The translations under genes were made by a program, and so were the position numbers. The notes beneath the pieces were generated by a model that made no database searches, was not told the origin of the DNA, and was given only the letters and a program-made list of their open reading frames with translations. Positions 1 to 64,000 of a stretch of 64,000 bases of DNA are shown in pieces. Source of the stretch: Brevibacterium renqingii (GTDB taxonomy: Bacteria; Actinomycetota; Actinomycetes; Actinomycetales; Brevibacteriaceae); NCBI RefSeq assembly GCF_017808105.1, contig NZ_JADBHF010000017.1, positions 1 through 64,000 of the forward strand. Reading direction: 5' to 3'. Numbering within the stretch: position 1 is the stretch's first letter; each line of letters starts with the position of its first letter.

Positions 1-117
1 GGCTGGGGCGGCAGATCCCAGTGAAGACCAGCATCGACACGCCCTGCCCATACACACATTTTGGCCTATAACCCTCAAGGACTTCGTCCTCGACCCCACA
101 CGCCGTTATCAGAAGCA

Positions 118-154
118 ATGAAAAACACCCCGAACCATGGGTTCGGGGTGTTTC
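118..154 (-). terminator. Terminator of tRNA-Gly
   Basis: A 14-bp stem of the form AAACACCCCGAACC with a 3-nt loop is followed, on the minus strand, by a run of T. It lies just downstream of the minus-strand tRNA-Gly, so it reads as an intrinsic terminator. Bases 1-117 to its left hold no gene I can support. Confidence 0.8.
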
Positions 155-177
155 CGATGTACTGAGACATCACACGG

Positions 178-248
178 AGGGGATGACGGGAATCGAACCC
201 GCACCATCAGTTTGGAAGACTGAGGCTCTACCATTGAGCTACATCCCC
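178..248 (-). tRNA. tRNA-Gly(TCC)
   Basis: A 71-nt cloverleaf on the minus strand. The acceptor stem is GGGGATG/CATCCCC, and the anticodon loop CTTCCAA sits between TCAGT and ACTGA, giving anticodon TCC. The T arm carries GGTTCGATTCC. No CCA is encoded; the discriminator base is T. The 187 bases between this gene and tRNA-Pro contain no gene I can support. Confidence 0.96.
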
Positions 249-435
249 GTGGTGCGAGATCGACTATAGTCCAGACTTCCCGCCGCCGCCAAATCCGCCT
301 TTCATGAACTGCGTCACAGCGGAGTCGGCTCCAGCGCCCAGTCGCCCGGCCATTGTGAGGTGCATCGCATTGCCCCGCGAGGTCTGCTGCGGAGGTGCGA
401 CCGGCAACCCGGCTGTGGTTAGATAGATGCCGTCG

Positions 436-509
436 CGGGATGTGGCGCAGCTTGGTAGCGCATCTGTTTTGGGAACAGAGGGTCGCAGGTTCAAATCCTG
501 TCATCCCGA
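436..509 (+). tRNA. tRNA-Pro(TGG)
   Basis: A 74-nt cloverleaf. The acceptor stem is CGGGATG/CATCCCG, the anticodon loop TTTGGGA is closed by TCTGT/ACAGA (anticodon TGG), and the T loop is TTCAAAT. CCA is not encoded and the discriminator base is A. It is divergent from tRNA-Gly and followed at once by a terminator hairpin. Confidence 0.96.
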
Positions 510-513
510 CGAA

Positions 514-550
514 CAACAGCCGCTCGGACCTGCTGGTCCGAGCGGCTGTT
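514..550 (+). terminator. Terminator of tRNA-Pro
   Basis: A perfect inverted repeat with 16-bp arms (AACAGCCGCTCGGACC) and a 5-nt loop, starting five bases after the tRNA. The short T run on the plus strand fits a tRNA-Pro terminator. The convergent dehydrogenase gene ends at 632 and may share it. Confidence 0.75.
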
Positions 551-631
551 TGTCTCCGTCTCACCCGGCATCCGCCTGCACACGGGCTCGGCGCTCTCTG
601 AAATCGGGCGACCCCAGGCACCTCGCCGGCT

Positions 632-1744
632 TCAGGCCTCGAAGTCGATGATCTGGCGCACGACCGCGCCGTCGGCAAGCGCGTCGAAGGCGGAGTTGAG
701 ATCGGTCAGTCCGATGGTGTCGGAGATGAGCTCGTCAACCGGCAGCTTTCCGGCCCGCCACAGGTCGGCGTAGACGGGGATGTCTCGGCTGGGCACGGCC
801 GAGCCGAGATAGGAACCGATGACCGTGCGCGCCTCTGCCGTCAGCGTCACCGGCGTGATATGTGACTGAGCGTCCGGAGCGGGCAGCCCCACGGTCACGG
901 TCGTGCCTCCCACTGCCGTCGCTTCGAAAGCGGTCTCGAAGGCACGAGCATGTCCGACGCATTCGATGACGACGGGTGCCCTGCGGTCCCCGAGCTGCTC
1001 GGGCGTGAACACCTCCGCAGCACCGAGCTCCTTCGCCCGAACGAGCTTGTCCGGGTTCGCATCGACGCCGATGACACCGGCTGTCTCGATCGACAGCGCT
1101 GTGATGAGCGCGGCCATGCCGACCCCGCCGAGGCCGACGATCATCACTTCGTCGCCGGCGCCGGGGCGGCCTGCGTTGAGCACCGCTCCCCCGCCGGTGA
1201 GCACAGCACAGCCGAGCACTGCGGCGATCGGAGCGGGAACATCGTCGTCGACGGGTACGACTGAGGCGCGGTTGAGCACTGCGTGCGTGGCGAACACGGA
1301 CGCGCCGAGGTGGTGGAGCACCTCGGCACCGGAACCGTCGTGCAGCCGGACCTTGTGACCGTCGAATGGCAGAGTCCCGGCCCCGTTCGTCGCGCTGCCG
1401 GGAGTGCACGGCAGTTTGCCGTCGGTGCGGCAGTTCGCACATATGCCGCATCGCGGCAGGAACACCGTGACGACCTGCTGGCCGATCTCGAGGTCGTCGA
1501 CGCCCTCCCCGAGCTTCTCGACGACACCTGCGCCCTCATGCCCGAGAAGCATCGGCACGGGTCTGGGCCTGTTGCCGTCGACGACGGAGAGGTCCGAATG
1601 GCAGACTCCGGCGGCCCGCATGCGGATGAGGACTTCGCCGGGTCCCGGATCGTCGAGCTCAAGCTCTTCGAACGTCATCGGCTGCGTCTGCGCGAACGGC
1701 CTGGGTCGCTCCAGCTCACGCAGCACCGCGCCCTGGATCTTCAC
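632..1744 (-). CDS. Zinc-dependent alcohol dehydrogenase
   Basis: Medium-chain dehydrogenase/reductase of 370 aa, predicted to interconvert alcohols and aldehydes or ketones with NAD(P). The N-terminal GroES-like domain shows CHSD (catalytic zinc Cys) and GHEGAGVV, then a structural-zinc cluster CGICANC plus a further Cys eight residues on. The Rossmann half has GLGGVG. The start is a GTG at 1744 behind GAGAGGGAGG; the open frame runs further upstream only as a shadow of rpiB. It follows rpiB with a 13-bp gap and is probably cotranscribed. The substrate cannot be read from sequence. The cluster and length resemble class III-like or mycobacterial aryl-alcohol types. Confidence 0.88.
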   Translation of the reverse strand: MKIQGAVLRELERPRPFAQTQPMTFEELELDDPGPGEVLIRMRAAGVCHSDLSVVDGNRPRPVPMLLGHEGAGVVEKLGEGVDDLEIGQQVVTVFLPRCGICANCRTDGKLPCTPGSATNGAGTLPFDGHKVRLHDGSGAEVLHHLGASVFATHAVLNRASVVPVDDDVPAPIAAVLGCAVLTGGGAVLNAGRPGAGDEVMIVGLGGVGMAALITALSIETAGVIGVDANPDKLVRAKELGAAEVFTPEQLGDRRAPVVIECVGHARAFETAFEATAVGGTTVTVGLPAPDAQSHITPVTLTAEARTVIGSYLGSAVPSRDIPVYADLWRAGKLPVDELISDTIGLTDLNSAFDALADGAVVRQIIDFEA

Positions 1745-1757
1745 AGCGCCCTCCCTC

Positions 1758-2231
1758 TCACAGGGCCGCTGGGCCCTGCTCCTCGTAGTCGGCCATGATG
1801 GCGATCCGACGTGCGTGGCGCTCGTCGCCCGAGAAGGGTTCGGCCAGGAAGGCGTCGACGATGGCGAGCGCCTCGTCCTCGGGATGCTGCCGAGCGCCGA
1901 CTGCGACGATCTGAGCATCATTGTGCTGCCGTGCGAGCTTCGCGATCTCCGGGTTCCACGCCAGAGCGGTGCGTGCTCCGCTGACCAGGTTCGCCGCCAT
2001 CTGCTCGCCGTTTCCGGACCCGCCGATGACGACTCCGAGCGCCTCGACGCCGGCGGCCCGGTCCTCGACCACAGCCTGAGCCGCGGCGATGCAGAACGCC
2101 GGGTAGTCATCGAGTGCGTCGTATTCGAGCGCGCCGTGGTCGACGACCTCGTGCCCCGCCTCGGCGAGGTGGCCCTTGAGGACTTCCTTGAAATCGAATC
2201 CGGCGTGGTCGGTGCCGAGGTGAACCTTCAT
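1758..2231 (-). CDS. rpiB: Ribose-5-phosphate isomerase B
   Basis: Protein of 157 aa interconverting ribose 5-phosphate and ribulose 5-phosphate in the pentose phosphate pathway. N-terminal GTDHAGFDFK is the RpiB phosphate-binding signature. The active-site loop reads GGSGNGEQ: the Cys used by E. coli-type enzymes is absent and a Glu follows, as in the actinobacterial subtype where Glu is the proposed base. The later ARQHNDAQ region is typical. The ATG at 2231 is preceded by a modest GAAAGG. In mycobacteria rpiB also neighbours an Rv2466c-type gene and pepN. Confidence 0.93.
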   Translation of the reverse strand: MKVHLGTDHAGFDFKEVLKGHLAEAGHEVVDHGALEYDALDDYPAFCIAAAQAVVEDRAAGVEALGVVIGGSGNGEQMAANLVSGARTALAWNPEIAKLARQHNDAQIVAVGARQHPEDEALAIVDAFLAEPFSGDERHARRIAIMADYEEQGPAAL

Positions 2232-2296
2232 ATGTCTGCCTTTCGGTGATCGCTGCGGATCTGTGTGTGCTGGTGAGGAGGGGCGATCGGGCCGCT

Positions 2297-2902
2297 TCAG
2301 TCGAAGTTCGGTCCCTGGTCGCGGGTGCGTTTGAGCTCGAAGAACCCTGGTGTCGAGGCGACTGCGAGGACTCCGTCGAAGAGTCGGCCGGCGTCCTCGC
2401 CCTTCGGTGCCGGAGTCACGACCGGTCCGAAGAAGGCGGTGCCCGCCACGCGGCAGATCGGGGTGCCGACATCATCGCCGACGAGAGCCAGCGCTTCGTC
2501 GTGGGAGGCCTGGAGAGCGGCGTCATAGTCGTCGGTCTCCCCGTACTTCTTGAGATCGGCGGGAAGACCCACCTCGGCGAGGGCGTCGGTGACCGCCTTG
2601 TCGAAGTCCTTCTCGCCGCCCGGGTGGATGCGGGTGCCGATTGCGGTGTAGAGGGGCTCGGCCACCTCTTCGCCGTGCAGGGAGATCGCGGCTGTGACGA
2701 TGCGCATCGGGGCAAGCGCCCGGTTCATCAGTGCCCGGTAGTCCTCGTCGATGTCCTTGTCGCGGTTGAGGAAGTTGAGGCTCATGGGGCGGAACCTCAC
2801 CTCGACATCACGCACCTCGGCCACTTCGAGGCCCCAGCGGGAGGTCATCCAGGCCCACGGGCAGGCCGTATCGAACCACAGTTCGAGTGTTTCCTTGCTC
2901 AC
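2297..2902 (-). CDS. DsbA-fold oxidoreductase, Rv2466c-like, CPWA motif
   Basis: Thioredoxin/DsbA-fold protein of 201 aa that aligns by eye over its length with the mycothiol-dependent reductase Rv2466c: FWFD-like start, TSRW, VDVGTP-like cis-Pro region, FFGP, and the C-terminal FELKRTR-x-F-D. The redox motif here is C14-P-W-A17, so the resolving cysteine of CPWC is missing. A one-cysteine mechanism with mycothiol is possible (inference). The start is a GTG at 2902 with a near-perfect AAGGAGG upstream. It lies before rpiB in the same direction and is divergent from pepN across a 193-bp gap. Confidence 0.88.
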   Translation of the reverse strand: MSKETLELWFDTACPWAWMTSRWGLEVAEVRDVEVRFRPMSLNFLNRDKDIDEDYRALMNRALAPMRIVTAAISLHGEEVAEPLYTAIGTRIHPGGEKDFDKAVTDALAEVGLPADLKKYGETDDYDAALQASHDEALALVGDDVGTPICRVAGTAFFGPVVTPAPKGEDAGRLFDGVLAVASTPGFFELKRTRDQGPNFD

Positions 2903-3095
2903 TGTCTCTCCTCCTTCTTTCGATCGCGGGGAACCTCGGGGGCGCCCGCCTCTTCGGTGCTCAATCTATCAAGGCGAGCCGAGAGCGGGGAAAGCGATCG
3001 AATCTCGGTCGTCAGGGGAAATGCCGCCGGGCGAACGTCCGTCCATGAAAGAATGACGGAGTACACCCGGTTCCCGAAGCGAAGGTCACCTCACT

Positions 3096-5741
3096 GTGCC
3101 GCAACACAACCTCACCCGCGACGAAGCACGCGAACGTTCCGCACTCGTGGACGTCTCGAGCTACGAGCACACCCTGATCCTCACAGGAGTTGGTGAGAGT
3201 TTCCGCGTGCGCTCACGCATCCGCTTCACTGCAGCACCGGAGTCGTCGACATTCATCGACGCCATCACCGCCAGTGTCGAACGCGTCCGGCTCAACGGCC
3301 TCGACCTCGACCTCGCCGAGGTGGTCGGCCCTGCCCGCATCGCCCTCCCGGGGTTGACCGCCGAGAACGAACTCATCGTCGACGCCCATTTCCATTACAT
3401 GAACACCGGCGAAGGTCTGCACCGCTTCGTCGATCCCATCGACGACGAGATCTACCTGTACTCGCAGTTCGAGGTCCCGGATGCCCGACGCGTCTTCCCC
3501 GTCTTCGAACAGCCCGACATCAAAGCCCCGTTCTCCTTCACCGTCGTCGCTCCGGACAAGTGGACCGTCGTCTCGAACTCTCCCACCCCGACACCGGGAA
3601 GCCCGGCGGAGACATTCACCGAGCTCGGTGAGACGCCGCTGCCGTCGATGGCGGTGTGGCAGTTCGCTCCCACGACGCCGATCTCGTCCTATATCACCGC
3701 GATCATCGCCGGGCCCTACCGTTCCGTCCATTCGGAGCTGACTTCGTCCGACGGATCCCTCGTTCCATTGGGCCTCTACTGCCGCTCCTCGCTGTTCGAA
3801 CACCTCGATGCCGAGAATCTGTTCGGCGTCACGAAGGCCGGATTCGAGTTCTTCGAGCGCGAGTTCGGCGTGTCCTACCCGTTCGAGAAGTACGATCAGC
3901 TCTTCGTGCCCGAGTTCAACGCCGGCGCGATGGAGAATGCCGGGGCTGTGACGATCCTCGAGAACTACGTGTTCCGTTCCCGTCCGACCGAGGCCCTGGT
4001 CGAACGTCGGACCGTGACCGTCCTCCACGAGCTCGCACACATGTGGTTCGGCGATCTCGTGACCATGCGCTGGTGGAACGATCTGTGGCTCAACGAGTCC
4101 TTCGCCGAATTCATGTCGACTCTGGCCACCGCCGAGGCAACGGACTTCGCCGAGGCCTGGACGACCTTCGCCACGATCGAGAAGTCCTGGGCCTACCGAC
4201 AGGACCAGCTGCCGAGCACTCACCCGATCGTCGCTCCGATCGAGGATCTCGCCGACGTCGAGGTCAACTTCGACGGAATCACGTACGCCAAGGGTGCCTC
4301 CGTGCTCAAACAGCTGGTGGCGTGGGTCGGGCGAGAACAGTTCTTCACCGGGCTCAAGCGCTACTTCGACAAACACGCCTGGTCGAACACCGAACTCGCC
4401 GATCTCCTCGACGAGCTCGAGGCCACTTCGGGTCGGGATCTCACCAGCTGGTCGCGGCTGTGGCTCGAGGAGTCCGGGGTCAACCTCATCGAGGCCGCGG
4501 TCGAGACCGGAGACGACGGTGCGATCTCGTCTCTGCGCGTCGACCAGCTTCCGTGGTCGCTCGAAGGGCAGCCCACGCCGTCGCTGCGACCCCATCGGTT
4601 GGCCATCGGCTTCTACTCGGACGGCGGAGACGGGCGTCTGGCGCTCACCCACTCGTTCCCACTCGACCTCGACGGCGAATCCGTCGAGGTCGAGGAGGCG
4701 CGAGGACTGCCCCGTCCGGATGTCATCATCGTCAACGATGCCGACCTCAGCTACACGAAGGTCCGCTTCGACGAAGCGAGCATGGGCACCGCCGCGCGGA
4801 GGCTGAGCGACTTCGACGACTCTCTCACCCAGCTGCTCGTCCTCGCCACGCTGTGGGACGAAGTCCGCGACGGTGAGCGTCCCGTCCAGGACTACATCGA
4901 CACGGTCATGACCCATCTGGGCGCGATCACGCATTCCTCGGGGCTGCTCACGCAGATGCGTCAGCTCGACTCGGCGGTCTCGGCATACCTGCCGCCGCAG
5001 CAGCGCGAGACCATGCATGCCCGGTTGGCGGACCGCTTCCTCGAGCTGCTCGCCACGGTGCCCGAGGGCAGTGATCAGGCGTTCCAGTTCGTGCGCGGGT
5101 TCATCAAGCACGCGAGCACCGAGGAGCAGCTGGACCGATTGTCGTCCTGGCTGACTCCGGAGACCGGGTCCGTCTTCGGAATCACCCTGGACACGGACCT
5201 CACCTGGGAGATCCTCATCGGGCTCTGCGCCCACGACGCTGTCGAGGACGCGGCAGTCGCCGAGATGAGCCGCCGCGATCCCAGCGCCACAGGTGTCCGC
5301 CAGGCCGCCACCGCTCGCGCGTCCCGTCCCACCACGGCGGCGAAGTCGTGGACCTTCACTCGCCTCGTCGATGACGCGGGCCTGCCGAACTCCGAACTCG
5401 GAGCGCTGGCGCTGGGCTTCGGCGCGGGACTGCAGAGGCCGTCCGGCGAGATCATCGCCTCCGACGCGCCGCTGCGGCCTTTCTCCGAGGAGTACTTCGC
5501 TCGCGTGGCCGGCTGGTGGGAGACCCGGACCCTGGAGATGGCGCAGACGATGACTATGCGCCTGTACCCGCCTGTGAGTGAAGGCACGGTCGAGGCCACC
5601 CGCCAGTGGCTCACCGATCACCCTGCCGCGCCGAAGGGTCTGCTCCGCCTCATGCGGGAGAACCTCGCCGATGCCGAACGAGCGCTGCGGGTTCAGCGTG
5701 TGTCCAGCGCTTCCAATGGATCATTGAATATCGACAGCTAG
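3096..5741 (+). CDS. pepN: Aminopeptidase N (M1 metallopeptidase)
   Basis: Cytosolic zinc aminopeptidase of 881 aa that removes N-terminal residues from peptides. The GAMEN substrate-anchor motif is near residues 276-280. The zinc site H311-E-L-A-H315 is followed 18 residues later by E334 inside WLNESFAE, the canonical HEXXH-X18-E. The C-terminal half is the helical ERAP1-like domain usual in actinobacterial PepN. The GTG at 3096 follows GAAGCGAAGG; no better start lies upstream. The divergent 193-bp gap to the DsbA-like gene should hold both promoters. An 802-codon antisense frame is a GC-bias shadow. Confidence 0.96.
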   Translation: MPQHNLTRDEARERSALVDVSSYEHTLILTGVGESFRVRSRIRFTAAPESSTFIDAITASVERVRLNGLDLDLAEVVGPARIALPGLTAENELIVDAHFHYMNTGEGLHRFVDPIDDEIYLYSQFEVPDARRVFPVFEQPDIKAPFSFTVVAPDKWTVVSNSPTPTPGSPAETFTELGETPLPSMAVWQFAPTTPISSYITAIIAGPYRSVHSELTSSDGSLVPLGLYCRSSLFEHLDAENLFGVTKAGFEFFEREFGVSYPFEKYDQLFVPEFNAGAMENAGAVTILENYVFRSRPTEALVERRTVTVLHELAHMWFGDLVTMRWWNDLWLNESFAEFMSTLATAEATDFAEAWTTFATIEKSWAYRQDQLPSTHPIVAPIEDLADVEVNFDGITYAKGASVLKQLVAWVGREQFFTGLKRYFDKHAWSNTELADLLDELEATSGRDLTSWSRLWLEESGVNLIEAAVETGDDGAISSLRVDQLPWSLEGQPTPSLRPHRLAIGFYSDGGDGRLALTHSFPLDLDGESVEVEEARGLPRPDVIIVNDADLSYTKVRFDEASMGTAARRLSDFDDSLTQLLVLATLWDEVRDGERPVQDYIDTVMTHLGAITHSSGLLTQMRQLDSAVSAYLPPQQRETMHARLADRFLELLATVPEGSDQAFQFVRGFIKHASTEEQLDRLSSWLTPETGSVFGITLDTDLTWEILIGLCAHDAVEDAAVAEMSRRDPSATGVRQAATARASRPTTAAKSWTFTRLVDDAGLPNSELGALALGFGAGLQRPSGEIIASDAPLRPFSEEYFARVAGWWETRTLEMAQTMTMRLYPPVSEGTVEATRQWLTDHPAAPKGLLRLMRENLADAERALRVQRVSSASNGSLNIDS

Positions 5742-5753
5742 TCTCGAGACATC

Positions 5754-6899
5754 ATGACTTCTGACGCAATGGAAAACACTGTCCAAGCCGCGAACGACTT
5801 CGATTGGTCCTTCCTCCTCGGCAGTCCCCTGAGGATCACCGTCATCATCATCGGGGCGATGGTCGTCAATCTCATCGTCCGTCTCTTCATTCGCCGTTTC
5901 ACCGCAGCGGTGGCCAAGGGCACGGTCGGCAGTGAGAAGGCCGAGGCGGCCGGGTTCGCGAAGTTCTCCTCCACCGCGCTGGAGGCGCAGAGGACGGGCA
6001 TCGATCAGCAGACGATCAAGGAACGGCGTGCCCAGCGGGCGCGGACCGTCGGGCGGATGCTGTCGTCGGTGACGACGATCCTCATCAGCGTGATCGCCGC
6101 GCTCATGGTCCTCGATGCCCTCAACTTCAACATCGCGCCGATCCTGGCCTCGGCAGGCATCGCCGGTGTGGCCATCGCCTTCGGTGCCCAGGAGCTCGTC
6201 CGCGATTACCTCTCGGGATTCTTCATCGTCATCGAGGACCAGTACGGCATCGGTGACACCGTCGACCTCGGCGAGGCCGTCGGAGAGGTCGAGGACGTCG
6301 GTCTACGCCGCACTCAGGTCCGGGACCTCACGGGCACCCTGTGGCATGTGCGCAATGGTGAGATCCTGCGCGTGGGCAACCTCTCACAGGGTTGGGCGCG
6401 CGCCGTCCTCGACATCCCCATCGACTACGCGACCTCGATGGACGACTACCGTGAGATGACCGAGGCCGTCACCCACTCGCTCCGGAAGGACCCCGAGCTC
6501 TCCCGTGCGATGATCGAGAACCCGGAGATCGCCGGTGTCCAATCTCTGTCGGGCTCCCACCGCGTCATCCGCACCATGGTCAAGACGAAGCCGAACCTGC
6601 AGTGGATGGTCGAGAGGGCCTTCCGGGCCGAACTCATGACGGAGATGGCCAAGCGCGGTGCGCAGATCGGCATGGTCCAGGAGACGGTCCTGCGTACGCT
6701 GCCCAGCGGTGACGGATCCTCCGACGCCGCGAAGGAAGAGACCGACGCCCTCGCCCCCGTGCGGCAGAAGCGTACGGCTTCCGCCACGAATTCCCGGAAT
6801 GACCCGGCGCCCTCGCGCCTGCCCAGCGACCAGGAGATCCGCACCACTGCCCAGCAGGACTCCCCGAGCGAAGGATCGAACGATGACGCAGACGAGTAA
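5754..6899 (+). CDS. MscS-family mechanosensitive channel
   Basis: Integral membrane protein of 381 aa, predicted to release solutes under hypo-osmotic stress. Hydrophobic segments fall at about 26-46, 99-120 and 125-145. The pore-lining and beta-domain signature AFGAQELVRDYLSGFF is present and is followed by EDQYGIGD. The last 75 residues are polar and low in complexity. It starts 12 bp after pepN, so cotranscription is likely. Its 3' end overlaps glbO by 17 bp. It could also be described as a small-conductance channel of YnaI or MscS type; conductance cannot be judged. Confidence 0.92.
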   Translation: MTSDAMENTVQAANDFDWSFLLGSPLRITVIIIGAMVVNLIVRLFIRRFTAAVAKGTVGSEKAEAAGFAKFSSTALEAQRTGIDQQTIKERRAQRARTVGRMLSSVTTILISVIAALMVLDALNFNIAPILASAGIAGVAIAFGAQELVRDYLSGFFIVIEDQYGIGDTVDLGEAVGEVEDVGLRRTQVRDLTGTLWHVRNGEILRVGNLSQGWARAVLDIPIDYATSMDDYREMTEAVTHSLRKDPELSRAMIENPEIAGVQSLSGSHRVIRTMVKTKPNLQWMVERAFRAELMTEMAKRGAQIGMVQETVLRTLPSGDGSSDAAKEETDALAPVRQKRTASATNSRNDPAPSRLPSDQEIRTTAQQDSPSEGSNDDADE

Positions 6900-7287
6900 C
6901 GATTCGGTCTTCGAGGCCGTAGGTGGTCACGAGACCTTCACCCGCCTCGTCGATGTGTTCTACGACCACGTCGACGAGGACGCTCAGCTCATCGCCATGT
7001 ACCCCGACGGACACGAACTCACCGGCGCCAAGCATCGTCTGCAGACCTTCCTCGAACAGTACTTCGGCGGTCCGTCGACGTATCAGGAGGAACGAGGCCA
7101 TCCCCGGCTGCGGATGCGGCATTTCGACTACTCGATCGACTTCGATGCCCGAGACCGGTGGCTGCGGTGCATGCGTGCGGCGCTCGACGATGTGAGCCTG
7201 CCTCCGCTCTACGACGAGATGTTCTGGGACTACTTCCAGCGCGCCGCGACTGCGATGGTCAACACGGCCAATCCGAACATCCGCTGA
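6883..7287 (+). CDS. glbO: Group II truncated hemoglobin (trHbO)
   Basis: Haem protein of 134 aa that binds O2 or NO-related ligands. Visible group II features are FYDHV (Tyr B10 region), MYPDG (Tyr in the CD region), HPRLRMRH with the proximal His, and RWLRCM with Trp G8. The ATG at 6883 lies inside the end of the mscS gene (17-bp overlap), preceded by GCGAAGGATCGAACG, so translation is probably coupled. The upstream open frame is only an mscS shadow. The position downstream of pepN matches the mycobacterial order. Confidence 0.93.
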   Translation: MTQTSNDSVFEAVGGHETFTRLVDVFYDHVDEDAQLIAMYPDGHELTGAKHRLQTFLEQYFGGPSTYQEERGHPRLRMRHFDYSIDFDARDRWLRCMRAALDDVSLPPLYDEMFWDYFQRAATAMVNTANPNIR

Positions 7288-7310
7288 AACTCAGCAGCGC
7301 CTTCCGCGGC

Positions 7311-7979
7311 TCACCCGCGAGTGCGGGTGAGCAGGTGGCCGCCCGGGGTGACGAGGCGCAGCCAACCCGCAGATTCCATCACGCTCAGCTCCGCATCATC
7401 GTCTCGCCCCCTGGCGGGGATGAAACGCAGCGCCGTGGCGGCGAACGCCAGTCCCCCGGGCAGCCGGGTGCCGTGCGATCCCGTCATCTCACGCGACCAG
7501 ACACGAGACCGCAGGGCCTTGACGGCGTGCGCTCCCGACCCTTCCGGTGCCCCGTTGCTGATCTCTTCGACACCGGTCGCCGCGGTCGAGTGCAGGTGAC
7601 CGACAGAGATCGTATCGCGGGCGTCCCAGCCTCCCCGAGGTGGAGCGATCCCGGTCCACGACACGAGCACCGAGTTCGGAGGAACCGGCAGCGAGGTGCC
7701 GTTCTCCTCCCGCGCGAAGCGGTCGAGGAGGTTAGACAGCGGCACCACCTCATCGAAGCCGTCGAGTCCGGATCCGCGAAGCCGCAGCATCCTCATCCCC
7801 AGCACCAAGGGCGTCGAGTCGCCGATCCCGTGCGGGTAGAGAGGGGCCACGGACGCGACGAGAATGTCGGAGATCACCTGCAGCCGCATCGCGCCGTCGG
7901 CATCGGCGCGCTGGGCAAGCGAGGTGAACGCGGCGAGGTCGGCCATCGCCAACGAGTCGGAGATTTCGAGCACTGTCAT
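7311..7979 (-). CDS. Conserved hypothetical protein (Rv2474c position)
   Basis: Protein of 222 aa with no motif I recognise. It has no signal peptide or membrane segment, an Asp/Ala-rich helical start, and a central SVLVSWTGI-like strand. Its ATG overlaps the stop of the upstream thioesterase gene by 4 bp (ATGA), so the two are translationally coupled. By gene order it occupies the place of the mycobacterial hypothetical next to the Rv2475c thioesterase; that equivalence is inferred from synteny and size only. Confidence 0.75.
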   Translation of the reverse strand: MTVLEISDSLAMADLAAFTSLAQRADADGAMRLQVISDILVASVAPLYPHGIGDSTPLVLGMRMLRLRGSGLDGFDEVVPLSNLLDRFAREENGTSLPVPPNSVLVSWTGIAPPRGGWDARDTISVGHLHSTAATGVEEISNGAPEGSGAHAVKALRSRVWSREMTGSHGTRLPGGLAFAATALRFIPARGRDDDAELSVMESAGWLRLVTPGGHLLTRTRG

Positions 7980-8518
7980 CGTCGGCTGCTCCGCAGCGGT
8001 ACGGATGGGCGGAGAACGGATTCCATGGCATCGATCTCCGATTCGCTCAGGCGCCGCGGGCGCCCGCTCGCTCTGTCGATGAAGACGATGACGGTCTCGG
8101 CGACAGTATAGGCCCGGGAGCCGTCCGGTTCGCAGATGACGTATCCGACCGTCACCGAGGCGGGTTTGACCTCGCTGACGATCAGATCGACGGCGATGGG
8201 GCCGGTGCGATAGGGAATCGGTGCACGGTATTCGATCGAGTGGGAGGCCACGAGCAGCTCGGTCGTCGCCGAGGCCGCGGCGAAGACCGCGGGGATCTCC
8301 GCTCCGCTGATGGGCTCAGCGATGCCGTAGAGACCGGGCGTGGTCGGAGCGTCGGAACTGTGGGTCGGTGATCCGAGTGCCCTCACACGTGCCTCTTCGA
8401 GCAGCCTCAGCTGGGTGACATTGTTGACGTGCCCGTAGGCGTCCATGTCACCCCATCTCAGTTCCAGCAGTACACGGGTGAAGTCGTCGAGAAGAGGATC
8501 GGTGGCGCCTGAGTGCAT
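7976..8518 (-). CDS. Acyl-CoA thioesterase, hotdog fold (4HBT-like)
   Basis: Protein of 180 aa with the hotdog thioesterase signature RWGDMDAYGHVNN (catalytic Asp and His/Asn region) near residues 20-33, followed by LLEEARVRAL. It is predicted to hydrolyse acyl-CoA thioesters. The likely start is the ATG at 8518 preceded closely by GGGAG; a slightly later start cannot be excluded. It ends in a 4-bp overlap with the hypothetical gene. Together with that gene it matches the mycobacterial Rv2475c-Rv2474c pair. Confidence 0.85.
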   Translation of the reverse strand: MHSGATDPLLDDFTRVLLELRWGDMDAYGHVNNVTQLRLLEEARVRALGSPTHSSDAPTTPGLYGIAEPISGAEIPAVFAAASATTELLVASHSIEYRAPIPYRTGPIAVDLIVSEVKPASVTVGYVICEPDGSRAYTVAETVIVFIDRASGRPRRLSESEIDAMESVLRPSVPLRSSRR

Positions 8519-8612
8519 GCTCCCATCATGCCACCTTCCTCTCTGTGGTGCGGCACGCGATAGGATCGTGACTCGTACGCGCCATTGGCACTGTCGTCCG
8601 AGGGAGAAACCC

Positions 8613-9521
8613 ATGACCGATGAAGCATCCGCCGCGGCAGAGACGAACGTTGCACGGCTGCAAGAGCTCCTCGACCTGCGGAGGCTCGACTTCACCTCGG
8701 CATCGAGCGAGACGGATTTCTTCCTCGGCCACAGTCAGTACAAGCCGGATGGCCGCGTCTACGGCGGCCAGGTGCTCGCACAGTGCATCGTCGCCGCGGC
8801 GTCGACGCTTCCCGATGACAGACTCATCCACTCCCTGCACGGATATTTCCTGCGGGCCGGCGACGTCAGCGAGCCCATCGAGTTCGGCGTCGAGAGGCTC
8901 CGCGATGGACGGTCGTTCTCGGCCCGGCGGGTGCACGCGTATCAGAAAGGCGCGCCGATCCTGTCCCTCATCGCGTCCTTCCAGGACGAGCAGCCGGGCC
9001 TCGAACACGCCGAGGAGATGCCGACAGGGCTGCCCTCTCCCGAGGACTGCCCCGAGCTGCTCGAGATCATCGGAGACGACGATTCGCCGCAGGTCACCGA
9101 CTGGTTGAGCAAGCGTCCCTTCGAGGTCCGCCCCGTCGAAGCGTCCCTGCACGCGCCCGAGGCCGCCGCTCCCGCAGGGCGTGAGCAGCATTCCTGGTTC
9201 CGCACGAGTGCGCCCTTCGGCGGCGATCCGGTGCTCAACGCCGCAGCACTGGCCTATGCCAGCGACTTCAACCTGCTCGAGCCCGTGCTGCGCAGTCAGC
9301 AGCTGACCTGGAGGAGCCCCGGGCTGCGAGTCGCCAGTCTCGATCATGCCATGTGGTGGCACCGACGGGTCAGGGTCGATGAATGGATGCTATACGTCCA
9401 GGAATCACCGGCTGCCCAGGGAGGACGTGGACTCGGCTATGGCCGCATCTTCGCTCAGGACGGCACCCTGCTGGCCACGGTGGCGCAGGAGGGTATGGTC
9501 CGAATCAAGGAGACACGTTGA
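8613..9521 (+). CDS. tesB: Acyl-CoA thioesterase II
   Basis: Double-hotdog thioesterase of 302 aa that hydrolyses medium- to long-chain acyl-CoA. The first half shows YGGQVLAQ and HSLHGYFLR with GRSFSARRV, the usual TesB substrate-site blocks. The second half has LAYASDFNLL (catalytic Asp) and SLDHAMWWHR. The ATG at 8613 sits 7 bp after AGGGAGA. It is divergent from the hotdog gene at 8518 with a 94-bp promoter gap. It is followed by a small membrane-protein gene whose start overlaps its stop. Confidence 0.93.
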   Translation: MTDEASAAAETNVARLQELLDLRRLDFTSASSETDFFLGHSQYKPDGRVYGGQVLAQCIVAAASTLPDDRLIHSLHGYFLRAGDVSEPIEFGVERLRDGRSFSARRVHAYQKGAPILSLIASFQDEQPGLEHAEEMPTGLPSPEDCPELLEIIGDDDSPQVTDWLSKRPFEVRPVEASLHAPEAAAPAGREQHSWFRTSAPFGGDPVLNAAALAYASDFNLLEPVLRSQQLTWRSPGLRVASLDHAMWWHRRVRVDEWMLYVQESPAAQGGRGLGYGRIFAQDGTLLATVAQEGMVRIKETR

Positions 9522-9751
9522 ACGATGAGTCGACGATGATGGACATCATCGGCACCATCCTCAGCCGGTTGGTCAATGTGGCGTTGTTCATCGTCATCTC
9601 GATGCTGGCTCTGCTCTTCCTGCGAGCCAACACTGGGATGCATATGGGTCTCGTGGCTGTTCTGTCGATCGTCGCAGGCGTGCTCGGCACCGTCCTCGTT
9701 CGTCTGGTGCTCAATGGGGTGGGCCGCCTGGCCCGACTGCTGAGCTCCTGA
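9518..9751 (+). CDS. Small two-helix membrane protein
   Basis: Protein of 77 aa with two hydrophobic segments (about residues 14-34 and 42-66) and short polar ends; function unknown. The TTG at 9518 has AAGGAG at 5-nt spacing and overlaps the tesB stop by 4 bp (TTGA), which supports this start over the ATGs at 9536 and 9539. Its coupling to tesB suggests a membrane-linked role, but nothing more can be read. Confidence 0.65.
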   Translation: MNDESTMMDIIGTILSRLVNVALFIVISMLALLFLRANTGMHMGLVAVLSIVAGVLGTVLVRLVLNGVGRLARLLSS

Positions 9752-9777
9752 ACATCCGCAGGCGTCCCGTCCCGAGC

Positions 9778-9820
9778 CCGAACTCGGCTGGCGGCCAGCA
9801 CCTGAGTCCGAACTCGGCTG
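9778..9820. repeat. Short direct repeat, 30-bp period
   Basis: The 13-mer CCGAACTCGGCTG occurs twice, at 9778-9790 and 9808-9820. It lies in the intergenic stretch between the small membrane-protein gene and the ettA terminator. Two copies only; no known function. Confidence 0.5.
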
Positions 9821-9837
9821 CGAGACCCATCCGGCGG

Positions 9838-9889
9838 ACAGATGCACAGGTGCCCCGGTCGACAGAGACCGGGGCACCTGTGCGTCTGT
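9838..9889. terminator. Bidirectional terminator between convergent genes
   Basis: A perfect 17-bp stem (GCACAGGTGCCCCGGTC) with a 6-nt loop, extended by further pairing outside. It sits between the plus-strand small membrane-protein gene and the end of minus-strand ettA, so it can serve both. Confidence 0.75.
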
Positions 9890-9898
9890 CCGAACCGA

Positions 9899-11581
9899 TC
9901 AGTCGCGAGTGAGACGACGGTGCGTCACGCGATGCGGGCGAGCCGCATCCTCGCCGAGGCGTTCGACCTTGTTCTTCTCATAGGCTTCGAAGTTGCCCTC
10001 GAACCAGTACCACTTCGCAGGGTTCTCCTCCGTACCCTCCCACGCGAGGATGTGCGTGGCCACCCGGTCGAGGAACCACCTGTCGTGGGAGACGACCACG
10101 GCACAGCCGGGGAACTCGAGAAGCGCGTTCTCCAAGGAGCCCAGGGTCTCGACATCGAGGTCGTTCGTCGGCTCGTCGAGCAGGAGCAGGTTTCCGCCCT
10201 GCTTGAGTGTGAGCGCGAGGTTGAGGCGGTTGCGCTCACCGCCGGAGAGGACTCCGGCTTTCTTCTGCTGATCCGGTCCTTTGAATCCGAAAGCCGAGAC
10301 ATAGGCACGAGAGGGCATCTCCACCGACCCCACTTGGATGAAGTCGAGTCCGTCGGAGACGACTTCCCACAGGGTCTTCTCCGGGTCGATGCCTCCGCGT
10401 GACTGATCGACATAGGAGATCTTCACGGAGTCGCCGACCTTGAGCTCACCGCCGTCGAGCTCTTCGAGGCCCACGATCGTCTTGAACAGGGTCGACTTTC
10501 CGACGCCGTTGGGTCCGATGACACCGACGATGCCGTTGCGGGGCAGGGAGAAGCTGAGCCCCTCGATGAGCTGCCGCCCATCGAAGCCCTTCTCGAGGCC
10601 GTCGGCCTCGATGACGACATCGCCGAGGCGCGGTCCGGCCGGGATCTGGATCTCTTCGAAGTCGAGCTTGCGCGTCTTCTCCGCCTCGGCAGCCATCTCC
10701 TCATACCGTGCCAGACGGGCCTTCGACTTCGTCTGCTTGGCCTTCGGGTTCGACCGCACCCACTCGAGTTCGTCCTGCAGCCGCTTGGCCAGCTTCGCGT
10801 CCTTCTTGCCCTGCACCTGGAGACGTTCGCGCTTCTTCTCGAGGTAGGTCGAGTAATTGCCCTCGTACGGGTAGAGGTGACCGCGATCGACCTCGGCGAT
10901 CCATTCGGCGACGTGGTCGAGGAAGTACCTGTCGTGCGTGATGGCGATGACCGCGCCGGGATAGGTCTTCAGGTGCTGCTCGAGCCACAGCACCGATTCC
11001 GCGTCCAGGTGGTTCGTCGGCTCGTCGAGGAGCAGCAGGTCCGGTTTCTCCAACAGAAGCTTGCACAGCGCCACACGTCGACGTTCACCACCGGAGAGCA
11101 CCGAGACTTGCGCGTCCGGCGGCGGGCAGCGCAGGGCGTCCATCGCCTGTTCGAGCTGGGAATCGAGGTCCCAGGCATCGGCGGCGTCGATGGCCTCCTG
11201 CAGTTTGCCCATCTCTTCCATCAGCGCGTCGAAGTCGGCGTCCGGGTCCGACATCTCCTCGGAGATCGCGTTGAAGCGGTCGAGCTTCGACTTGATCTCG
11301 CCGACGCCCTCCTCGACATTGCCGAGGACCGTCTTCTCTTCGTTCAGGGGCGGCTCCTGCATGAGGATGCCCACCGTGTATCCGGGGCTGAGGCGAGCTT
11401 CGCCGTTCGACGGCTGCTCGAGGCCCGCCATGATCTTGAGGATGGTTGATTTGCCGGCTCCGTTCGGGCCGACCATACCGATCTTCGCTCCGGGATAGAA
11501 CGACATCGATACATCGTCGAGGATGACTTTGTCACCGTGCGCCTTACGCGCCTTGTGCATGGTGTAGATGAATTCGGCCAT
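9899..11581 (-). CDS. ettA: ABC-F ATPase, energy-dependent translational throttle
   Basis: Cytosolic ABC-F protein of 560 aa that binds the ribosomal E site and gates early elongation according to ATP/ADP. Two ABC modules are visible: Walker A GPNGAGKST and GPNGVGKST, signatures LSGGERRR and LSGGERNR, Walker B LLLLDEPTNHLD and LLLLDEPTNDLD. The charged linker between them is the P-site tRNA-interaction motif region. The length equals that of EttA. The ATG at 11581 has only a weak ribosome-binding site. In mycobacteria the orthologue (Rv2477c) also sits beside an SSB paralogue. Confidence 0.95.
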   Translation of the reverse strand: MAEFIYTMHKARKAHGDKVILDDVSMSFYPGAKIGMVGPNGAGKSTILKIMAGLEQPSNGEARLSPGYTVGILMQEPPLNEEKTVLGNVEEGVGEIKSKLDRFNAISEEMSDPDADFDALMEEMGKLQEAIDAADAWDLDSQLEQAMDALRCPPPDAQVSVLSGGERRRVALCKLLLEKPDLLLLDEPTNHLDAESVLWLEQHLKTYPGAVIAITHDRYFLDHVAEWIAEVDRGHLYPYEGNYSTYLEKKRERLQVQGKKDAKLAKRLQDELEWVRSNPKAKQTKSKARLARYEEMAAEAEKTRKLDFEEIQIPAGPRLGDVVIEADGLEKGFDGRQLIEGLSFSLPRNGIVGVIGPNGVGKSTLFKTIVGLEELDGGELKVGDSVKISYVDQSRGGIDPEKTLWEVVSDGLDFIQVGSVEMPSRAYVSAFGFKGPDQQKKAGVLSGGERNRLNLALTLKQGGNLLLLDEPTNDLDVETLGSLENALLEFPGCAVVVSHDRWFLDRVATHILAWEGTEENPAKWYWFEGNFEAYEKNKVERLGEDAARPHRVTHRRLTRD

Positions 11582-11627
11582 AGTGGTCTCAGGCTATCGT
11601 TTCGGCGCACTCAAGCGCTAATTGGTC

Positions 11628-12311
11628 TCAGCCTCCCCCGAGCGAGGGCGCCTCTCCCGAGGAGTCGCCACCATCGGCCGAACTCGATGAGGCGGCGCTG
11701 CCTTCGACAGCCTCCTCAGCATCCGACGAAGTCTCGGAGCCGCTGGCGTCTTCGGAGCCGGACGGGTCCTCGCTCGGCTGCGGGCTCTCGGTCGGGCCGT
11801 CCTCACCGTTGATGTCCTCGCCCGGCAGATGCCCGGCTCCGTTGGAATCACCGTCTTCGTCCCGCTTCTCCCCCTTGGGGGCTTTCACGCCCTTGGGCCG
11901 TTCGACCTCACCGAAGAGACACGACCCTGTCGACTCGGTCGGCTGCATGAGCTCGGCCGTCGCCTTGCCCGACCGGATCTCTCCGACTACGCATCCCTTG
12001 TCCGTCTTGATCCCGAACATCTTCGAAGGAACATCATTGCCCAGCGGCGATTCGTCGATCGTGGCCTCGAGCTGCTCGGGCTCGTAGCCGGCGTCGAGCA
12101 TCGTGGAGAAGAACTTCTTCGTCGACGGAACCGAGTCCTTCTCCCCGGTGATCGGTTTGAGCGCTTTGAGAACCTTGTCCACCTCGGCGACCGGAGTCGC
12201 GTGCGTCTTCTTCGGCTCGGGCTGAGGCTCCTCGCCGCCGAAGCCGAGCAGAGAGCAGCCCGACAATGCCGCAGTCAGTGCTGCGGCACCCAGCACAGGA
12301 ACGAGACGCAT
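11628..12311 (-). CDS. Predicted lipoprotein with acidic Ser/Asp/Glu tail
   Basis: Protein of 227 aa with an N-terminal lipoprotein signal ending in the lipobox LSGC (Cys19). Residues about 40-135 form a compact domain with two cysteines (KGCVVG and TGSCLFG), likely a disulfide. The last 90 residues are an acidic Ser/Gly/Pro/Glu linker-like tail. It resembles a Micrococcales family of secreted lipoproteins of unknown function. It lies between ssb and ettA, all on the minus strand with gaps of 77 and 46 bp. Confidence 0.78.
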   Translation of the reverse strand: MRLVPVLGAAALTAALSGCSLLGFGGEEPQPEPKKTHATPVAEVDKVLKALKPITGEKDSVPSTKKFFSTMLDAGYEPEQLEATIDESPLGNDVPSKMFGIKTDKGCVVGEIRSGKATAELMQPTESTGSCLFGEVERPKGVKAPKGEKRDEDGDSNGAGHLPGEDINGEDGPTESPQPSEDPSGSEDASGSETSSDAEEAVEGSAASSSSADGGDSSGEAPSLGGG

Positions 12312-12388
12312 CTGAAACCTCGGCGGGAGGGGACGGGGGACAGTCTCACTTTAGCCGATCCGTGGGAGCGACGACTGCAGCGAATCGG

Positions 12389-13045
12389 TCAGAACGGCGC
12401 GGCAGCGTCGGCTGTGTCGCGCGCGATCGCGTTGTCGACCTCCTCGGCGGACTGCTCGGCGGCCTCGGCTTCCCCCTCGCCAGCGTCCCTGCCCTGTCGG
12501 TCACCGGATGGGTCGCCCATCCCGCTGTGCCCGGTTTCCGCTGCTGGGGACGTATGGGTGCGAGAGGCCGAGAACATGCTCTCGTCCCCGAACGAAGCGG
12601 TCTCCCCGAGGCCGCCCCATGCCGGGTCCCGGGATGACTCCGTCTCCCCCGTCGCCCGGTTGGACGGGACCGGAGCCCGATCGGGACTCTTGGCCTTTCG
12701 ATAGTGTGCGGTTCCGTAGCGGAGGTCCGGACCGATGTGTTCGGCGACGACCGTCGGTGCGATGCCGCTGCGCTCTTCGGTCTCCCACTCGCGGATCTTG
12801 AGGTTGCCGGTCACGATGACTGCCGTGCCGAGGCGCAGCGAGGTGGAGGTATTGCTGGCCAGGTCGCCGTAGCAGTCGACACTGAACCACGATGTGCCGT
12901 CGTCGATGAACTCTCCCGTGGTCCTGTCCACGCGCCAATGATTGACCGCGAGCCGGAAGGACGAACAGGCTCGGCCGGAGGGCAGGGTTCGACCGGCGGG
13001 TTCGGTGGCGATGGTGCCGGTGACGGTGATCGGAATGGCGGACAT
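12389..13045 (-). CDS. ssb: Single-stranded DNA-binding protein paralogue
   Basis: Protein of 218 aa. The N-terminal OB fold (about 1-110) has SSFRLAVNHW, the WFSVDCYGDLA strand and VIVTGNLKIREW, typical of bacterial SSB. The C-terminal 100 residues are a disordered acidic linker ending AAAPF; the terminal Pro-Phe is kept but the usual Asp-rich tip before it is not. The ATG at 13045 is preceded by GAGGAG, which favours it over an ATG ten codons upstream. By synteny it is the second SSB-like gene of actinobacteria (Rv2478c place), not the rpsF-linked main SSB. Confidence 0.88.
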   Translation of the reverse strand: MSAIPITVTGTIATEPAGRTLPSGRACSSFRLAVNHWRVDRTTGEFIDDGTSWFSVDCYGDLASNTSTSLRLGTAVIVTGNLKIREWETEERSGIAPTVVAEHIGPDLRYGTAHYRKAKSPDRAPVPSNRATGETESSRDPAWGGLGETASFGDESMFSASRTHTSPAAETGHSGMGDPSGDRQGRDAGEGEAEAAEQSAEEVDNAIARDTADAAAPF

Positions 13046-13141
13046 CGGTGGCTCCTCTTCTGATGGATGACTCAACGCGGCCGTCGACGGACGCGAGGTT
13101 CTTCAGTCAGCCCGATCACAACGACGATGTCCAGACACGCA

Positions 13142-13182
13142 GAATGCCCTGTGGAAAGATCTCCTCCGTCCACAGGGCATTC
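13142..13182 (-). terminator. Terminator of the GTPase pair
   Basis: A 14-bp stem (GAATGCCCTGTGGA) with a 13-nt loop, just downstream of the minus-strand GTPase gene ending at 13216. It separates that operon from ssb. Confidence 0.6.
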
Positions 13183-13215
13183 GACCACGAGTCCCGCAGC
13201 TTGTGCGCTCAAGTC

Positions 13216-14796
13216 TCAGTGAAGCATCTCATAGGCTCGCCGATGCTCACCGATGACGACCTTCACGGGATCCAGATAAGAGCTCCGGGCGACGCGACCG
13301 ACGGCATCTCGCAGGCGCCCATCGACCTCGGCCGCTGCCTCTTTCGCTCCCCTGCTCCGGGCAGATTTCGCCATCAGCGAGGTGACCAACGAACCGATGA
13401 GGCCGATGACCAGCAGACCGATGCTGACGATCCAGCACCAGACAGGCAGCGTCCCGGAACCGATCGCGGCGACCAGTGCAGAGGCGATGACACCGATGAC
13501 ACCGATGATGGTCGCGGCGAAGAAGATCATCTGGAATACGTTGGCCAGCGACCACCAACCGGGCACCTGACGTTTGATGTCCACAGCCGTGACGGCCGAG
13601 TCGAGAGTCTCCGAGAGTTCGTCGGTACTCCGCTTCTCGGCCTCTGCCGCCTCGTTCTGCCAGGCCCGTGGCATCGTCGACACCGATTCTGTGATCAGTT
13701 CGTGTGCCATCAGCCGCACATGTGAACTCTGCGCCTTGGTCGTGGCGGGCACGGAAGCACGGATGAGCTCATCGCGCCCCTGCCCGTGTTTGGCCCCGAG
13801 GGGGTCCGGAGCGTTGCGCTGCATCCAAGCCAGCACGGGGTACCCGGTCCTCCGATAGGCACGGCGGATGTAATCATCATGGACCGTCTGGGCCACCGCT
13901 TCGACACCCGCGGCCTCCGACATCGTCTCGACGAGACGGGATGCGCCCGGAAGTTCGTCCGGAGAGGCCACGGGCGCACCGAGCTCGGTTCGGATCCGCT
14001 TGGCCATCGCCTGCATATCCGCCAGCAGCCTTTCGGCCGCCGCCTCATTCGAATCGACGGTGTCGGCGAGAATGCTGCGAATCTCGGGGATGCCCTCCCT
14101 CGTCACGGCCGAGGAGATCCGCACATTCGTCTCGCTCAGTCCGTCCTCGTTGAGCAGGTGGCGCAGATGATCGGCCGCCGCCTTCTGCTCCTCGGGACTG
14201 AGCTTGTCGATCTGGTTGAGAACGACGACCATGTTCGCGCTGTTCTCGGCGAGTTTGGTCAGATACTCCGAGTGCAGGGAGAAGTCCGCGTACTTCTGCG
14301 GGTCGACCACCCAGAAGACGACGTCGACCAATCCGACGAGCCGGTCGGACTCGACGCGGTGCTCAACCGCCGTCGAATCGTGGTCGGGAAGGTCGAGAAG
14401 GATCAGGCCGTGCAGACGCCGCTGGTCGTCACCGTCGAGTGCGGATTCGCGCCACGTACGGCTCCTCTCCGGCACACTCAGCCAGTCGAGGACGTCCTTT
14501 CCGCCCTGGCCCCACACGCATGCGGTTGGGCGTGAGGTCGTCGGCCGCCGAACTCCGACCCGGGCGATCTCGAGACCGGCGACCGCGTTGAACAGAGAAG
14601 ACTTACCAGAACCCGTCGAACCGGCGAACGCCACGACTGTGAAGTCCTCGCCCAGCCCCAGCCGGTCCTCGGCCCGATCGAGCAGGTTCTGAGCATCGGT
14701 GCGAACATCCTCGGCGAGCTTGTCGGCGCTCAGCGACAGCGAATGCCGGATGCCATCGGCCAGGCGTCGGATCTCGGTCTGTGCAGAACTGTTCAC
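13216..14796 (-). CDS. Membrane-anchored GTPase, YfjP/dynamin-like (second of pair)
   Basis: Protein of 526 aa. The N-terminal GTPase domain has G1 GSTGSGKSS, a switch region with RRPTTS, G3 DLPDHDS and G4 NQID. A helical middle follows, then two adjacent transmembrane helices (about 423-445 and 450-474) and a basic C-terminal tail. It is related to YfjP-type GTPases and to actinobacterial dynamin-like proteins; a membrane-remodelling or ribosome-linked role is possible but not shown. The GTG start overlaps the stop of the upstream GTPase gene (GTGA). Confidence 0.82.
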   Translation of the reverse strand: MNSSAQTEIRRLADGIRHSLSLSADKLAEDVRTDAQNLLDRAEDRLGLGEDFTVVAFAGSTGSGKSSLFNAVAGLEIARVGVRRPTTSRPTACVWGQGGKDVLDWLSVPERSRTWRESALDGDDQRRLHGLILLDLPDHDSTAVEHRVESDRLVGLVDVVFWVVDPQKYADFSLHSEYLTKLAENSANMVVVLNQIDKLSPEEQKAAADHLRHLLNEDGLSETNVRISSAVTREGIPEIRSILADTVDSNEAAAERLLADMQAMAKRIRTELGAPVASPDELPGASRLVETMSEAAGVEAVAQTVHDDYIRRAYRRTGYPVLAWMQRNAPDPLGAKHGQGRDELIRASVPATTKAQSSHVRLMAHELITESVSTMPRAWQNEAAEAEKRSTDELSETLDSAVTAVDIKRQVPGWWSLANVFQMIFFAATIIGVIGVIASALVAAIGSGTLPVWCWIVSIGLLVIGLIGSLVTSLMAKSARSRGAKEAAAEVDGRLRDAVGRVARSSYLDPVKVVIGEHRRAYEMLH

Positions 14797-16490
14797 AATG
14801 CCACCTCAAGTCGTTCACCGGACGAACGCAGCGCGCTCGCTTGCCGCGCCGGTACCGCGGATAGTCTCAGTGCGTTGTCGAATGGGGTGCGGCAGCCTCC
14901 GACGATTCCCGAGGCAACCGTCAGGAAGCGCTGCCGGATCGAAGCGAGGAGTTCGGCGGCCTCGGCCTCGCCGAAGATCGTTTCGGCCAGGTTGAGAGCC
15001 ACCCCTGCTCCCTGGCCAGCTGCCGGCTCCGCGCCGGCGGAGCGCCTCGGGTCCCAGAATGATGCGTATTCGACGACTGCGCACACGCCTGCCACGCCGA
15101 ATGAGAGGATCCGTGCCTTCGACTTCTTTCCCTGCCCGATGTCACGCACGAGCGCATTCACCTCATCGGACCAGCCGCTGACTGCGGACTTGACCGAGTC
15201 TTCGAGGCCTGCCGCGACATGCCGCAACTCCGGTCGCTCTTCGATGAGGGCGGCTCCGGCCGCGGTATTGCGCCATTCGGCGTTCACCTCGTCGACGACC
15301 GCGATCGCCTGTTCTCGCAGAGATACGGCAGCACTGCGCAGGATTGCGATGTGCAAGGGAGTCGCCGCATCGTGCTTACCCGTCACGGCCGCAGAGATCC
15401 GATCGCGCATGCGCGCCATCGTCGGTTCGAGACCACGGAAGAGCTGTCCCGTGCCCACGAAGTCCTGCCACCTGGCGTTGACCTCGCCATGCAGGACTCG
15501 GCCGTCGGAGAACACCTCGGTCAGTCGTGCATCCGCTGCCCCGAAACGGCTCTCCACTGCCTCGGCCAGTCGGCTGTGCGCCTGTTCCTGCGACTGTGCG
15601 AAAGCCGCAAGATCGCGGACCTCTCCGGGCAGCGCCGACACGGCCCCGGTCAGTGTGCGACTGCGGATGCGCTCCAACGACGTGCCCTCGGCTCCGACTT
15701 GCGTGATCCAGGAGCGGATGGGATAGATCGCCGAATGAGGGAGCAGCCCGTCCTCGAGTTCGAGTTCGGCCACGGAGAAGATCGGCGAGTTCGCCAGTTG
15801 GGCCTCGGAGAGCAGGCTCGACAGATGATGCCTGACTTCGCGATTGGCTTCGGGCGGAACTCGGTCGAGAACGATGGCGACCGAGGTGCTGCGCACGGCC
15901 GCCGTCTTCAGCAGGGCCCAGGGTGCGGCATCGGCATATCGATTCGCAGTGGTCACGAACAGCCACAGATCGGCGCTGAGCAAGGTCCTGCGTGAGAGCG
16001 CGCGATTCGACTCGGAGATGGAATCGATGTCAGGACAGTCGAGGATCGCGGTGCCCGCTTCGATGCCCTCATCGGCGATGAGGACAACGCCCGGTGTCGG
16101 TGACTCCGGGTCGGTGCTGCGCGGCAGGTCCGGCAGATAGTGGTCGGGCTCGAAGTGCTTCGCGTCAGCGGGATTGTGAATCACCACGGGATTGCCCGTG
16201 GTCGGACGGCGGACCCCGGTCGGGCTCACGGTCCGGCCGACGAGCGAGTTGACCAGCGTCGATTTGCCGGCGCCGGTCGAACCGCCGACGGCGATGAGAA
16301 ACGGGGTCCGGGCCCGGTTGATCCTCGGCAGAACATAGTCGTTGAGCTCTGCGGACAGCGCCGAGTGTGCTGCGCGACCGGCCTCGAAGTCCTCGGTTCG
16401 CAGGGTGAAGCGGGTCTCGGAAACGCGCTTGACGATATCGTTCAACGCTTGGCCGATCGGCGGCGTCACGGCGCTCTTGCTCTCTGTCAT
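14793..16490 (-). CDS. Dynamin-like GTPase (first of pair)
   Basis: Protein of 565 aa. The GTPase domain shows G1 GGSTGAGKST and a RRPTTGNP switch like its neighbour, and G3 DCPDIDS; the G4 equivalent (VLDRVP) is divergent, lacking NKxD. The long C-terminal half is helical with one weak hydrophobic stretch near 470-490. The ATG at 16490 was chosen; a GTG three bases upstream is equally possible. It is translationally coupled to the second GTPase. Adjacent unequal pairs like this recall Streptomyces DynA/DynB and mycobacterial IniA/IniC. Upstream, 220 bp without a gene precede tRNA-Arg. Confidence 0.8.
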   Translation of the reverse strand: MTESKSAVTPPIGQALNDIVKRVSETRFTLRTEDFEAGRAAHSALSAELNDYVLPRINRARTPFLIAVGGSTGAGKSTLVNSLVGRTVSPTGVRRPTTGNPVVIHNPADAKHFEPDHYLPDLPRSTDPESPTPGVVLIADEGIEAGTAILDCPDIDSISESNRALSRRTLLSADLWLFVTTANRYADAAPWALLKTAAVRSTSVAIVLDRVPPEANREVRHHLSSLLSEAQLANSPIFSVAELELEDGLLPHSAIYPIRSWITQVGAEGTSLERIRSRTLTGAVSALPGEVRDLAAFAQSQEQAHSRLAEAVESRFGAADARLTEVFSDGRVLHGEVNARWQDFVGTGQLFRGLEPTMARMRDRISAAVTGKHDAATPLHIAILRSAAVSLREQAIAVVDEVNAEWRNTAAGAALIEERPELRHVAAGLEDSVKSAVSGWSDEVNALVRDIGQGKKSKARILSFGVAGVCAVVEYASFWDPRRSAGAEPAAGQGAGVALNLAETIFGEAEAAELLASIRQRFLTVASGIVGGCRTPFDNALRLSAVPARQASALRSSGERLEVAL

Positions 16491-16710
16491 CACGCATCCA
16501 CTCTCTATGTTTTCCCAGCTCGGCACCAATTGCCACGCCGTATCCGCACAGAATTGCCCGTGGCTGCTCCGTCTCGTTCTAGACTTCAGCCGTCCGCGAT
16601 GACATAACGATGGGTGCGGCGACAGCTCAGAATGCACATTTGGAAGAGAGTCGGTGCGACTGGAAGCGGAGAGGGTCGGTACGACCGGACGAGGGCCGAG
16701 GCAGGAGAAG

Positions 16711-16784
16711 CGCCCCCGGCGGGGCTCGAACCCGCGACCTACCGCTTAGAAGGCGGTTGCTCTATCCGACTGAGCTACGGAGGC
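16711..16784 (-). tRNA. tRNA-Arg(TCT)
   Basis: A 74-nt cloverleaf on the minus strand. The acceptor stem is GCCTCCG/CGGGGGC, the anticodon loop CTTCTAA is closed by ACCGC/GCGGT (anticodon TCT), and the T arm has GGTTCGAGCCC. CCA is not encoded; the discriminator base is G. Confidence 0.95.
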
Positions 16785-16821
16785 TCACACATCGTAACCG
16801 ATGGTCGTGGGAGAACCGAAA

Positions 16822-16875
16822 GCGGCTCCGGGCGGGACGGGACCGTCGGGGTCCGCGCCCACGGTCCGGAGCCGC
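16822..16875 (-). terminator. Possible terminator of the 68-aa gene
   Basis: An inverted repeat GCGGCTCCGG/CCGGAGCCGC with a loop of about 34 nt, downstream of the small minus-strand membrane-protein gene. The loop is long and there is no clear T run, so this is tentative. Confidence 0.3.
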
Positions 16876-16892
16876 AGGTTCGAATTGCTTGA

Positions 16893-17099
16893 TCAGTGGC
16901 GACGCGCTGCCTGCTCAAGGGAGCTGCGGATGGTCACGAAGGACACCACCGCAACGCCGGTCATCGCCAGCACCACGGCAACGGCTTCGATGCCGAAGGC
17001 GAAGTCGACGACGATCGGGAAGAACCCTGCGAGCATGAAGCCCAGCAGAGCCACCAGAGTCAGCGCAGTGGCGATCGAGAAGTACTTGGCACCGTTCAT
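16893..17099 (-). CDS. Small two-helix membrane protein
   Basis: Protein of 68 aa with two hydrophobic segments (about 9-30 and 35-57) and a short basic C-terminus; function unknown. The ATG at 17099 is preceded by a strong AAGGAG. It sits between tRNA-Arg and the thiamine-binding protein gene and is read in the same direction as both. Confidence 0.7.
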   Translation of the reverse strand: MNGAKYFSIATALTLVALLGFMLAGFFPIVVDFAFGIEAVAVVLAMTGVAVVSFVTIRSSLEQAARRH

Positions 17100-17178
17100 T
17101 GTTCATCTCCTTCTTCCGTTGGAAAAAGGGTAGCGCTTCACGTGAGCCGCGTCACTGTGAATTCCCGAAGAATTCGAA

Positions 17179-17493
17179 TCAGTCTTCGCGACGCGCGTCG
17201 ATCGCCTTCTCCAGACGATCGAGCTTTCCTTCGATCTCGCCGGTGTATCCCGGGCGTATATCGGCCTTGACCACGAGCGAAACCCTGGTGCCGAATTCTC
17301 CGACCGCCTCTGTCGCCTCTTTGATGACGGCGAAGACTTCGTCCCATTCGCCCTCGATCGTCGTGAACATCGAGTCCGTCCGATGGGGCAGACCGGAGCG
17401 TCTGACGATGTCGACGGCGGCGGCAACGGCCTCGTGGACAGAGGCCTCCGGTCCTTCTCCCCCGCTCGGTGCGACTGAGAATGCTGCGAGCAT
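17179..17493 (-). CDS. MTH1187/YkoF-like thiamine-binding protein
   Basis: Protein of 104 aa with the UPF0045/MTH1187 layout: FSVAPSG start, SVHEAVAAAVDIVRRSG, then FTTIEGEWDEVFAVIKEA and TRVSLVVKADIR. The family forms oligomers with a ferredoxin-like fold and binds thiamine or its derivatives; the cellular role is unclear. The ATG at 17493 has AAGGAG at good spacing. No ABC transporter for thiamine is adjacent. Confidence 0.85.
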   Translation of the reverse strand: MLAAFSVAPSGGEGPEASVHEAVAAAVDIVRRSGLPHRTDSMFTTIEGEWDEVFAVIKEATEAVGEFGTRVSLVVKADIRPGYTGEIEGKLDRLEKAIDARRED

Positions 17494-17561
17494 GGTGGTT
17501 CTCCTTCCTCAGAGGCGGGGAGACCGAACGGTTCCCCGCCGCTTTGCCGGGACCTGACGAA

Positions 17562-18752
17562 TCAGGCCTGATTCGGAACGTTGACGATCAGCGAGTCACC
17601 CTGACCGCCGCCGCCGCACAGAGCCGCGATTCCGGATCCCCCGCCTCGGCGTCGGAGTTCGAGGGCCAGAGTGAGCACGATGCGAGCGCCGGACGCCCCG
17701 ATGGGATGGCCGAGCGCCACGGCACCGCCGTTGACGTTGACCTTCTCCTCGTCGACGCCGAGATCCTTCGAGCTGGCGAGCCCGACAGCGGCGAACGCCT
17801 CGTTGATCTCGTAGAGATCGAATGAATCCGCGGCCACTCCTTCGCGATCGGCGGCGACCTTGATCGCCTGCGAGGGCTGGTGCTGCAGGCTGGAATCCGG
17901 GCCCGCGGTCCAAGCATGGGAGCGGACTTCGGCGAGGATCGGCGCACCCAGCTCCTCGGCCTTCTCACGTGACATGACCACCACGGCGCAGGCTCCGTCG
18001 GAGATCTGAGAGGCGTTGCCGGCCGTGATGGTCCCGTCCTTGCGGAAGGACGGACGCAGCTTGCCCAGGGAGTCGGCTGTCGTGTCCGGACGCACCCCCT
18101 CGTCGGCGGAGACTGTGACATCGCCCTTGCGCGAACTGATGGTCACCGGTACGATCTCGTCGTCGAAGGCTCCGGCCTGCTGGGCCTGCGCCGCCCGCTG
18201 GTGTGAGCGCGCAGAGAAAGCGTCCTGCTCTGCGCGGGAGAACTCCCGGTCCCCTGCATTCGCCTCTTCGGTCAGACCACCCATCGCCTGGTCGGTGAAG
18301 GCGTCCCACAGGCCGTCGTAGTCCATATGGTCCTTGACGATGACATCACCGTACTTGTAGCCCGAGCGCGACTTCTCGAGCATGTGCGGAGCCTGGCTCA
18401 TCGACTCCTGGCCGCCGGCGACGACGACGTCGTACTCACCGGCGCGGACCAGCTGCGCCGCCTGGGTGATCGTGTTGATGCCTGACAGGCACAGCTTATT
18501 CACGGTCACAGCGGGGACTGTCATGGGGATCCCGGCCTTGACGGCGGCCTGGCGCGCGGGGCCCTGGCCGTTTCCCGCCTGCAGCACCTGACCCATGATG
18601 ACGTATTCGACGTCGTCGCCCTTGATGCCGGCCCGGTCAAGCGCACCGGCGATGGCGTTCCCACCGAGTTCGACGGCGCTGAGTTTGGACAGCTCACCCT
18701 GCAACCGACCGAACGGTGTGCGTGCTCCGGCGACGATCACTGCATCAGCCAT
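17562..18752 (-). CDS. Acetyl-CoA acetyltransferase (thiolase)
   Basis: Thiolase of 396 aa that condenses two acetyl-CoA or cleaves acetoacetyl-CoA. The nucleophile Cys lies in NKLCLSGI, the His in [15 protein letters not shown] and the second catalytic Cys in ALCGGGGQG. Length and motifs are those of biosynthetic-type thiolases. The ATG at 18752 follows GAGGAAAT; an upstream extension of the open frame is non-coding. It corresponds in order to mycobacterial fadA4, which also lies a few genes from nucS and murA. The 230-bp gap to the divergent coiled-coil gene should hold promoters. Confidence 0.94.
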
Positions 18753-18982
18753 ATTTCCTCCTCGGATTCCCGCGCCTGGACCCGTATCCCGGCACGTGTG
18801 CTTTTCGACGCCTCCCAGCCTAGTCGAGGAGTCTGTGGCCTCCATCACGGGGTCGACCGACACACTTCGGAATGACGCTGTCCAACCTCGCTCATTCGCA
18901 CCCAACACTCATGGAGTCTCCGTTAGAGTAGAACGAGGACAGCCCAGATCATCCCCTCCCAAGACGACAGGAGTTCGCTTCA

Positions 18983-20578
18983 GTGACGCCCACCGAAGAA
19001 TTCCGCACAGCGATGCGCGGCTACGAAAAGAGTGAAGTCGATTCGCGCCTGCAGCAGTTGCGCACCGAAGTCGAGTCGGTCCGCAAGGCGCTGGCCGACG
19101 CGCGGAGCCAGGTCATCAATGCCGATCGGGCGAAGCTGCAGATCGCGGGTGAACTCTCGGAGGCCAAGGCTCAGCTCAAGAAGGCGGCGAACGACAACGC
19201 CGAGGCGTCGGGTCCTCCCGGAAGCCGGATCGACCATCTGCTCAAGATCGCCGAGTCCCAGGCCCGCGAGACGCTGGCCCAGGCCAATTCGGATGCCGAG
19301 ACCATCCGGAACAAGGCTCGCGCCGAGGCGGCTTCGGCTCGCGCCCGGATGCACACCGAGAGCAATGACACCCTGTCCAATGCTCGCTCCGAAGCCGATG
19401 CGATCATCTCATCGGCCGAGCTGCGCGCCGAGGAGACGGTCAAGGCCGCCGAGAAGCGCGCCGCCGAACTCAAGGCGAGCACCGAACGCGAGACCACCCA
19501 GGCCAAGGAGGCCAACGCCGCCTCGGCCAAGGAGGCGCGTGAGAGCCTCGACCTCGAACTGTCCGAACTTCGCGCCACTGCCGAGAAGGATGCGGCGGAT
19601 CTGCGAGCCGACGCCAAGGCCGAGGCCGAGGAGACCGTGGCTGCGGCACAGGCGCAGGCCGATGAGCTGCTCGCAGCTGCCAAGGCTCGCGATGAGGCCT
19701 CGAAGAAGGCCGGCAACGACTTCGACGTCGAGCTCGCGGCGAAGCGCAAGGAAGCGGAGTCCGAGCGCAAGAAGCAGTACGAGCAGGCTCAGTCAGAGAA
19801 CAAGAAGCTCATCGAAGAGGCGCAGGCACGCGCCGCTAAGGCCGACAACGAGGCCAAGGAAGCCGCGGAGCGGGCGGAGAAGACTCGCACCGATGCGGTG
19901 AAGAAGGCCGATGAGATCATCGCCGACGGCAAGTCCCGCGCACAGACTCTCATCTCCGAGGCCCGCGCCACCGCCGAGGCGACCATCGAGGAGTCGGCCG
20001 CCGAGGCCAAGCGCAATGTGGCCTCCGCGCAGTCCCAGGTCGACCTGCTCACGAAGCAGCGTAAGACGATCACCGCCCAGCTCGATCAGCTGCGCTCTCT
20101 CTTCGCCATGCCGGGGGTCATGGGCGGCGACAGCGTCGATCCTGCGAAGGCCGAGTCGGCTTCTCATGCCACCGAGCAGATCGCGAACGGCCAGGAGCTC
20201 GAGGACCTGCTGGCCGAAGACGGTTCCGCCGAATCCGAGGATGCGAAGGCTGCTCAGGATCCAGCGAGCGAGACCGGCGAGAACGAGGATGCGGAGAAGC
20301 CTTCGGCGAGCGGGACCGACGATGCGCAGAAACCCGGAGAATCGAGCGACGCCGAGGACAAGGGTTCCGGCGACGCGGACTCTGACACCGAGGCATCTGG
20401 TGCAGCGGGCTCCGGTGACGGGTCTGACTCCGATGCACAGTCCGATGATCGGGAGGGCAGAGGAGGGGAGCTGCCCAACGGAGCCACCGATGAGGACACC
20501 ATCGCCATCGACGCTCAGGTCTCGGGATCGAAGAAGAACAGTTCGAAGACGAAGCGTTCGCGCAATTCGCTGCGTTGA
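18983..20578 (+). CDS. DivIVA/Scy-like coiled-coil protein
   Basis: Protein of 531 aa. Residues 6-25 (FRTAMRGYEKSEVD and after) resemble the N-terminal DivIVA motif. Residues about 25-375 are an almost unbroken Ala/Glu/Lys/Arg coiled coil with a break near 75-83. Residues 385-510 are acidic Ser/Asp/Glu low-complexity sequence, and the end is basic (KKNSSKTKRSRNS). No enzyme motif is present. Such proteins organise polar growth or the cytoskeleton in actinobacteria (Wag31, Scy, FilP); that role here is inferred. The GTG start follows GACAGGAG. Confidence 0.75.
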   Translation: MTPTEEFRTAMRGYEKSEVDSRLQQLRTEVESVRKALADARSQVINADRAKLQIAGELSEAKAQLKKAANDNAEASGPPGSRIDHLLKIAESQARETLAQANSDAETIRNKARAEAASARARMHTESNDTLSNARSEADAIISSAELRAEETVKAAEKRAAELKASTERETTQAKEANAASAKEARESLDLELSELRATAEKDAADLRADAKAEAEETVAAAQAQADELLAAAKARDEASKKAGNDFDVELAAKRKEAESERKKQYEQAQSENKKLIEEAQARAAKADNEAKEAAERAEKTRTDAVKKADEIIADGKSRAQTLISEARATAEATIEESAAEAKRNVASAQSQVDLLTKQRKTITAQLDQLRSLFAMPGVMGGDSVDPAKAESASHATEQIANGQELEDLLAEDGSAESEDAKAAQDPASETGENEDAEKPSASGTDDAQKPGESSDAEDKGSGDADSDTEASGAAGSGDGSDSDAQSDDREGRGGELPNGATDEDTIAIDAQVSGSKKNSSKTKRSRNSLR

Positions 20579-20623
20579 TTCCGTCCGCGGCCGTCGCTGA
20601 GATCATCTGCACGGCCGTGGGCA

Positions 20624-20669
20624 CGACAATGACGAGGGGACCCGTTCGCGGGTCCCCTCGTCATTGTCG
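20624..20669. terminator. Bidirectional terminator, 20-bp stem
   Basis: A very strong perfect hairpin (arms CGACAATGACGAGGGGACCCG, loop of about 4 nt) between the plus-strand coiled-coil gene and the convergent minus-strand 98-aa gene that ends at 20677. Confidence 0.85.
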
Positions 20670-20676
20670 ATCGCGA

Positions 20677-20973
20677 TCACCGGAACCGCTCGAAGCAGCG
20701 GGTATGCCAATGCCGTCTGCTCTCGACTCCGATCTCGATGCCGTGCCGGGCGTCCTGTCGCCAGGCGACTATATGGGTCGAGGCCGCGCTCACCTCGCGA
20801 CTGCAGCCCGGGCACACATAGACCCTCCCGGAATCGCTGCCCTTGATCGTCTGCACCGACCAGTCTCCGACCGGGAGGGAACGTGTCGTCCGCATCCCTG
20901 CCGTGGTCTCGGACAGGTCTCGGGCTGGCCTCTGCCATTTGTTCTTGCGACGCGAGGATGAAGATCGTGGCAT
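20677..20973 (-). CDS. Small putative zinc-binding protein
   Basis: Protein of 98 aa with a basic N-terminus, [11 protein letters not shown] and a later HWHTRCF: CxxC, several His and a third Cys suggest a small zinc-binding fold. Homologues are widespread in actinobacteria next to nucS and are often labelled ATP/GTP-binding without evidence; I see no P-loop. It is divergent from nucS, only 30 bp apart, so the promoters overlap. Confidence 0.72.
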
Positions 20974-21003
20974 TGGGCCATTGTCTCACGTAGGCTGATC
21001 CGC

Positions 21004-21699
21004 GTGCGTCTTGTCATAGCCCAATGCTCCGTTGATTATGCCGGTCGTCTGACCGCTCACCTCCCGATGGCCACCCGCCTCATCATGCTCAAAGCCGACG
21101 GGTCGATCCTCATCCATTCCGACGGCGGTTCCTACAAGCCGCTCAACTGGATGACGCCTCCGTGCACGATCAGGCATCTCGAGCCCGACGCGGAGCAGAC
21201 CGCGGTCGGCCTGGCCGAAGTATGGGAGGTATCGCAGACGAAGACCGGCGACCGCCTCATCATCTCCATCGCCGAGGTGATCTCCGATGACACATACGAG
21301 TTCGGTGTCGACCCGGGCCTGGTCAAGGACGGCGTCGAAGCGCATCTGCAGGAACTGCTTGCCGAGCACATCGAGACCCTCGGAGAGGGCTACAGTCTGG
21401 TTCGGCGTGAATATATGACCGCGATCGGTCCGGTCGACATCCTCGCCAGGGACCATGTCGAGAAGTCCGTGGCGGTCGAGATCAAACGTCGCGGTGACAT
21501 CGACGGGGTCGAGCAGCTCACCCGATACCTCGAGCTGATGAATCGCGATCCGCGGCTCAGCCCCGTGCAGGGGATCTTCGCGGCGCAGGAGATCAGACCT
21601 CAGGCGCGCACTCTGGCCGAGGACCGAGGGATCCGCTGCGTCGTTCTCGACTATGACGCTCTGCGCGGCATGGACGATCCCGAGTCCCGACTGTTCTGA
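21004..21699 (+). CDS. nucS: Mismatch endonuclease NucS/EndoMS
   Basis: Protein of 231 aa that cuts both strands at base mismatches and supplies mismatch repair in actinobacteria lacking MutS/MutL. The C-terminal RecB-like nuclease domain shows GPVDILARD and AVEIKRRG (catalytic Asp and Glu-x-Lys) followed by QLTRYLELM. The N-terminal half is the DNA-binding/dimerisation domain. The C-terminus ends in RLF, resembling the clamp-binding tail of NucS. GTG start at 21004. Confidence 0.95.
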
Positions 21700-21787
21700 T
21701 CACTCTCCCCCGCGAGAGGAGGGGCACGAAGAACGCGCAGGGACGTGAACGAGCCTCGTACCGAAGGGCCCGCTCCGACCTCTGAAC

Positions 21788-23101
21788 CTATTCGAAGCTC
21801 AGGGCGTCGGGCTTGACGACCCGTTCGATGTCGACGCCGAGGCTGCGCAGGTTGGCCACGAAGTTCTCATAGCCGCGTTCGATGTGGTCGATTCCCGACA
21901 CTTCGGTCACTCCCCCTGCGCGCAGCGCCGCCATGACCAGGCCGGCACCGGCTCGGATATCCGAGGCTTCGACCTCGGCACCGGAGAGGCTGTCAGTGCC
22001 TGTGACCAAGGCGTGGTTGCCGTCGATGCGGACCTTCGCGCCGAGCCGCGCGATCTCCTGAACGAAGCGCCAGCGTGCTTCGAACAGATTCTCCGACAGC
22101 AGTCCGATGCCGTCGGAGACCGAGTTCAGAGCGATGACGAAGGGCTGAAGATCCGTGGGGAATCCCGGAAACGGCATGGTCGCCACCCTGATCGCATGCG
22201 GACGTTCTGCTCCGATCACGCGGAAGCCACGGCCTCGGGATCCGTCGCTCAGGGTGATCTCGCCGAGGTCGTCGACAGTGGCTCCGGAATCGCGCAGCTT
22301 CAGCCCGATATTGGGCATGAGCTCGAGGCCCACGCCCCGCACGGTGACATCGCCGGCGCTGAGAGCGGCACCGAAGCCGAAGGTACCGGCGACGATGCGG
22401 TCGCCCACGGTCCGGTGGGTCACGGGCCGCAGCGACTCGACACCGGTGATCGTGAGATCGGAGGTGCCGATGCCGTCGATCCGCGCGCCCATTTCGACGA
22501 GCATCGTGCAGATGTCGACGATCTCGGGCTCGCGTGCGGCATTCGAGATGGTGGTCGTACCGCGAGCCAGCGTCGCGGCCATGATGAGATTCTCCGTCGC
22601 ACCGACGGAGGGGAATTCGAGGACGATGTCCGTGCCGCGCAGCCCCTCAGGTGCCTCGGCCACGAAATAGCCGTGATCGAGATGGACCTCCGCGCCGAGC
22701 GCTTCGAGCCCGGCCTGGTGCATATCGAGGCCACGGGAGCCGATGGCATCTCCACCGGGCAGCGCAACGTGGGCGGCGCGCATCCGAGCAGTGAGAGGGC
22801 CGAGCACCGAAATCGAGGCACGCATCGCGCGGACGAGTTCGTAGTCGGCCTGGATGCCCACTTCCTTCGGCACATCGATGCTCACGACCCCGCCTTCGGA
22901 ATCGTAATCGACGACGCATCCGAGGCGCACGAGGAGTTCGACCATGATCCTCACATCGAGGATGGCCGGGACATTGGTGATCGTCGTCCGGCCCACGGCT
23001 AGCAGACTCGCGGCCATCAGCTTCAGGACGCTGTTCTTCGCGCCCCTGACGTCGATCGCGCCCTGCAGCCGTGCAGGTCCTGTCAAACGGAAGACATCCA
23101 T
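21788..23101 (-). CDS. murA: UDP-GlcNAc 1-carboxyvinyltransferase, Asp118 variant
   Basis: Enzyme of 437 aa for the first committed step of peptidoglycan synthesis: enolpyruvyl transfer from PEP to UDP-GlcNAc. GAKNSVLK near residue 20 holds the conserved Lys-Asn pair, and [10 protein letters not shown] is present. In the active-site loop the sequence is LPGGD118AIGSR where E. coli has Cys115. Asp at this place occurs in mycobacteria and makes MurA insensitive to fosfomycin. The ATG at 23101 shares one base with the stop of the DUF2550-type gene; the longer open frame upstream is a shadow. It is the last gene of the atp array. Confidence 0.96.
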
Positions 23102-23568
23102 CAGGTGAAACGTCCCATCGTCGGGTTGAATCCGGGAGGCGAGGACTCGAGCCAGGAAGCCATAGTGGACAGCGACTCGGTGTCCATCGCCAGCGACACC
23201 GATCGCGGACGGCCGTCCGCTTTGCCGTAGGAGCAGTCGACGACGACGGCATCGGGAAGAACCGAATACTGCTCCCCCGAGGTCGGTTTGCGCCGCACGA
23301 GGATGTCGAGGTCGGCACGCGGCAGACGGAACGCCGCACGACGAGTCAAGGCGAACACGGGGTACCAATCCAAGGAGCCGACCGAGAACACCGCTACGCC
23401 CAAACGCCAACGTGGGCGAGAAGAATACTCCTCGCCCACGTTGATGGAACAGTCAAAAGCACCGGAGAGCTTCGAAATGGACCTGCGTCGGATCGTCACT
23501 ACGACGATCAGAGCAAGCGCGAGTCCTACCAACGAGAGCAGAACGATCAGCAGGACGGAAGGGTTCAC
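23101..23568 (-). CDS. DUF2550-type membrane protein
   Basis: Protein of 155 aa with one N-terminal transmembrane helix (about 3-25), a basic RRRS stop-transfer and a soluble domain with a YPVFALTRR core. It matches the actinobacterial family found next to atpC (Rv1312 in M. tuberculosis), function unknown. The GTG at 23568 was preferred because the earlier ATG at 23619 would overlap atpC by 29 bp and add residues unlike the family; its ribosome-binding site is weak, so coupling to atpC is likely. Confidence 0.8.
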
Positions 23569-23590
23569 GGTTGCCAGTGTAACCTGCAGA

Positions 23591-23851
23591 TCAGAGAAGT
23601 TCGGCCTGATCAGCGGCAATGATCACGCGATTGTTCTCGACAGAGAGGAAACCGCCATCGGCCTTGACCCGGACGGTGTCCTCCCCAGTCGTGAGAATAC
23701 GCGCTTCGCCGTCGGCGACGACGCCGAGCACAGGTTCGTGACCTGGCAGGACGCCGATCTCGCCGTCGAGCGTACGAGCGATGACGCGTTTGGCCTCACC
23801 GACCCATACCTCGCGATCTGCAGCCACGACATTCACTTCGAGTGTCGCCAT
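23591..23851 (-). CDS. atpC: F1Fo ATP synthase subunit epsilon (short form)
   Basis: Protein of 86 aa: the N-terminal beta-sandwich of epsilon with GEIGVLPGHEPVL and FLSVENNRV. It stops right after this domain, so the usual C-terminal pair of regulatory helices (family length about 120-140 aa) is absent. Epsilon sits on the rotor stalk; without the helices it cannot insert into the F1 head to block ATP hydrolysis. It starts 3 bp after atpD. Confidence 0.93.
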   Translation of the reverse strand: MATLEVNVVAADREVWVGEAKRVIARTLDGEIGVLPGHEPVLGVVADGEARILTTGEDTVRVKADGGFLSVENNRVIIAADQAELL

Positions 23852-23854
23852 GGC

Positions 23855-26262
<2,408 letters not shown>

Positions 26263-26293
26263 CAGTTCTTCCTTTCGCCGTTACGGAACAGGT

Positions 26294-27928
26294 TCAACGC
26301 TTCTGCCGAACGATCTGCTCCTGCTCGACCTCGTCGGAGGACGCGGTGGCGGTCTCTTCGCTGCCGGCCTTCGACCCACCCTGATCGGAGCTGACGAAAT
26401 TCTGAGAGAACTCGGACAGTGCGTTCTTCAGCTCTTCTGTGGTGTCGTCGTCGAGCTTGAGGGTCTCCCGAATCGTCGTGAAGATCCCCGTCTTGCGCTC
26501 GATGTGGTCGTGCAGTTCGGATTCGAACCGGAGCACATCGTCGACCGGGATGTCGTCGAGGAAGCCGTTGGTGCCGGCGAAGATCGACACGGTCTGCTTC
26601 TCGAAGGGCATCGGAGTGTACTGACCCTGCTTGAGCAGCTCGGTCAGACGCGCTCCGCGAGCCAGATCGCGCTTGGTCGCATCGTCGAGGTCGGAAGCGA
26701 ACATCGCGAAAGCCTCGAGCGAACGGTACTGCGCCAACGAGATCTTCAGCGTGCCGGAGACGCTCTTGAGCGCCTTCGTCTGTGCGGCACCGCCGACGCG
26801 CGACACGGAGACGCCGACGTCGACAGCGGGACGCTGACCGGCGTTGAAGAGATCCGACTGCAGGAAGATCTGACCGTCGGTGATCGAGATGACGTTCGTC
26901 GGAATGAATGCACCGACGTCGTTCGCCTTGGTCTCGATGATCGGCAGGCCGGTCATCGAACCGCCGCCGAGCTCATCGGAGAGCTTCGCACAGCGTTCGA
27001 GCAGGCGCGAGTGCAGGTAGAAGACGTCACCCGGGTAGGCTTCACGGCCCGGCGGGCGACGCAGCAGCAGTGAAACCGCGCGGTAGGCCTCAGCCTGCTT
27101 CGACAGATCGTCGAACACGATGAGGACATGCTTGCCGTCGTACATCCAGTGCTGACCGATGGCCGAGCCGGAGTACGGTGCGAGGTACTTGAAGCCAGCC
27201 GGATCGGAAGCAGGTGAGGACACGATGGTCGTGTATTCGAGCGCGCCCGCCTCTTCGAGCGAGCGGCGCACGCCGGCGATGGTCGAGCCCTTCTGGCCCA
27301 CGGCGACGTAGATGCAGCGAACCTGCTGCTTCGGGTCACCGGTCTCCCAGTTGGCCTTCTGGTTGATGATCGTATCGATCGCCAGAGCGGTCTTGCCCGT
27401 CTTGCGGTCACCGATGACCAGCTGACGCTGGCCACGGCCGACGGGGATCATCGCATCGATGCTCTTGTAGCCGGTCTGGAGCGGCTCGCGGACTTCCTGG
27501 CGATCCATCACGCCTGCGGCCTGAAGTTCGAGCTCACGACGGCCGACGGTCTCGATGTCACCGAGCCCGTCCACGGGACGTCCGAGCGGGTCGACCACGC
27601 GACCGAGGTAGCCGTCGCCGACCGGGATCGACAGGACCTCGCCGGTGCGGTAGACGTTCTGCTCTTCAGCGATTCCGGAGAATTCGCCGAGGATGACGAC
27701 GCCGATCTCACGCTCGTCGAGGTTCTGGGCCAGGCCCAAGGTGCCGTCTTCGAACCGCAGGAGTTCGTTGGCCATCGTGCCTGGCAGACCCGATACGTGG
27801 GCGATTCCGTCACCGGCAGTGACGACCTTGCCGACCTCGGTCTTCTCCGAGCTCTCGGGGTTGTACGATTCAACGAACTTCCCGAGAGCGTCCCGGATCT
27901 CTTCCGGGCGAATTGTCAGTTCCGCCAT
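26294..27928 (-). CDS. atpA: ATP synthase subunit alpha
   Basis: Non-catalytic F1 subunit of 544 aa. The P-loop is GDRKTGKTA, with [11 protein letters not shown] before it and the [14 protein letters not shown] segment after. The C-terminal 40 residues form an acidic Ser/Glu-rich extension, as in several actinobacteria. Confidence 0.98.
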
Positions 27929-28012
27929 CTGGTTTCCCTGCTTCCTTTACTCAAATCTTGCGTCCGACGACCGGTGGGCCGCCTGTGCTGCCGGAGGAGC
28001 CGGCCACTAGTG

Positions 28013-28819
28013 TCAACCTGCGAGCTTGCGCTGCACATCGGCCAGTCGATCGGCCACGGTCGAATTCATCATCTCGTCGCCGACCTGGACCCGGACTCCC
28101 CCGAGGACCTCGGGATCGACCTGGACGTTCAGAACGAGTTCGCGACCGTAGCTGGCCGACAGTGCCGTCTGCAGCCTTTCGATCTGGGACTCGCTCAACG
28201 GCTTGGCGACGGTGACATCCGCAACCGAACGCTGCTGTCGGGCTGCGAGGATATCGCTGTACTGGTCGAGCGCGGTATTCACGCGGAGCCCGCGCGGATG
28301 CAGTGCCGCCTGTTCGATCAGCTTGATGGTATCGGGCTGCGCCTTGCCTGAGAGCAGATCCGAGATGAGAGTGCGTTTGCTCTCAGCTGCGGCCTGCGAG
28401 TCAAGCGCACGGGCCAGCTCGTGGTTGGATTCCAGCAGACGCGCGAAGCGGAAGATCTCCTCTTCGACCTGACCGAGCTGACCGGTCGCCTGCGCAGCAG
28501 CGGCAATCGCTGTGACGCCTGCGACCTCGAGGCTGGTGACCAGGTCCTGGGTCCGGGCCCAGCGCAGGCCGACGGCCTTGTCGCTGATCCGCAGAACCGC
28601 ATCCGTGGTCCGAGTCGAGAACAGAGCCCGCAACAGGTGCTGCTTCTTCTCGGCCGACTCGGAGGAGTCCGCCAAGGCCTTGCGCAGTGCGACGTTCTCG
28701 GCGAGAACTCCGACGACGGCCAGAGTGCCCTCACCGATCTGACGTGGGTCTCCCCCCGAGATCTCGGAATTCGCGGTTTCGAGGACGGCCTGCAGGGACA
28801 ATCTGCTCGACTGGAGCAT
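28013..28819 (-). CDS. atpH: ATP synthase subunit delta
   Basis: Peripheral-stalk subunit of 268 aa joining F1 to the b subunits. The C-terminal part has KPLSESQIERLQTALS and VDPEVLGGVRVQVGDEM, typical of OSCP/delta. It is a separate protein, not fused to b as in mycobacteria; the N-terminal part is longer than the 178-aa E. coli delta. The ATG at 28819 shares one base with the atpF stop; an in-frame GTG one codon earlier is an alternative. Confidence 0.95.
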   Translation of the reverse strand: MLQSSRLSLQAVLETANSEISGGDPRQIGEGTLAVVGVLAENVALRKALADSSESAEKKQHLLRALFSTRTTDAVLRISDKAVGLRWARTQDLVTSLEVAGVTAIAAAAQATGQLGQVEEEIFRFARLLESNHELARALDSQAAAESKRTLISDLLSGKAQPDTIKLIEQAALHPRGLRVNTALDQYSDILAARQQRSVADVTVAKPLSESQIERLQTALSASYGRELVLNVQVDPEVLGGVRVQVGDEMMNSTVADRLADVQRKLAG

Positions 28820-29370
28820 CACGCCCCCTTGACCGGCTGAGCGGACGAGTTGGACTCGAGATCGGAGATGAAGCGATCGACCACATTGGCTGAGCGCTGA
28901 TCGTCGGTGAGGGACTCGCCGACGATGCGCGAGGCGAGATCCGTGGCGAGAGTGCCGACCTCGGAGCGCAGCTGCACCATGGCGGTCTGACGTTCGGCCT
29001 CGATCTGGTTCTGAGCCGAAGCGATGATGCGGTCAGCCTCGGTGTGAGCCTGTGCCTTCATGTCGGCGATGATCTGAGCGCCTTCTTCCTGAGCCTCGGC
29101 GCGCAGTCGTGCTGCTTCTGCACGACCGTCGGCGAGCTGCTTCTGATACTCGGCCAGAGCCTGGTCGGCTTCGGCCTGCACCTTCTCGGCCTTCTCAATG
29201 CCACCCTGGATGCGCGCCGCACGCTCATCGAGGGTCCTATTGAACGCCGGGAGGACGTACTTCCAGACGACGAGGAAGACGATCAGCAGACAGACGGCAC
29301 TCCAGATGATGTCGTACAGCGCTGGGAGAAGCGGGTTCTCCGCCGCCGCAACAATGTTTACCGGAGTCAT
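28819..29370 (-). CDS. atpF: ATP synthase subunit b
   Basis: Peripheral-stalk subunit of 183 aa with one N-terminal transmembrane helix (about 22-42), then a long charged amphipathic helix rich in Ala/Glu/Gln/Lys (for example RIQGGIEKAEKVQAEADQAL). The C-terminal VDRFISDLE contacts delta. Translationally coupled to atpH. Confidence 0.96.
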   Translation of the reverse strand: MTPVNIVAAAENPLLPALYDIIWSAVCLLIVFLVVWKYVLPAFNRTLDERAARIQGGIEKAEKVQAEADQALAEYQKQLADGRAEAARLRAEAQEEGAQIIADMKAQAHTEADRIIASAQNQIEAERQTAMVQLRSEVGTLATDLASRIVGESLTDDQRSANVVDRFISDLESNSSAQPVKGA

Positions 29371-29389
29371 CTTTCAGTCCTCTTCGAGA

Positions 29390-29629
<240 letters not shown>

Positions 29630-29693
29630 TCATAATGAAGTCGGGTGGTTGGCCCGACCGTGCAACTCGTGAGTTACGGATCTGGGGGCTGAC

Positions 29694-30506
29694 TCAGTGT
29701 TCTTCCGAGACGGCCGAATTGATGTAGACGCAGGCGAGCAGGGCGAAGATGTATGCCTGCAGGACCACGACCAGCATTTCGAGGAGGAAGACGAACATTC
29801 CTCCGGCGAAGGTCAGGATGGAGAAGAACTGGAATCCGTTCGAGGCATCGAAGAGGAAGAAGCTCGTGGCCGAGAAGCAGAGGACCAGCAGCAGGTGGCC
29901 GACCATCATGTTCGCGAAGAGTCGGATCGCGAGCGTGAAGGGCTGGGTGACGAACTTCGTGATGAACTCGATCGGAATGAGCAGGATGTGCATGGCCGGC
30001 GGGACGCCGGGCAGGATGAGCGCATCCTTGAGGTAGCGCCCGAGCCCCTTCTGGGCGATGCCGGCCCAGTGGTAGGTCACATAGACGGCGAGGGTGATGA
30101 CCAGCGGAAGCCCGATGACTCCGGTTCCGGGCATGTTGAGGAACGGAATGAGCTTCGTGACGTTCCAGAACAGGATGCCGAAGAAGATGGCCACGATGAG
30201 CGGCATGAACTTCTTCGCCCTCTCCTTACCCATCGTGTCCTCGGCGATGCCGACGGTGACGAACTCCATCGCGAGTTCCATCGAGGACTGGAAGCGACCG
30301 GGGACGAGCTTCATGCGCTTGGCCCACACGGCGAGGACCAGGACGACGGCGACGGTCGCGATCAGGCGAATGAGCATCACCCGGTTCATCTCGAACGGGG
30401 TGCCCTCGAAGAGGAACGGTGCCGGGAAGAACTCCGACATCGAAGGAGCGTGGAAGCCGCCTTCTGCAGCATTGATCATTGTGTTCGCGGCGTTAAGAGT
30501 TCCCAC
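29694..30506 (-). CDS. atpB: ATP synthase subunit a
   Basis: Proton-channel subunit of 270 aa with five to six transmembrane helices. The essential Arg is in LAIRLFANMMVGH, and a C-terminal VVLQAYIFALLACVY helix is present. GTG start at 30506 behind GGGAGAG. A 252-bp gap separates it from the preceding atpI-like gene. Confidence 0.97.
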   Translation of the reverse strand: MGTLNAANTMINAAEGGFHAPSMSEFFPAPFLFEGTPFEMNRVMLIRLIATVAVVLVLAVWAKRMKLVPGRFQSSMELAMEFVTVGIAEDTMGKERAKKFMPLIVAIFFGILFWNVTKLIPFLNMPGTGVIGLPLVITLAVYVTYHWAGIAQKGLGRYLKDALILPGVPPAMHILLIPIEFITKFVTQPFTLAIRLFANMMVGHLLLVLCFSATSFFLFDASNGFQFFSILTFAGGMFVFLLEMLVVVLQAYIFALLACVYINSAVSEEH

Positions 30507-30758
30507 GTTGTTGTTTCTCTCCCATGGTCAAGGGCCTTGATGGCCTGGCCTTGGCCACGCGAACGATGCGTGGCATGAGGTTCAGGAGCGACAGAGGGCG
30601 AACTTCCGCCCCAGCACCGGGTTCACTCTACCAACTGTAGAGAGTCACCGACAAATTCATCAGGCTTTTCTGTGCAATTTCTGTCAGCGATTTTATCGGA
30701 TACGTCACCGCAGTTCCCAACCGCCCCTTCGGGGGCTGATTCGCCCGGTCACGGCACA
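30507..30758 (-). promoter_or_regulatory. Long intergenic leader before atpB
   Basis: 252 bp without a gene, unusually long for this array. It includes an AT-rich island (about 30648-30705) in otherwise GC-rich DNA and two small hairpins (CTCTA/TAGAG at 30627-30643 and GCCCC/GGGGC near 30723-30738). A second promoter for atpBEFHAGDC is plausible here, but I cannot assign convincing -35 and -10 boxes. Confidence 0.35.
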
Positions 30759-31205
30759 TCATTTCGCTTCGGGATCGACGTACGGCACACGTCCTCTGAC
30801 GACGGTCACAGCCTCGACGATCGAAGTGCTGAGGACGGCGACGACGATGGTCAGGAACGCCACGGTCCCATCGAGCCAGGTCGCGTCCTTGATCCGCCAG
30901 ATGACGATCATGAAGATGAAGGCCTTGAACAGGAATCCGACGCCGAGGAGCCCGGCGATGGTCGTCAGTCCCATGTTCCGCCCGATGTACATGATCACGA
31001 GCGTGATGACGATGAAGACCGCCGCGAGTCCCCCGCCCACGGCGCCGCCGACGAGTCCCGTCGTATCGGCGGCAAGCCATCCGATGCCCATGCCGAGTGC
31101 CGCGACGACGAGGACGAGGACGATGCCTCGGATGAGCAGAGTTCTCCATACCTTGGTCCAGGCCGCTTCGACAGCGGTTTCGGTGCGCGGGCTCGGATCG
31201 GTCAC
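30759..31205 (-). CDS. AtpI-like membrane protein
   Basis: Protein of 148 aa with four hydrophobic segments and charged ends, in the place of the small atpI/Rv1303-type gene that precedes atpB. AtpI proteins help assemble the c ring; sequence identity is too low to be sure by eye. The GTG at 31205 overlaps the wecA stop (GTGA) and has GAGAGGAAA upstream. Confidence 0.72.
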   Translation of the reverse strand: MTDPSPRTETAVEAAWTKVWRTLLIRGIVLVLVVAALGMGIGWLAADTTGLVGGAVGGGLAAVFIVITLVIMYIGRNMGLTTIAGLLGVGFLFKAFIFMIVIWRIKDATWLDGTVAFLTIVVAVLSTSIVEAVTVVRGRVPYVDPEAK

Positions 31206-32311
31206 GAGATTTCCTCTCTGGCTTTCTGACGCATTCGCAGTGGGTAGAACGTGAAGATCAGGGTGACGGCGACGAGGCCGCCGACGACGCAGACGACGAA
31301 GAGCCATCCCTGGAACAGGAGCAGGACCGAACCGAAGGCGATGAGCGCCGTCCACGTGTAGAGGATGAGAACTGCGCGGGCATGGGAATGCCCCAGGCGC
31401 AGCATCCGGTGATGAAGGTGTTTGGCATCGGCGGAGAACGGTGACTGCCCGGCCCTCAGCCTGCGCACCACGGCCAGCCCCAGGTCGAGCAGGGGAAGGA
31501 ACATCACGGCGACCGGCAGGATGATCGGCATGAAGGTCGCGAAGGCACGTTCCTGACCGATGAGCGCAGGATCCACCTGGCCGGTGACCCTGATCGTCGA
31601 GGCGGCCAGCAGCAGTCCGATGAGCATCGAACCCGAGTCGCCCATGAAGATGCGGGCGGGATTGAAATTGTGCGGCAGGAAGCCGAGGCAGGCTCCGACG
31701 AGGATCGCGATGATGAGCGAGGCGAGGTTCGCGTAAGACTCCGGTGAGGCGTCACGGGCCAGCCAGTAGGAGTAGATGAAGAAGGCGCTGCCACCGATGG
31801 CGACGACGCCTGCGGCCAGTCCGTCGAGGCCGTCGACGAAGTTGACCGCGTTGATCGTCACGAGGACGACGAGCACGGTGATGATGAGCGACATGCGCGG
31901 TGAGCCGATGATGACTCCGCCGAAGGGGATGGACAGCAGCGCCACGCCTTTGATCGCCATGAATCCGGCGGCCAGCGCCTGGCCGGCGAGTTTGGCCATC
32001 CAATGGAGGTCCCAGACATCGTCGACGATGCCGAGCAGACACAGCAGCCCAGCGGCTCCGGCGACGCCGATGATCGGTCCGGTATCGACGAAGATCCGCT
32101 GCAGGAACGGTGTCTGGGACGCGAAGACGAGGCCGGCGAGCAGTCCGCCGAACATCGCCACTCCCCCGAGCCGCGGGGTCGGCACGGAATGCACGTCTCG
32201 TTCGCGCAGGGGCGAGAAGATCCGGCCGCGTTCCGCCACCCGCTTGACCATCGGGGTCAGCAGGTACGCCACGAGGGCGGAGACGATGAGGATGAAGAGG
32301 TAGGCGCGCAC
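31202..32311 (-). CDS. wecA: Undecaprenyl-phosphate GlcNAc-1-P transferase (WecA-like)
   Basis: Membrane enzyme of 369 aa with about eleven hydrophobic segments. It transfers a sugar-1-phosphate (probably GlcNAc) to the polyprenyl-phosphate carrier, starting envelope glycan synthesis. Visible motifs are GIVDDVWDLHW (the DDxxD-like Mg site), NAVNFVDGLDGLAAG, a MGDSGS loop, and HHRMLRLGHSH. In mycobacteria the same place holds the gene that starts arabinogalactan linker synthesis. The GTG start abuts the tsaC stop. Confidence 0.92.
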   Translation of the reverse strand: MRAYLFILIVSALVAYLLTPMVKRVAERGRIFSPLRERDVHSVPTPRLGGVAMFGGLLAGLVFASQTPFLQRIFVDTGPIIGVAGAAGLLCLLGIVDDVWDLHWMAKLAGQALAAGFMAIKGVALLSIPFGGVIIGSPRMSLIITVLVVLVTINAVNFVDGLDGLAAGVVAIGGSAFFIYSYWLARDASPESYANLASLIIAILVGACLGFLPHNFNPARIFMGDSGSMLIGLLLAASTIRVTGQVDPALIGQERAFATFMPIILPVAVMFLPLLDLGLAVVRRLRAGQSPFSADAKHLHHRMLRLGHSHARAVLILYTWTALIAFGSVLLLFQGWLFVVCVVGGLVAVTLIFTFYPLRMRQKAREEIS

Positions 32312-32962
32312 TCAGCCGTCCAGGTCGATGAGCTGGGGGACGACTTCGCGCAGCTGTTCGGCGGAGATGGGCCCGCGGCGCACGACGCGCGGAGAATCTC
32401 CGCTGAGATCGACGATGGTCGACGACATGCCCGATTCCCGTGCTCCCCCGTCGACATAGATGTCGACATCGTCGCCGAGCATCTCCTGTGCCTCGTCGGC
32501 GGTGGTGGCGGCGGGCTGCCCCGAGATATTGGCGCTCGAGACCGCGAGCGGCCCCGTGCGAGTCAGCAGCGCCAGGGCGTATTCGTCATCGGGCATGCGC
32601 ACGGCCACGGTGCCGTGAGTGTCTCCGAGGTCCCAGTCGAGAGACGGCTGGGCGTTGGCGATGATCGTCAGCGGTCCGGGCCAGAAGCGGGAAGTCAGCG
32701 CCAGGATCGTCTCGTCGACGCCGTCGACGAGTCCGAAGATGGTCTCGGAACGGGGAACGAGCACCGGAGGCGGCATATCTCTGCCACGGCCCTTCGCTGC
32801 CAGAAGCGCCGCCACGGCCGAAGCGCTGAAGGCATCGGCGGCGATCCCGTAGACGGTGTCGGTGGGGATGACGAGCAGATTGCCGGTCTCGGCCACGCGC
32901 GCGCATTCGTCGAACACGAGGTCGCGGATTTCGGCTTGGCTGACGTCGAATCGTCTCGACAC
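32312..32962 (-). CDS. tsaC: L-threonylcarbamoyladenylate synthase
   Basis: YrdC/Sua5-family enzyme of 216 aa that makes threonylcarbamoyl-AMP from threonine, bicarbonate and ATP for the t6A37 modification of tRNA. Core blocks are IPTDTVYGIAADA, KGRGRDMPPPVLV, FWPGPLTII, TVAVRMP, and PLAVSSANISGQPA. There is no C-terminal Sua5 domain, so it is the short TsaC form. GTG start with GGAG. It follows prmC, as in most actinobacteria. Confidence 0.93.
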   Translation of the reverse strand: MSRRFDVSQAEIRDLVFDECARVAETGNLLVIPTDTVYGIAADAFSASAVAALLAAKGRGRDMPPPVLVPRSETIFGLVDGVDETILALTSRFWPGPLTIIANAQPSLDWDLGDTHGTVAVRMPDDEYALALLTRTGPLAVSSANISGQPAATTADEAQEMLGDDVDIYVDGGARESGMSSTIVDLSGDSPRVVRRGPISAEQLREVVPQLIDLDG

Positions 32963-33012
32963 GAGTTCTCCGTTTCGAATCTCTTGGCAGTGGTCTCAGT
33001 GGCTTCGGACGG

Positions 33013-33924
33013 TCACCGGTCGCAGTCCGCCTCACGGCGGGCCACCGTGTAGCGGTCGCGTCCAGTGTAGTCCGGGTAGGTCTCGGCCTGTCTCAGACTG
33101 GCCGTGGACCCCAGCAGTTCCCGGACACCGGCACCCTGCTCCTCCCCGTGCTCCATGAGGAACAGACCGCCCGGTCGCAGCAGCGCTTCGGCCTCGGAGA
33201 CGATGAGAGCGGGGATCTCGAGCCCGGTGCCTCCGCCGTAGAGTGCGGCGCCGGGATCATGGTCGGCGACCTCGGGATCTCGCGGAACCGCATCATCGGG
33301 CACATAAGGAGGATTCGTCACCACGACGTCGGCGCGTCCGATCAGGTCGGGACGCGTCCGTGCGATCGTCGTCGCATCTCCGTGGAGGAATTCGACGGTC
33401 GAATCGCCGAGGCGGGTCCGCGCGAGATTCGTCCGCGACCAGTCCAGCGCCGCAGCCTCGCGTTCTACGCCGAGGACATCCACTTCCCCATGTTCGGCGG
33501 CCAGGGCGAGGCTGATCGCTCCGGAGCCCGAGCACAGATCGATGACGAACGGACGTCGTGATCTCCGGGCTGCGTTGAGTTCCTCGAGCGCCGCTCCGAC
33601 GATGAGTTCGGTCTCCGGTCGGGGCACGAACACCCCGGGTCCCACTCGCAGCTCGAGGTGCCGGAAGAATGCGGTTCCGGTCAGATGCTGCAAGGGTGTC
33701 CGCTGTCGCCGGCGTTCGCAGAGCCGAGCGAACTCCGAGGCGATGTCCGTCGGCACCGGGTCGTCGAACAGCCGGCGCCGACCCAAGGCCGCTCGGTCGA
33801 TGCCCCAGGCATGGGCGAGCAGTGCCACGGCATCCGCTTCGGGCGTGGGCACTCCGGCTTCGGTGAGAAGTGTGATCGCACCGCGCAGAAGTTCGGAGAC
33901 GCGTGTGGTCCGGCGGGTGTCCAG
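33013..33924 (-). CDS. prmC: RF glutamine methyltransferase, probable CTG start
   Basis: SAM-dependent methyltransferase of 303 aa that methylates the GGQ glutamine of release factors. It has PRPETE, the SAM-binding LCSGSGAISLALA and the catalytic NPPYVP. The first ATG/GTG/TTG in frame (GTG 33852) would remove a conserved N-terminal helix: codons upstream encode SELLRGAITLLTEAG, matching the PrmC N-domain. No ATG/GTG/TTG exists for well over 100 bp upstream, but CTG at 33924 has GGGAG at 6-nt spacing and overlaps the prfA end. CTG initiation is therefore inferred. Confidence 0.85.
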   Translation of the reverse strand: MDTRRTTRVSELLRGAITLLTEAGVPTPEADAVALLAHAWGIDRAALGRRRLFDDPVPTDIASEFARLCERRRQRTPLQHLTGTAFFRHLELRVGPGVFVPRPETELIVGAALEELNAARRSRRPFVIDLCSGSGAISLALAAEHGEVDVLGVEREAAALDWSRTNLARTRLGDSTVEFLHGDATTIARTRPDLIGRADVVVTNPPYVPDDAVPRDPEVADHDPGAALYGGGTGLEIPALIVSEAEALLRPGGLFLMEHGEEQGAGVRELLGSTASLRQAETYPDYTGRDRYTVARREADCDR

Positions 33925-33925
33925 T

Positions 33926-35002
33926 TCAGTCTCCCAGGGCGTCGAGTCTCGCGGCTCTGTCGGCCTCGCGGCAGGAGCCGATGACCGGGTCGAGGTCGCC
34001 GGCCAGCACCTGGTCGAGGTTGTAGGCCTTGAAGCCGGTGCGATGGTCCGTGATCCGGTTCTCCGGGAAGTTGTACGTTCGGATGCGTTCGGAACGGTCG
34101 ACGGTGCGCACCTGTGAGCGTCTGATGTCGGCGGCCTCGGCGGCGGCTTCCTCCGCCTGCTTGGCCAGGATCCGGGCGCGCAGCATGCGCATCGCGGCGT
34201 CCTTGTTCTGCAGCTGCGACTTCTCGTTCTGGCAGCTGGCCGTGATGCCGGTCGGCAGGTGGGTGATCCGGACAGCGGAGTCCGTGGTGTTGACGGACTG
34301 TCCCCCGGGGCCCGATGACCGGTAGACGTCGATGCGCAGGTCGTGATCGTCCAGGTGGATCTCCTCCGGCGCGTCGACCTCGGGGAAGACGAGCACGCCG
34401 GCGGCGGAGGTGTGGATGCGACCTTGCGATTCGGTCACGGGCACGCGTTGGACTCGGTGCACGCCGCCTTCGAACTTCACCCAGCCGTAGGCCCCGTCGT
34501 CTTTGGCCTTCACTGCCATGGTGACGTCCTTGTAGCCGCCGAGGTCCGAGTGGGTGGCGTCGAGTATCTGACTCGACCAGCCGCGCGAATCGACCCAGCG
34601 CTGATACATGCGAAGCAGATCCCCCGCGAAGAGCGCCGATTCGTCACCGCCCTCACCGGCCTTGATCTCGATGATCGCGTCGCGGGCGTCATCAGGATCG
34701 CTGGGCACGAGAAGATCCTTGAGCTCGGCCTCGACATCCGCCATCTCCGCGGACAGACGCTTCGCCTCGGCGGCGAAGTCGGGATCGTCCTCCGCCAGCT
34801 CGAGGGCCGCGGAATGATCGGCCTCGAGCTGGGAGAAGCGACGGGCGGCAGCGGCGACCTTCTCGAGTTCCGCGTACCGCCTGGTCAGCTTCTTGGCCCG
34901 GCCGGCGTCAGCGTGGACCGCGGGATCGGAGAGCTCCTCCTGCACCCGCGCATGCTCATCGAGCAGTGCGCTGACGCTGGCCGTGAGGGTGTCGTCGGCC
35001 AT
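33926..35002 (-). CDS. prfA: Peptide chain release factor 1
   Basis: Class I release factor of 358 aa for UAA and UAG stops. The GGQ motif lies in [28 protein letters not shown] and the C-terminal [14 protein letters not shown] are characteristic. It starts 1 bp after rho ends, so the two are tightly coupled; no rpmE lies between them. Confidence 0.97.
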
Positions 35003-35003
35003 C

Positions 35004-37073
35004 TCAGCTGTTGTCGGTCGAGGACTTCGGCAGGGGGGTGGTCTTCTGCACCTGCATGAGGAACTCGACGTTCGAACCTGTCTCCTTGAGCTTGGACATG
35101 AGCAGTTCGACGGCTTGCTGCTGTTCGAGACCGGACAGCAGCCGGCGCAGCTGCCACATGACCTTCGTCTCTTCGGCGGTCATGAGCATCTCCTCGCGGC
35201 GCGTGCTCGACGAGTTCACGTCGATGGCCGGGAAGATGCGCTTGTCCGCGAGCTGACGGCTCAGGCGCAGCTCCATGTTGCCAGTGCCCTTGAATTCCTC
35301 GAAGATGACTTCGTCCATCTTCGATCCGGTCTCCACCAGGGCCGTGGCGAGGATGGTCAGCGAGCCGCCGCCCTCGATGTTGCGGGCGGCACCGAAGAAC
35401 TTCTTCGGCGGGTAGAGCGCATTGGCGTCGACGCCGCCGGAGAGGATGCGACCTGAGGCCGGCTGAGCGATGTTGTAGGCGCGCCCGAGTCGAGTGATGT
35501 TGTCGAGCAGCACAACCACGTCCGAGCCCATCTCGACAAGCCGCTTGGCGCGTTCGATCGCGAGTTCGGCGATCGTGGTGTGATCGTCGGCAGGACGGTC
35601 GAAGGTCGAAGCGATGACCTCGCCCTTGACTGCGCGCTGCATGTCCGTGACTTCTTCGGGACGTTCGTCGACGAGGACGACCATCAGATGGGCTTCGGGA
35701 TTGTTCTCCGTGATCGCATTCGCGATCTGCTGCATGATCGTGGTCTTGCCCGCCTTCGGAGGCGCGACGATGAGACCGCGCTGGCCCTTGCCGATGGGCG
35801 TGATGAGATCGATGAGGCGGGTCGAGTGCAGCTTCGACGTCGTCTCGAGACGCAGACGCTCCTGGGGGTAGAGCGGCGTGAGCTTCGAGAATTCGACGCG
35901 GCTGCGCGCATCGTCGACGGTGAGACCGTTGACCGAGTCGAGCCGGACGAGGGCATCGAACTTCTCACGCTTGCTGTTGCGCTGTTCGTTCTCCCGCGGC
36001 TGACGGATCGCACCGGCGACGGCGTCACCCTTGCGCAGACCGTTCTTGCGCACCATGGAGGCCGAGACATAGACGTCATTGGGCCCCGAGAGATAACCCG
36101 AGGTGCGAAGGAAAGCGTAGTTGTCATGGACGTCGAGGATGCCGCCGACGGGGATGAGCACATCATCGTGACGGATGTCCGGCTCGTCGTTGCCGCGGCC
36201 ACGGCGCTTGCGATCCCGACCGCGTCCACGACGGTTGCCGCGATCGTCATCGTCGCTGCCGCGATTGCGACGGTCGTTGCGGTTGTCCCGGTCGTTGCGG
36301 TGTCCGCGGTCGCCGCCGCGATCATTTCCGCCATTGCCTCGGTCGCTGCCGCCGCGATCGTTTCCGCCGCGATCGTTTCCGCCGCCGTTGCGGTCGCTGC
36401 TGTCGCGGTCATTGCCGCCGCGGCTCTTGTCGTGGCCGCTGCGATCATCATCGGTGCGATCGCTCTGTCGGCTGCGACGGTCGTTGTCACGTCCGCCGCG
36501 GCCATCGCGATCGGAACCGCGGTCCTGACGTCCTCTCTCGGAGGAGTCGTCCGATTCCTGTTCGCGGCTCTCGGTCTGCGACTCCGAGCCGCGCGAACGC
36601 GACCGGCTGCGACGCGAACGCTGACGGTCCTGGTCACCGTCAGCGTCCTCGGATGAGGAGCCGCCCGGCTGCTCGGGTGCGGACTCGGACTGAGCTGGAG
36701 CATCGGAACTCGGTTCGACGATGAGCGCCGGGGCGTCCTCGGACGCTGCTGCGGCGGCGCGACGTGAGGAACGACGATTCGTCGTCTCTTCCTTCTGCTC
36801 GCCCTGCTTCGGCTCGTCCTGCTTCTCCGCCGACTTCGATGCCTTGCCGCGCGATGCGTCGGCGGCGGGCTTCTTCTCGGCAGGGGCGGATTTCGCGGCC
36901 GCTTCTGCGGAGCCGCCCGAATGGCTGTTGATGGCGTCGATCAGTTCGCTCTTGCGAAGGCGACGGTAACCCTTGATTCCCAGGCCGGCGGCCATCTCCT
37001 GAAGCTGCGGCAGACGCAGAGCTGTGAGGCTGCCTGTGCGCGGCGTGGAATCGTGAGTGGTGGTTTCAGACAC
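35004..37073 (-). CDS. rho: Transcription termination factor Rho
   Basis: Hexameric RNA helicase of 689 aa. The N-terminal Rho-N helix bundle ([26 protein letters not shown]) is followed by a disordered insertion of roughly 230 residues (about 60-300), first acidic/Lys, then Arg/Asp/Asn/Gly-rich with repeated NDRGG-like units. The RNA-binding cold-shock domain follows ([18 protein letters not shown]), then the ATPase with PPKAGKTT and [15 protein letters not shown]. Actinobacterial Rho proteins often carry such insertions. GTG start behind GGGAGAAGG. Confidence 0.96.
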
Positions 37074-37297
37074 GAAGGTCCTTCTCCCTCTTTCGGCCGT
37101 GCGGCATGTGCCGTTTGCTCACGGCGACGGAAACACCATTGACGGTGCGTTGTGAAAGAAAACCTGCTAAAGAATGAGCAGGAGATGTTCCAGAATGTTT
37201 GACATCGGCGACGGACCCGTGAAGAACAGCGGGAAGCCGTGCACTGTCGGAACACCCATAGTCTACTTGCTCGGAGCCGATCTTGCGAATCGTTTCC
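37074..37297 (-). promoter_or_regulatory. Intergenic region upstream of rho
   Basis: 224 bp between thrB and rho. It is relatively AT-rich around 37130-37210 and includes a small hairpin CCTGCT/AGCAGG (37165-37184). A rho promoter and leader are expected here; no specific boxes are called. Confidence 0.35.
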
Positions 37298-38200
37298 TCA
37301 ATTTTCTCGGCGCACCCGGTATCCCCCGAGGTCAATCGAGGTTCGCCTGGCGATCACGCCGTCGGGGACCGCGCTTGCGGGAACCGAGTCTGCGAGGACG
37401 AGAACTGTCGGCCCGGCTCCGGAGACGACGGCCGGCAGCCCCTGCGCACGCAGCCCGTCGACGAGGGCCATCGACTCCGGGTAGGCGCTGCGACGGAACT
37501 CCTGATGCAGGTTGTCTCGGGTGGCTTCGAACAGCACCGCACGGTCGTTGACGAGCCCATGCACGAGCAGCCCCGAACGTGCCGAATTCTCTGCGGCCAT
37601 CGTGTGATCGACGACGGCTGGGATGAGGCCGCGAGCGACGTCGGTGTCCAGACGGACACCGGGGATCAGCACGGTGACCCCGTCGAGCGTGCGCACCGGC
37701 ACCTGCCACGTCCGAGCCGGCGCCGACAGGGAGATGGTCAGACCGCCGAAGATCGCGGGGGCAGCGTTGTCGGGATGGCCCTCGAAGTCCGTGGCGATCT
37801 CCAGCATGCGCTCCCGTCCGAGTTGCGTACCCGTCGCACAGCGTCCGAGCTCGGCGGCCAGCCCGATCCCCGCCACGACCGCCGCGGCCGAGGAGCCCAG
37901 TCCCCGGGAATGCGGGATCCTGTTGACGCAGTCGAGTTCCAGCCGCCCGAACAGGCTCTTGTCTGCAGTGGGGAATTCGGCGGCGAGCACCTCGGCGATG
38001 ACCCGCATGACCAGATGCGTGTGGTCCCGTGGCAGCGCATCAGCTCCCTCTCCCGACACCGTGACGCAGGAAGTCGTGTCGACGGGCGCGTCGTGCACCG
38101 TCAGGGTGAGCGTGTCGACGATGTCCAGGGCAAGGCCGAAGGCGTCGTATCCCGGTCCCAGATTCGCCGAGGTGGCCGGGACCTCGAGTCGCAGACGCAC
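37298..38200 (-). CDS. thrB: Homoserine kinase
   Basis: GHMP kinase of 300 aa that phosphorylates homoserine for threonine synthesis. Motif 1 is VPATSANLGPGYDAFG, the ATP-binding motif is PHSRGLGSSAAAVVAG, and motif 3 is GLPAVVSGAGPTVL. The GTG at 38200 lies 2 bp after the thrC stop, giving a hom-thrC-thrB operon. Confidence 0.96.
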   Translation of the reverse strand: MRLRLEVPATSANLGPGYDAFGLALDIVDTLTLTVHDAPVDTTSCVTVSGEGADALPRDHTHLVMRVIAEVLAAEFPTADKSLFGRLELDCVNRIPHSRGLGSSAAAVVAGIGLAAELGRCATGTQLGRERMLEIATDFEGHPDNAAPAIFGGLTISLSAPARTWQVPVRTLDGVTVLIPGVRLDTDVARGLIPAVVDHTMAAENSARSGLLVHGLVNDRAVLFEATRDNLHQEFRRSAYPESMALVDGLRAQGLPAVVSGAGPTVLVLADSVPASAVPDGVIARRTSIDLGGYRVRREN

Positions 38201-38202
38201 GC

Positions 38203-39288
38203 TCAGCTGTCCTCGAGGCCCAGGGCGCGAGCGGCGCTGACCGCGTCGACCGAGACCTGCTGGGTCTCGATCTCGGACCCGTCCTCGGTGTGCAGCGCCC
38301 AGGATGGGTCCTTGAGCCCGTGTCCCGTCACGGTCACGGCGATCGTCGCTCCGGCCGGAACCCTGCCGGCCTCGGCGGTCTTGAGCAGACCTGCCACCGA
38401 GGCGGCCGAACCCGGCTCGACGAAGATGCCCTCTTCGCGGGACAGGAACTTGTGCGCGCGAAGGATCTCATCGTCGGTGACGCAGTCGATGAGACCTCCG
38501 GAATCGTCACGGGCCGACTCCGCTCGGCTCCAGCTCGCCGGGTTGCCGATGCGGATCGCGGTCGCGATCGTGTCAGGCTCGTCGACCGGATGTCCGAGCA
38601 CCAGGGGTGCGGCACCGGCGGCCTGGAATCCCCACATCTGCGGCACCTTCTTCGCGACTCCGAAGTCCCGATACTCGTTGTAGCCCTTCCAGTAGGCCGT
38701 GATGTTGCCGGCGTTGCCGACGGGCAGGACATGGATGTCCGGGGCATCGCCGAGCACGTCGACGACCTCGAACGCTGCGGTCTTCTGTCCCTCGATGCGG
38801 TCGGGGTTGACCGAGTTGACGAGGTGGACCGGGTAGGACTCCGAGAGTTTGCGGCACAGAGTCAGGCAGTCGTCGAAGTTGCCGTCGACCTCGAGCAGAG
38901 TCGCACCATGGGCGATCGCCTGGCTCATCTTGCCCGGAGCGATCTTGCCGGCGGGCACGAGAACGGCGCAGGTCAGTCCCGCCTTCGTGGCATAGGCCGC
39001 CGCCGAGGCCGAGGTGTTGCCGGTCGATGCGCAGATGACGGCTTTGGCCCCCTGAGCCGCGGCCTTCGTGATCGCCATCGTCATCCCGCGGTCCTTGAAC
39101 GAGGCCGTCGGGTTGAGGCCTTCGTATTTCACCCACACCTGGGCGCCGGTGCGTTCGCTGAGCTTGTCCGCCTTGATCAGCGGTGTCCCGCCCTCGCCGA
39201 GTGTGACGGCCGGGGTGCTCGCGGAGATGTCGAGGAGACTCCGATACTCCTCGACGACGCCCTGCCACTGGTGTCTGGGGTAATTCAT
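38203..39288 (-). CDS. thrC: Threonine synthase
   Basis: PLP enzyme of 361 aa converting O-phosphohomoserine to threonine. The PLP lysine is in [11 protein letters not shown], the phosphate-binding loop is PVGNAGNI, and ASTGNTSAS is present. The ATG at 39288 was chosen because AAGGA lies 8 nt upstream; the GTG at 39294, which overlaps the hom stop, has the same site only 2 nt away. Confidence 0.95.
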
Positions 39289-39290
39289 TC

Positions 39291-40598
39291 TCACTGTCCT
39301 TCTACGCGGATCACGGATTTGACGGCGTGGACGACGGACAGATCGATGAGACGATCGACCGTCCTCCTCAGAGTGGAGTCGGTATTCGAATGGGTGGCCA
39401 GCACCAGCTTGGCGTGCTGGACCCCCTGCGCGTCGATGTCGCCGACCGTCTGGCGCATGAGTTCGATCGACGCGCCTTCATCGGCGAAGACCTCGGAGAC
39501 CGCTGCCAGGACACCGGGCCGGTCGACGACGTCGAGCGTGATGTGGTACCTGGTCGTGATCGAGGCGATGGGCAGGATGCGGGAGTCCTCGTGGAACGGC
39601 CGCTCGTACTGCCCACGCCCGCCGAGGACCTTGCGCCTGGCCACGGACACGATATCGCCGAGCACGGCAGAAGCAGTCGGGGCTCCCCCGGCGCCCTGCC
39701 CGTAGAACATCAGCTCTCCGGCCGCTTCGGCCTCGACGAAGACCGCGTTGAAGGCTCCTCGCACGGACGCCAGAGCATGGTTGCGGTCGAGCAGGGCGGG
39801 ATAGACCCTGGCGGAGAGCCCCGCTCCGGTCGGCGAGGAGGTCACGCGTTCGCACACGGCCAGGAGCTTGATGACGAAACCCTGATCGCGCGCGGTCTCG
39901 ACCATCTCAGCGGTGATGCCCTCGATGCCCTCGACATGGACGTCGTCGATCGACACCGGTGCGTGGAAGGCCAGGGACGAGAGTATCGCGGCTTTCGCGG
40001 CCGCATCGTGTCCGCCCACATCCGCAGTGGGATCCGCCTCTGCATAGCCGAGCTCCTGAGCCGTGGCCAGAGCACGGTCGAAGTCCCAGCCCTCGGAGTC
40101 CATCTGGTCGAGGATGTAGTTCGTGGTGCCGTTGACGATGCCGATGATGCGGTCGATCCGATCGCCGGCCAGCGAGTCACCGACGGGGCGGATGATCGGG
40201 ATGGCACCGGCCACTGCCGCTTCGTGCTCGAGCCGGACTCCGGCGACGTCGGCGACGGACATGAGCTCGCCGTAGCTCGCGGCCAGCAGGACCTTGTTCG
40301 CCGTGACCACGGAGGATCCCTGCCGCAGCGCCGCGGTGATGAGCGATCTGGCGGGTTCGATCCCGCCCATGAGCTCGACGACGATATCGGTGCCGGAGAT
40401 GGCCGCCTCGGCATCGGTCGTGAGCAGCTTCGGGTCGATTCCCGGGCGGGCCTTCGAGGCATCCCGCACGACGATTGCGCTGAGCTCCAGTGGCGCGCCG
40501 ATGCGTTCGGCCAGGCCGTCGGCACGGTTCTGAATGCGTGCGGCGACCTCCGTGCCGACGACACCGCATCCGAGCATGGCAACCTTCAGTGCCTGCAT
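39291..40598 (-). CDS. hom: Homoserine dehydrogenase
   Basis: NAD(P)-dependent enzyme of 435 aa reducing aspartate semialdehyde to homoserine. The Rossmann motif is [14 protein letters not shown] and the [19 protein letters not shown] catalytic block (with its Lys) are clear. The C-terminal ACT domain (about 350-435, [15 protein letters not shown]) points to feedback control, usually by threonine. The ATG at 40598 is preceded by AAAAGGTGAGGA; an ATG 13 codons earlier lacks this. Confidence 0.96.
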
Positions 40599-40630
40599 AT
40601 CCTCACCTTTTCCGCTGTTGTCGTTGACGT

Positions 40631-42073
40631 TCATCTGCCGCCCGGCTCTCCACCGGCCATCCCCGGATCGGTGGCGAACATCTGCGAGTGGTCCTCGGGC
40701 AGAACGATCCACTCAACTCTATCGGCATCGACCGCGAGCACTCCCGGTCGGGGCAGGTGGTTGTAGTTGCTGGCCAGGGGTCGGCAGTAGGCACCGGTGG
40801 AGGGGACGGCGACGAGGTCGCCGGCGGTGACATCGGCACCCAGGTACTCGTCCCGGACGATGATGTCCCCGGATTCGCAGTGCTTGCCCACGACCCGCAC
40901 GATCGCCGGTTCGGCATTCGAGGCTCGATTGGCCAGCGTGCAGGAATAGTCCGCGTCGTAGAGCGCCGTGCGGATGTTGTCACTCATACCGCCGTCGACG
41001 GCGACATAGGTGCGGGTTCCGCTGTCGGTGCTCACCTGCTTGACGGTTCCGACCTCGTAGAGGGTGAACACGGACGGGGAGACGACGGCTCGTCCGGGTT
41101 CGATCGAGATCCGCGGCACGTTCGTCCCGAGACCTCGGCATTCCTTGGCCACCGCCGCGGCCAGCTCCTCCGCCATCTCCGCAACCGGGATCGGTGTGTC
41201 CTGCGTGGTGTAGCGGATGCCGAAGCCGCCGCCGAGGTCGACGTCGGGCAGATCCACACCGTGTTCGGCCATGATCTCCGCGCGGAAGGCCAGCACACGG
41301 GCTGCGGCGACCTGGAAGCCGGAGATGTCGAAGATCTGCGAGCCGATGTGCGAATGGAGCCCGTCGAGACGCAGATGAGCGGAGTCCGCGACCATCTCCG
41401 CGGCCCGGGCTGCGGTCCCGTCCGCCAGCGACAGCCCGAACTTCTGATCCTCGTGGGCAGTGGCGATGAAGTCGTGGGTGTGGGCTTCGACGCCCACGGT
41501 CACACGCAGCATGACCGGGGCGAGGACGCCCTTCGCCGCGGCGATCGCCTCGAGCCGCTCGACCTCGTCGAGGCTGTCGACGAAGATCCGCCCGACCCCG
41601 TAGTCGAGGGCGTATTCGAGTTCGGCGACGGACTTGTTGTTTCCGTGCAGCCCCACGCGTTCGCCGGGGACTCCGGCGGCCCGCGCCACCATCATCTCCC
41701 CCAGCGAACAGGTGTCGAGGCCGAGTCCTGCTTCGTGGACCCAACGGGCCACAGCCGTGCACAGGAAGGCCTTGCCCGCGTAGTAGACATCGGCGCCGGC
41801 CAGTCCCTTCTCCGTCGAGAAGGCATTCGCGAACGTCGAGGCATAGGCCTGAGCACGGGATCTGAAGTCGGCCACGTCCATGACGAGGGTGGGCGTGCCG
41901 TAGTCGGCGGCCAGATCGGTCACGGAGTGTCCGGCGATGGTGAGCACCCCTTCGTCGGTCTTCGCGACGTTGTCCGACCACAGGCTCGGCAGCAGCGCGT
42001 TGACGTCATCAGGGTAGGGCAGCCACACCGGGGCCGGCGTCGCATGCAGCGTCCCTGCGATATGTGCGGGCAT
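40631..42073 (-). CDS. lysA: Diaminopimelate decarboxylase
   Basis: PLP enzyme (fold III) of 480 aa for the last step of lysine synthesis. The PLP lysine is in YYAGKAFL. HSHIGSQIF, the glycine loop DLGGGFGI, SIEPGRA and the TGAYC cysteine are all present. An N-terminal extension of about 45 residues before the barrel is common in actinobacteria. The ATG shares one base with the stop of the upstream nrtL-like gene. Confidence 0.96.
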   Translation of the reverse strand: MPAHIAGTLHATPAPVWLPYPDDVNALLPSLWSDNVAKTDEGVLTIAGHSVTDLAADYGTPTLVMDVADFRSRAQAYASTFANAFSTEKGLAGADVYYAGKAFLCTAVARWVHEAGLGLDTCSLGEMMVARAAGVPGERVGLHGNNKSVAELEYALDYGVGRIFVDSLDEVERLEAIAAAKGVLAPVMLRVTVGVEAHTHDFIATAHEDQKFGLSLADGTAARAAEMVADSAHLRLDGLHSHIGSQIFDISGFQVAAARVLAFRAEIMAEHGVDLPDVDLGGGFGIRYTTQDTPIPVAEMAEELAAAVAKECRGLGTNVPRISIEPGRAVVSPSVFTLYEVGTVKQVSTDSGTRTYVAVDGGMSDNIRTALYDADYSCTLANRASNAEPAIVRVVGKHCESGDIIVRDEYLGADVTAGDLVAVPSTGAYCRPLASNYNHLPRPGVLAVDADRVEWIVLPEDHSQMFATDPGMAGGEPGGR

Positions 42074-42903
42074 CAGATCCTCTCCGGCGCCGCAGCGCCC
42101 AGTTGTCGAAGTCCTGCGGCGAGGACGATGATGGCGGCTCGGACGAGGACGAGCCGGGCTGAATGTCTCGCAGTGATGTCCTCATCGATCGTCGGTGTCA
42201 CCGCACAGCGGCTCAGCCACTCCTCGACCGCGTCGGCCACATCGCTCAGCCCTGTGACCAGCGGTGCGGCGCGCCGGAGGCGTCGCGAACGGTCGACGGC
42301 TCCCGGAAGCGCCGCCAGCGCATTGAGCAATCGAGCCTCACTGGGGTGGTCGAGCGTCGAGGAGTCGGCCTCGTCGGTCGTGATTCCGGCGGCCCGCGCG
42401 CGCCGCCGTTCTCTGCAGGCAGCAGCATGGCGAAGTTGGAGAGCGCCGATCACATTCGGATCGACGGCAGCGTCCGACCATGGACCCGAGCCGGCGTTCG
42501 ACCAGGGGCCGCGGGGTGGCTGCAGAGCGCAGGCGGCGTCGATGGCCGCCCGGGCACGAGCGGTCGGCGTGAGGCTGATGTTGACGAAGCCGGGGTCGGC
42601 GGTGTCGGCGGCAGCGACCTCGGGAAGAGTCAGCAGGTGGTCGCAGATGTGTTCGGCGAGCGCCTTTCGCCCGGACGGGTGAGCGGCGGCTCGCAGCGCC
42701 GCAGTCGTCGACCAGTCCCCGTTCTCCGGGCGACGAGGCGCGACGACGTCGATCGGCCCATCGGCGGCTCCCGGTGCCACGAGACCGGATTCGGCCAGCG
42801 TCAATGCGCGCGCGAGTGCGGTCTGCAGATCTTCCGGGGTCACCCGAACAGAGTACTCGGAGGCCCCGTGCGAGGACGAATCTGTCGTCATCTTCGCTCT
42901 CAT
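42073..42903 (-). CDS. nrtL: ArgRS-related protein lacking catalytic domain (NrtL-like)
   Basis: Protein of 276 aa. Residues about 15-105 resemble the Add-1 N-domain of arginyl-tRNA synthetase (DVVAPRRPENGDWSTTAALR, then ADPGFVNISL). Residues about 140-276 resemble the DALR anticodon-binding domain (GALQLRHAAACRE, ending VLAAGLRQLGAAAPERI). The Rossmann core with HIGH and KMSKS is absent, so it cannot charge tRNA. It occupies the usual argS place before lysA. The function is unknown; tRNA binding is inferred. The start may instead be the ATG at 42891. Confidence 0.78.
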   Translation of the reverse strand: MRAKMTTDSSSHGASEYSVRVTPEDLQTALARALTLAESGLVAPGAADGPIDVVAPRRPENGDWSTTAALRAAAHPSGRKALAEHICDHLLTLPEVAAADTADPGFVNISLTPTARARAAIDAACALQPPRGPWSNAGSGPWSDAAVDPNVIGALQLRHAAACRERRRARAAGITTDEADSSTLDHPSEARLLNALAALPGAVDRSRRLRRAAPLVTGLSDVADAVEEWLSRCAVTPTIDEDITARHSARLVLVRAAIIVLAAGLRQLGAAAPERI

Positions 42904-42935
42904 GACGAGACGACGCACCTCACGGCCCGCTGCGA

Positions 42936-44111
42936 TCAGATCGCGCCGGGGCGGCAGGCGGCATGGCTGACGAGGAATTTGACCGCCACCGAAGCGAGCA
43001 CCACCGCGAAAGCCGGCCACATGCTCTCGAAGCTCTGGATGAGGAATGCGAAGACCAGCGGGCCCGTCGCTGCGAGAAGATAGCCTCCGCCTTGGACGAA
43101 CCCCGACAGCGCCGCCGCCGAGTCCGCGTCCCGGGCGCGCAGGGTGATGAGGGTGAGCGCCAGCGGGAAGGTCGAGATCCCGACGCCCAGCAGAACGGTC
43201 CACAGCACCGGAGCCGCGGTCGGCAGCAGCCAGAGCCCGATGTAGCCCACGGCCAGGCTGAGGCAGAATCCGACGACGATGAGGTAGGCCGAGGTCAGCT
43301 TCTGCGCCAGGGCCGGGAGGACGAAGCCGAGGACGAGGGGTATCGCGGTGACCAGTGCGAGCATGGCACCGGCGAAGGCCGCGTCGAATCCGGATCGTGT
43401 CAGCAGCGTCGGCAGCCAGGTGAAGAGGATGAAGTTGTTGAACGAGGTCAGTCCCGTCATCGTCATCAGCGCCCAGGCGCGTCGGCTGCGCATCAGTCTC
43501 GCCAGTTCGCTGCCTCCGACGACCGCGGCGGCCACCTCGGCGGAGGGCGCGGGCCGCAGCAGCCGGATGACGATCCACACGCAGACCCCGCAGGCGGCGA
43601 ACCCTGCCCACACGAGCAGGGAGCCGCGCCAGCCGAACCCTGTGGCCAGGGGTACCGCCACGAGAGGCGGAATGAAGGTCCCGAATTGGAGCAGACCGAC
43701 GTGGACGGTCGACATCAGTGCTACCCGGTCGGGGAAATACGACTTCACCAATGGCGGAAGGACGACGTTGCCGATACCCATCCCCAGCAGCGCGAGCACG
43801 CTGAGGGCGAGGAACACCGGTGGGGAGTCTATGACGGCCCGGGCCCCGAGTCCGATGGTGACCATCGCCATCGCCGCCAGAGCGAGACCCAGATCAGTGA
43901 AGCGCGAGTAGAGCCGTGGGGTGAGAAAGCCGCTGAGGCCGTAGAGCAGCGGAGGGAGCATGCCGATGATGGCCAGGAACGCCGCACTCAGATGGATCTC
44001 CTCGCCCATGACGTCGAGCAGCGGCGAGAGACCGGTGACCCCCGGGCGCAGATTGAATGCGGCGACGACGATCCCGACGACGATCAGAATGCGTGTCCGC
44101 GCAGAGTTCAT
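42936..44111 (-). CDS. MFS transporter, CynX/NimT type
   Basis: Membrane carrier of 391 aa with about twelve helices. FNLRPGVTGLSPLL in helix 1 and GNVVLPPLVKSYFP in the central loop are typical of the CynX/NimT (cyanate or nitroimidazole) subfamily. The substrate is not predictable. ATG start with AGAGGGC upstream. It has its own promoter region downstream of the ABC genes and runs towards nrtL with a 32-bp gap. Confidence 0.88.
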   Translation of the reverse strand: MNSARTRILIVVGIVVAAFNLRPGVTGLSPLLDVMGEEIHLSAAFLAIIGMLPPLLYGLSGFLTPRLYSRFTDLGLALAAMAMVTIGLGARAVIDSPPVFLALSVLALLGMGIGNVVLPPLVKSYFPDRVALMSTVHVGLLQFGTFIPPLVAVPLATGFGWRGSLLVWAGFAACGVCVWIVIRLLRPAPSAEVAAAVVGGSELARLMRSRRAWALMTMTGLTSFNNFILFTWLPTLLTRSGFDAAFAGAMLALVTAIPLVLGFVLPALAQKLTSAYLIVVGFCLSLAVGYIGLWLLPTAAPVLWTVLLGVGISTFPLALTLITLRARDADSAAALSGFVQGGGYLLAATGPLVFAFLIQSFESMWPAFAVVLASVAVKFLVSHAACRPGAI

Positions 44112-44192
44112 GCCCTCTTTCCTATCAAACGCGTTCGGCCGGACCGCCGACCGGGGTCGAGCCGAGGGCCTCGACGCGACCGGGGAATCATC

Positions 44193-46742
44193 TCAATAGT
44201 CGAGTTTGAGCCCCTCCACGGGCGAGAGTCGCGCGGCCCGACGGGCCGGGGCCAGTGCCGAGAGGATGCCGGCGAGGATCGCGACGGCGAGGATGCCGAG
44301 GAAGGAAGGCACTGAGAAGTCGACGATGAGATCGGTGGAGTACTCATAGGTGAGCAGCCGCGTGCCGACGATGCCCAGAGCGCTGCCCAGGACGATGCCC
44401 AGGAGTGCGGCCACCGAGGAGATGAGCACTGCTTCCAGGGCCAGCAGGGCGCGCAGCTGCGCGATGCTCAGGCCCAGTGCACGCATGAGTGCGTTCTCCC
44501 GCCTGCGTTCGATGACCGAGAGGCTCACAGTGTTCGAGACGCCGATGAGCGCAATGAGGACGGAGACGAGGAGCAGCGCCACAGCTCCGGCGAGCATGAC
44601 GTCGATGAAATCGGAATAGGCGCCGCGGGCGACGGCGGAACCGCCGACCTCGCCGCTGGGCACGTCGAGAGCCTCGGCGACGGACTGCTGGATCCGGCTG
44701 ATCTCATCGACATCGACGTCCTCGTCGAGGCGCACGAGCACCGCGGTCGACGTCGCCGACACCCCGATGCTGTTGCCCACCTCGGGAGTGGTGAAGAACG
44801 CCAGACTGGACAGGCCTTCCTTGTGCACGGGAACGTTCATCTCGTTGAGCCCTCTGATCCGCACCGTCGAGTCGGGGTAGTCCTCGGGCACCACCACCCG
44901 GCCGGTCACCAGATCTGCGGCAGAGTCACCGAGGACCGTCGAAGCGGTTTCGGGATCGATGACATAGATCTCCGGGCGGGAGTCTTTGTAGTCCTCGACC
45001 GCCTCGGCGCGGTGAGCGGAGATCGCGTGGGCGACTCCGGGGATCTCGCGCACCTCCTCGAGCGAATCATCGGCGACGAGGCCGGACAGCGGCACTGAGA
45101 TATCGACCGGATAGCGCTGGTCGAGGCCGTGGCCCAGCGTCGCCTTCGTCGACATCCCGCCGACGAGGATGGTCGCGACGAGCGTGACGCCGATGACCAG
45201 GGCCGTCGCGGTGGTCGCCGTGCGCCGCGGATTGCGCAGGGTGTTCAGGGTGGCCAGCTGACCCGGCATCCCCCAGGGGCTGATCAGCACTTCGCCGATC
45301 CACCCGACGAGCGGCGGGATGATCCGCACAGAGCTGATGACGAGTCCGGTGACGATGAGTCCCCCGCCGAGGGCACCGCCGATGATCCACGCCTGTGCCG
45401 CCGACACCGCGTAGAGGGAGACGATGACGAGCACGGCGCCGACGACGAGGCAGCCGATGCCGATGAGCTGACGGGGACGGTTCCGCGTGGACGGAGCGAA
45501 GGAGACGTCGAAGGGCTGGAGTGCTTCGAGAGGTGTCACGGCGATGGCGCTGCGGGCGGGGCGGATCGTGGCCAGAATCGTCAGCAGTGCTCCGACGGCG
45601 ATACCGGTGATCAGAGCCGAGACGGGAACGGTGAGGGTGTCGTAGGGAAATTCCTCGGGCCAGTAGCGCACGGCCGCCAGCATCAGCGCGTGGCTGACGC
45701 CGACGCCGGCGAGGACGCCGAGGATCGATCCGAGCAGACCGACGACGAGGCCTTCGGCGACGACGGAGCCGTACATCTGCCCGCGGGACGCGCCGAGGCA
45801 GCGCAGCAGGGCGAGTTCACGACGGCGCCCGGCCACGATGACCGAGAAGGTGTTGGAGACGACCAGGATCGCCACGACGACCGAGATGCCGGCGAAGACG
45901 AGCAGCAGCGCGGTGATCACGGCATTGCCTCCGGACAGGCGATCGGTCTTCACCTCGACGGCATCGCCGACGGTGAGCGCCTCGAGGCTGCCGTCCAGCT
46001 GAGAGGATCCGATGACCGACTGCAGCTTCGACCGCACCCTTTCGGCGTCGGCACCCTCGTCGAGTGCGATCTGGATCGCGATGACGTCGCCCTGCTGCGC
46101 GAAGTAATCCTGGTAGCCGGAGGCGGTCGTCAGGGCGCGATTGGCTCCGGGCAGGGCCGGGTCCTCCCCCATCTGTGCGAGACCGACGACTGTGAAGGTG
46201 ACGCTGTTGTGACTCGGTCCGCGGTAGACGGGCATATCCTCCTCACCGGTCTCCACGGGGACGGAATCGACGGTGAAGCGGATCTCGTCGCCGATCCCGA
46301 CGCCGAGGCTCTTCGCCGTGCGCGTGTCGAGCACGAGGTCGGTGGTCGATTGCGGGCGTTCGCCTGAAACGATGTCGAAGGCGTCCAGCCCTGCATCAGC
46401 CGGGACCGGGGACAGGGCGAACGAGCTCTCGGAGAAGGCGGAACCCCGCCCGGCGGTCAGCGTCCGTGCCGACAGCGAGGCGGAACGGACTCCCTCGGTC
46501 TCGGCCAGGGGGCCGAGCAGCGGCGCGACCTCGTCTCCGCCGACGAACACGTCCTTGTCGGGGATGACCGTGAGGTCGGCCTGCGAGAACGAACGACCGA
46601 CGGCGTCCTCGAGGCTGTTCTGCAGGGAGGAGTTGATGATGAGGGTCGTCGCCACGAAGCCCGCCGCCAGAGCGATTCCGAGACCGATCGCGAGGAAGCG
46701 GGCCCAGTGGATCCGGATCTGCGCCAGAGCGACAGCGATCAC
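44193..46742 (-). CDS. ABC transporter permease, FtsX/MacB type, two-repeat
   Basis: Permease of 849 aa with two FtsX-like modules. An N-terminal helix (about 13-33) and a large extracytoplasmic domain (35-255) are followed by three helices (about 265-395). A second extracytoplasmic domain and three C-terminal helices end in SPVEGLKLDY, mirroring VTPLEALQPFD after the first module. Such exporters move lipids, peptides or antibiotics, or signal, rather than import. The GTG start overlaps the ATPase stop (GTGA). Confidence 0.9.
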   Translation of the reverse strand: MIAVALAQIRIHWARFLAIGLGIALAAGFVATTLIINSSLQNSLEDAVGRSFSQADLTVIPDKDVFVGGDEVAPLLGPLAETEGVRSASLSARTLTAGRGSAFSESSFALSPVPADAGLDAFDIVSGERPQSTTDLVLDTRTAKSLGVGIGDEIRFTVDSVPVETGEEDMPVYRGPSHNSVTFTVVGLAQMGEDPALPGANRALTTASGYQDYFAQQGDVIAIQIALDEGADAERVRSKLQSVIGSSQLDGSLEALTVGDAVEVKTDRLSGGNAVITALLLVFAGISVVVAILVVSNTFSVIVAGRRRELALLRCLGASRGQMYGSVVAEGLVVGLLGSILGVLAGVGVSHALMLAAVRYWPEEFPYDTLTVPVSALITGIAVGALLTILATIRPARSAIAVTPLEALQPFDVSFAPSTRNRPRQLIGIGCLVVGAVLVIVSLYAVSAAQAWIIGGALGGGLIVTGLVISSVRIIPPLVGWIGEVLISPWGMPGQLATLNTLRNPRRTATTATALVIGVTLVATILVGGMSTKATLGHGLDQRYPVDISVPLSGLVADDSLEEVREIPGVAHAISAHRAEAVEDYKDSRPEIYVIDPETASTVLGDSAADLVTGRVVVPEDYPDSTVRIRGLNEMNVPVHKEGLSSLAFFTTPEVGNSIGVSATSTAVLVRLDEDVDVDEISRIQQSVAEALDVPSGEVGGSAVARGAYSDFIDVMLAGAVALLLVSVLIALIGVSNTVSLSVIERRRENALMRALGLSIAQLRALLALEAVLISSVAALLGIVLGSALGIVGTRLLTYEYSTDLIVDFSVPSFLGILAVAILAGILSALAPARRAARLSPVEGLKLDY

Positions 46743-47545
46743 AGGGAGCTCAGTTCGCTCAGGGCCGTGACCACACTCTCCCGGGTGGGCTGCCGGACCT
46801 CTCCGGTGGCCCGTCCGTCCTTGAGGAGGACGACCCGGTGGGCATGGGAGGCCGCTACCGGATCGTGGGTGACCATGATGATCGTCTGGCCGTACAGGCT
46901 CGTAGCGCGACCGAGCAGTGAGAGCACCTCGGCACCGGCATGGGAGTCGAGATTGCCGGTGGGCTCATCGGCGAAGATGACATCGGGCCGGGTCAGCAGA
47001 GCGCGTGCTACGGCCACACGCTGCTGCTGGCCGCCGGAGAGTTCGTGCGGTCGGTGCTGCAGTCGGTCGCCGAGTTCGAGGCGTTCGACGACCTCGGCCT
47101 TCCACTCGCGGTCGATCCGCTTCCGAGCCAGCGACACGGGCAGCTCGATGTTCTGCTCGGCGCTGAGCGTCGGGACGAGATTGAACGCCTGGAAGATGAA
47201 TCCGACTCGGTCACGACGCAGCTGGGTCAGCTGCCGATCGTTGAGACGGGTGATGTCCTTCCCGCGCATGACGATCGATCCCGAGTCGACTCGGTCGAGA
47301 CCGGCGAGCACATGCATGAAGGTCGACTTCCCTGAGCCGGAGGGCCCCATGATGGCGGTGAAGCGACCCGATTCGAAGTCGACGCTGATGTCATCGAGTG
47401 CGTCGACGGCGGTCTCGCCGCGGCCGAAGCTCTTGCGCAGGCTCTGCGCCCGGAGGATGATATCGGGCTCGCTCACTGTGGCGCCGGCTGAGACCGCATC
47501 GGCGTTCGCGGCCGCACGGCCGGTCGCATCGGACGGTTTCGACAT
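46739..47545 (-). CDS. ABC transporter ATPase, LolD/MacB type
   Basis: ATP-binding subunit of 268 aa for the downstream permease. Walker A is GPSGSGKST, the Q-loop FQAFNLVPTL, the signature LSGGQQQRVAVARAL, Walker B VIFADEPTGNLD, and the H-loop VTHD. The first 30 residues are an Ala-rich lead. The ATG at 47545 has GAGG upstream. Confidence 0.93.
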   Translation of the reverse strand: MSKPSDATGRAAANADAVSAGATVSEPDIILRAQSLRKSFGRGETAVDALDDISVDFESGRFTAIMGPSGSGKSTFMHVLAGLDRVDSGSIVMRGKDITRLNDRQLTQLRRDRVGFIFQAFNLVPTLSAEQNIELPVSLARKRIDREWKAEVVERLELGDRLQHRPHELSGGQQQRVAVARALLTRPDVIFADEPTGNLDSHAGAEVLSLLGRATSLYGQTIIMVTHDPVAASHAHRVVLLKDGRATGEVRQPTRESVVTALSELSSL

Positions 47546-47671
47546 CAAAGGGCCTCATATCGCAGTTCGGGATTCCTCTCCGACTACCTTAGATGCTGCC
47601 CGAGCCGTCGACCACTCGGAACGGAAATGCAGAACCGCCCACCTCAGCTGGTGAGATGGACGGTGCCATGG

Positions 47672-47744
47672 TGCCCGCGACAGGATTCGAACCTACGACC
47701 TTCTGCTCCGGAGGCAGACGCTCTATCCACTGAGCTACGCGGGC
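47672..47744 (-). tRNA. tRNA-Arg(CCG)
   Basis: A 73-nt cloverleaf on the minus strand. The acceptor stem is GCCCGCG/CGCGGGC, the anticodon loop CTCCGGA is closed by TCTGC/GCAGA (anticodon CCG), and the T loop is TTCGAAT. CCA is not encoded; the discriminator base is A. Confidence 0.95.
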
Positions 47745-47781
47745 AACGGATGCAATGCTATCACCGATGCACGGCACCTCC

Positions 47782-47826
47782 CAAAACGACGCCGCGTGCA
47801 ATCGGATGTCGATTGCACGCGGCGTC
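47782..47826 (-). terminator. Terminator of the VanY-type gene
   Basis: A perfect 17-bp stem (GACGCCGCGTGCAATCG) with a 5-nt loop, followed on the minus strand by GTTTTGGG. It lies 30 bp past the end of the minus-strand peptidase gene. Confidence 0.85.
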
Positions 47827-47856
47827 GGCGCTGCGAAGCAGCATCGGATTCGGAGC

Positions 47857-48915
47857 TCAGGCGCCCTTCATGTCCTTGCGGCCGGGAACGTATTCCCAGT
47901 GCCAGAGTTCGTAGGAGTTGCGCTTGGCCCAGTCCGGGTTCTCCCAGCCGTACTTCTTCGCGTTCGCGACCAGCCAGTCGTACTGCTCGCCGGTGCCGCT
48001 CGAGGTTCCGGCTCCGAGATCGAGTGCCAGCCCCCAACCGTGGTTCGAGGTTCCGGGTCGTGCGGCGAAGCCCGGTTTGCGGGCGGCCACGGAGACCTGT
48101 GATTCCAGCGACCGGTAGGAATCGGTGACCGCAAGCTCCTTCCCGGTGTCCTTCTTGAAGGCGGCGTTCATCTTCGCGAAGGAGACCGCGGCATCGGTGC
48201 GCAGCTTGTGGTTGCCGACTCCGATCTTGCACAGCCACTCGTCGGGAAGCTCGCCGTTGCTGGCGTCGCCCTTCGGCGCCTCGCCCTCGCAGCCGGGCAG
48301 CACGGTCTTCGTGATCGCGCGCGATGCGGCTTCGACCTTGGTCTGCTTGGCACTCGGTGCGCCGATCGTCGTCGACGTCTTGTCGTCCTCGTCGACCTTG
48401 ATGTCGGCGGAGACGGATTCGGCGTTGATCGCCCGCGGCTGCGCCCGTGCAGCGGAGTCGTCGACCTTCACTTCCTGGTTGCCGCTGAGGTTGCCGGCGA
48501 CCATCACCGCTGCGATGGCGGTGCCCGTGACCGAGACGGTCGCCAGGGCGGAGAAGGTCGTGACCTGACGCCGACGGACCGAGCGCAGCAGCGAACCGTC
48601 GGAGCCGCGGCTGCCGAGCTCGGCGGCGGCCAGCGTCGAGGTGCGTCCGGCCGGAGTCATCACCTGGGACTGCCCCTGTGCGAACTCCTTGGCCATAGCG
48701 GCCCGGCGCGGCGAACCGGCAGCGCCACGTGCCTCGGCGGCCATGGCGGCGCGGCGCGGGGACAGCGTGGCGGAGAGATCGGTTTCAGGCACGCGCGACG
48801 ACGGTGTCGCGGGCGTTCTGGAGAAGATCGTCGAAATCGGCGACGAGGCGTGGTGCTTGCGCAGATCGCGGCGGCGGACCTGCGGCGCCTCGGCGGTCGA
48901 GAGCTCACTCGACAT
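47857..48915 (-). CDS. VanY-type D,D-/L,D-carboxypeptidase, membrane-anchored
   Basis: Protein of 352 aa. The cytoplasmic N-terminus of about 115 residues holds a repeated SPRRAAMA motif. One transmembrane helix follows (about 118-142), then an extracellular linker. The C-terminal VanY domain (about 240-345) shows SYRSLESQ, the zinc site SNHGWGLALDLG and the second zinc His in LWHWEY. It probably trims peptidoglycan stem peptides. ATG start with GGAG. The upstream region carries MtrA-like boxes. Confidence 0.88.
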   Translation of the reverse strand: MSSELSTAEAPQVRRRDLRKHHASSPISTIFSRTPATPSSRVPETDLSATLSPRRAAMAAEARGAAGSPRRAAMAKEFAQGQSQVMTPAGRTSTLAAAELGSRGSDGSLLRSVRRRQVTTFSALATVSVTGTAIAAVMVAGNLSGNQEVKVDDSAARAQPRAINAESVSADIKVDEDDKTSTTIGAPSAKQTKVEAASRAITKTVLPGCEGEAPKGDASNGELPDEWLCKIGVGNHKLRTDAAVSFAKMNAAFKKDTGKELAVTDSYRSLESQVSVAARKPGFAARPGTSNHGWGLALDLGAGTSSGTGEQYDWLVANAKKYGWENPDWAKRNSYELWHWEYVPGRKDMKGA

Positions 48916-49019
48916 AGTGCTCCATACTGTCGGCTGTGGTTGTACATGACTGCGGCTGTGCGCTGGAGACCCGGATCCGGGCGTCCGAAAAGCTTATGTC
49001 ACAACACTATAACGACCTC

Positions 49020-49149
49020 GTTACCGAATGTCACTTTTCGTTCATACACCGTGTGTGACCTGGTCATTCGAAGTCTCGAACGGTCACGAAGAACTACAGG
49101 CGACCTATCGCGCGACCACGATGGAGCCCGGTTCGTTACCATCCGTTAC
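49020..49149 (-). promoter_or_regulatory. MtrA-like direct repeats upstream of the VanY-type gene
   Basis: Read on the minus strand, GTAAC-N5-GTAAC occurs at 49135-49149 and GTGAC-N5-GTAAC at 49020-49034, 105-230 bp before the peptidase ATG. Both fit the GTnAC direct repeats described for the actinobacterial response regulator MtrA, which controls cell-wall hydrolases. Binding is inferred. Confidence 0.5.
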
Positions 49150-49160
49150 AAACGGGTGTG

Positions 49161-49202
49161 CGGGCGGTGATCGTCGGCGACAAGCTCGACGATCACCGCC
49201 CG
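49161..49202 (-). terminator. Terminator of the CNNM pair
   Basis: A perfect 16-bp stem (CGGGCGGTGATCGTCG) with a 10-nt loop, 7 bp past the minus-strand gene ending at 49209. Confidence 0.7.
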
Positions 49203-49208
49203 GCGACC

Positions 49209-50270
49209 TCAGCGGCGAAAGTCGAAACGTCCTCGCTGCATGGCGTCCTGGACCTCGCCGACGAGCTCCTCGAGCACGTCCTCGAGGAAGAGCAGACCGA
49301 GCACGTGCGCCTGCGCGTCGATGACCCGGGCCACGTGGATCCCGACCTTCTGCATCTGCGCCAGCGCCTCTTCGATCTCGTCATCGGCGGTGACCGTGAA
49401 CAGCGGTCGGAACCGCTTGCTCGGAACGGGTGCGCCGAAGGCGTCATCGGTGTCGGCGTACAGGACGTCCTTGATGTGGAGGTAGTGCTGGGGATATCCG
49501 TCCTCGCCGACGACGAAGTACCTCGAGAAGCCGGTCTTGCCGACCAGGGTCACAAGTTCGTTCGGCGTCACCTTGTCAGAGATCGCGACGAGCTCGGACA
49601 TCGGGACCATGATGTCGGCGGCGGTCTTGTCGCTGAACTCCAGGGCCCCCTTGAGCAGGCCCGTATCGTCGCTGAGGAGGCCCTCGCGCTTCGACTCGGC
49701 CACGATCGATTCGACCTGCTCGATCGTGTACGCCTCGTTCACCTCGTCACGGGCCTCGATCTTGAACAGATGGAGGATCCCGTTGGCCAGACCGTTGAGC
49801 GGCCGGATGACGAAGCCGAAGACGCGGGCGAGGAAGACCAGAGGCGTGGCCAGCAGCATCACTGCTTGGCCGGAAGCCGCCAGAGCGAGGTTCTTGGGCA
49901 CCATCTCGCCGATGACCACGTGCAGGTAGGTGACCACCCCCAACGCGAGAATGAAGGAGATCGTCGAGGACAGCCCGGCTGGGATGCCGAGTCCCTCGAG
50001 CGGACCGGCGAGCAGATGGTGGATGGCCGGTTCGGCCACATTGCCCAGCAGCAGTGAGCACACGGTGATGCCGAGCTGGCAGATCGCCAGCATCACAGAG
50101 ACGTGCTCCATCGCGTAGAGAGCGGTCTTCGCGGCAGCTGAACCCTCGGCCGCACGGGGTTCGACCTGCGAGCGTTTTGCCGCGACCACGGCGAATTCCG
50201 CGGCGACGAAGAACGAGTTGCCCAGCAGGAGCACGACCAACCAGATCAAACCGAACCAATCGGTGCTCAC
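49209..50270 (-). CDS. CNNM/CBS-domain membrane protein (hemolysin family), short
   Basis: Protein of 353 aa. The CNNM domain (about 1-190) has four hydrophobic segments with FFVAAEFAVVAAKRSQ near the start and GEMVPKNLALA. Two CBS domains follow (about 205-345). The C-terminal CorC/HlyC domain found in its neighbour is absent. The family is linked to Mg2+/Co2+ homeostasis; 'hemolysin' is historical. The GTG start overlaps the stop of the longer paralogue (GTGA). Confidence 0.9.
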   Translation of the reverse strand: MSTDWFGLIWLVVLLLGNSFFVAAEFAVVAAKRSQVEPRAAEGSAAAKTALYAMEHVSVMLAICQLGITVCSLLLGNVAEPAIHHLLAGPLEGLGIPAGLSSTISFILALGVVTYLHVVIGEMVPKNLALAASGQAVMLLATPLVFLARVFGFVIRPLNGLANGILHLFKIEARDEVNEAYTIEQVESIVAESKREGLLSDDTGLLKGALEFSDKTAADIMVPMSELVAISDKVTPNELVTLVGKTGFSRYFVVGEDGYPQHYLHIKDVLYADTDDAFGAPVPSKRFRPLFTVTADDEIEEALAQMQKVGIHVARVIDAQAHVLGLLFLEDVLEELVGEVQDAMQRGRFDFRR

Positions 50271-51598
50271 AGGCTCTCACCTCCCGCTTCGACGGCGCCC
50301 GCATCGGTGGAGCGCAGCACCACCCGCAGGCGTTCGATCCGTCGCCCGTGCATCCGCTCCACACGGATGAGCGCCTCATCGGTGCGCACTTGGTCACCGG
50401 GCTCCGGAATCCGGCCGAGCTCTTTGAGCACGAACCCGGCCAAGGTCTCGTAATCGGAGTCCTCCGGGATGGTGATGCCCATCGTCGACGAGATCTCGTC
50501 GGGTCGCAGCTGTCCCGGCACGATCCAGGAACCGTCGCGCGCCGGCCGCGCAGCAACCCGCATCCGGTCGTGCTCGTCCGCGACCTCGCCGACGAGTTCC
50601 TCGACGACGTCCTCGAGGGTGACCACTCCGGCGGTGCCGCCGAATTCGTCGACGACCACGGCCATCTGGAGGCCGGTGGCCCGCAGCTCCATGAGCAGCG
50701 GGTCGAGCCTCTGCGTCTCCGGGATCTCGGTGACTTCGGTCATGAGACCGCCCGCATAGGCGTCGTCGCGGTTCGCCGGCGGCACCGCGAACGCCTGTTT
50801 GACGTGGACGACGCCCACGATGTGGTCCTTGTCCTCGCCGGCGACGGGAAAGCGGGAGAAGCCGGTCTCCCGGGCCTGTTCGATGATCTGGCGTGCCGTC
50901 GTGTCCTTGGCCACCGTCGACATGCGTGTGCGCGGAGTCATCACATCTTCGGCGGTCCGCTCGGAGAAGCTCAGCGTGCGCTCGAGCAGATCGGCTGTCT
51001 GCTCGTCGAGCACGCCCTCCTCGGCGGAGTGCCTCACGAGCGAGGTTAGCTCCTCCGGAGACCGGCCGACCGAGCCCTCCTCCTGCGGTTCGACGCCCAT
51101 CGACAGCAGGATCTTGTTGGCCGTGCCGTTGAGCACGGCGATGACCGGCTTGAAGACGATCGAGAACACATACTGGATCGGGGCGGCGATCCGTCCGGTG
51201 GCCAGCGGCACCGCGATCGCGAGGTTCTTCGGCACGAGCTCACCGAAGATCATCGACCCCACTGTGGAGATGATGAGGGCGATGGTCAGCGCCAGCGGAG
51301 CGGCGAGTCCGGGGCCGGCTCCCCAGTCCTCGAACACAGGAGCCAGCAGCTTGCCCAGGGACGGCTCCATGAGATAGCCCGTGAGCAGCGTCGTGATCGT
51401 GATGCCCACCTGCGCCGCCGACAGCTGGGTGGACAGGTGGGTCATCGACCGGCGCAGCGTCTTCGCCCCGACGACTCCGGCGTCGACGGCTTTGTCGGCA
51501 GTGTGGCGATCGAGGGTGAGCAATGAGAACTCGGCCGCGACGAACACGCCCGTACCGAGGATGAGGAACAGAGCGAGAGCGAGGAACAGCCATTCCAT
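50267..51598 (-). CDS. CNNM/CBS/CorC-domain membrane protein, full length
   Basis: Protein of 443 aa: CNNM transmembrane domain (GVFVAAEFSLLTLDR, GELVPKNLAIA), a CBS pair (about 215-340, with VVDEFGGTAGVVTLEDVVEELVGE) and a C-terminal CorC-type domain (about 350-430). Probably a divalent-cation exporter or regulator. ATG at 51598. It forms an operon with the shorter paralogue; the two may make a heterodimer (inference). Confidence 0.91.
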   Translation of the reverse strand: MEWLFLALALFLILGTGVFVAAEFSLLTLDRHTADKAVDAGVVGAKTLRRSMTHLSTQLSAAQVGITITTLLTGYLMEPSLGKLLAPVFEDWGAGPGLAAPLALTIALIISTVGSMIFGELVPKNLAIAVPLATGRIAAPIQYVFSIVFKPVIAVLNGTANKILLSMGVEPQEEGSVGRSPEELTSLVRHSAEEGVLDEQTADLLERTLSFSERTAEDVMTPRTRMSTVAKDTTARQIIEQARETGFSRFPVAGEDKDHIVGVVHVKQAFAVPPANRDDAYAGGLMTEVTEIPETQRLDPLLMELRATGLQMAVVVDEFGGTAGVVTLEDVVEELVGEVADEHDRMRVAARPARDGSWIVPGQLRPDEISSTMGITIPEDSDYETLAGFVLKELGRIPEPGDQVRTDEALIRVERMHGRRIERLRVVLRSTDAGAVEAGGESL

Positions 51599-51729
51599 CA
51601 GCGACGATCCCCGCCGTTCGCGGTAGGCAGATCTGCAGGAGTGAGAAGACGGACCCTCGCGGGATGAGGGTCGTCGTCAGGGGCGCCGGCTTCCCGCCGG
51701 CCGGGACTGTCACTGTGCATGGAGAGATC

Positions 51730-53187
51730 TTACCAACTTCCGGACAGCGGCCTGCCCTCTTCGTAACCGGCAGCGCTCTGCACGCCGACCGCGGCCAACT
51801 GCGCGAATTCCTCGAGATTCCGGGCCCCGGCGTACGTGAAGGAGCTGCGTACGCCCGAGGTGATCCCATCGAGCAGGTCCTCGACCCCAGGAGATTCAGG
51901 GTCGATGTACATGGTCGACGAAGAGATGCCCTCTTCGAACAGTCCCTTCCGAGCCCGGGAGAATGCCGACTCCGTACGGGTTCGATTGGCCACCGCACGC
52001 GCAGAGGCCATGCCGAAGCTCTCCTTGTATTTCCGCCCCTCGCCGTCGACGAGGAGGTCACCGGGCGATTCGTGGGTGCCGGCGAACCAGGAGCCGACCA
52101 TGACCTGCGAAGCGCCGGCCGCGAGTGCCAGGGCGACGTCGCGGGGGTAGCGGACTCCCCCGTCGGCCCAGACATGGGCCCCGAGTCCACGGGCGGCCTC
52201 GGCGCATTCGAGCACAGCGGAGAACTGCGGGCGTCCGACCGCTGTCATCATCCTCGTCGTGCACATCGCTCCGGGGCCCACCCCGACCTTGACGATCTGC
52301 GCACCGGCCGAAACGAGATCCCGCACGCCTTCGGCGGTGACGACGTTGCCGGCGACGATCGGCACGCCGAGGTCGGCATCGGCGATCGCGGAGAGCACAT
52401 CGAGCATCTTCACCTGGTGCCCGTGGGCTGTGTCGACGACGAGGGCATCGGCACCGGCCTCGACCAGCGCGGTGGCCCGCTCGACCGCCGCGCCGTTGAC
52501 ACCGATGGCCGCGGCGATCTTGAGCCGGTCGTGCTCGTCGACGTTCGGAGCGTAGATCGACGAGCGCAGCAGGGACTTCGGCGTCAGACCGCCGAGCACG
52601 GTATTGCCGTCGTCGACGACCGCGGCGAATTCCGCGCGGGATTCGGTCATGGACTCGAAGAGGGATTCGAGCTGCGCATCATCGGCCCAGTCGATCTCTG
52701 AGGCGCGGATGATGTGCGGTGAGGTGTCGAGGAGCTCGGAGACCGAGGTGAAGCGATCGACGTCGCGCAGACCCGCCGCATCGATGATGCCCTCGAGTCG
52801 TCCGGCGGCATCGACGACGACTCCGAAGCCGTGGGGGCGCTTGGCCAGCACGTGCAGCGCGTTGAGCACCGTGTCCTCCGGCGCGAAGCGCAGAGCGGAC
52901 TCGAAGATCCGATCGCGGCTCTTGACCCAGGTGATGGTGTCCCGGGCCGCGGTCAGCGGGATGTCCTGGGGAAGCACCGCCAGTCCGCCTCGGCGAGCCA
53001 TTGTCTCGGCCATCCGCCGCCCCGAGACGGCGGTCATGTTCGCGGCCACGAGAGGAGTCGTCGACCCCGTCGGATCGGTCGTTGCGAGGTCGACGTCGAA
53101 GCGGGAGGTCAGCGACGATGAGTTCGGGACGAGGAACACATCGGAGTAGGTCAGATCACTGTTCGGGTCATTTGAGATGAAACGCAT
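51730..53187 (-). CDS. guaB1: GuaB1-family IMPDH/GMP reductase
   Basis: Protein of 485 aa. The IMPDH barrel carries the catalytic Cys in GVGPGAMCTTRMMT, a DTAHGHQ segment and AGNVVTAEGV. A CBS pair is inserted at about 95-210. The mycobacterial GuaB1 group has been shown to act as GMP reductase (GMP to IMP) under nucleotide control through the CBS domains; the same is inferred here. The ATG at 53187 matches the family N-terminus (DLTYSDVFLVP); the earlier in-frame start is unlikely. Divergent from kgd across 101 bp. Confidence 0.9.
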   Translation of the reverse strand: MRFISNDPNSDLTYSDVFLVPNSSSLTSRFDVDLATTDPTGSTTPLVAANMTAVSGRRMAETMARRGGLAVLPQDIPLTAARDTITWVKSRDRIFESALRFAPEDTVLNALHVLAKRPHGFGVVVDAAGRLEGIIDAAGLRDVDRFTSVSELLDTSPHIIRASEIDWADDAQLESLFESMTESRAEFAAVVDDGNTVLGGLTPKSLLRSSIYAPNVDEHDRLKIAAAIGVNGAAVERATALVEAGADALVVDTAHGHQVKMLDVLSAIADADLGVPIVAGNVVTAEGVRDLVSAGAQIVKVGVGPGAMCTTRMMTAVGRPQFSAVLECAEAARGLGAHVWADGGVRYPRDVALALAAGASQVMVGSWFAGTHESPGDLLVDGEGRKYKESFGMASARAVANRTRTESAFSRARKGLFEEGISSSTMYIDPESPGVEDLLDGITSGVRSSFTYAGARNLEEFAQLAAVGVQSAAGYEEGRPLSGSW

Positions 53188-53288
53188 AACACTATTGTCC
53201 CTTATGTGCACATTGCGGGGCACATCGCGTTAGGCTGGGGTTGTCGTTAAGCAGCAAGTCTTGAATCAGGAAGTAGGCGATCAGCGCC

Positions 53289-56200
53289 GTGTCCGTCAAT
53301 ACTCCGAACCGCACCGTTGAAGACTTCGGGTCCAACGAGTGGCTGGTCGAGGAATTGTATGAGCAGTACAAGTCAGATAAGAACTCGGTCGACAAGTCCT
53401 GGTGGCCGTTCTTCGACAAGTACGAGAAGAACAGCGGCGGCTCCCAGACCGCTGCTTCCCAGCCCGCTGCGAAGCCGGCCGACAAGCCCGCTGCGAAGCC
53501 GGAGGCCAAGGCCTCCGGTTCCTCGGCGGCTCCATCCACTGCACGGGAGACCTCGCGCGGCGTCTCGCCGTCTTCGGCCGAGTCCGAGACTCTGAAGGCC
53601 GAGACGAAGTCCGTCCCCCAGGTCACTGCCAAGGAGACCGCGCCGAAGGCCGCCCCGGAGGAGACGATCACTCCCCTGCGCGGCCCCGCGAAGCTCATCG
53701 CCAAGAACATGGATGAGTCGATCGAAGTCCCGACCGCCACCTCCGTCCGGTCACTGCCTGCCAAGGCGCTCATCGACAACCGCATCGTCATCAACTCGCA
53801 TCTCAAGCGCACCCGCGGCGGCAAAGTCTCCTTCACGCACCTCATCGGCTACGCCGTCATCCGTGCGCTGCAGAATTTCCCCTCGCAGAACGTGTCCTAC
53901 GATGTCCGCGACGGCAAGCCCGTGATGGTCTCGCCGGCCCACATCAACTTCGGACTGGCCATCGACGTGCCGAAGAAGGACGGCACACGCACGCTGCTCG
54001 TGCCCAATGTCAAGAAGGCCGAAACCCTGACCTTCCGCCAGTTCGTCGACGCCTACGACGGCCTCGTCGACAAGGCGCGCAAGGGCAAGCTCACCGCCGA
54101 CGACTTCGCCGGCACCACGGTCTCGCTGACCAACCCCGGCGGCATCGGCACCGTGCACTCGGTGCCGCGCCTGACCAAGGGGCAGGGCTGCATCATCGGC
54201 GTCGGCGCTCTCGACTACCCCGCCGAGTTCCAGGGCGCGAGCCAGCAGACCATCAACACCCTGGCCGTGTCCAAGGTGCTGACCCTGACCTCGACCTATG
54301 ATCACCGTGTCATCCAGGGCGCGGGCTCCGGCGAGTTCCTCAAACTCGTCCACAGCTACCTGCTGGGCGAGGACGGCTTCTACGACGACGTCTTCGAATC
54401 GCTGCGCCTGCCCTATGAGCCCGTCCGCTGGGTGCCCGACGTCTCCGCCGAGGATCAGGACGACGTCAACAAGACCGCCCGCGTCATCGAGCTCATCGAC
54501 GCCTACCGCACCCGCGGCCACCTCATGGCCAACATCGACCCCCTGGTCTACCGTCAGCGGTCCCATCCGGATCTCGACATCAACCAGCACGGTCTGACGC
54601 TGTGGGATCTCGAACGCGAGTTCCCCACCGGCGGTTTCGGCGCCAAGGCGATGATGCCCTTCCGCAACATCCTCGGACTGCTGCGTGAGAGCTACTGCCG
54701 CACCATCGGCTTCGAGTACATGCACATCGCCGACCCGGTGCAGCGGCGCTGGTTCCAGTCGAAGATCGAGGTGCCCCATCAGGAGCTGACTCGCTCCGAG
54801 CAGGGACACATCCTCGGTCGACTCAACGCCGCGGAAGCGTTCGAGACCTTCCTGCAGACGAAGTACATCGGGCAGAAGCGCTTCAGCCTCGAAGGCGGCG
54901 AGTCCGCGATCGTCATGCTCGACGAGATCCTCAATCAGTCCGCGGACACCGGACTCGACGAGGTCGCGATCGGCATGGCACACCGCGGTCGCCTCAACGT
55001 GCTGACGAACATCGCGGGCAAGAGCTATGGGCAGATCTTCCGCGAATTCGACGGCACCATGAACCCGGACAGCGTGCAGGGCTCCGGCGATGTCAAGTAC
55101 CACCTCGGGACGCAGGGCTCCTTCACCTCTCCGTCGGGCAACACGACCGACGTCTACGTGGCGGCCAATCCCAGCCACCTGGAGACCGTCGACCCGGTCC
55201 TCGAGGGCATCGTCCGTGCCAAACAGGACCTCATCGACCAGGGCGAATCGGGATTCACGGTGTTGCCGGTCCTCGTTCACGGCGATGCCGCCTTCGCCGG
55301 TCAGGGCGTGGTCACCGAAACGCTCAACCTCTCGGAGCTGCGCGGCTACCGCACCGGTGGAACCGTCCATATCGTCATCAACAACCAGGTCGGGTTCACC
55401 ACTCCGCCCGCCTCGGCGCGTTCGTCCTTCTACTGCACGGACGTGGCGAAGTCGATCAACGCCCCGATCTTCCACGTCAACGGCGATGACCCGGAAGCGG
55501 TCGTGCGCGCCGCCCGCCTGGCCTTCGAGTACCGGCAGGAATTCAACCGCGACGTCGTCATCGATCTCGTCTGCTACCGTCGCCGGGGCCACAACGAGGG
55601 CGACGACCCCTCGATGACACAGCCGCTGATGTACTCCCTCATCGAGAAGAAGGGTTCGGTGCGCAAGCTCTACACCGAATCCCTCGTGGGCAGGAAGTGC
55701 ATCACCGACGAGGAGGCCGCCGAGGCGCTCAAGGACTACCAGTCGAAGCTGGAGTCGGCGTTCGCCGAGACCAAGGAGGCCGAGACCGGTCCCTATGACG
55801 GTGAGGCCTTCAACGCTCCTTACGAGCCCAGCGACATCGAGACGTACAACGATGCCGACACGGCCATCAGCACCGAGACCCTCCAGCGCATCGGAGAGGC
55901 GTTCGCCGAGGTGCCCGCGGACTTCACGATCCACAAGAAGCTGCGGGCCCTGCTGGAGAAGCGCAAGGAGATGTCCCTGTCGGGCGGCATCGACTGGGGC
56001 TTCGCCGAGCTCATCGCCTTCGGTTCGCTCCTCATGGACGGAGTGCCGGTGCGTCTGGCCGGACAGGATTCCCGCCGCGGCACCTTCGTCCAGCGCCACT
56101 CCGTGCTCATCGATTCGGTCAACGGAAACGAGTGGACCCCGCTGCAGAATCTCACCGAGGATCAGGCTCGATTCCTGGTCTATGACTCGCTGCTGAGCGA

Positions 56201-57011
56201 ATACGCCGCAGTCGGCTTCGAATACGGCTATTCCGTCCAACGCAAGGACGCACTGGTGGCCTGGGAGGCTCAGTTCGGTGACTTCGCGCAGGGTGCGCAG
56301 ACCGTCATCGACGAGTTCATCTCGTCATCCGAGCAGAAGTGGCAGCAGAACTCCGGAGTCGTCATGCTCCTGCCCCATGGGTATGAGGGTCAGGGACCCG
56401 ACCACTCCTCGGGCCGGATCGAGCGCTACCTGCAGCTGTGCGCGGAGTCGAACATGACGGTCGCCTACCCCTCCAACGGCGCCTCGTACTTCCACCTGCT
56501 GCGCCGTCACGCGACGACGACGAACAAGCGTCCGCTCATCGTCTTCACCCCGAAGTCGATGCTGCGCCTCAAGGCCGCCGCGAACTCGCCGGAGGACTTC
56601 ACCACGGGCAGCTTCCAAGCGGTCATCGACGACGCCGAGATCGATGCCGGTCAGGTCGACCGCGTCGTGATGGTGTCCGGCAAGCTCTACTGGGAGCTCA
56701 AGGCCAAGCGGGAGAAGGAGAACGACACGAAGACGGCCCTCGTCCGTCTCGAGCAGCTCTACCCGCTCGACGAGGAGGCAATCACCGCTGTCCTCGACCG
56801 TTACCCGGCCGATGCCGAGATCGTGTGGGCGCAGGAGGAACCGGAGAACCAGGGCGCGTGGCCGTTCATGGCTCTGCATCTGCCCGCGCTGCTCGGCGGC
56901 CGTGAGCTCAAGGTGACCTCACGGCCGGCTTCCGCCGCCACCTCAACGGGACTCAAGCACATCCACGAGGTGCAGCAGCAGGATCTCGTCGACCGGATCC
57001 TCAGCCGGTGA
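53289..57011 (+). CDS. kgd: 2-oxoglutarate decarboxylase/dehydrogenase E1-E2 fusion
   Basis: Protein of 1240 aa of the actinobacterial Kgd/OdhA type. A short N-terminal segment (NEWLVEELYEQY) and an Ala/Lys/Pro-rich linker precede an E2-like acyltransferase domain (about 130-365; TYDHRVIQGAGSGEF contains the catalytic His). The ThDP-dependent E1 part follows (about 385-1240; GMAHRGRLNVL, YRRRGHNEGDDPS). No lipoyl domain is present, so acyl transfer needs the lipoylated E2 of pyruvate dehydrogenase. TCA-cycle role; in relatives it is inhibited by the FHA protein GarA/OdhI. GTG start. Confidence 0.96.
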   Translation: MSVNTPNRTVEDFGSNEWLVEELYEQYKSDKNSVDKSWWPFFDKYEKNSGGSQTAASQPAAKPADKPAAKPEAKASGSSAAPSTARETSRGVSPSSAESETLKAETKSVPQVTAKETAPKAAPEETITPLRGPAKLIAKNMDESIEVPTATSVRSLPAKALIDNRIVINSHLKRTRGGKVSFTHLIGYAVIRALQNFPSQNVSYDVRDGKPVMVSPAHINFGLAIDVPKKDGTRTLLVPNVKKAETLTFRQFVDAYDGLVDKARKGKLTADDFAGTTVSLTNPGGIGTVHSVPRLTKGQGCIIGVGALDYPAEFQGASQQTINTLAVSKVLTLTSTYDHRVIQGAGSGEFLKLVHSYLLGEDGFYDDVFESLRLPYEPVRWVPDVSAEDQDDVNKTARVIELIDAYRTRGHLMANIDPLVYRQRSHPDLDINQHGLTLWDLEREFPTGGFGAKAMMPFRNILGLLRESYCRTIGFEYMHIADPVQRRWFQSKIEVPHQELTRSEQGHILGRLNAAEAFETFLQTKYIGQKRFSLEGGESAIVMLDEILNQSADTGLDEVAIGMAHRGRLNVLTNIAGKSYGQIFREFDGTMNPDSVQGSGDVKYHLGTQGSFTSPSGNTTDVYVAANPSHLETVDPVLEGIVRAKQDLIDQGESGFTVLPVLVHGDAAFAGQGVVTETLNLSELRGYRTGGTVHIVINNQVGFTTPPASARSSFYCTDVAKSINAPIFHVNGDDPEAVVRAARLAFEYRQEFNRDVVIDLVCYRRRGHNEGDDPSMTQPLMYSLIEKKGSVRKLYTESLVGRKCITDEEAAEALKDYQSKLESAFAETKEAETGPYDGEAFNAPYEPSDIETYNDADTAISTETLQRIGEAFAEVPADFTIHKKLRALLEKRKEMSLSGGIDWGFAELIAFGSLLMDGVPVRLAGQDSRRGTFVQRHSVLIDSVNGNEWTPLQNLTEDQARFLVYDSLLSEYAAVGFEYGYSVQRKDALVAWEAQFGDFAQGAQTVIDEFISSSEQKWQQNSGVVMLLPHGYEGQGPDHSSGRIERYLQLCAESNMTVAYPSNGASYFHLLRRHATTTNKRPLIVFTPKSMLRLKAAANSPEDFTTGSFQAVIDDAEIDAGQVDRVVMVSGKLYWELKAKREKENDTKTALVRLEQLYPLDEEAITAVLDRYPADAEIVWAQEEPENQGAWPFMALHLPALLGGRELKVTSRPASAATSTGLKHIHEVQQQDLVDRILSR

Positions 57012-57622
57012 GCAGCGACGTCACCACAACCATCGCCGTGGTCGGAGGCCCCCTGGTCGCCGGCCACGGCGATGGCCGTGGTCTCGGGTGGGTCGGCCGG
57101 GTGACCGCAAGGACTCTGCCGAGTCTGCCCGACCTCAAGGTCTATCCTCTGGCGGTGCCCGGCGAGGACTCCTCCGGCCTCCACGCCCGGACCATCGCCG
57201 AGGCGTCGCTGCGGTTCACCCCCGACGGTGACAATCGTCTGGTGCTGGCTCTGGGCTCGGGTGATCTCGATACAGGTCGTTCGGTCGCCAGGGCTCGCCT
57301 CGACGTGGCCAACGTCCTCGACGAAGCGCTGGCCAGGAAGGTGTCGACGTTCGTGCTCGGGCCTCCGCCGGAGCACGACGGAGATCGCAATCGTCGCATC
57401 GCGGAGCTCAATACGAGCTTCTCCGATGTGGCGAAGAGGCGTGGGATCACCTATGTCGATGCCTTCACTCCCCTGCTCGGACATCCCGTCTGGCAGCGCG
57501 AGGTCGCCTCATCGCGAGATCATCTGCCCGCGCAGGAGGGCTACGGTCTGCTGGCCTGGCTGGTCCTCCATCGCGGCTGGTTCAACTGGCTGGGAGTCCG
57601 CGACGTCCTCGGCGACAGCTGA
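57008..57622 (+). CDS. SGNH-fold protein lacking catalytic residues
   Basis: Protein of 204 aa with the outline of a GDSL/SGNH hydrolase: a start strand then GGPLVAGHGDGRGLGWVGR. The nucleophile Ser of the GDSL block is Pro15, the GxND block reads GSGD, and the final DxxH block keeps only the His (SRDHLP). It is therefore probably inactive as an esterase or has a different function. The GTG overlaps the kgd stop by 4 bp (GTGA), giving tight coupling to the 2-oxoglutarate enzyme. Confidence 0.72.
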   Translation: MSSDVTTTIAVVGGPLVAGHGDGRGLGWVGRVTARTLPSLPDLKVYPLAVPGEDSSGLHARTIAEASLRFTPDGDNRLVLALGSGDLDTGRSVARARLDVANVLDEALARKVSTFVLGPPPEHDGDRNRRIAELNTSFSDVAKRRGITYVDAFTPLLGHPVWQREVASSRDHLPAQEGYGLLAWLVLHRGWFNWLGVRDVLGDS

Positions 57623-57729
57623 GTGCGAAGCTTCCTCGCCGGCAGGAGCGCATGTGCCCGGTGCCCGCACCGGCTTTGCCCTGCTCCGGCGATCATGAGA
57701 GAATGAACCGTCTATTGAAGGAGAGCACA

Positions 57730-57804
57730 ATGAGCAAGCGTGGCCGTAAGCGTCGCGATCGCCGTCGTTCCAAAGCGAACCACGGCAAGCGTCCGAACAG
57801 CTGA
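57730..57804 (+). CDS. 50S ribosomal protein bL37
   Basis: A 24-aa, strongly basic protein (MSKRGRKRRDRRRSKANHGK, then RPNS). It matches the tiny actinobacterial ribosomal protein bL37 first seen in Mycobacterium ribosome structures. AAGGAG lies 6 nt before the ATG, and a strong terminator follows, so it is a complete one-gene unit. It is easily missed by gene callers because of its size. Confidence 0.88.
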   Translation: MSKRGRKRRDRRRSKANHGKRPNS

Positions 57805-57826
57805 TGCACTGATTCGTTCAGTACAC

Positions 57827-57869
57827 GACGAGGGCGGGAAGAGAATTCGATTCTCTTCCCGCCCTCGTC
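57827..57869. terminator. Strong bidirectional terminator after bL37
   Basis: A perfect 20-bp stem (arms GACGAGGGCGGGAAGAGAAT) with a 3-nt loop between the bL37 gene and the convergent end of rsrA at 57900. It can end transcription from both sides. Confidence 0.88.
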
Positions 57870-57899
57870 ATCTGTCTCCGGACATCGGCTCCCGCCGAC

Positions 57900-58169
57900 T
57901 CAGACGCCGGGCCAGGACGTCTGCTCGAGTGCGATCCGCTGTCGGATCTTCTCCCGCAGACCCATCGGTGCCCGGTCGTGGCTGCACGAGCGGCGCACGA
58001 GCTCCTTGAGCAGCGCCTCGATCTCGTATTCGTCATGACATGAGGGACACTGCTCGAGATGGACCGAGATCTCCCGGATCTCCGTCGTCGTCAGTTCGCC
58101 GTCGAGATAATGGTAGATGCGCGTCAGCGATTCCGCCCTGACGCTTTCGCAGCATTCTTCGTCGCTCAT
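57900..58169 (-). CDS. rsrA: Zinc anti-sigma factor RsrA/RshA-like
   Basis: Protein of 89 aa of the ZAS family: H37-x3-C41-x2-C44 plus Cys at 6/7 and 62. Under thiol oxidation these form disulfides, release zinc and free the sigma factor; this is the mycothiol-system anti-sigma factor. Its ATG overlaps the sigR stop (ATGA), so sigma and anti-sigma are made together. Confidence 0.93.
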
Positions 58170-58822
58170 TTCGCACCTCCCTCGGGCTTCACGAAACCGC
58201 GCTCCGCGGCGTAGTCGGCCAGCATCTCCCGCAGCTGACGCCGTCCACGGTGCAGGCGGGACATCACGGTGCCGATCGGGGTCTCCATGATCTCGGCGAT
58301 CTCCTTGTATGGCAGGCCTTCGACATCGGCATAGTAGACGACCATGCGGAAGTCCTCGGGCAGGGCCGTGAGCGCATCCTTGACGTCGGTGTCGGGCAGG
58401 TGGTCGAGCGCTTCGAGTTCGGCTGAACGTCCTCCAGAGGACGAATGGCTGTCCGCCTGAGCGATCTGCCAGTCCTCGATGTCTTCGCTGCCGTGCTCCT
58501 TCGGCTGCCGCTGCTGCTTCCGGTAGTTGTTGATGAAGGTGTTCGTCAGAATCCGGTACAGCCATGCCTTGAGGTTCGTGCCGGGCTTGTACTGGTGGAA
58601 CGCCGCGTACGCTTTCGCATAGGCTTCCTGGACGAGGTCCTCGGCGTCCGCGGGGTTGCGGGTCATCCGCAACGCAGCCGCGTAGAGCTGGTTGACATAT
58701 TCTAAAGCGTCTCGCTCGAAACGCTCCGACCTCTCGGCGGCCGTCTCGGGGACTTCTTTGACTGATTCGGTCATCACAGCCAATGGTACGCCCGTTCTCT
58801 CCAGGACGGCAGTGGCACTCAT
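58166..58822 (-). CDS. sigR: ECF sigma factor SigR/SigH (thiol-oxidative stress)
   Basis: RNA polymerase sigma factor of 218 aa. Region 2 shows [20 protein letters not shown] and [16 protein letters not shown]; region 4 shows [24 protein letters not shown] and [15 protein letters not shown]. The ATG at 58822 has AGGAG upstream; a second ATG at 58774 lacks one but might give a shorter form, as two SigR forms exist in Streptomyces. A SigR-type promoter lies 65-92 bp upstream. The long open frame upstream is a shadow. Confidence 0.95.
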
Positions 58823-58886
58823 GGACTTCTCCTTCTGCCTGTCGACTCGCGACGGGTCCCACCCGCCGATCGGCTTCACCCATGCA

Positions 58887-58914
58887 ACATCGGACCGTGG
58901 TCCCACTATTCCCT
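58887..58914 (-). promoter_or_regulatory. SigR-type promoter upstream of sigR
   Basis: On the minus strand GGGAAT (58914-58909) is followed after 19 nt by GTT (58889-58887). This matches the GGAAT-N18/19-GTT consensus of SigR/SigH and lies about 65 bp before the sigR ATG, as expected for autoregulation. Prediction from sequence only. Confidence 0.65.
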
Positions 58915-58966
58915 GTACAGCGGTTATGCTTGCCATTGAGATGCCCGCCACGTAGGAAGGACCACA

Positions 58967-59464
58967 GTGTCTCCCATCCGATTCATCGCACGGCCCATGT
59001 TGGCCGCCGGCTACATCCTCAACGGCGTCGATCGTCTGCGTCGGCCGGAGGCCGCTGCAGCATCGGTCGGTCCTCTGCTCAACCAGGCTCGCAAAAGGAT
59101 CGATGTGCCCGTGGACGCTCCGACTCTCGCGCGCGCCACCGGCGTCGCCCAGGTCGCGGCAGGTTCGCTGCTGGCCATCGGACGCTTCCCCCGCATCAGT
59201 GCTTCGATCCTCGTCGGCACTTACCTGCTCGACACAGTGGGTGAGCGTCTCGCAGCGGAGAAGACCACGTCGAAGGAAGAGAAGAAGGCTCGCACCGAGC
59301 GCACGCTGCAGCGGACCTCCATGCTCGGCGGTGCGCTCCTGGCCAGCGTCGACACCGCCGGTCGGCCCGGCCTGTGGTGGCGCACGCAGCATGCTGCCGA
59401 GGACCTGTGGTCCAGCGTCGAAGACACGTCCAAGCAGGCACTGAGCGCACTCGGAGTTGACTGA
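58967..59464 (+). CDS. DoxX-family membrane protein
   Basis: Protein of 165 aa with a first segment [22 protein letters not shown], an [19 protein letters not shown] helix and a [15 protein letters not shown] helix, the usual DoxX layout. The family is linked to thiol or redox homeostasis in mycobacteria. The place next to sigR fits that, but the link is inference. GTG start behind AGGAAGG. Divergent from sigR over 144 bp; its 3' end overlaps the aroA start. Confidence 0.8.
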
Positions 59465-60797
59465 CATCCCCACTGACACACTCCCGGCGGCCGGCGACTG
59501 GAAGGCGCCGGTCGGCGGCTCGGGCATCACTGCCACCGTTTCCGTCCCCGGTTCGAAATCGCTGACGAACCGGTATCTCGTCCTCGCCGCGCTGGCTGAG
59601 TCAGCCTCTGTCCTCAGAGGATGGCTGCGCAGCCGGGACACGCTGCTCATGATCGAGGCGCTGCGCAGACTCGGTGCCGTCATCGACGAAGACGGCGATG
59701 TGCTCCATATCGAACCCATCGATCTCACCGTCTCCCCTTCACCGGCTCGCTCCGAGTCCCCGGCCGATCCGGTGACCATCGACTGCGGACTGGCCGGAAC
59801 CGTCATGCGCTTCATCCCTCCGCTGGCCGCGCTCACCGGTCGCGAAGTCGTGATCGACGGTGACGAGCAAGCGCGCGTGCGGCCGATGTCCGTGACTGTG
59901 GACTCCTTGGTCCGTCTCGGTGCGTCGATCTCCTCGCCCAACGGTCTGCTGCCGCTGAGCATCCACGCCTCCTCTCAGCCGCGCGGCGGCCATCTCGAGA
60001 TCGATGCCGGTGCTTCGAGCCAGTTCGTCTCCGGACTCCTGCTGACGGCACCCGTCATGCCTTTGGGACTCGACCTGGTCAACACCGGGGCCGCGGTGCC
60101 CAGCCGCACCCATGTCGATATGACGATCGAGGTCCTCAGGGACGCCGGAGTCGACATCAGCGAACCCGAACCCGAACACTGGGTTGTGGAGCCTGGTCTG
60201 CCGCGCGGACTCGACGTCGAGGTCGAACCCGACCTGTCCAACGCCGCTGCCTTCGCCGCGGCCGCACTCGCCTCCGGTGGCTCGGTCACCGTCGCGGACT
60301 GGCCGGTGCACACCACTCAGGCCGGGGACGAATTCCGCAGGATCGCTGAGGCCTTCGGCGCAGATGTGGTCCTCGACCGCGAGGGCCTGCACGTGCGGGG
60401 ACCGGAGACTCTCGAGGCAGTCGATCTCGACCTCTCCGCGGTCGGCGAACTCACCCCGGTCGTCTCCGCCCTGGCGGCCCTGGCAAACGGAACCTCGCAC
60501 CTGCGCCGGATCGGGCATCTGCGCGGACACGAGACGGATCGGTTGGCTGCTCTCACCCGGGAACTCGGTGCCGTCGGAGTCGAAGTCGTGGAACATCCGG
60601 ATGCACTGACGATCACCGGAACCACGGACCTTCGGGCAGCCCTGTGGCACACCTACCACGACCATCGCATGGTGATGGCCGGCGCGATCCTCGCCCTGCG
60701 CACCAAAGGGCTGGTCGTCGAGAACGCGGGAACCGTGGCCAAGACGCTGCCGGATTTCATCCAGCTGTGGGAAGCCATGCTCTCCTCCGGGACCTGA
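59457..60797 (+). CDS. aroA: 3-phosphoshikimate 1-carboxyvinyltransferase (EPSP synthase)
   Basis: Enzyme of 446 aa joining PEP and shikimate 3-phosphate in chorismate synthesis; target of glyphosate. Blocks seen: [32 protein letters not shown], a QARVRPMS loop, [14 protein letters not shown] with the catalytic Glu/Asp region, and [11 protein letters not shown]. The TTG at 59457 overlaps the DoxX stop by 8 bp; its ribosome-binding site is poor, so the start is less sure than the identity. Confidence 0.95.
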
Positions 60798-60798
60798 G

Positions 60799-61854
60799 AT
60801 GGCGAAGATCTACCGCGACGAGGACTACCGTCCCCGACCGAACCGGCGCGGTTCACGTCCCCGGACGAAAAACCGCCCCGACCACACCGACGCCGTGTCC
60901 GGCCTGGTCACAGCCGTCGATCGGGGGCGGTATCGGGTCACTCTCGCCGATTCGGTGGGGGAATTCACGACACCGGCGCACTCGCAGGCCGGGTCAGAGG
61001 ACCGCTGCCGCTCCGCCTCGGTGACGGCTGTGCGCGCCTCGCACCTGCGCCGTCGGGCCATCGTCCCCGGAGACATCGTCAAGCTCGTCGGGGACACCTC
61101 GGGCCGATCCGGCACGCTGGCTCGTCTGGTCGAGATCACCGAACGGCAGAACCTGCTGCGACGCAGCGCCGATGACACCGACCCGACCGAACGCGTCATC
61201 GTCGCCAACGTCGATGTCTTGGGCATCGTCACCGCCACAGTGGACCCCGAGCCCTCATACGGACTCATCGATCGTGCCCTCGTCGCCGCCTTCGATGCGG
61301 ACATCACTCCGCTGCTCATCATCACCAAGACCGATCTGCGGTCTGCTGCTGAGATCAGGCAGCGGTTCTTCGCCAGCGGAGTCGACATCGTCGAGTCGGC
61401 TCTCGACCCGGAGAATGAGAGGGTCGACACGGAGATCGCAGACAGGCTGGCGGACAGGATGAGTGTCCTCGTCGGGCACTCGGGGGTCGGCAAATCGACG
61501 CTGACGAACGCACTCGTGCCCGCCGCCGAACGCGCCACGGGGCATGTCAACGACGTCACGGGACGCGGACGGCACACCTCGTCCTCGGCCGTGTGCCTCC
61601 CGCTCGCGGGCGGGGGCTGGCTCATCGACACTCCCGGCGTGCGCAGCTTCGGACTCGCGCACGTCGACCGGGAGACGGTGCTGTCTGCCTTTCCCGAACT
61701 CGTCGCCGCCACTGCTGACTGCCCCCGCGGCTGCACCCACCTGTCGGACTCCCCCGGCTGCCGCCTCGACGACTGGGTCGCCGAGGGGCACGCCGGCCCC
61801 GGAGGAGTCTCACGGCTGGAGTCCCTGCGTCGGCTGCTGCCCTCGACTGGATAG
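60799..61854 (+). CDS. rsgA: Ribosome small-subunit GTPase RsgA
   Basis: Circularly permuted GTPase of 351 aa that checks 30S maturation. An N-terminal basic tail and OB fold are followed by G4 TKTD, then G1 GHSGVGKST, then G3 DTPG, in the permuted order. The C-terminal zinc knuckle is CPRGCTH with a later Cys. It starts 1 bp after aroA. Confidence 0.95.
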   Translation: MAKIYRDEDYRPRPNRRGSRPRTKNRPDHTDAVSGLVTAVDRGRYRVTLADSVGEFTTPAHSQAGSEDRCRSASVTAVRASHLRRRAIVPGDIVKLVGDTSGRSGTLARLVEITERQNLLRRSADDTDPTERVIVANVDVLGIVTATVDPEPSYGLIDRALVAAFDADITPLLIITKTDLRSAAEIRQRFFASGVDIVESALDPENERVDTEIADRLADRMSVLVGHSGVGKSTLTNALVPAAERATGHVNDVTGRGRHTSSSAVCLPLAGGGWLIDTPGVRSFGLAHVDRETVLSAFPELVAATADCPRGCTHLSDSPGCRLDDWVAEGHAGPGGVSRLESLRRLLPSTG

Positions 61855-61863
61855 GCTGAGGGC

Positions 61864-62655
61864 ATGAACGACCTCGACCTGGCGATCGAACTCGCCGACC
61901 TCGCCGACGGCATCAGCCTCCCGCATTTCACGGACCAGGACTTCACCGTCGAGACGAAACCCGATCTCACGCCGGTCACCGAATGCGACCGCGCTGTGGA
62001 GAAGGCCATCATGGACCGACTGGCCCAGGCGCGCCCGGACGACAGCGTCCTCGGCGAGGAATTCGGCTCACACGGAGATTCATCACGACGCTGGATCATC
62101 GACCCCATCGACGGCACGAAGAACTTTGTCCGCGGGGTTCCCATCTGGGCGAGCCTCATCTCGCTCTACGACGGTGAGGAGTATCTGCTCGGTGTGGTCT
62201 CCGCGCCGGCATTGGGCCGACGCTGGTGGGCCGCGGCCGGTCAGGGGGCCTTCGCTTCGGCGTTGGGCGCGCCGGCGAAACGGATATCGGTGTCCGAAGT
62301 CGACCGTCTCTCGGATGCGTCGCTGTCCTATGCCTCGCTGTCCGGATGGAAGGAACTGGGCGTGCTCGACGAGTTCCTCGAACTCGCCGAATCCATGTGG
62401 CGCACCCGCGGCTACGGTGATTTCTACTCGTATATGCTCCTGGCCGAAGGCGCCGTCGACCTCGCCTGCGAACCGGAGCTCGCCCTCTACGACATGGGAG
62501 CCCTTGCGCCCATCGTGGTCGAGGCCGGAGGAGCATTCACGAACACCGTGGGACTCCCCGGGCCCTTCGGCGGCAATGCCGTCGCGAGCAACTCCCGATT
62601 CCACGAGTCGGTCCTCGACCGGCTCGGCCGAGTCGCACCGAAGGAGACCGAGTGA
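61864..62655 (+). CDS. hisN: Histidinol-phosphatase, inositol monophosphatase fold
   Basis: Mg2+-dependent phosphatase of 263 aa. Metal-binding motifs are GEEFG and WIIDPIDGTKNFVRG; the C-terminal motif is ALYDMGALAPIVVEAGG. The FVRGVP sequence after the metal site and the aroA-rsgA-hisN order match actinobacterial histidinol-phosphatases (histidine synthesis), although an inositol monophosphatase cannot be fully excluded. Confidence 0.88.
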   Translation: MNDLDLAIELADLADGISLPHFTDQDFTVETKPDLTPVTECDRAVEKAIMDRLAQARPDDSVLGEEFGSHGDSSRRWIIDPIDGTKNFVRGVPIWASLISLYDGEEYLLGVVSAPALGRRWWAAAGQGAFASALGAPAKRISVSEVDRLSDASLSYASLSGWKELGVLDEFLELAESMWRTRGYGDFYSYMLLAEGAVDLACEPELALYDMGALAPIVVEAGGAFTNTVGLPGPFGGNAVASNSRFHESVLDRLGRVAPKETE

Positions 62656-63920
62656 TGCCTGATATCCGCCGCGCGGGCCTGTGGCACGCGATGGCCGAGT
62701 CCGCGGGACTGACCAATCCCGATGGAACCATCGGCGAAACGATCTACGGTCAGATGACCGAGCTCGCAGCACAGCTCGGCGCGGTCAACCTCGGTCAGGG
62801 AGCGCCGGGGACCGAACCACCGTCCGAACTCATCGACGCCAGCACCGAGGCGATGCGAGCCGGATTCAACCAGTACGCCCCGGGACAGGGCTTTCCGCAG
62901 CTGCTCGAGGCCGTCGCCCAGCAGCGCGAACGCGATTTCGGGCAGCGGGTCGATCCTGCCGAGGTGCTCTACACCGCCGGCGCCACCGAGGGGCTGACGG
63001 CCGCGATCCTCGCACTCCTGCCCCGCGGCCGCAGCCTCGTCGCCTTCGAACCGTTCTACGACTCCTATCCCGCCGCCGTCACCGCTGCCGGAGGCAGTCT
63101 GCACACGGTGCCGATCCTGCCCGACGGCTATGGGGGATTCACACCCGACTGGGACCTCTTCGACCGGGTCGTCGGCGAGGTGGACCCGGCGATCATCCTC
63201 GTCAACACCCCGCACAACCCCACCGGCTGCATCTTCTCCGCGGACGACCTCGCTCATATCGGACGTGCCGCCGAAGCCGCAGACGCCTGGGTCCTCTCCG
63301 ACGAAGTCTACGAACAGCTCGTCCTCACCGAGCAGGCCCATATTCCTCCGGCCGTGGCCATCGAGGACGCGGCACGGGTCGTCACGGTCTCCTCGGCGGG
63401 CAAATCCTGGAACGCCACGGGATGGAAGATCGGGTGGGTCATCGCTCCTCCCGAGGTGCGTGAGGCGATCCAGGCGGTCAAGCAGTTCCTCACCTTCACC
63501 GCCGGCGGCCCGATGCAGATCGGCATGGCGACGATGCTGACCAGCGATTCCCGCTTCGTTGAGGAGAACCGCGCATCATTGGCCGCCCGCGCCGAGGTGC
63601 TCGTGCCCGCCTGCCGCACTGTGCCGGGAGCGATCGTGTCGACGCCGCAGGCCGGGTACTTCACCGTCATGGACTTCTCTGCGCTGACCGATCTCGATGC
63701 CTTTGCGCTCAACGACCTGCTGGCCAGGGAATTCTCCCTCGTCGGGATTCCGGTGCCAGCTCTCTGCAGGCCCGGCAGCCCGGCCTACAGCGCCTATCGC
63801 TCGTCGATCCGGTATTCGTTCTGCAAGTCCGTCGCCGACGTCGACAAGGGCGCACAGCAGTTCATCGCGCTCGGAAGTCATCTCCGGCAGTACCCTGAGG
63901 CCCTGAAGCTTCGGAGCTGA
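62655..63920 (+). CDS. PLP-dependent aminotransferase, class I/II
   Basis: Fold I aminotransferase of 421 aa. The PLP lysine is in SSAGKSWNATGWKIGW; NTPHNPTG and SDEVYEQL bind the cofactor. It resembles the DapC/YbdL/kynurenine aminotransferase group, so N-succinyl-diaminopimelate or an aromatic/methionine substrate is possible. The ATG at 62655 shares its first base with the hisN stop; a GTG at 62652 is equally placed behind AAGGAG. Confidence 0.9.
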   Translation: MPDIRRAGLWHAMAESAGLTNPDGTIGETIYGQMTELAAQLGAVNLGQGAPGTEPPSELIDASTEAMRAGFNQYAPGQGFPQLLEAVAQQRERDFGQRVDPAEVLYTAGATEGLTAAILALLPRGRSLVAFEPFYDSYPAAVTAAGGSLHTVPILPDGYGGFTPDWDLFDRVVGEVDPAIILVNTPHNPTGCIFSADDLAHIGRAAEAADAWVLSDEVYEQLVLTEQAHIPPAVAIEDAARVVTVSSAGKSWNATGWKIGWVIAPPEVREAIQAVKQFLTFTAGGPMQIGMATMLTSDSRFVEENRASLAARAEVLVPACRTVPGAIVSTPQAGYFTVMDFSALTDLDAFALNDLLAREFSLVGIPVPALCRPGSPAYSAYRSSIRYSFCKSVADVDKGAQQFIALGSHLRQYPEALKLRS

Positions 63921-63951
63921 GTCTCCGCGGTCTCCGCCGACGGAGACGCAC

Positions 63952-63988
63952 GAAGGGGCGAACCGCATCGTATGCGGTTCGCCCCTTC
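63952..63988 (+). terminator. Terminator at the window end
   Basis: A 17-bp stem (GAAGGGGCGAACCGCAT) with a 3-nt loop, 31 bp after the aminotransferase stop. It ends the doxX-aroA-rsgA-hisN-aminotransferase run. Confidence 0.8.
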
Positions 63989-64000
63989 TGTCGAGCTCTG

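Follow-up and report, generated by a model that had tools for sequence, protein, structure and literature searches.

The window analysed here, a stretch of 64,000 nucleotides from Brevibacterium renqingii, carries directly before lysA a gene that encodes the two ends of an arginyl-tRNA synthetase (ArgRS) and nothing of the catalytic part between them. It raises the question of how such a gene came to stand at this place and what, if anything, its product does. To our knowledge, the fate of the old gene after the replacement of an essential synthetase is seldom seen.

A coreless ArgRS gene before lysA

The gene is located at 42073..42843 on the (-) strand and encodes a protein of 256 aa from a GTG start codon, which is homologous to the start of the native ArgRS (V/M-TPE). 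Its N-terminal end is matched by the Pfam model PF03485 (Arg_tRNA_synt_N) with 31.3 bits against a cut-off of 21.5 and its C-terminal end by PF05746 (DALR_1) with 45.8 bits against 22.3, and none of the ArgRS core models in Pfam, including PF00750 for the class I catalytic core, matches the protein. The N domain (Arg_tRNA_synt_N or Add-1) covers residues 1-108 (42520..42843, (-)), the linker replacing the catalytic core covers residues 109-127 (42463..42519, (-)), both with boundaries set by us, and the DALR domain covers residues 128-256 (42076..42462, (-)) and ends in APERI. The stop codon and the lysA start share one base (TGATG). An earlier note on this DNA had described an N domain and a DALR domain without the catalytic core, encoded at the argS position before lysA and overlapping it, and these results bear the description out. 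The note also proposed to look for a true argS elsewhere, and it is found at a separate locus (G000:C11), a 582-codon frame with the sole PF00750 match in the whole genome. It encodes a complete ArgRS of 579 aa with N domain, core and DALR domain, of another type than the native one.

The earlier note let the gene extend over 42073-42903, which has to be corrected, as translation probably begins 60 bases further in, from the GTG at 42843. The ATG at 42903 (276 aa) is disfavoured because of a promoter-like stretch and an in-frame stop at most 24 bases upstream of the GTG in 18 of the 38 coreless relatives; the remaining 20 have no such stop to argue against a start further upstream. The in-frame stops inside some matches of the genus search are, as far as compared, these same stops upstream of the GTG. 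A 512-aa open reading frame in the same frame was rejected, as it extends across the adjoining transporter gene. The promoter-like stretch consists of a conserved GATTCG (42877..42882, (-)) and, 21 bases downstream of it, a -10-like hexamer TACTCT (42850..42855, (-)) that lies six bases before the GTG and suggests a leaderless start. All 38 coreless loci have the same arrangement of GATTCG, a constant spacing of 21 bases, TANNNT at -12..-7, six bases and GTG. The native ArgRS of the genus begins at the equivalent GTG, and TANNNT precedes it by 5-7 bases in 16 of the 17 native loci tested (two of the 19 were left out as another start had been picked for them). We infer from these patterns that the stretch acts as a leaderless promoter. 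At the other end of the gene, a one-base overlap between its stop codon and the lysA start is seen in 34 of the 38 loci, and in the remaining four the two codons abut.

Downstream of the coreless gene and on the same strand follow lysA for diaminopimelate decarboxylase (40631..42073, (-); TIGR01048, 422.6 bits), hom for homoserine dehydrogenase (39291..40712, (-); NF004976, 502.5 bits), whose listed start overlaps lysA so that the true one may be further in, thrC for threonine synthase (38203..39294, (-); TIGR00260, 312.5 bits), thrB for homoserine kinase (37298..38200, (-); TIGR00191, 177.7 bits, cut-off 168.25) and then rho. Strand and spacing suggest that the five genes from the coreless gene to thrB form one operon. 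The title of Oguiza 1993 reportedly refers to arginine regulation of argS-lysA, the gene pair that we regard as ancestral. According to the passages of PMC7923171 used here, arginine induces and lysine represses the argS of corynebacteria, which makes an operon-linked role plausible and no more than that.

A tRNA-Arg(CCG) gene, found by ARAGORN, lies about 4.8 kb upstream of the coreless gene on the same strand (47669..47744, (-)) and has A20 in its D-loop by our reading. A second one, tRNA-Arg(UCU), is at 16710-16784 (-), so that the window contains two of the four genes for tRNA-Arg that were found. Between tRNA-Arg(CCG) and the coreless gene are genes for a CynX/NimT-like transporter (42936-44111, (-)) and a LolC/E- or FtsX-like ABC permease (44193-46742, (-)), both assigned below the NCBIfam cut-off.

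Displacement of the native ArgRS within the genus

Among 57 Brevibacterium genomes, 19 encode a full native ArgRS before lysA (545-548 aa, with starts as picked by our script) and 38 have the coreless gene there (245-396 aa), with lysA directly downstream in all 57. The coreless frame is open in every one of the 38. A search with the organism's own ArgRS found the second type of ArgRS at 79-100% identity in 38 of the 57 genomes, exactly those with the coreless gene; in the other 19 the search did not find it, giving only matches of 24-38% at the native gene. Since the second ArgRS and the coreless gene occur in the same 38 genomes and the other 19 have a full native ArgRS at this place, we conclude that the coreless gene is the native argS, which was displaced and has lost its core. 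The identity to the lysA of the window is 81-100% in the 38 coreless genomes and 63-69% in the 19 native ones, so that the split between native and coreless genes runs along species lines. In families f6 and f8, four genomes combine a full native ArgRS encoded before lysA with an ArgRS of the second type elsewhere (in the three f6 genomes, frame length and end matches were the only basis for assigning the second type), and they are the intermediate that a displacement would be expected to pass through.

We are thus highly confident that the native argS was displaced by an ArgRS of another type, cut in frame to its N and DALR domains, and kept before lysA as an open frame under moderate purifying selection on both domains. 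The origin, by displacement and loss of the core, is ordinary. The outcome is unusual, in that each of the 38 clade members sampled retains the gene product as a folded and selected protein. The states before (19 species) and after (38 species) the event are found at the same place within one genus, which amounts to a natural experiment, and the role of a synthetase freed from tRNA charging becomes directly testable.

Several loci have peculiarities of their own. At L139 (G283:C1:3682000-3693000), lysA is flanked on the same strand by the complete native argS before it and a complete argS of the second type after it, in a genome with a further second-type match elsewhere. The longest and most diverged coreless proteins of the genus, L090 and L091 (G314 and G319; 377 and 396 aa), carry a repetitive insertion within their DALR domains, and the N of the pocket discussed below is replaced by R. 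Apparent frameshifts, possibly assembly errors, break the lysA match of G323 (L077) into two pieces and the second-type ArgRS match of G265 (L138) into several. By our reading of the alignment, the relatives contain apparent remnants of the end of the core, which vary in length.

Selection and predicted fold

We estimated omega with codon models on a fixed lysA tree for two groups of 18 (group A) and 12 of the 38 coreless genes, leaving out eight that are too divergent (L042, L053, L055, L062, L086 and L089-L091) and using the lysA of L077, which is cut by the frameshift, in part. In group A omega is 0.30 for the N domain, 0.62 for the linker, 0.20 for the DALR body and 0.16 for the DALR end, and the corresponding values in the group of 12 are 0.39, 0.36, 0.27 and 0.33. 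For lysA the two groups give 0.043 and 0.039, and the native ArgRS, based on 10 of the 19 native genes, has 0.078 in the N domain and 0.036 over the whole gene. An omega of 1 (best of five kappa values) is rejected for every part, with 2dlnL of 16-261 for the N domain, DALR body and DALR end, the weakest rejection being that for the group A linker (11.8). The coreless protein is relaxed yet selected.

The AlphaFold model, built from 57 rows, has a pLDDT of 92.5 and a pTM of 0.88, with pLDDT below 50 at residues 113-118 of the linker. The earlier note had looked to structure prediction for the two ArgRS domains, and both were recovered by the prediction and the structure searches. In VIA-align, 230 of the 256 residues match the ArgRS of T. 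thermophilus at 3.5 A (Z 22.8), and for the yeast enzyme of the tRNA-bound structure 1f7u the figures are 231 residues, 3.0 A and Z 18.2; the top 16 rows are all ArgRS, most of which span both domains at 3.0-4.5 A. Foldseek ranked ArgRS first too. Its best rows cover about 127 columns with one domain each, and in the rows over 216-273 columns the rmsd is 18-25 A, so that both domains were never superposed together. The predicted joint placement of the N and DALR domains is therefore less sure than the two folds themselves, and it may reflect what AlphaFold knows of ArgRS.

Which recognition surface is kept

Bacterial ArgRS recognises the D-loop nucleotide A20 of its tRNA, and according to the sections of PMC8975779 we draw on, F36, Q40, A78 and N84 of the E. 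coli enzyme bind A20 while F82 stacks on it; contacts to A20 are also treated in parts of PMC9976931. By motif spacing, E. coli F82, N84 and A78 correspond to F86, N88 and A82 of the window protein. Among the 38 coreless genes F86 is found in all, N88 in 33 (five being without it) and A82 in 29. Already the native genes of the genus have residues other than F and Q at the positions equivalent to F36 and Q40, and among the coreless genes these positions vary. By our reading of the sequences, A20 is present in all four tRNA-Arg genes found and absent from four control tRNAs, 37 of the 46 tRNA hits having been typed.

In the DALR domain, the native-conserved residues Y210, K208 and H193 are kept in none of the 38 coreless genes, R214, Y134, Y137 and Y198 in one each, R141 in two and R197 in four. 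R147, H227, R230, E254 and R255 are present in all 38, and D43 of the N domain in 34. Counting the native-conserved columns in which at least 80% of the coreless rows keep the native residue, we obtained 15 of 46 for the N domain, 0 of 12 for the linker, 12 of 51 for the DALR body and 13 of 19 for the DALR end. Within the DALR body the R/K/H/Y/F/W columns fare worst, as at least half of the rows retain the native residue in only 3 of 17 of them, versus 15 of 24 small or hydrophobic ones. Some of the DALR residues now lost may have had no other role than to face the core. The coreless and native proteins have median net charges of -4 and -4 in the N domain and, over the last 126 residues, of -2 and -3; the charge is thus native-like, which indicates that no basic surface has been gained. 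We take one of the anticodon-contact residues of the yeast enzyme to be a Tyr near the position of Y210.

The loss of so many native-conserved DALR residues makes it unlikely that the coreless protein still has an intact anticodon recognition, while docking to the D-loop of tRNA-Arg at A20 is possible as judged from the residues kept. The earlier note conjectured that the protein recognises tRNA-Arg and could act in the regulation, degradation or sequestering of tRNA. The recognition finds only partial support: the three D-loop pocket residues are mostly kept, and many of the native-conserved charged and aromatic residues of the DALR domain are gone.

Coreless genes in other lineages

Outside the genus, coreless genes stand directly before lysA at three f21 loci, ten f13 loci and one f17 locus (L126), 14 of 14 in this set. 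The f21 genomes, which we presume to be Streptomyces, include the 11 of g95 that head the list of our phylum-wide search, and 9 of the 396 genomes searched score above the cut-off of NF045898, the NCBI model for the "ArgS-related anticodon-binding protein NrtL". At another f17 locus (L127; G034:C1:971000-977500) the reading frame directly before lysA ends in GLPPSERF and has no Pfam match. It may be a further decayed remnant, too diverged to count as a coreless gene, and was left out of the tree and the AU tests.

Loss of the displaced gene is an alternative outcome. We screened about 1.5 kb upstream of lysA in 15 further genomes, picked for a single, weakly scoring ArgRS of the second type in our searches, and detected no remnant in 13 of them, a screen that very diverged remnants could escape. 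The other two, both f17, have a DALR remnant ending just before lysA, L189 (G050) with an E-value of 2.8e-5 and L188 (G136) with an E-value of 0.009 and a recognisable end. In four of the seven f13 genomes screened, another gene clearly stands before lysA by our reading. Hence lysA in these genomes does not generally depend on such a remnant.

A quick tree of 77 of 78 rows, including 16 of the 38 coreless and 10 of the 19 native proteins of the genus as well as native rows from other loci (37 of 52 gave a usable frame), groups the Brevibacterium rows together (98, starred). The AU test with coreless proteins constrained to a single clade gives p-values of 0.083 for f1, f21 and f13, 0.080 for f1 and f21, and 0.456 for f1 and f13. 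The free tree places the coreless proteins of the genus and of f21 apart, though the AU tests reject none of these single clades. The case for an independent origin rests mainly on the 19 species with a full ArgRS in the same genus and on the lysA identities that follow the split, and the Brevibacterium lineage has probably arisen separately from NrtL. L126 has a very long branch that falls among the coreless rows of the genus with an unsure placement, and was left out of the AU tests.

The lineages keep different residues, as a comparison with Brevibacterium represented by 16 of its 38 coreless genes indicates. The F and N of the pocket are each kept in none of the ten f13 genes, where R430 and R503 (native numbering) are present in all ten and Y499 in four. 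In f21 the F, the N and R430 are kept in all three genes, and Y499 and R503 are not. We speculate that displaced ArgRSs may have been converted several times independently into tRNA-Arg sensors adjoining lysA, each lineage keeping a different surface (here the D-loop pocket, in f13 more of the DALR residues), an idea to which we give little credence. If true, such a sensor would respond to whether tRNA-Arg is free or charged and tune the synthesis of lysine and threonine.

Possible functions of the coreless protein

Our tentative suggestion, which we hold somewhat short of even confidence, is that the coreless protein could be a non-enzymatic regulator or adaptor that binds RNA, namely the elbow of tRNA-Arg, and is tied to lysA-hom-thrC-thrB. 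Its N domain would still dock on the tRNA-Arg elbow (D-loop, A20) or on an RNA resembling it, the DALR domain would serve as a structural or partner-binding arm, and the protein would act as a regulator or adaptor linked to the lysine and threonine cluster. In its favour we count the selection on both domains, the predicted fold, the retained pocket residues F86, N88 and A82 together with A20 in the tRNA-Arg genes, and the DALR residues present in all 38. We count against this suggestion the small share of native-conserved columns that are kept, the variable equivalents of F36 and Q40, the unchanged net charge and the less sure joint placement of the domains, and also that the protein evolves much faster than lysA (omega ~0.04) and the native N domain (0.078). 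The same fast evolution fits the main rival, a structurally maintained translated leader without a ligand. On that reading nothing would count but the leaderless start, the open frame and the close coupling to lysA, and the protein would stay folded just to avoid misfolding or harm from an obligatory first cistron. A leader would also explain the promoter-like stretch in 38 of 38 loci, the overlapping (34) or abutting (4) junction with lysA, and the retention of small and hydrophobic residues where many charged and aromatic ones are lost. It is rather unlikely in our judgement, as omega is far below 1 across both domain bodies and not just at the ends, polar residues such as D43 (34 of 38), R147, H227 and R230 (38 of 38) are conserved, and a much shorter leader would suffice, 13 of the 15 other genomes having no detected remnant at all.

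The protein might instead present tRNA-Arg to a modification or processing enzyme, by analogy with human DALRD3, which according to the portions of PMC7237682 cited here contains a DALR domain, lacks any recognisable catalytic motif of a synthetase and recruits METTL2 to particular tRNA-Arg species. This would be improbable, because the DALR domain is the more eroded one in our case, and because the N-terminus of DALRD3 is described there as having no recognisable domain whereas the window protein has the ArgRS N domain. Slightly less probable again is a role in trans as a helper or competitor of the second ArgRS, i.e. a chaperone or sink of tRNA-Arg. The perfect co-occurrence with that enzyme (38 of 38) would agree with it, but displacement alone explains the co-occurrence, and the second ArgRS, with its three domains complete, would seem to require no help. 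The loss of the core, the fast evolution and the apparent core-end remnants of varying length in relatives could even suggest a decaying pseudogene or an assembly artefact, which we regard as very improbable given the frame open in all 38 genomes and the rejection of omega = 1.

Comparison with known systems

Proteins of this kind have already been named NrtL by NCBI, and the Brevibacterium lineage is far below the cut-off of that model. The window protein scores 81.1 bits against NF045898, or 85.1 bits from the GTG start, with a cut-off of 340; among the f21 proteins L143 is above the cut-off and L145, with 200 bits, is below it. Like the window protein, L143 and L145 have the N and DALR domains without a core match in Pfam, and the three f21 loci are also directly before lysA. 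Unlike NrtL, whose model has 327 positions, the window protein has 256 aa, and in the free tree it nests with the native ArgRS of its own genus, away from the f21 proteins, although the AU test does not reject a single clade with them (p 0.080). Our searches of the open literature (NrtL, argS paralogs, argS-lysA) found no functional paper on an NrtL-type protein.

Human DALRD3 resembles the window protein in having a DALR domain without a synthetase catalytic motif; it differs in its N-terminus, in which the window protein still has the ArgRS N domain, and is reported from vertebrates. Likewise derived from a synthetase and non-charging is the SerRS-like protein SLIMP, which according to the extracts of PMC9437257 we rely on binds tRNA-Ser but does not aminoacylate it. 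It comes from another synthetase, possibly by duplication, whereas the window gene is the displaced original. A further comparison is with the native actinobacterial ArgRS encoded by argS before lysA: the coreless protein shares its position, its equivalent start and its N and DALR domains, and differs from it by lacking the whole catalytic core and having lost many DALR residues.
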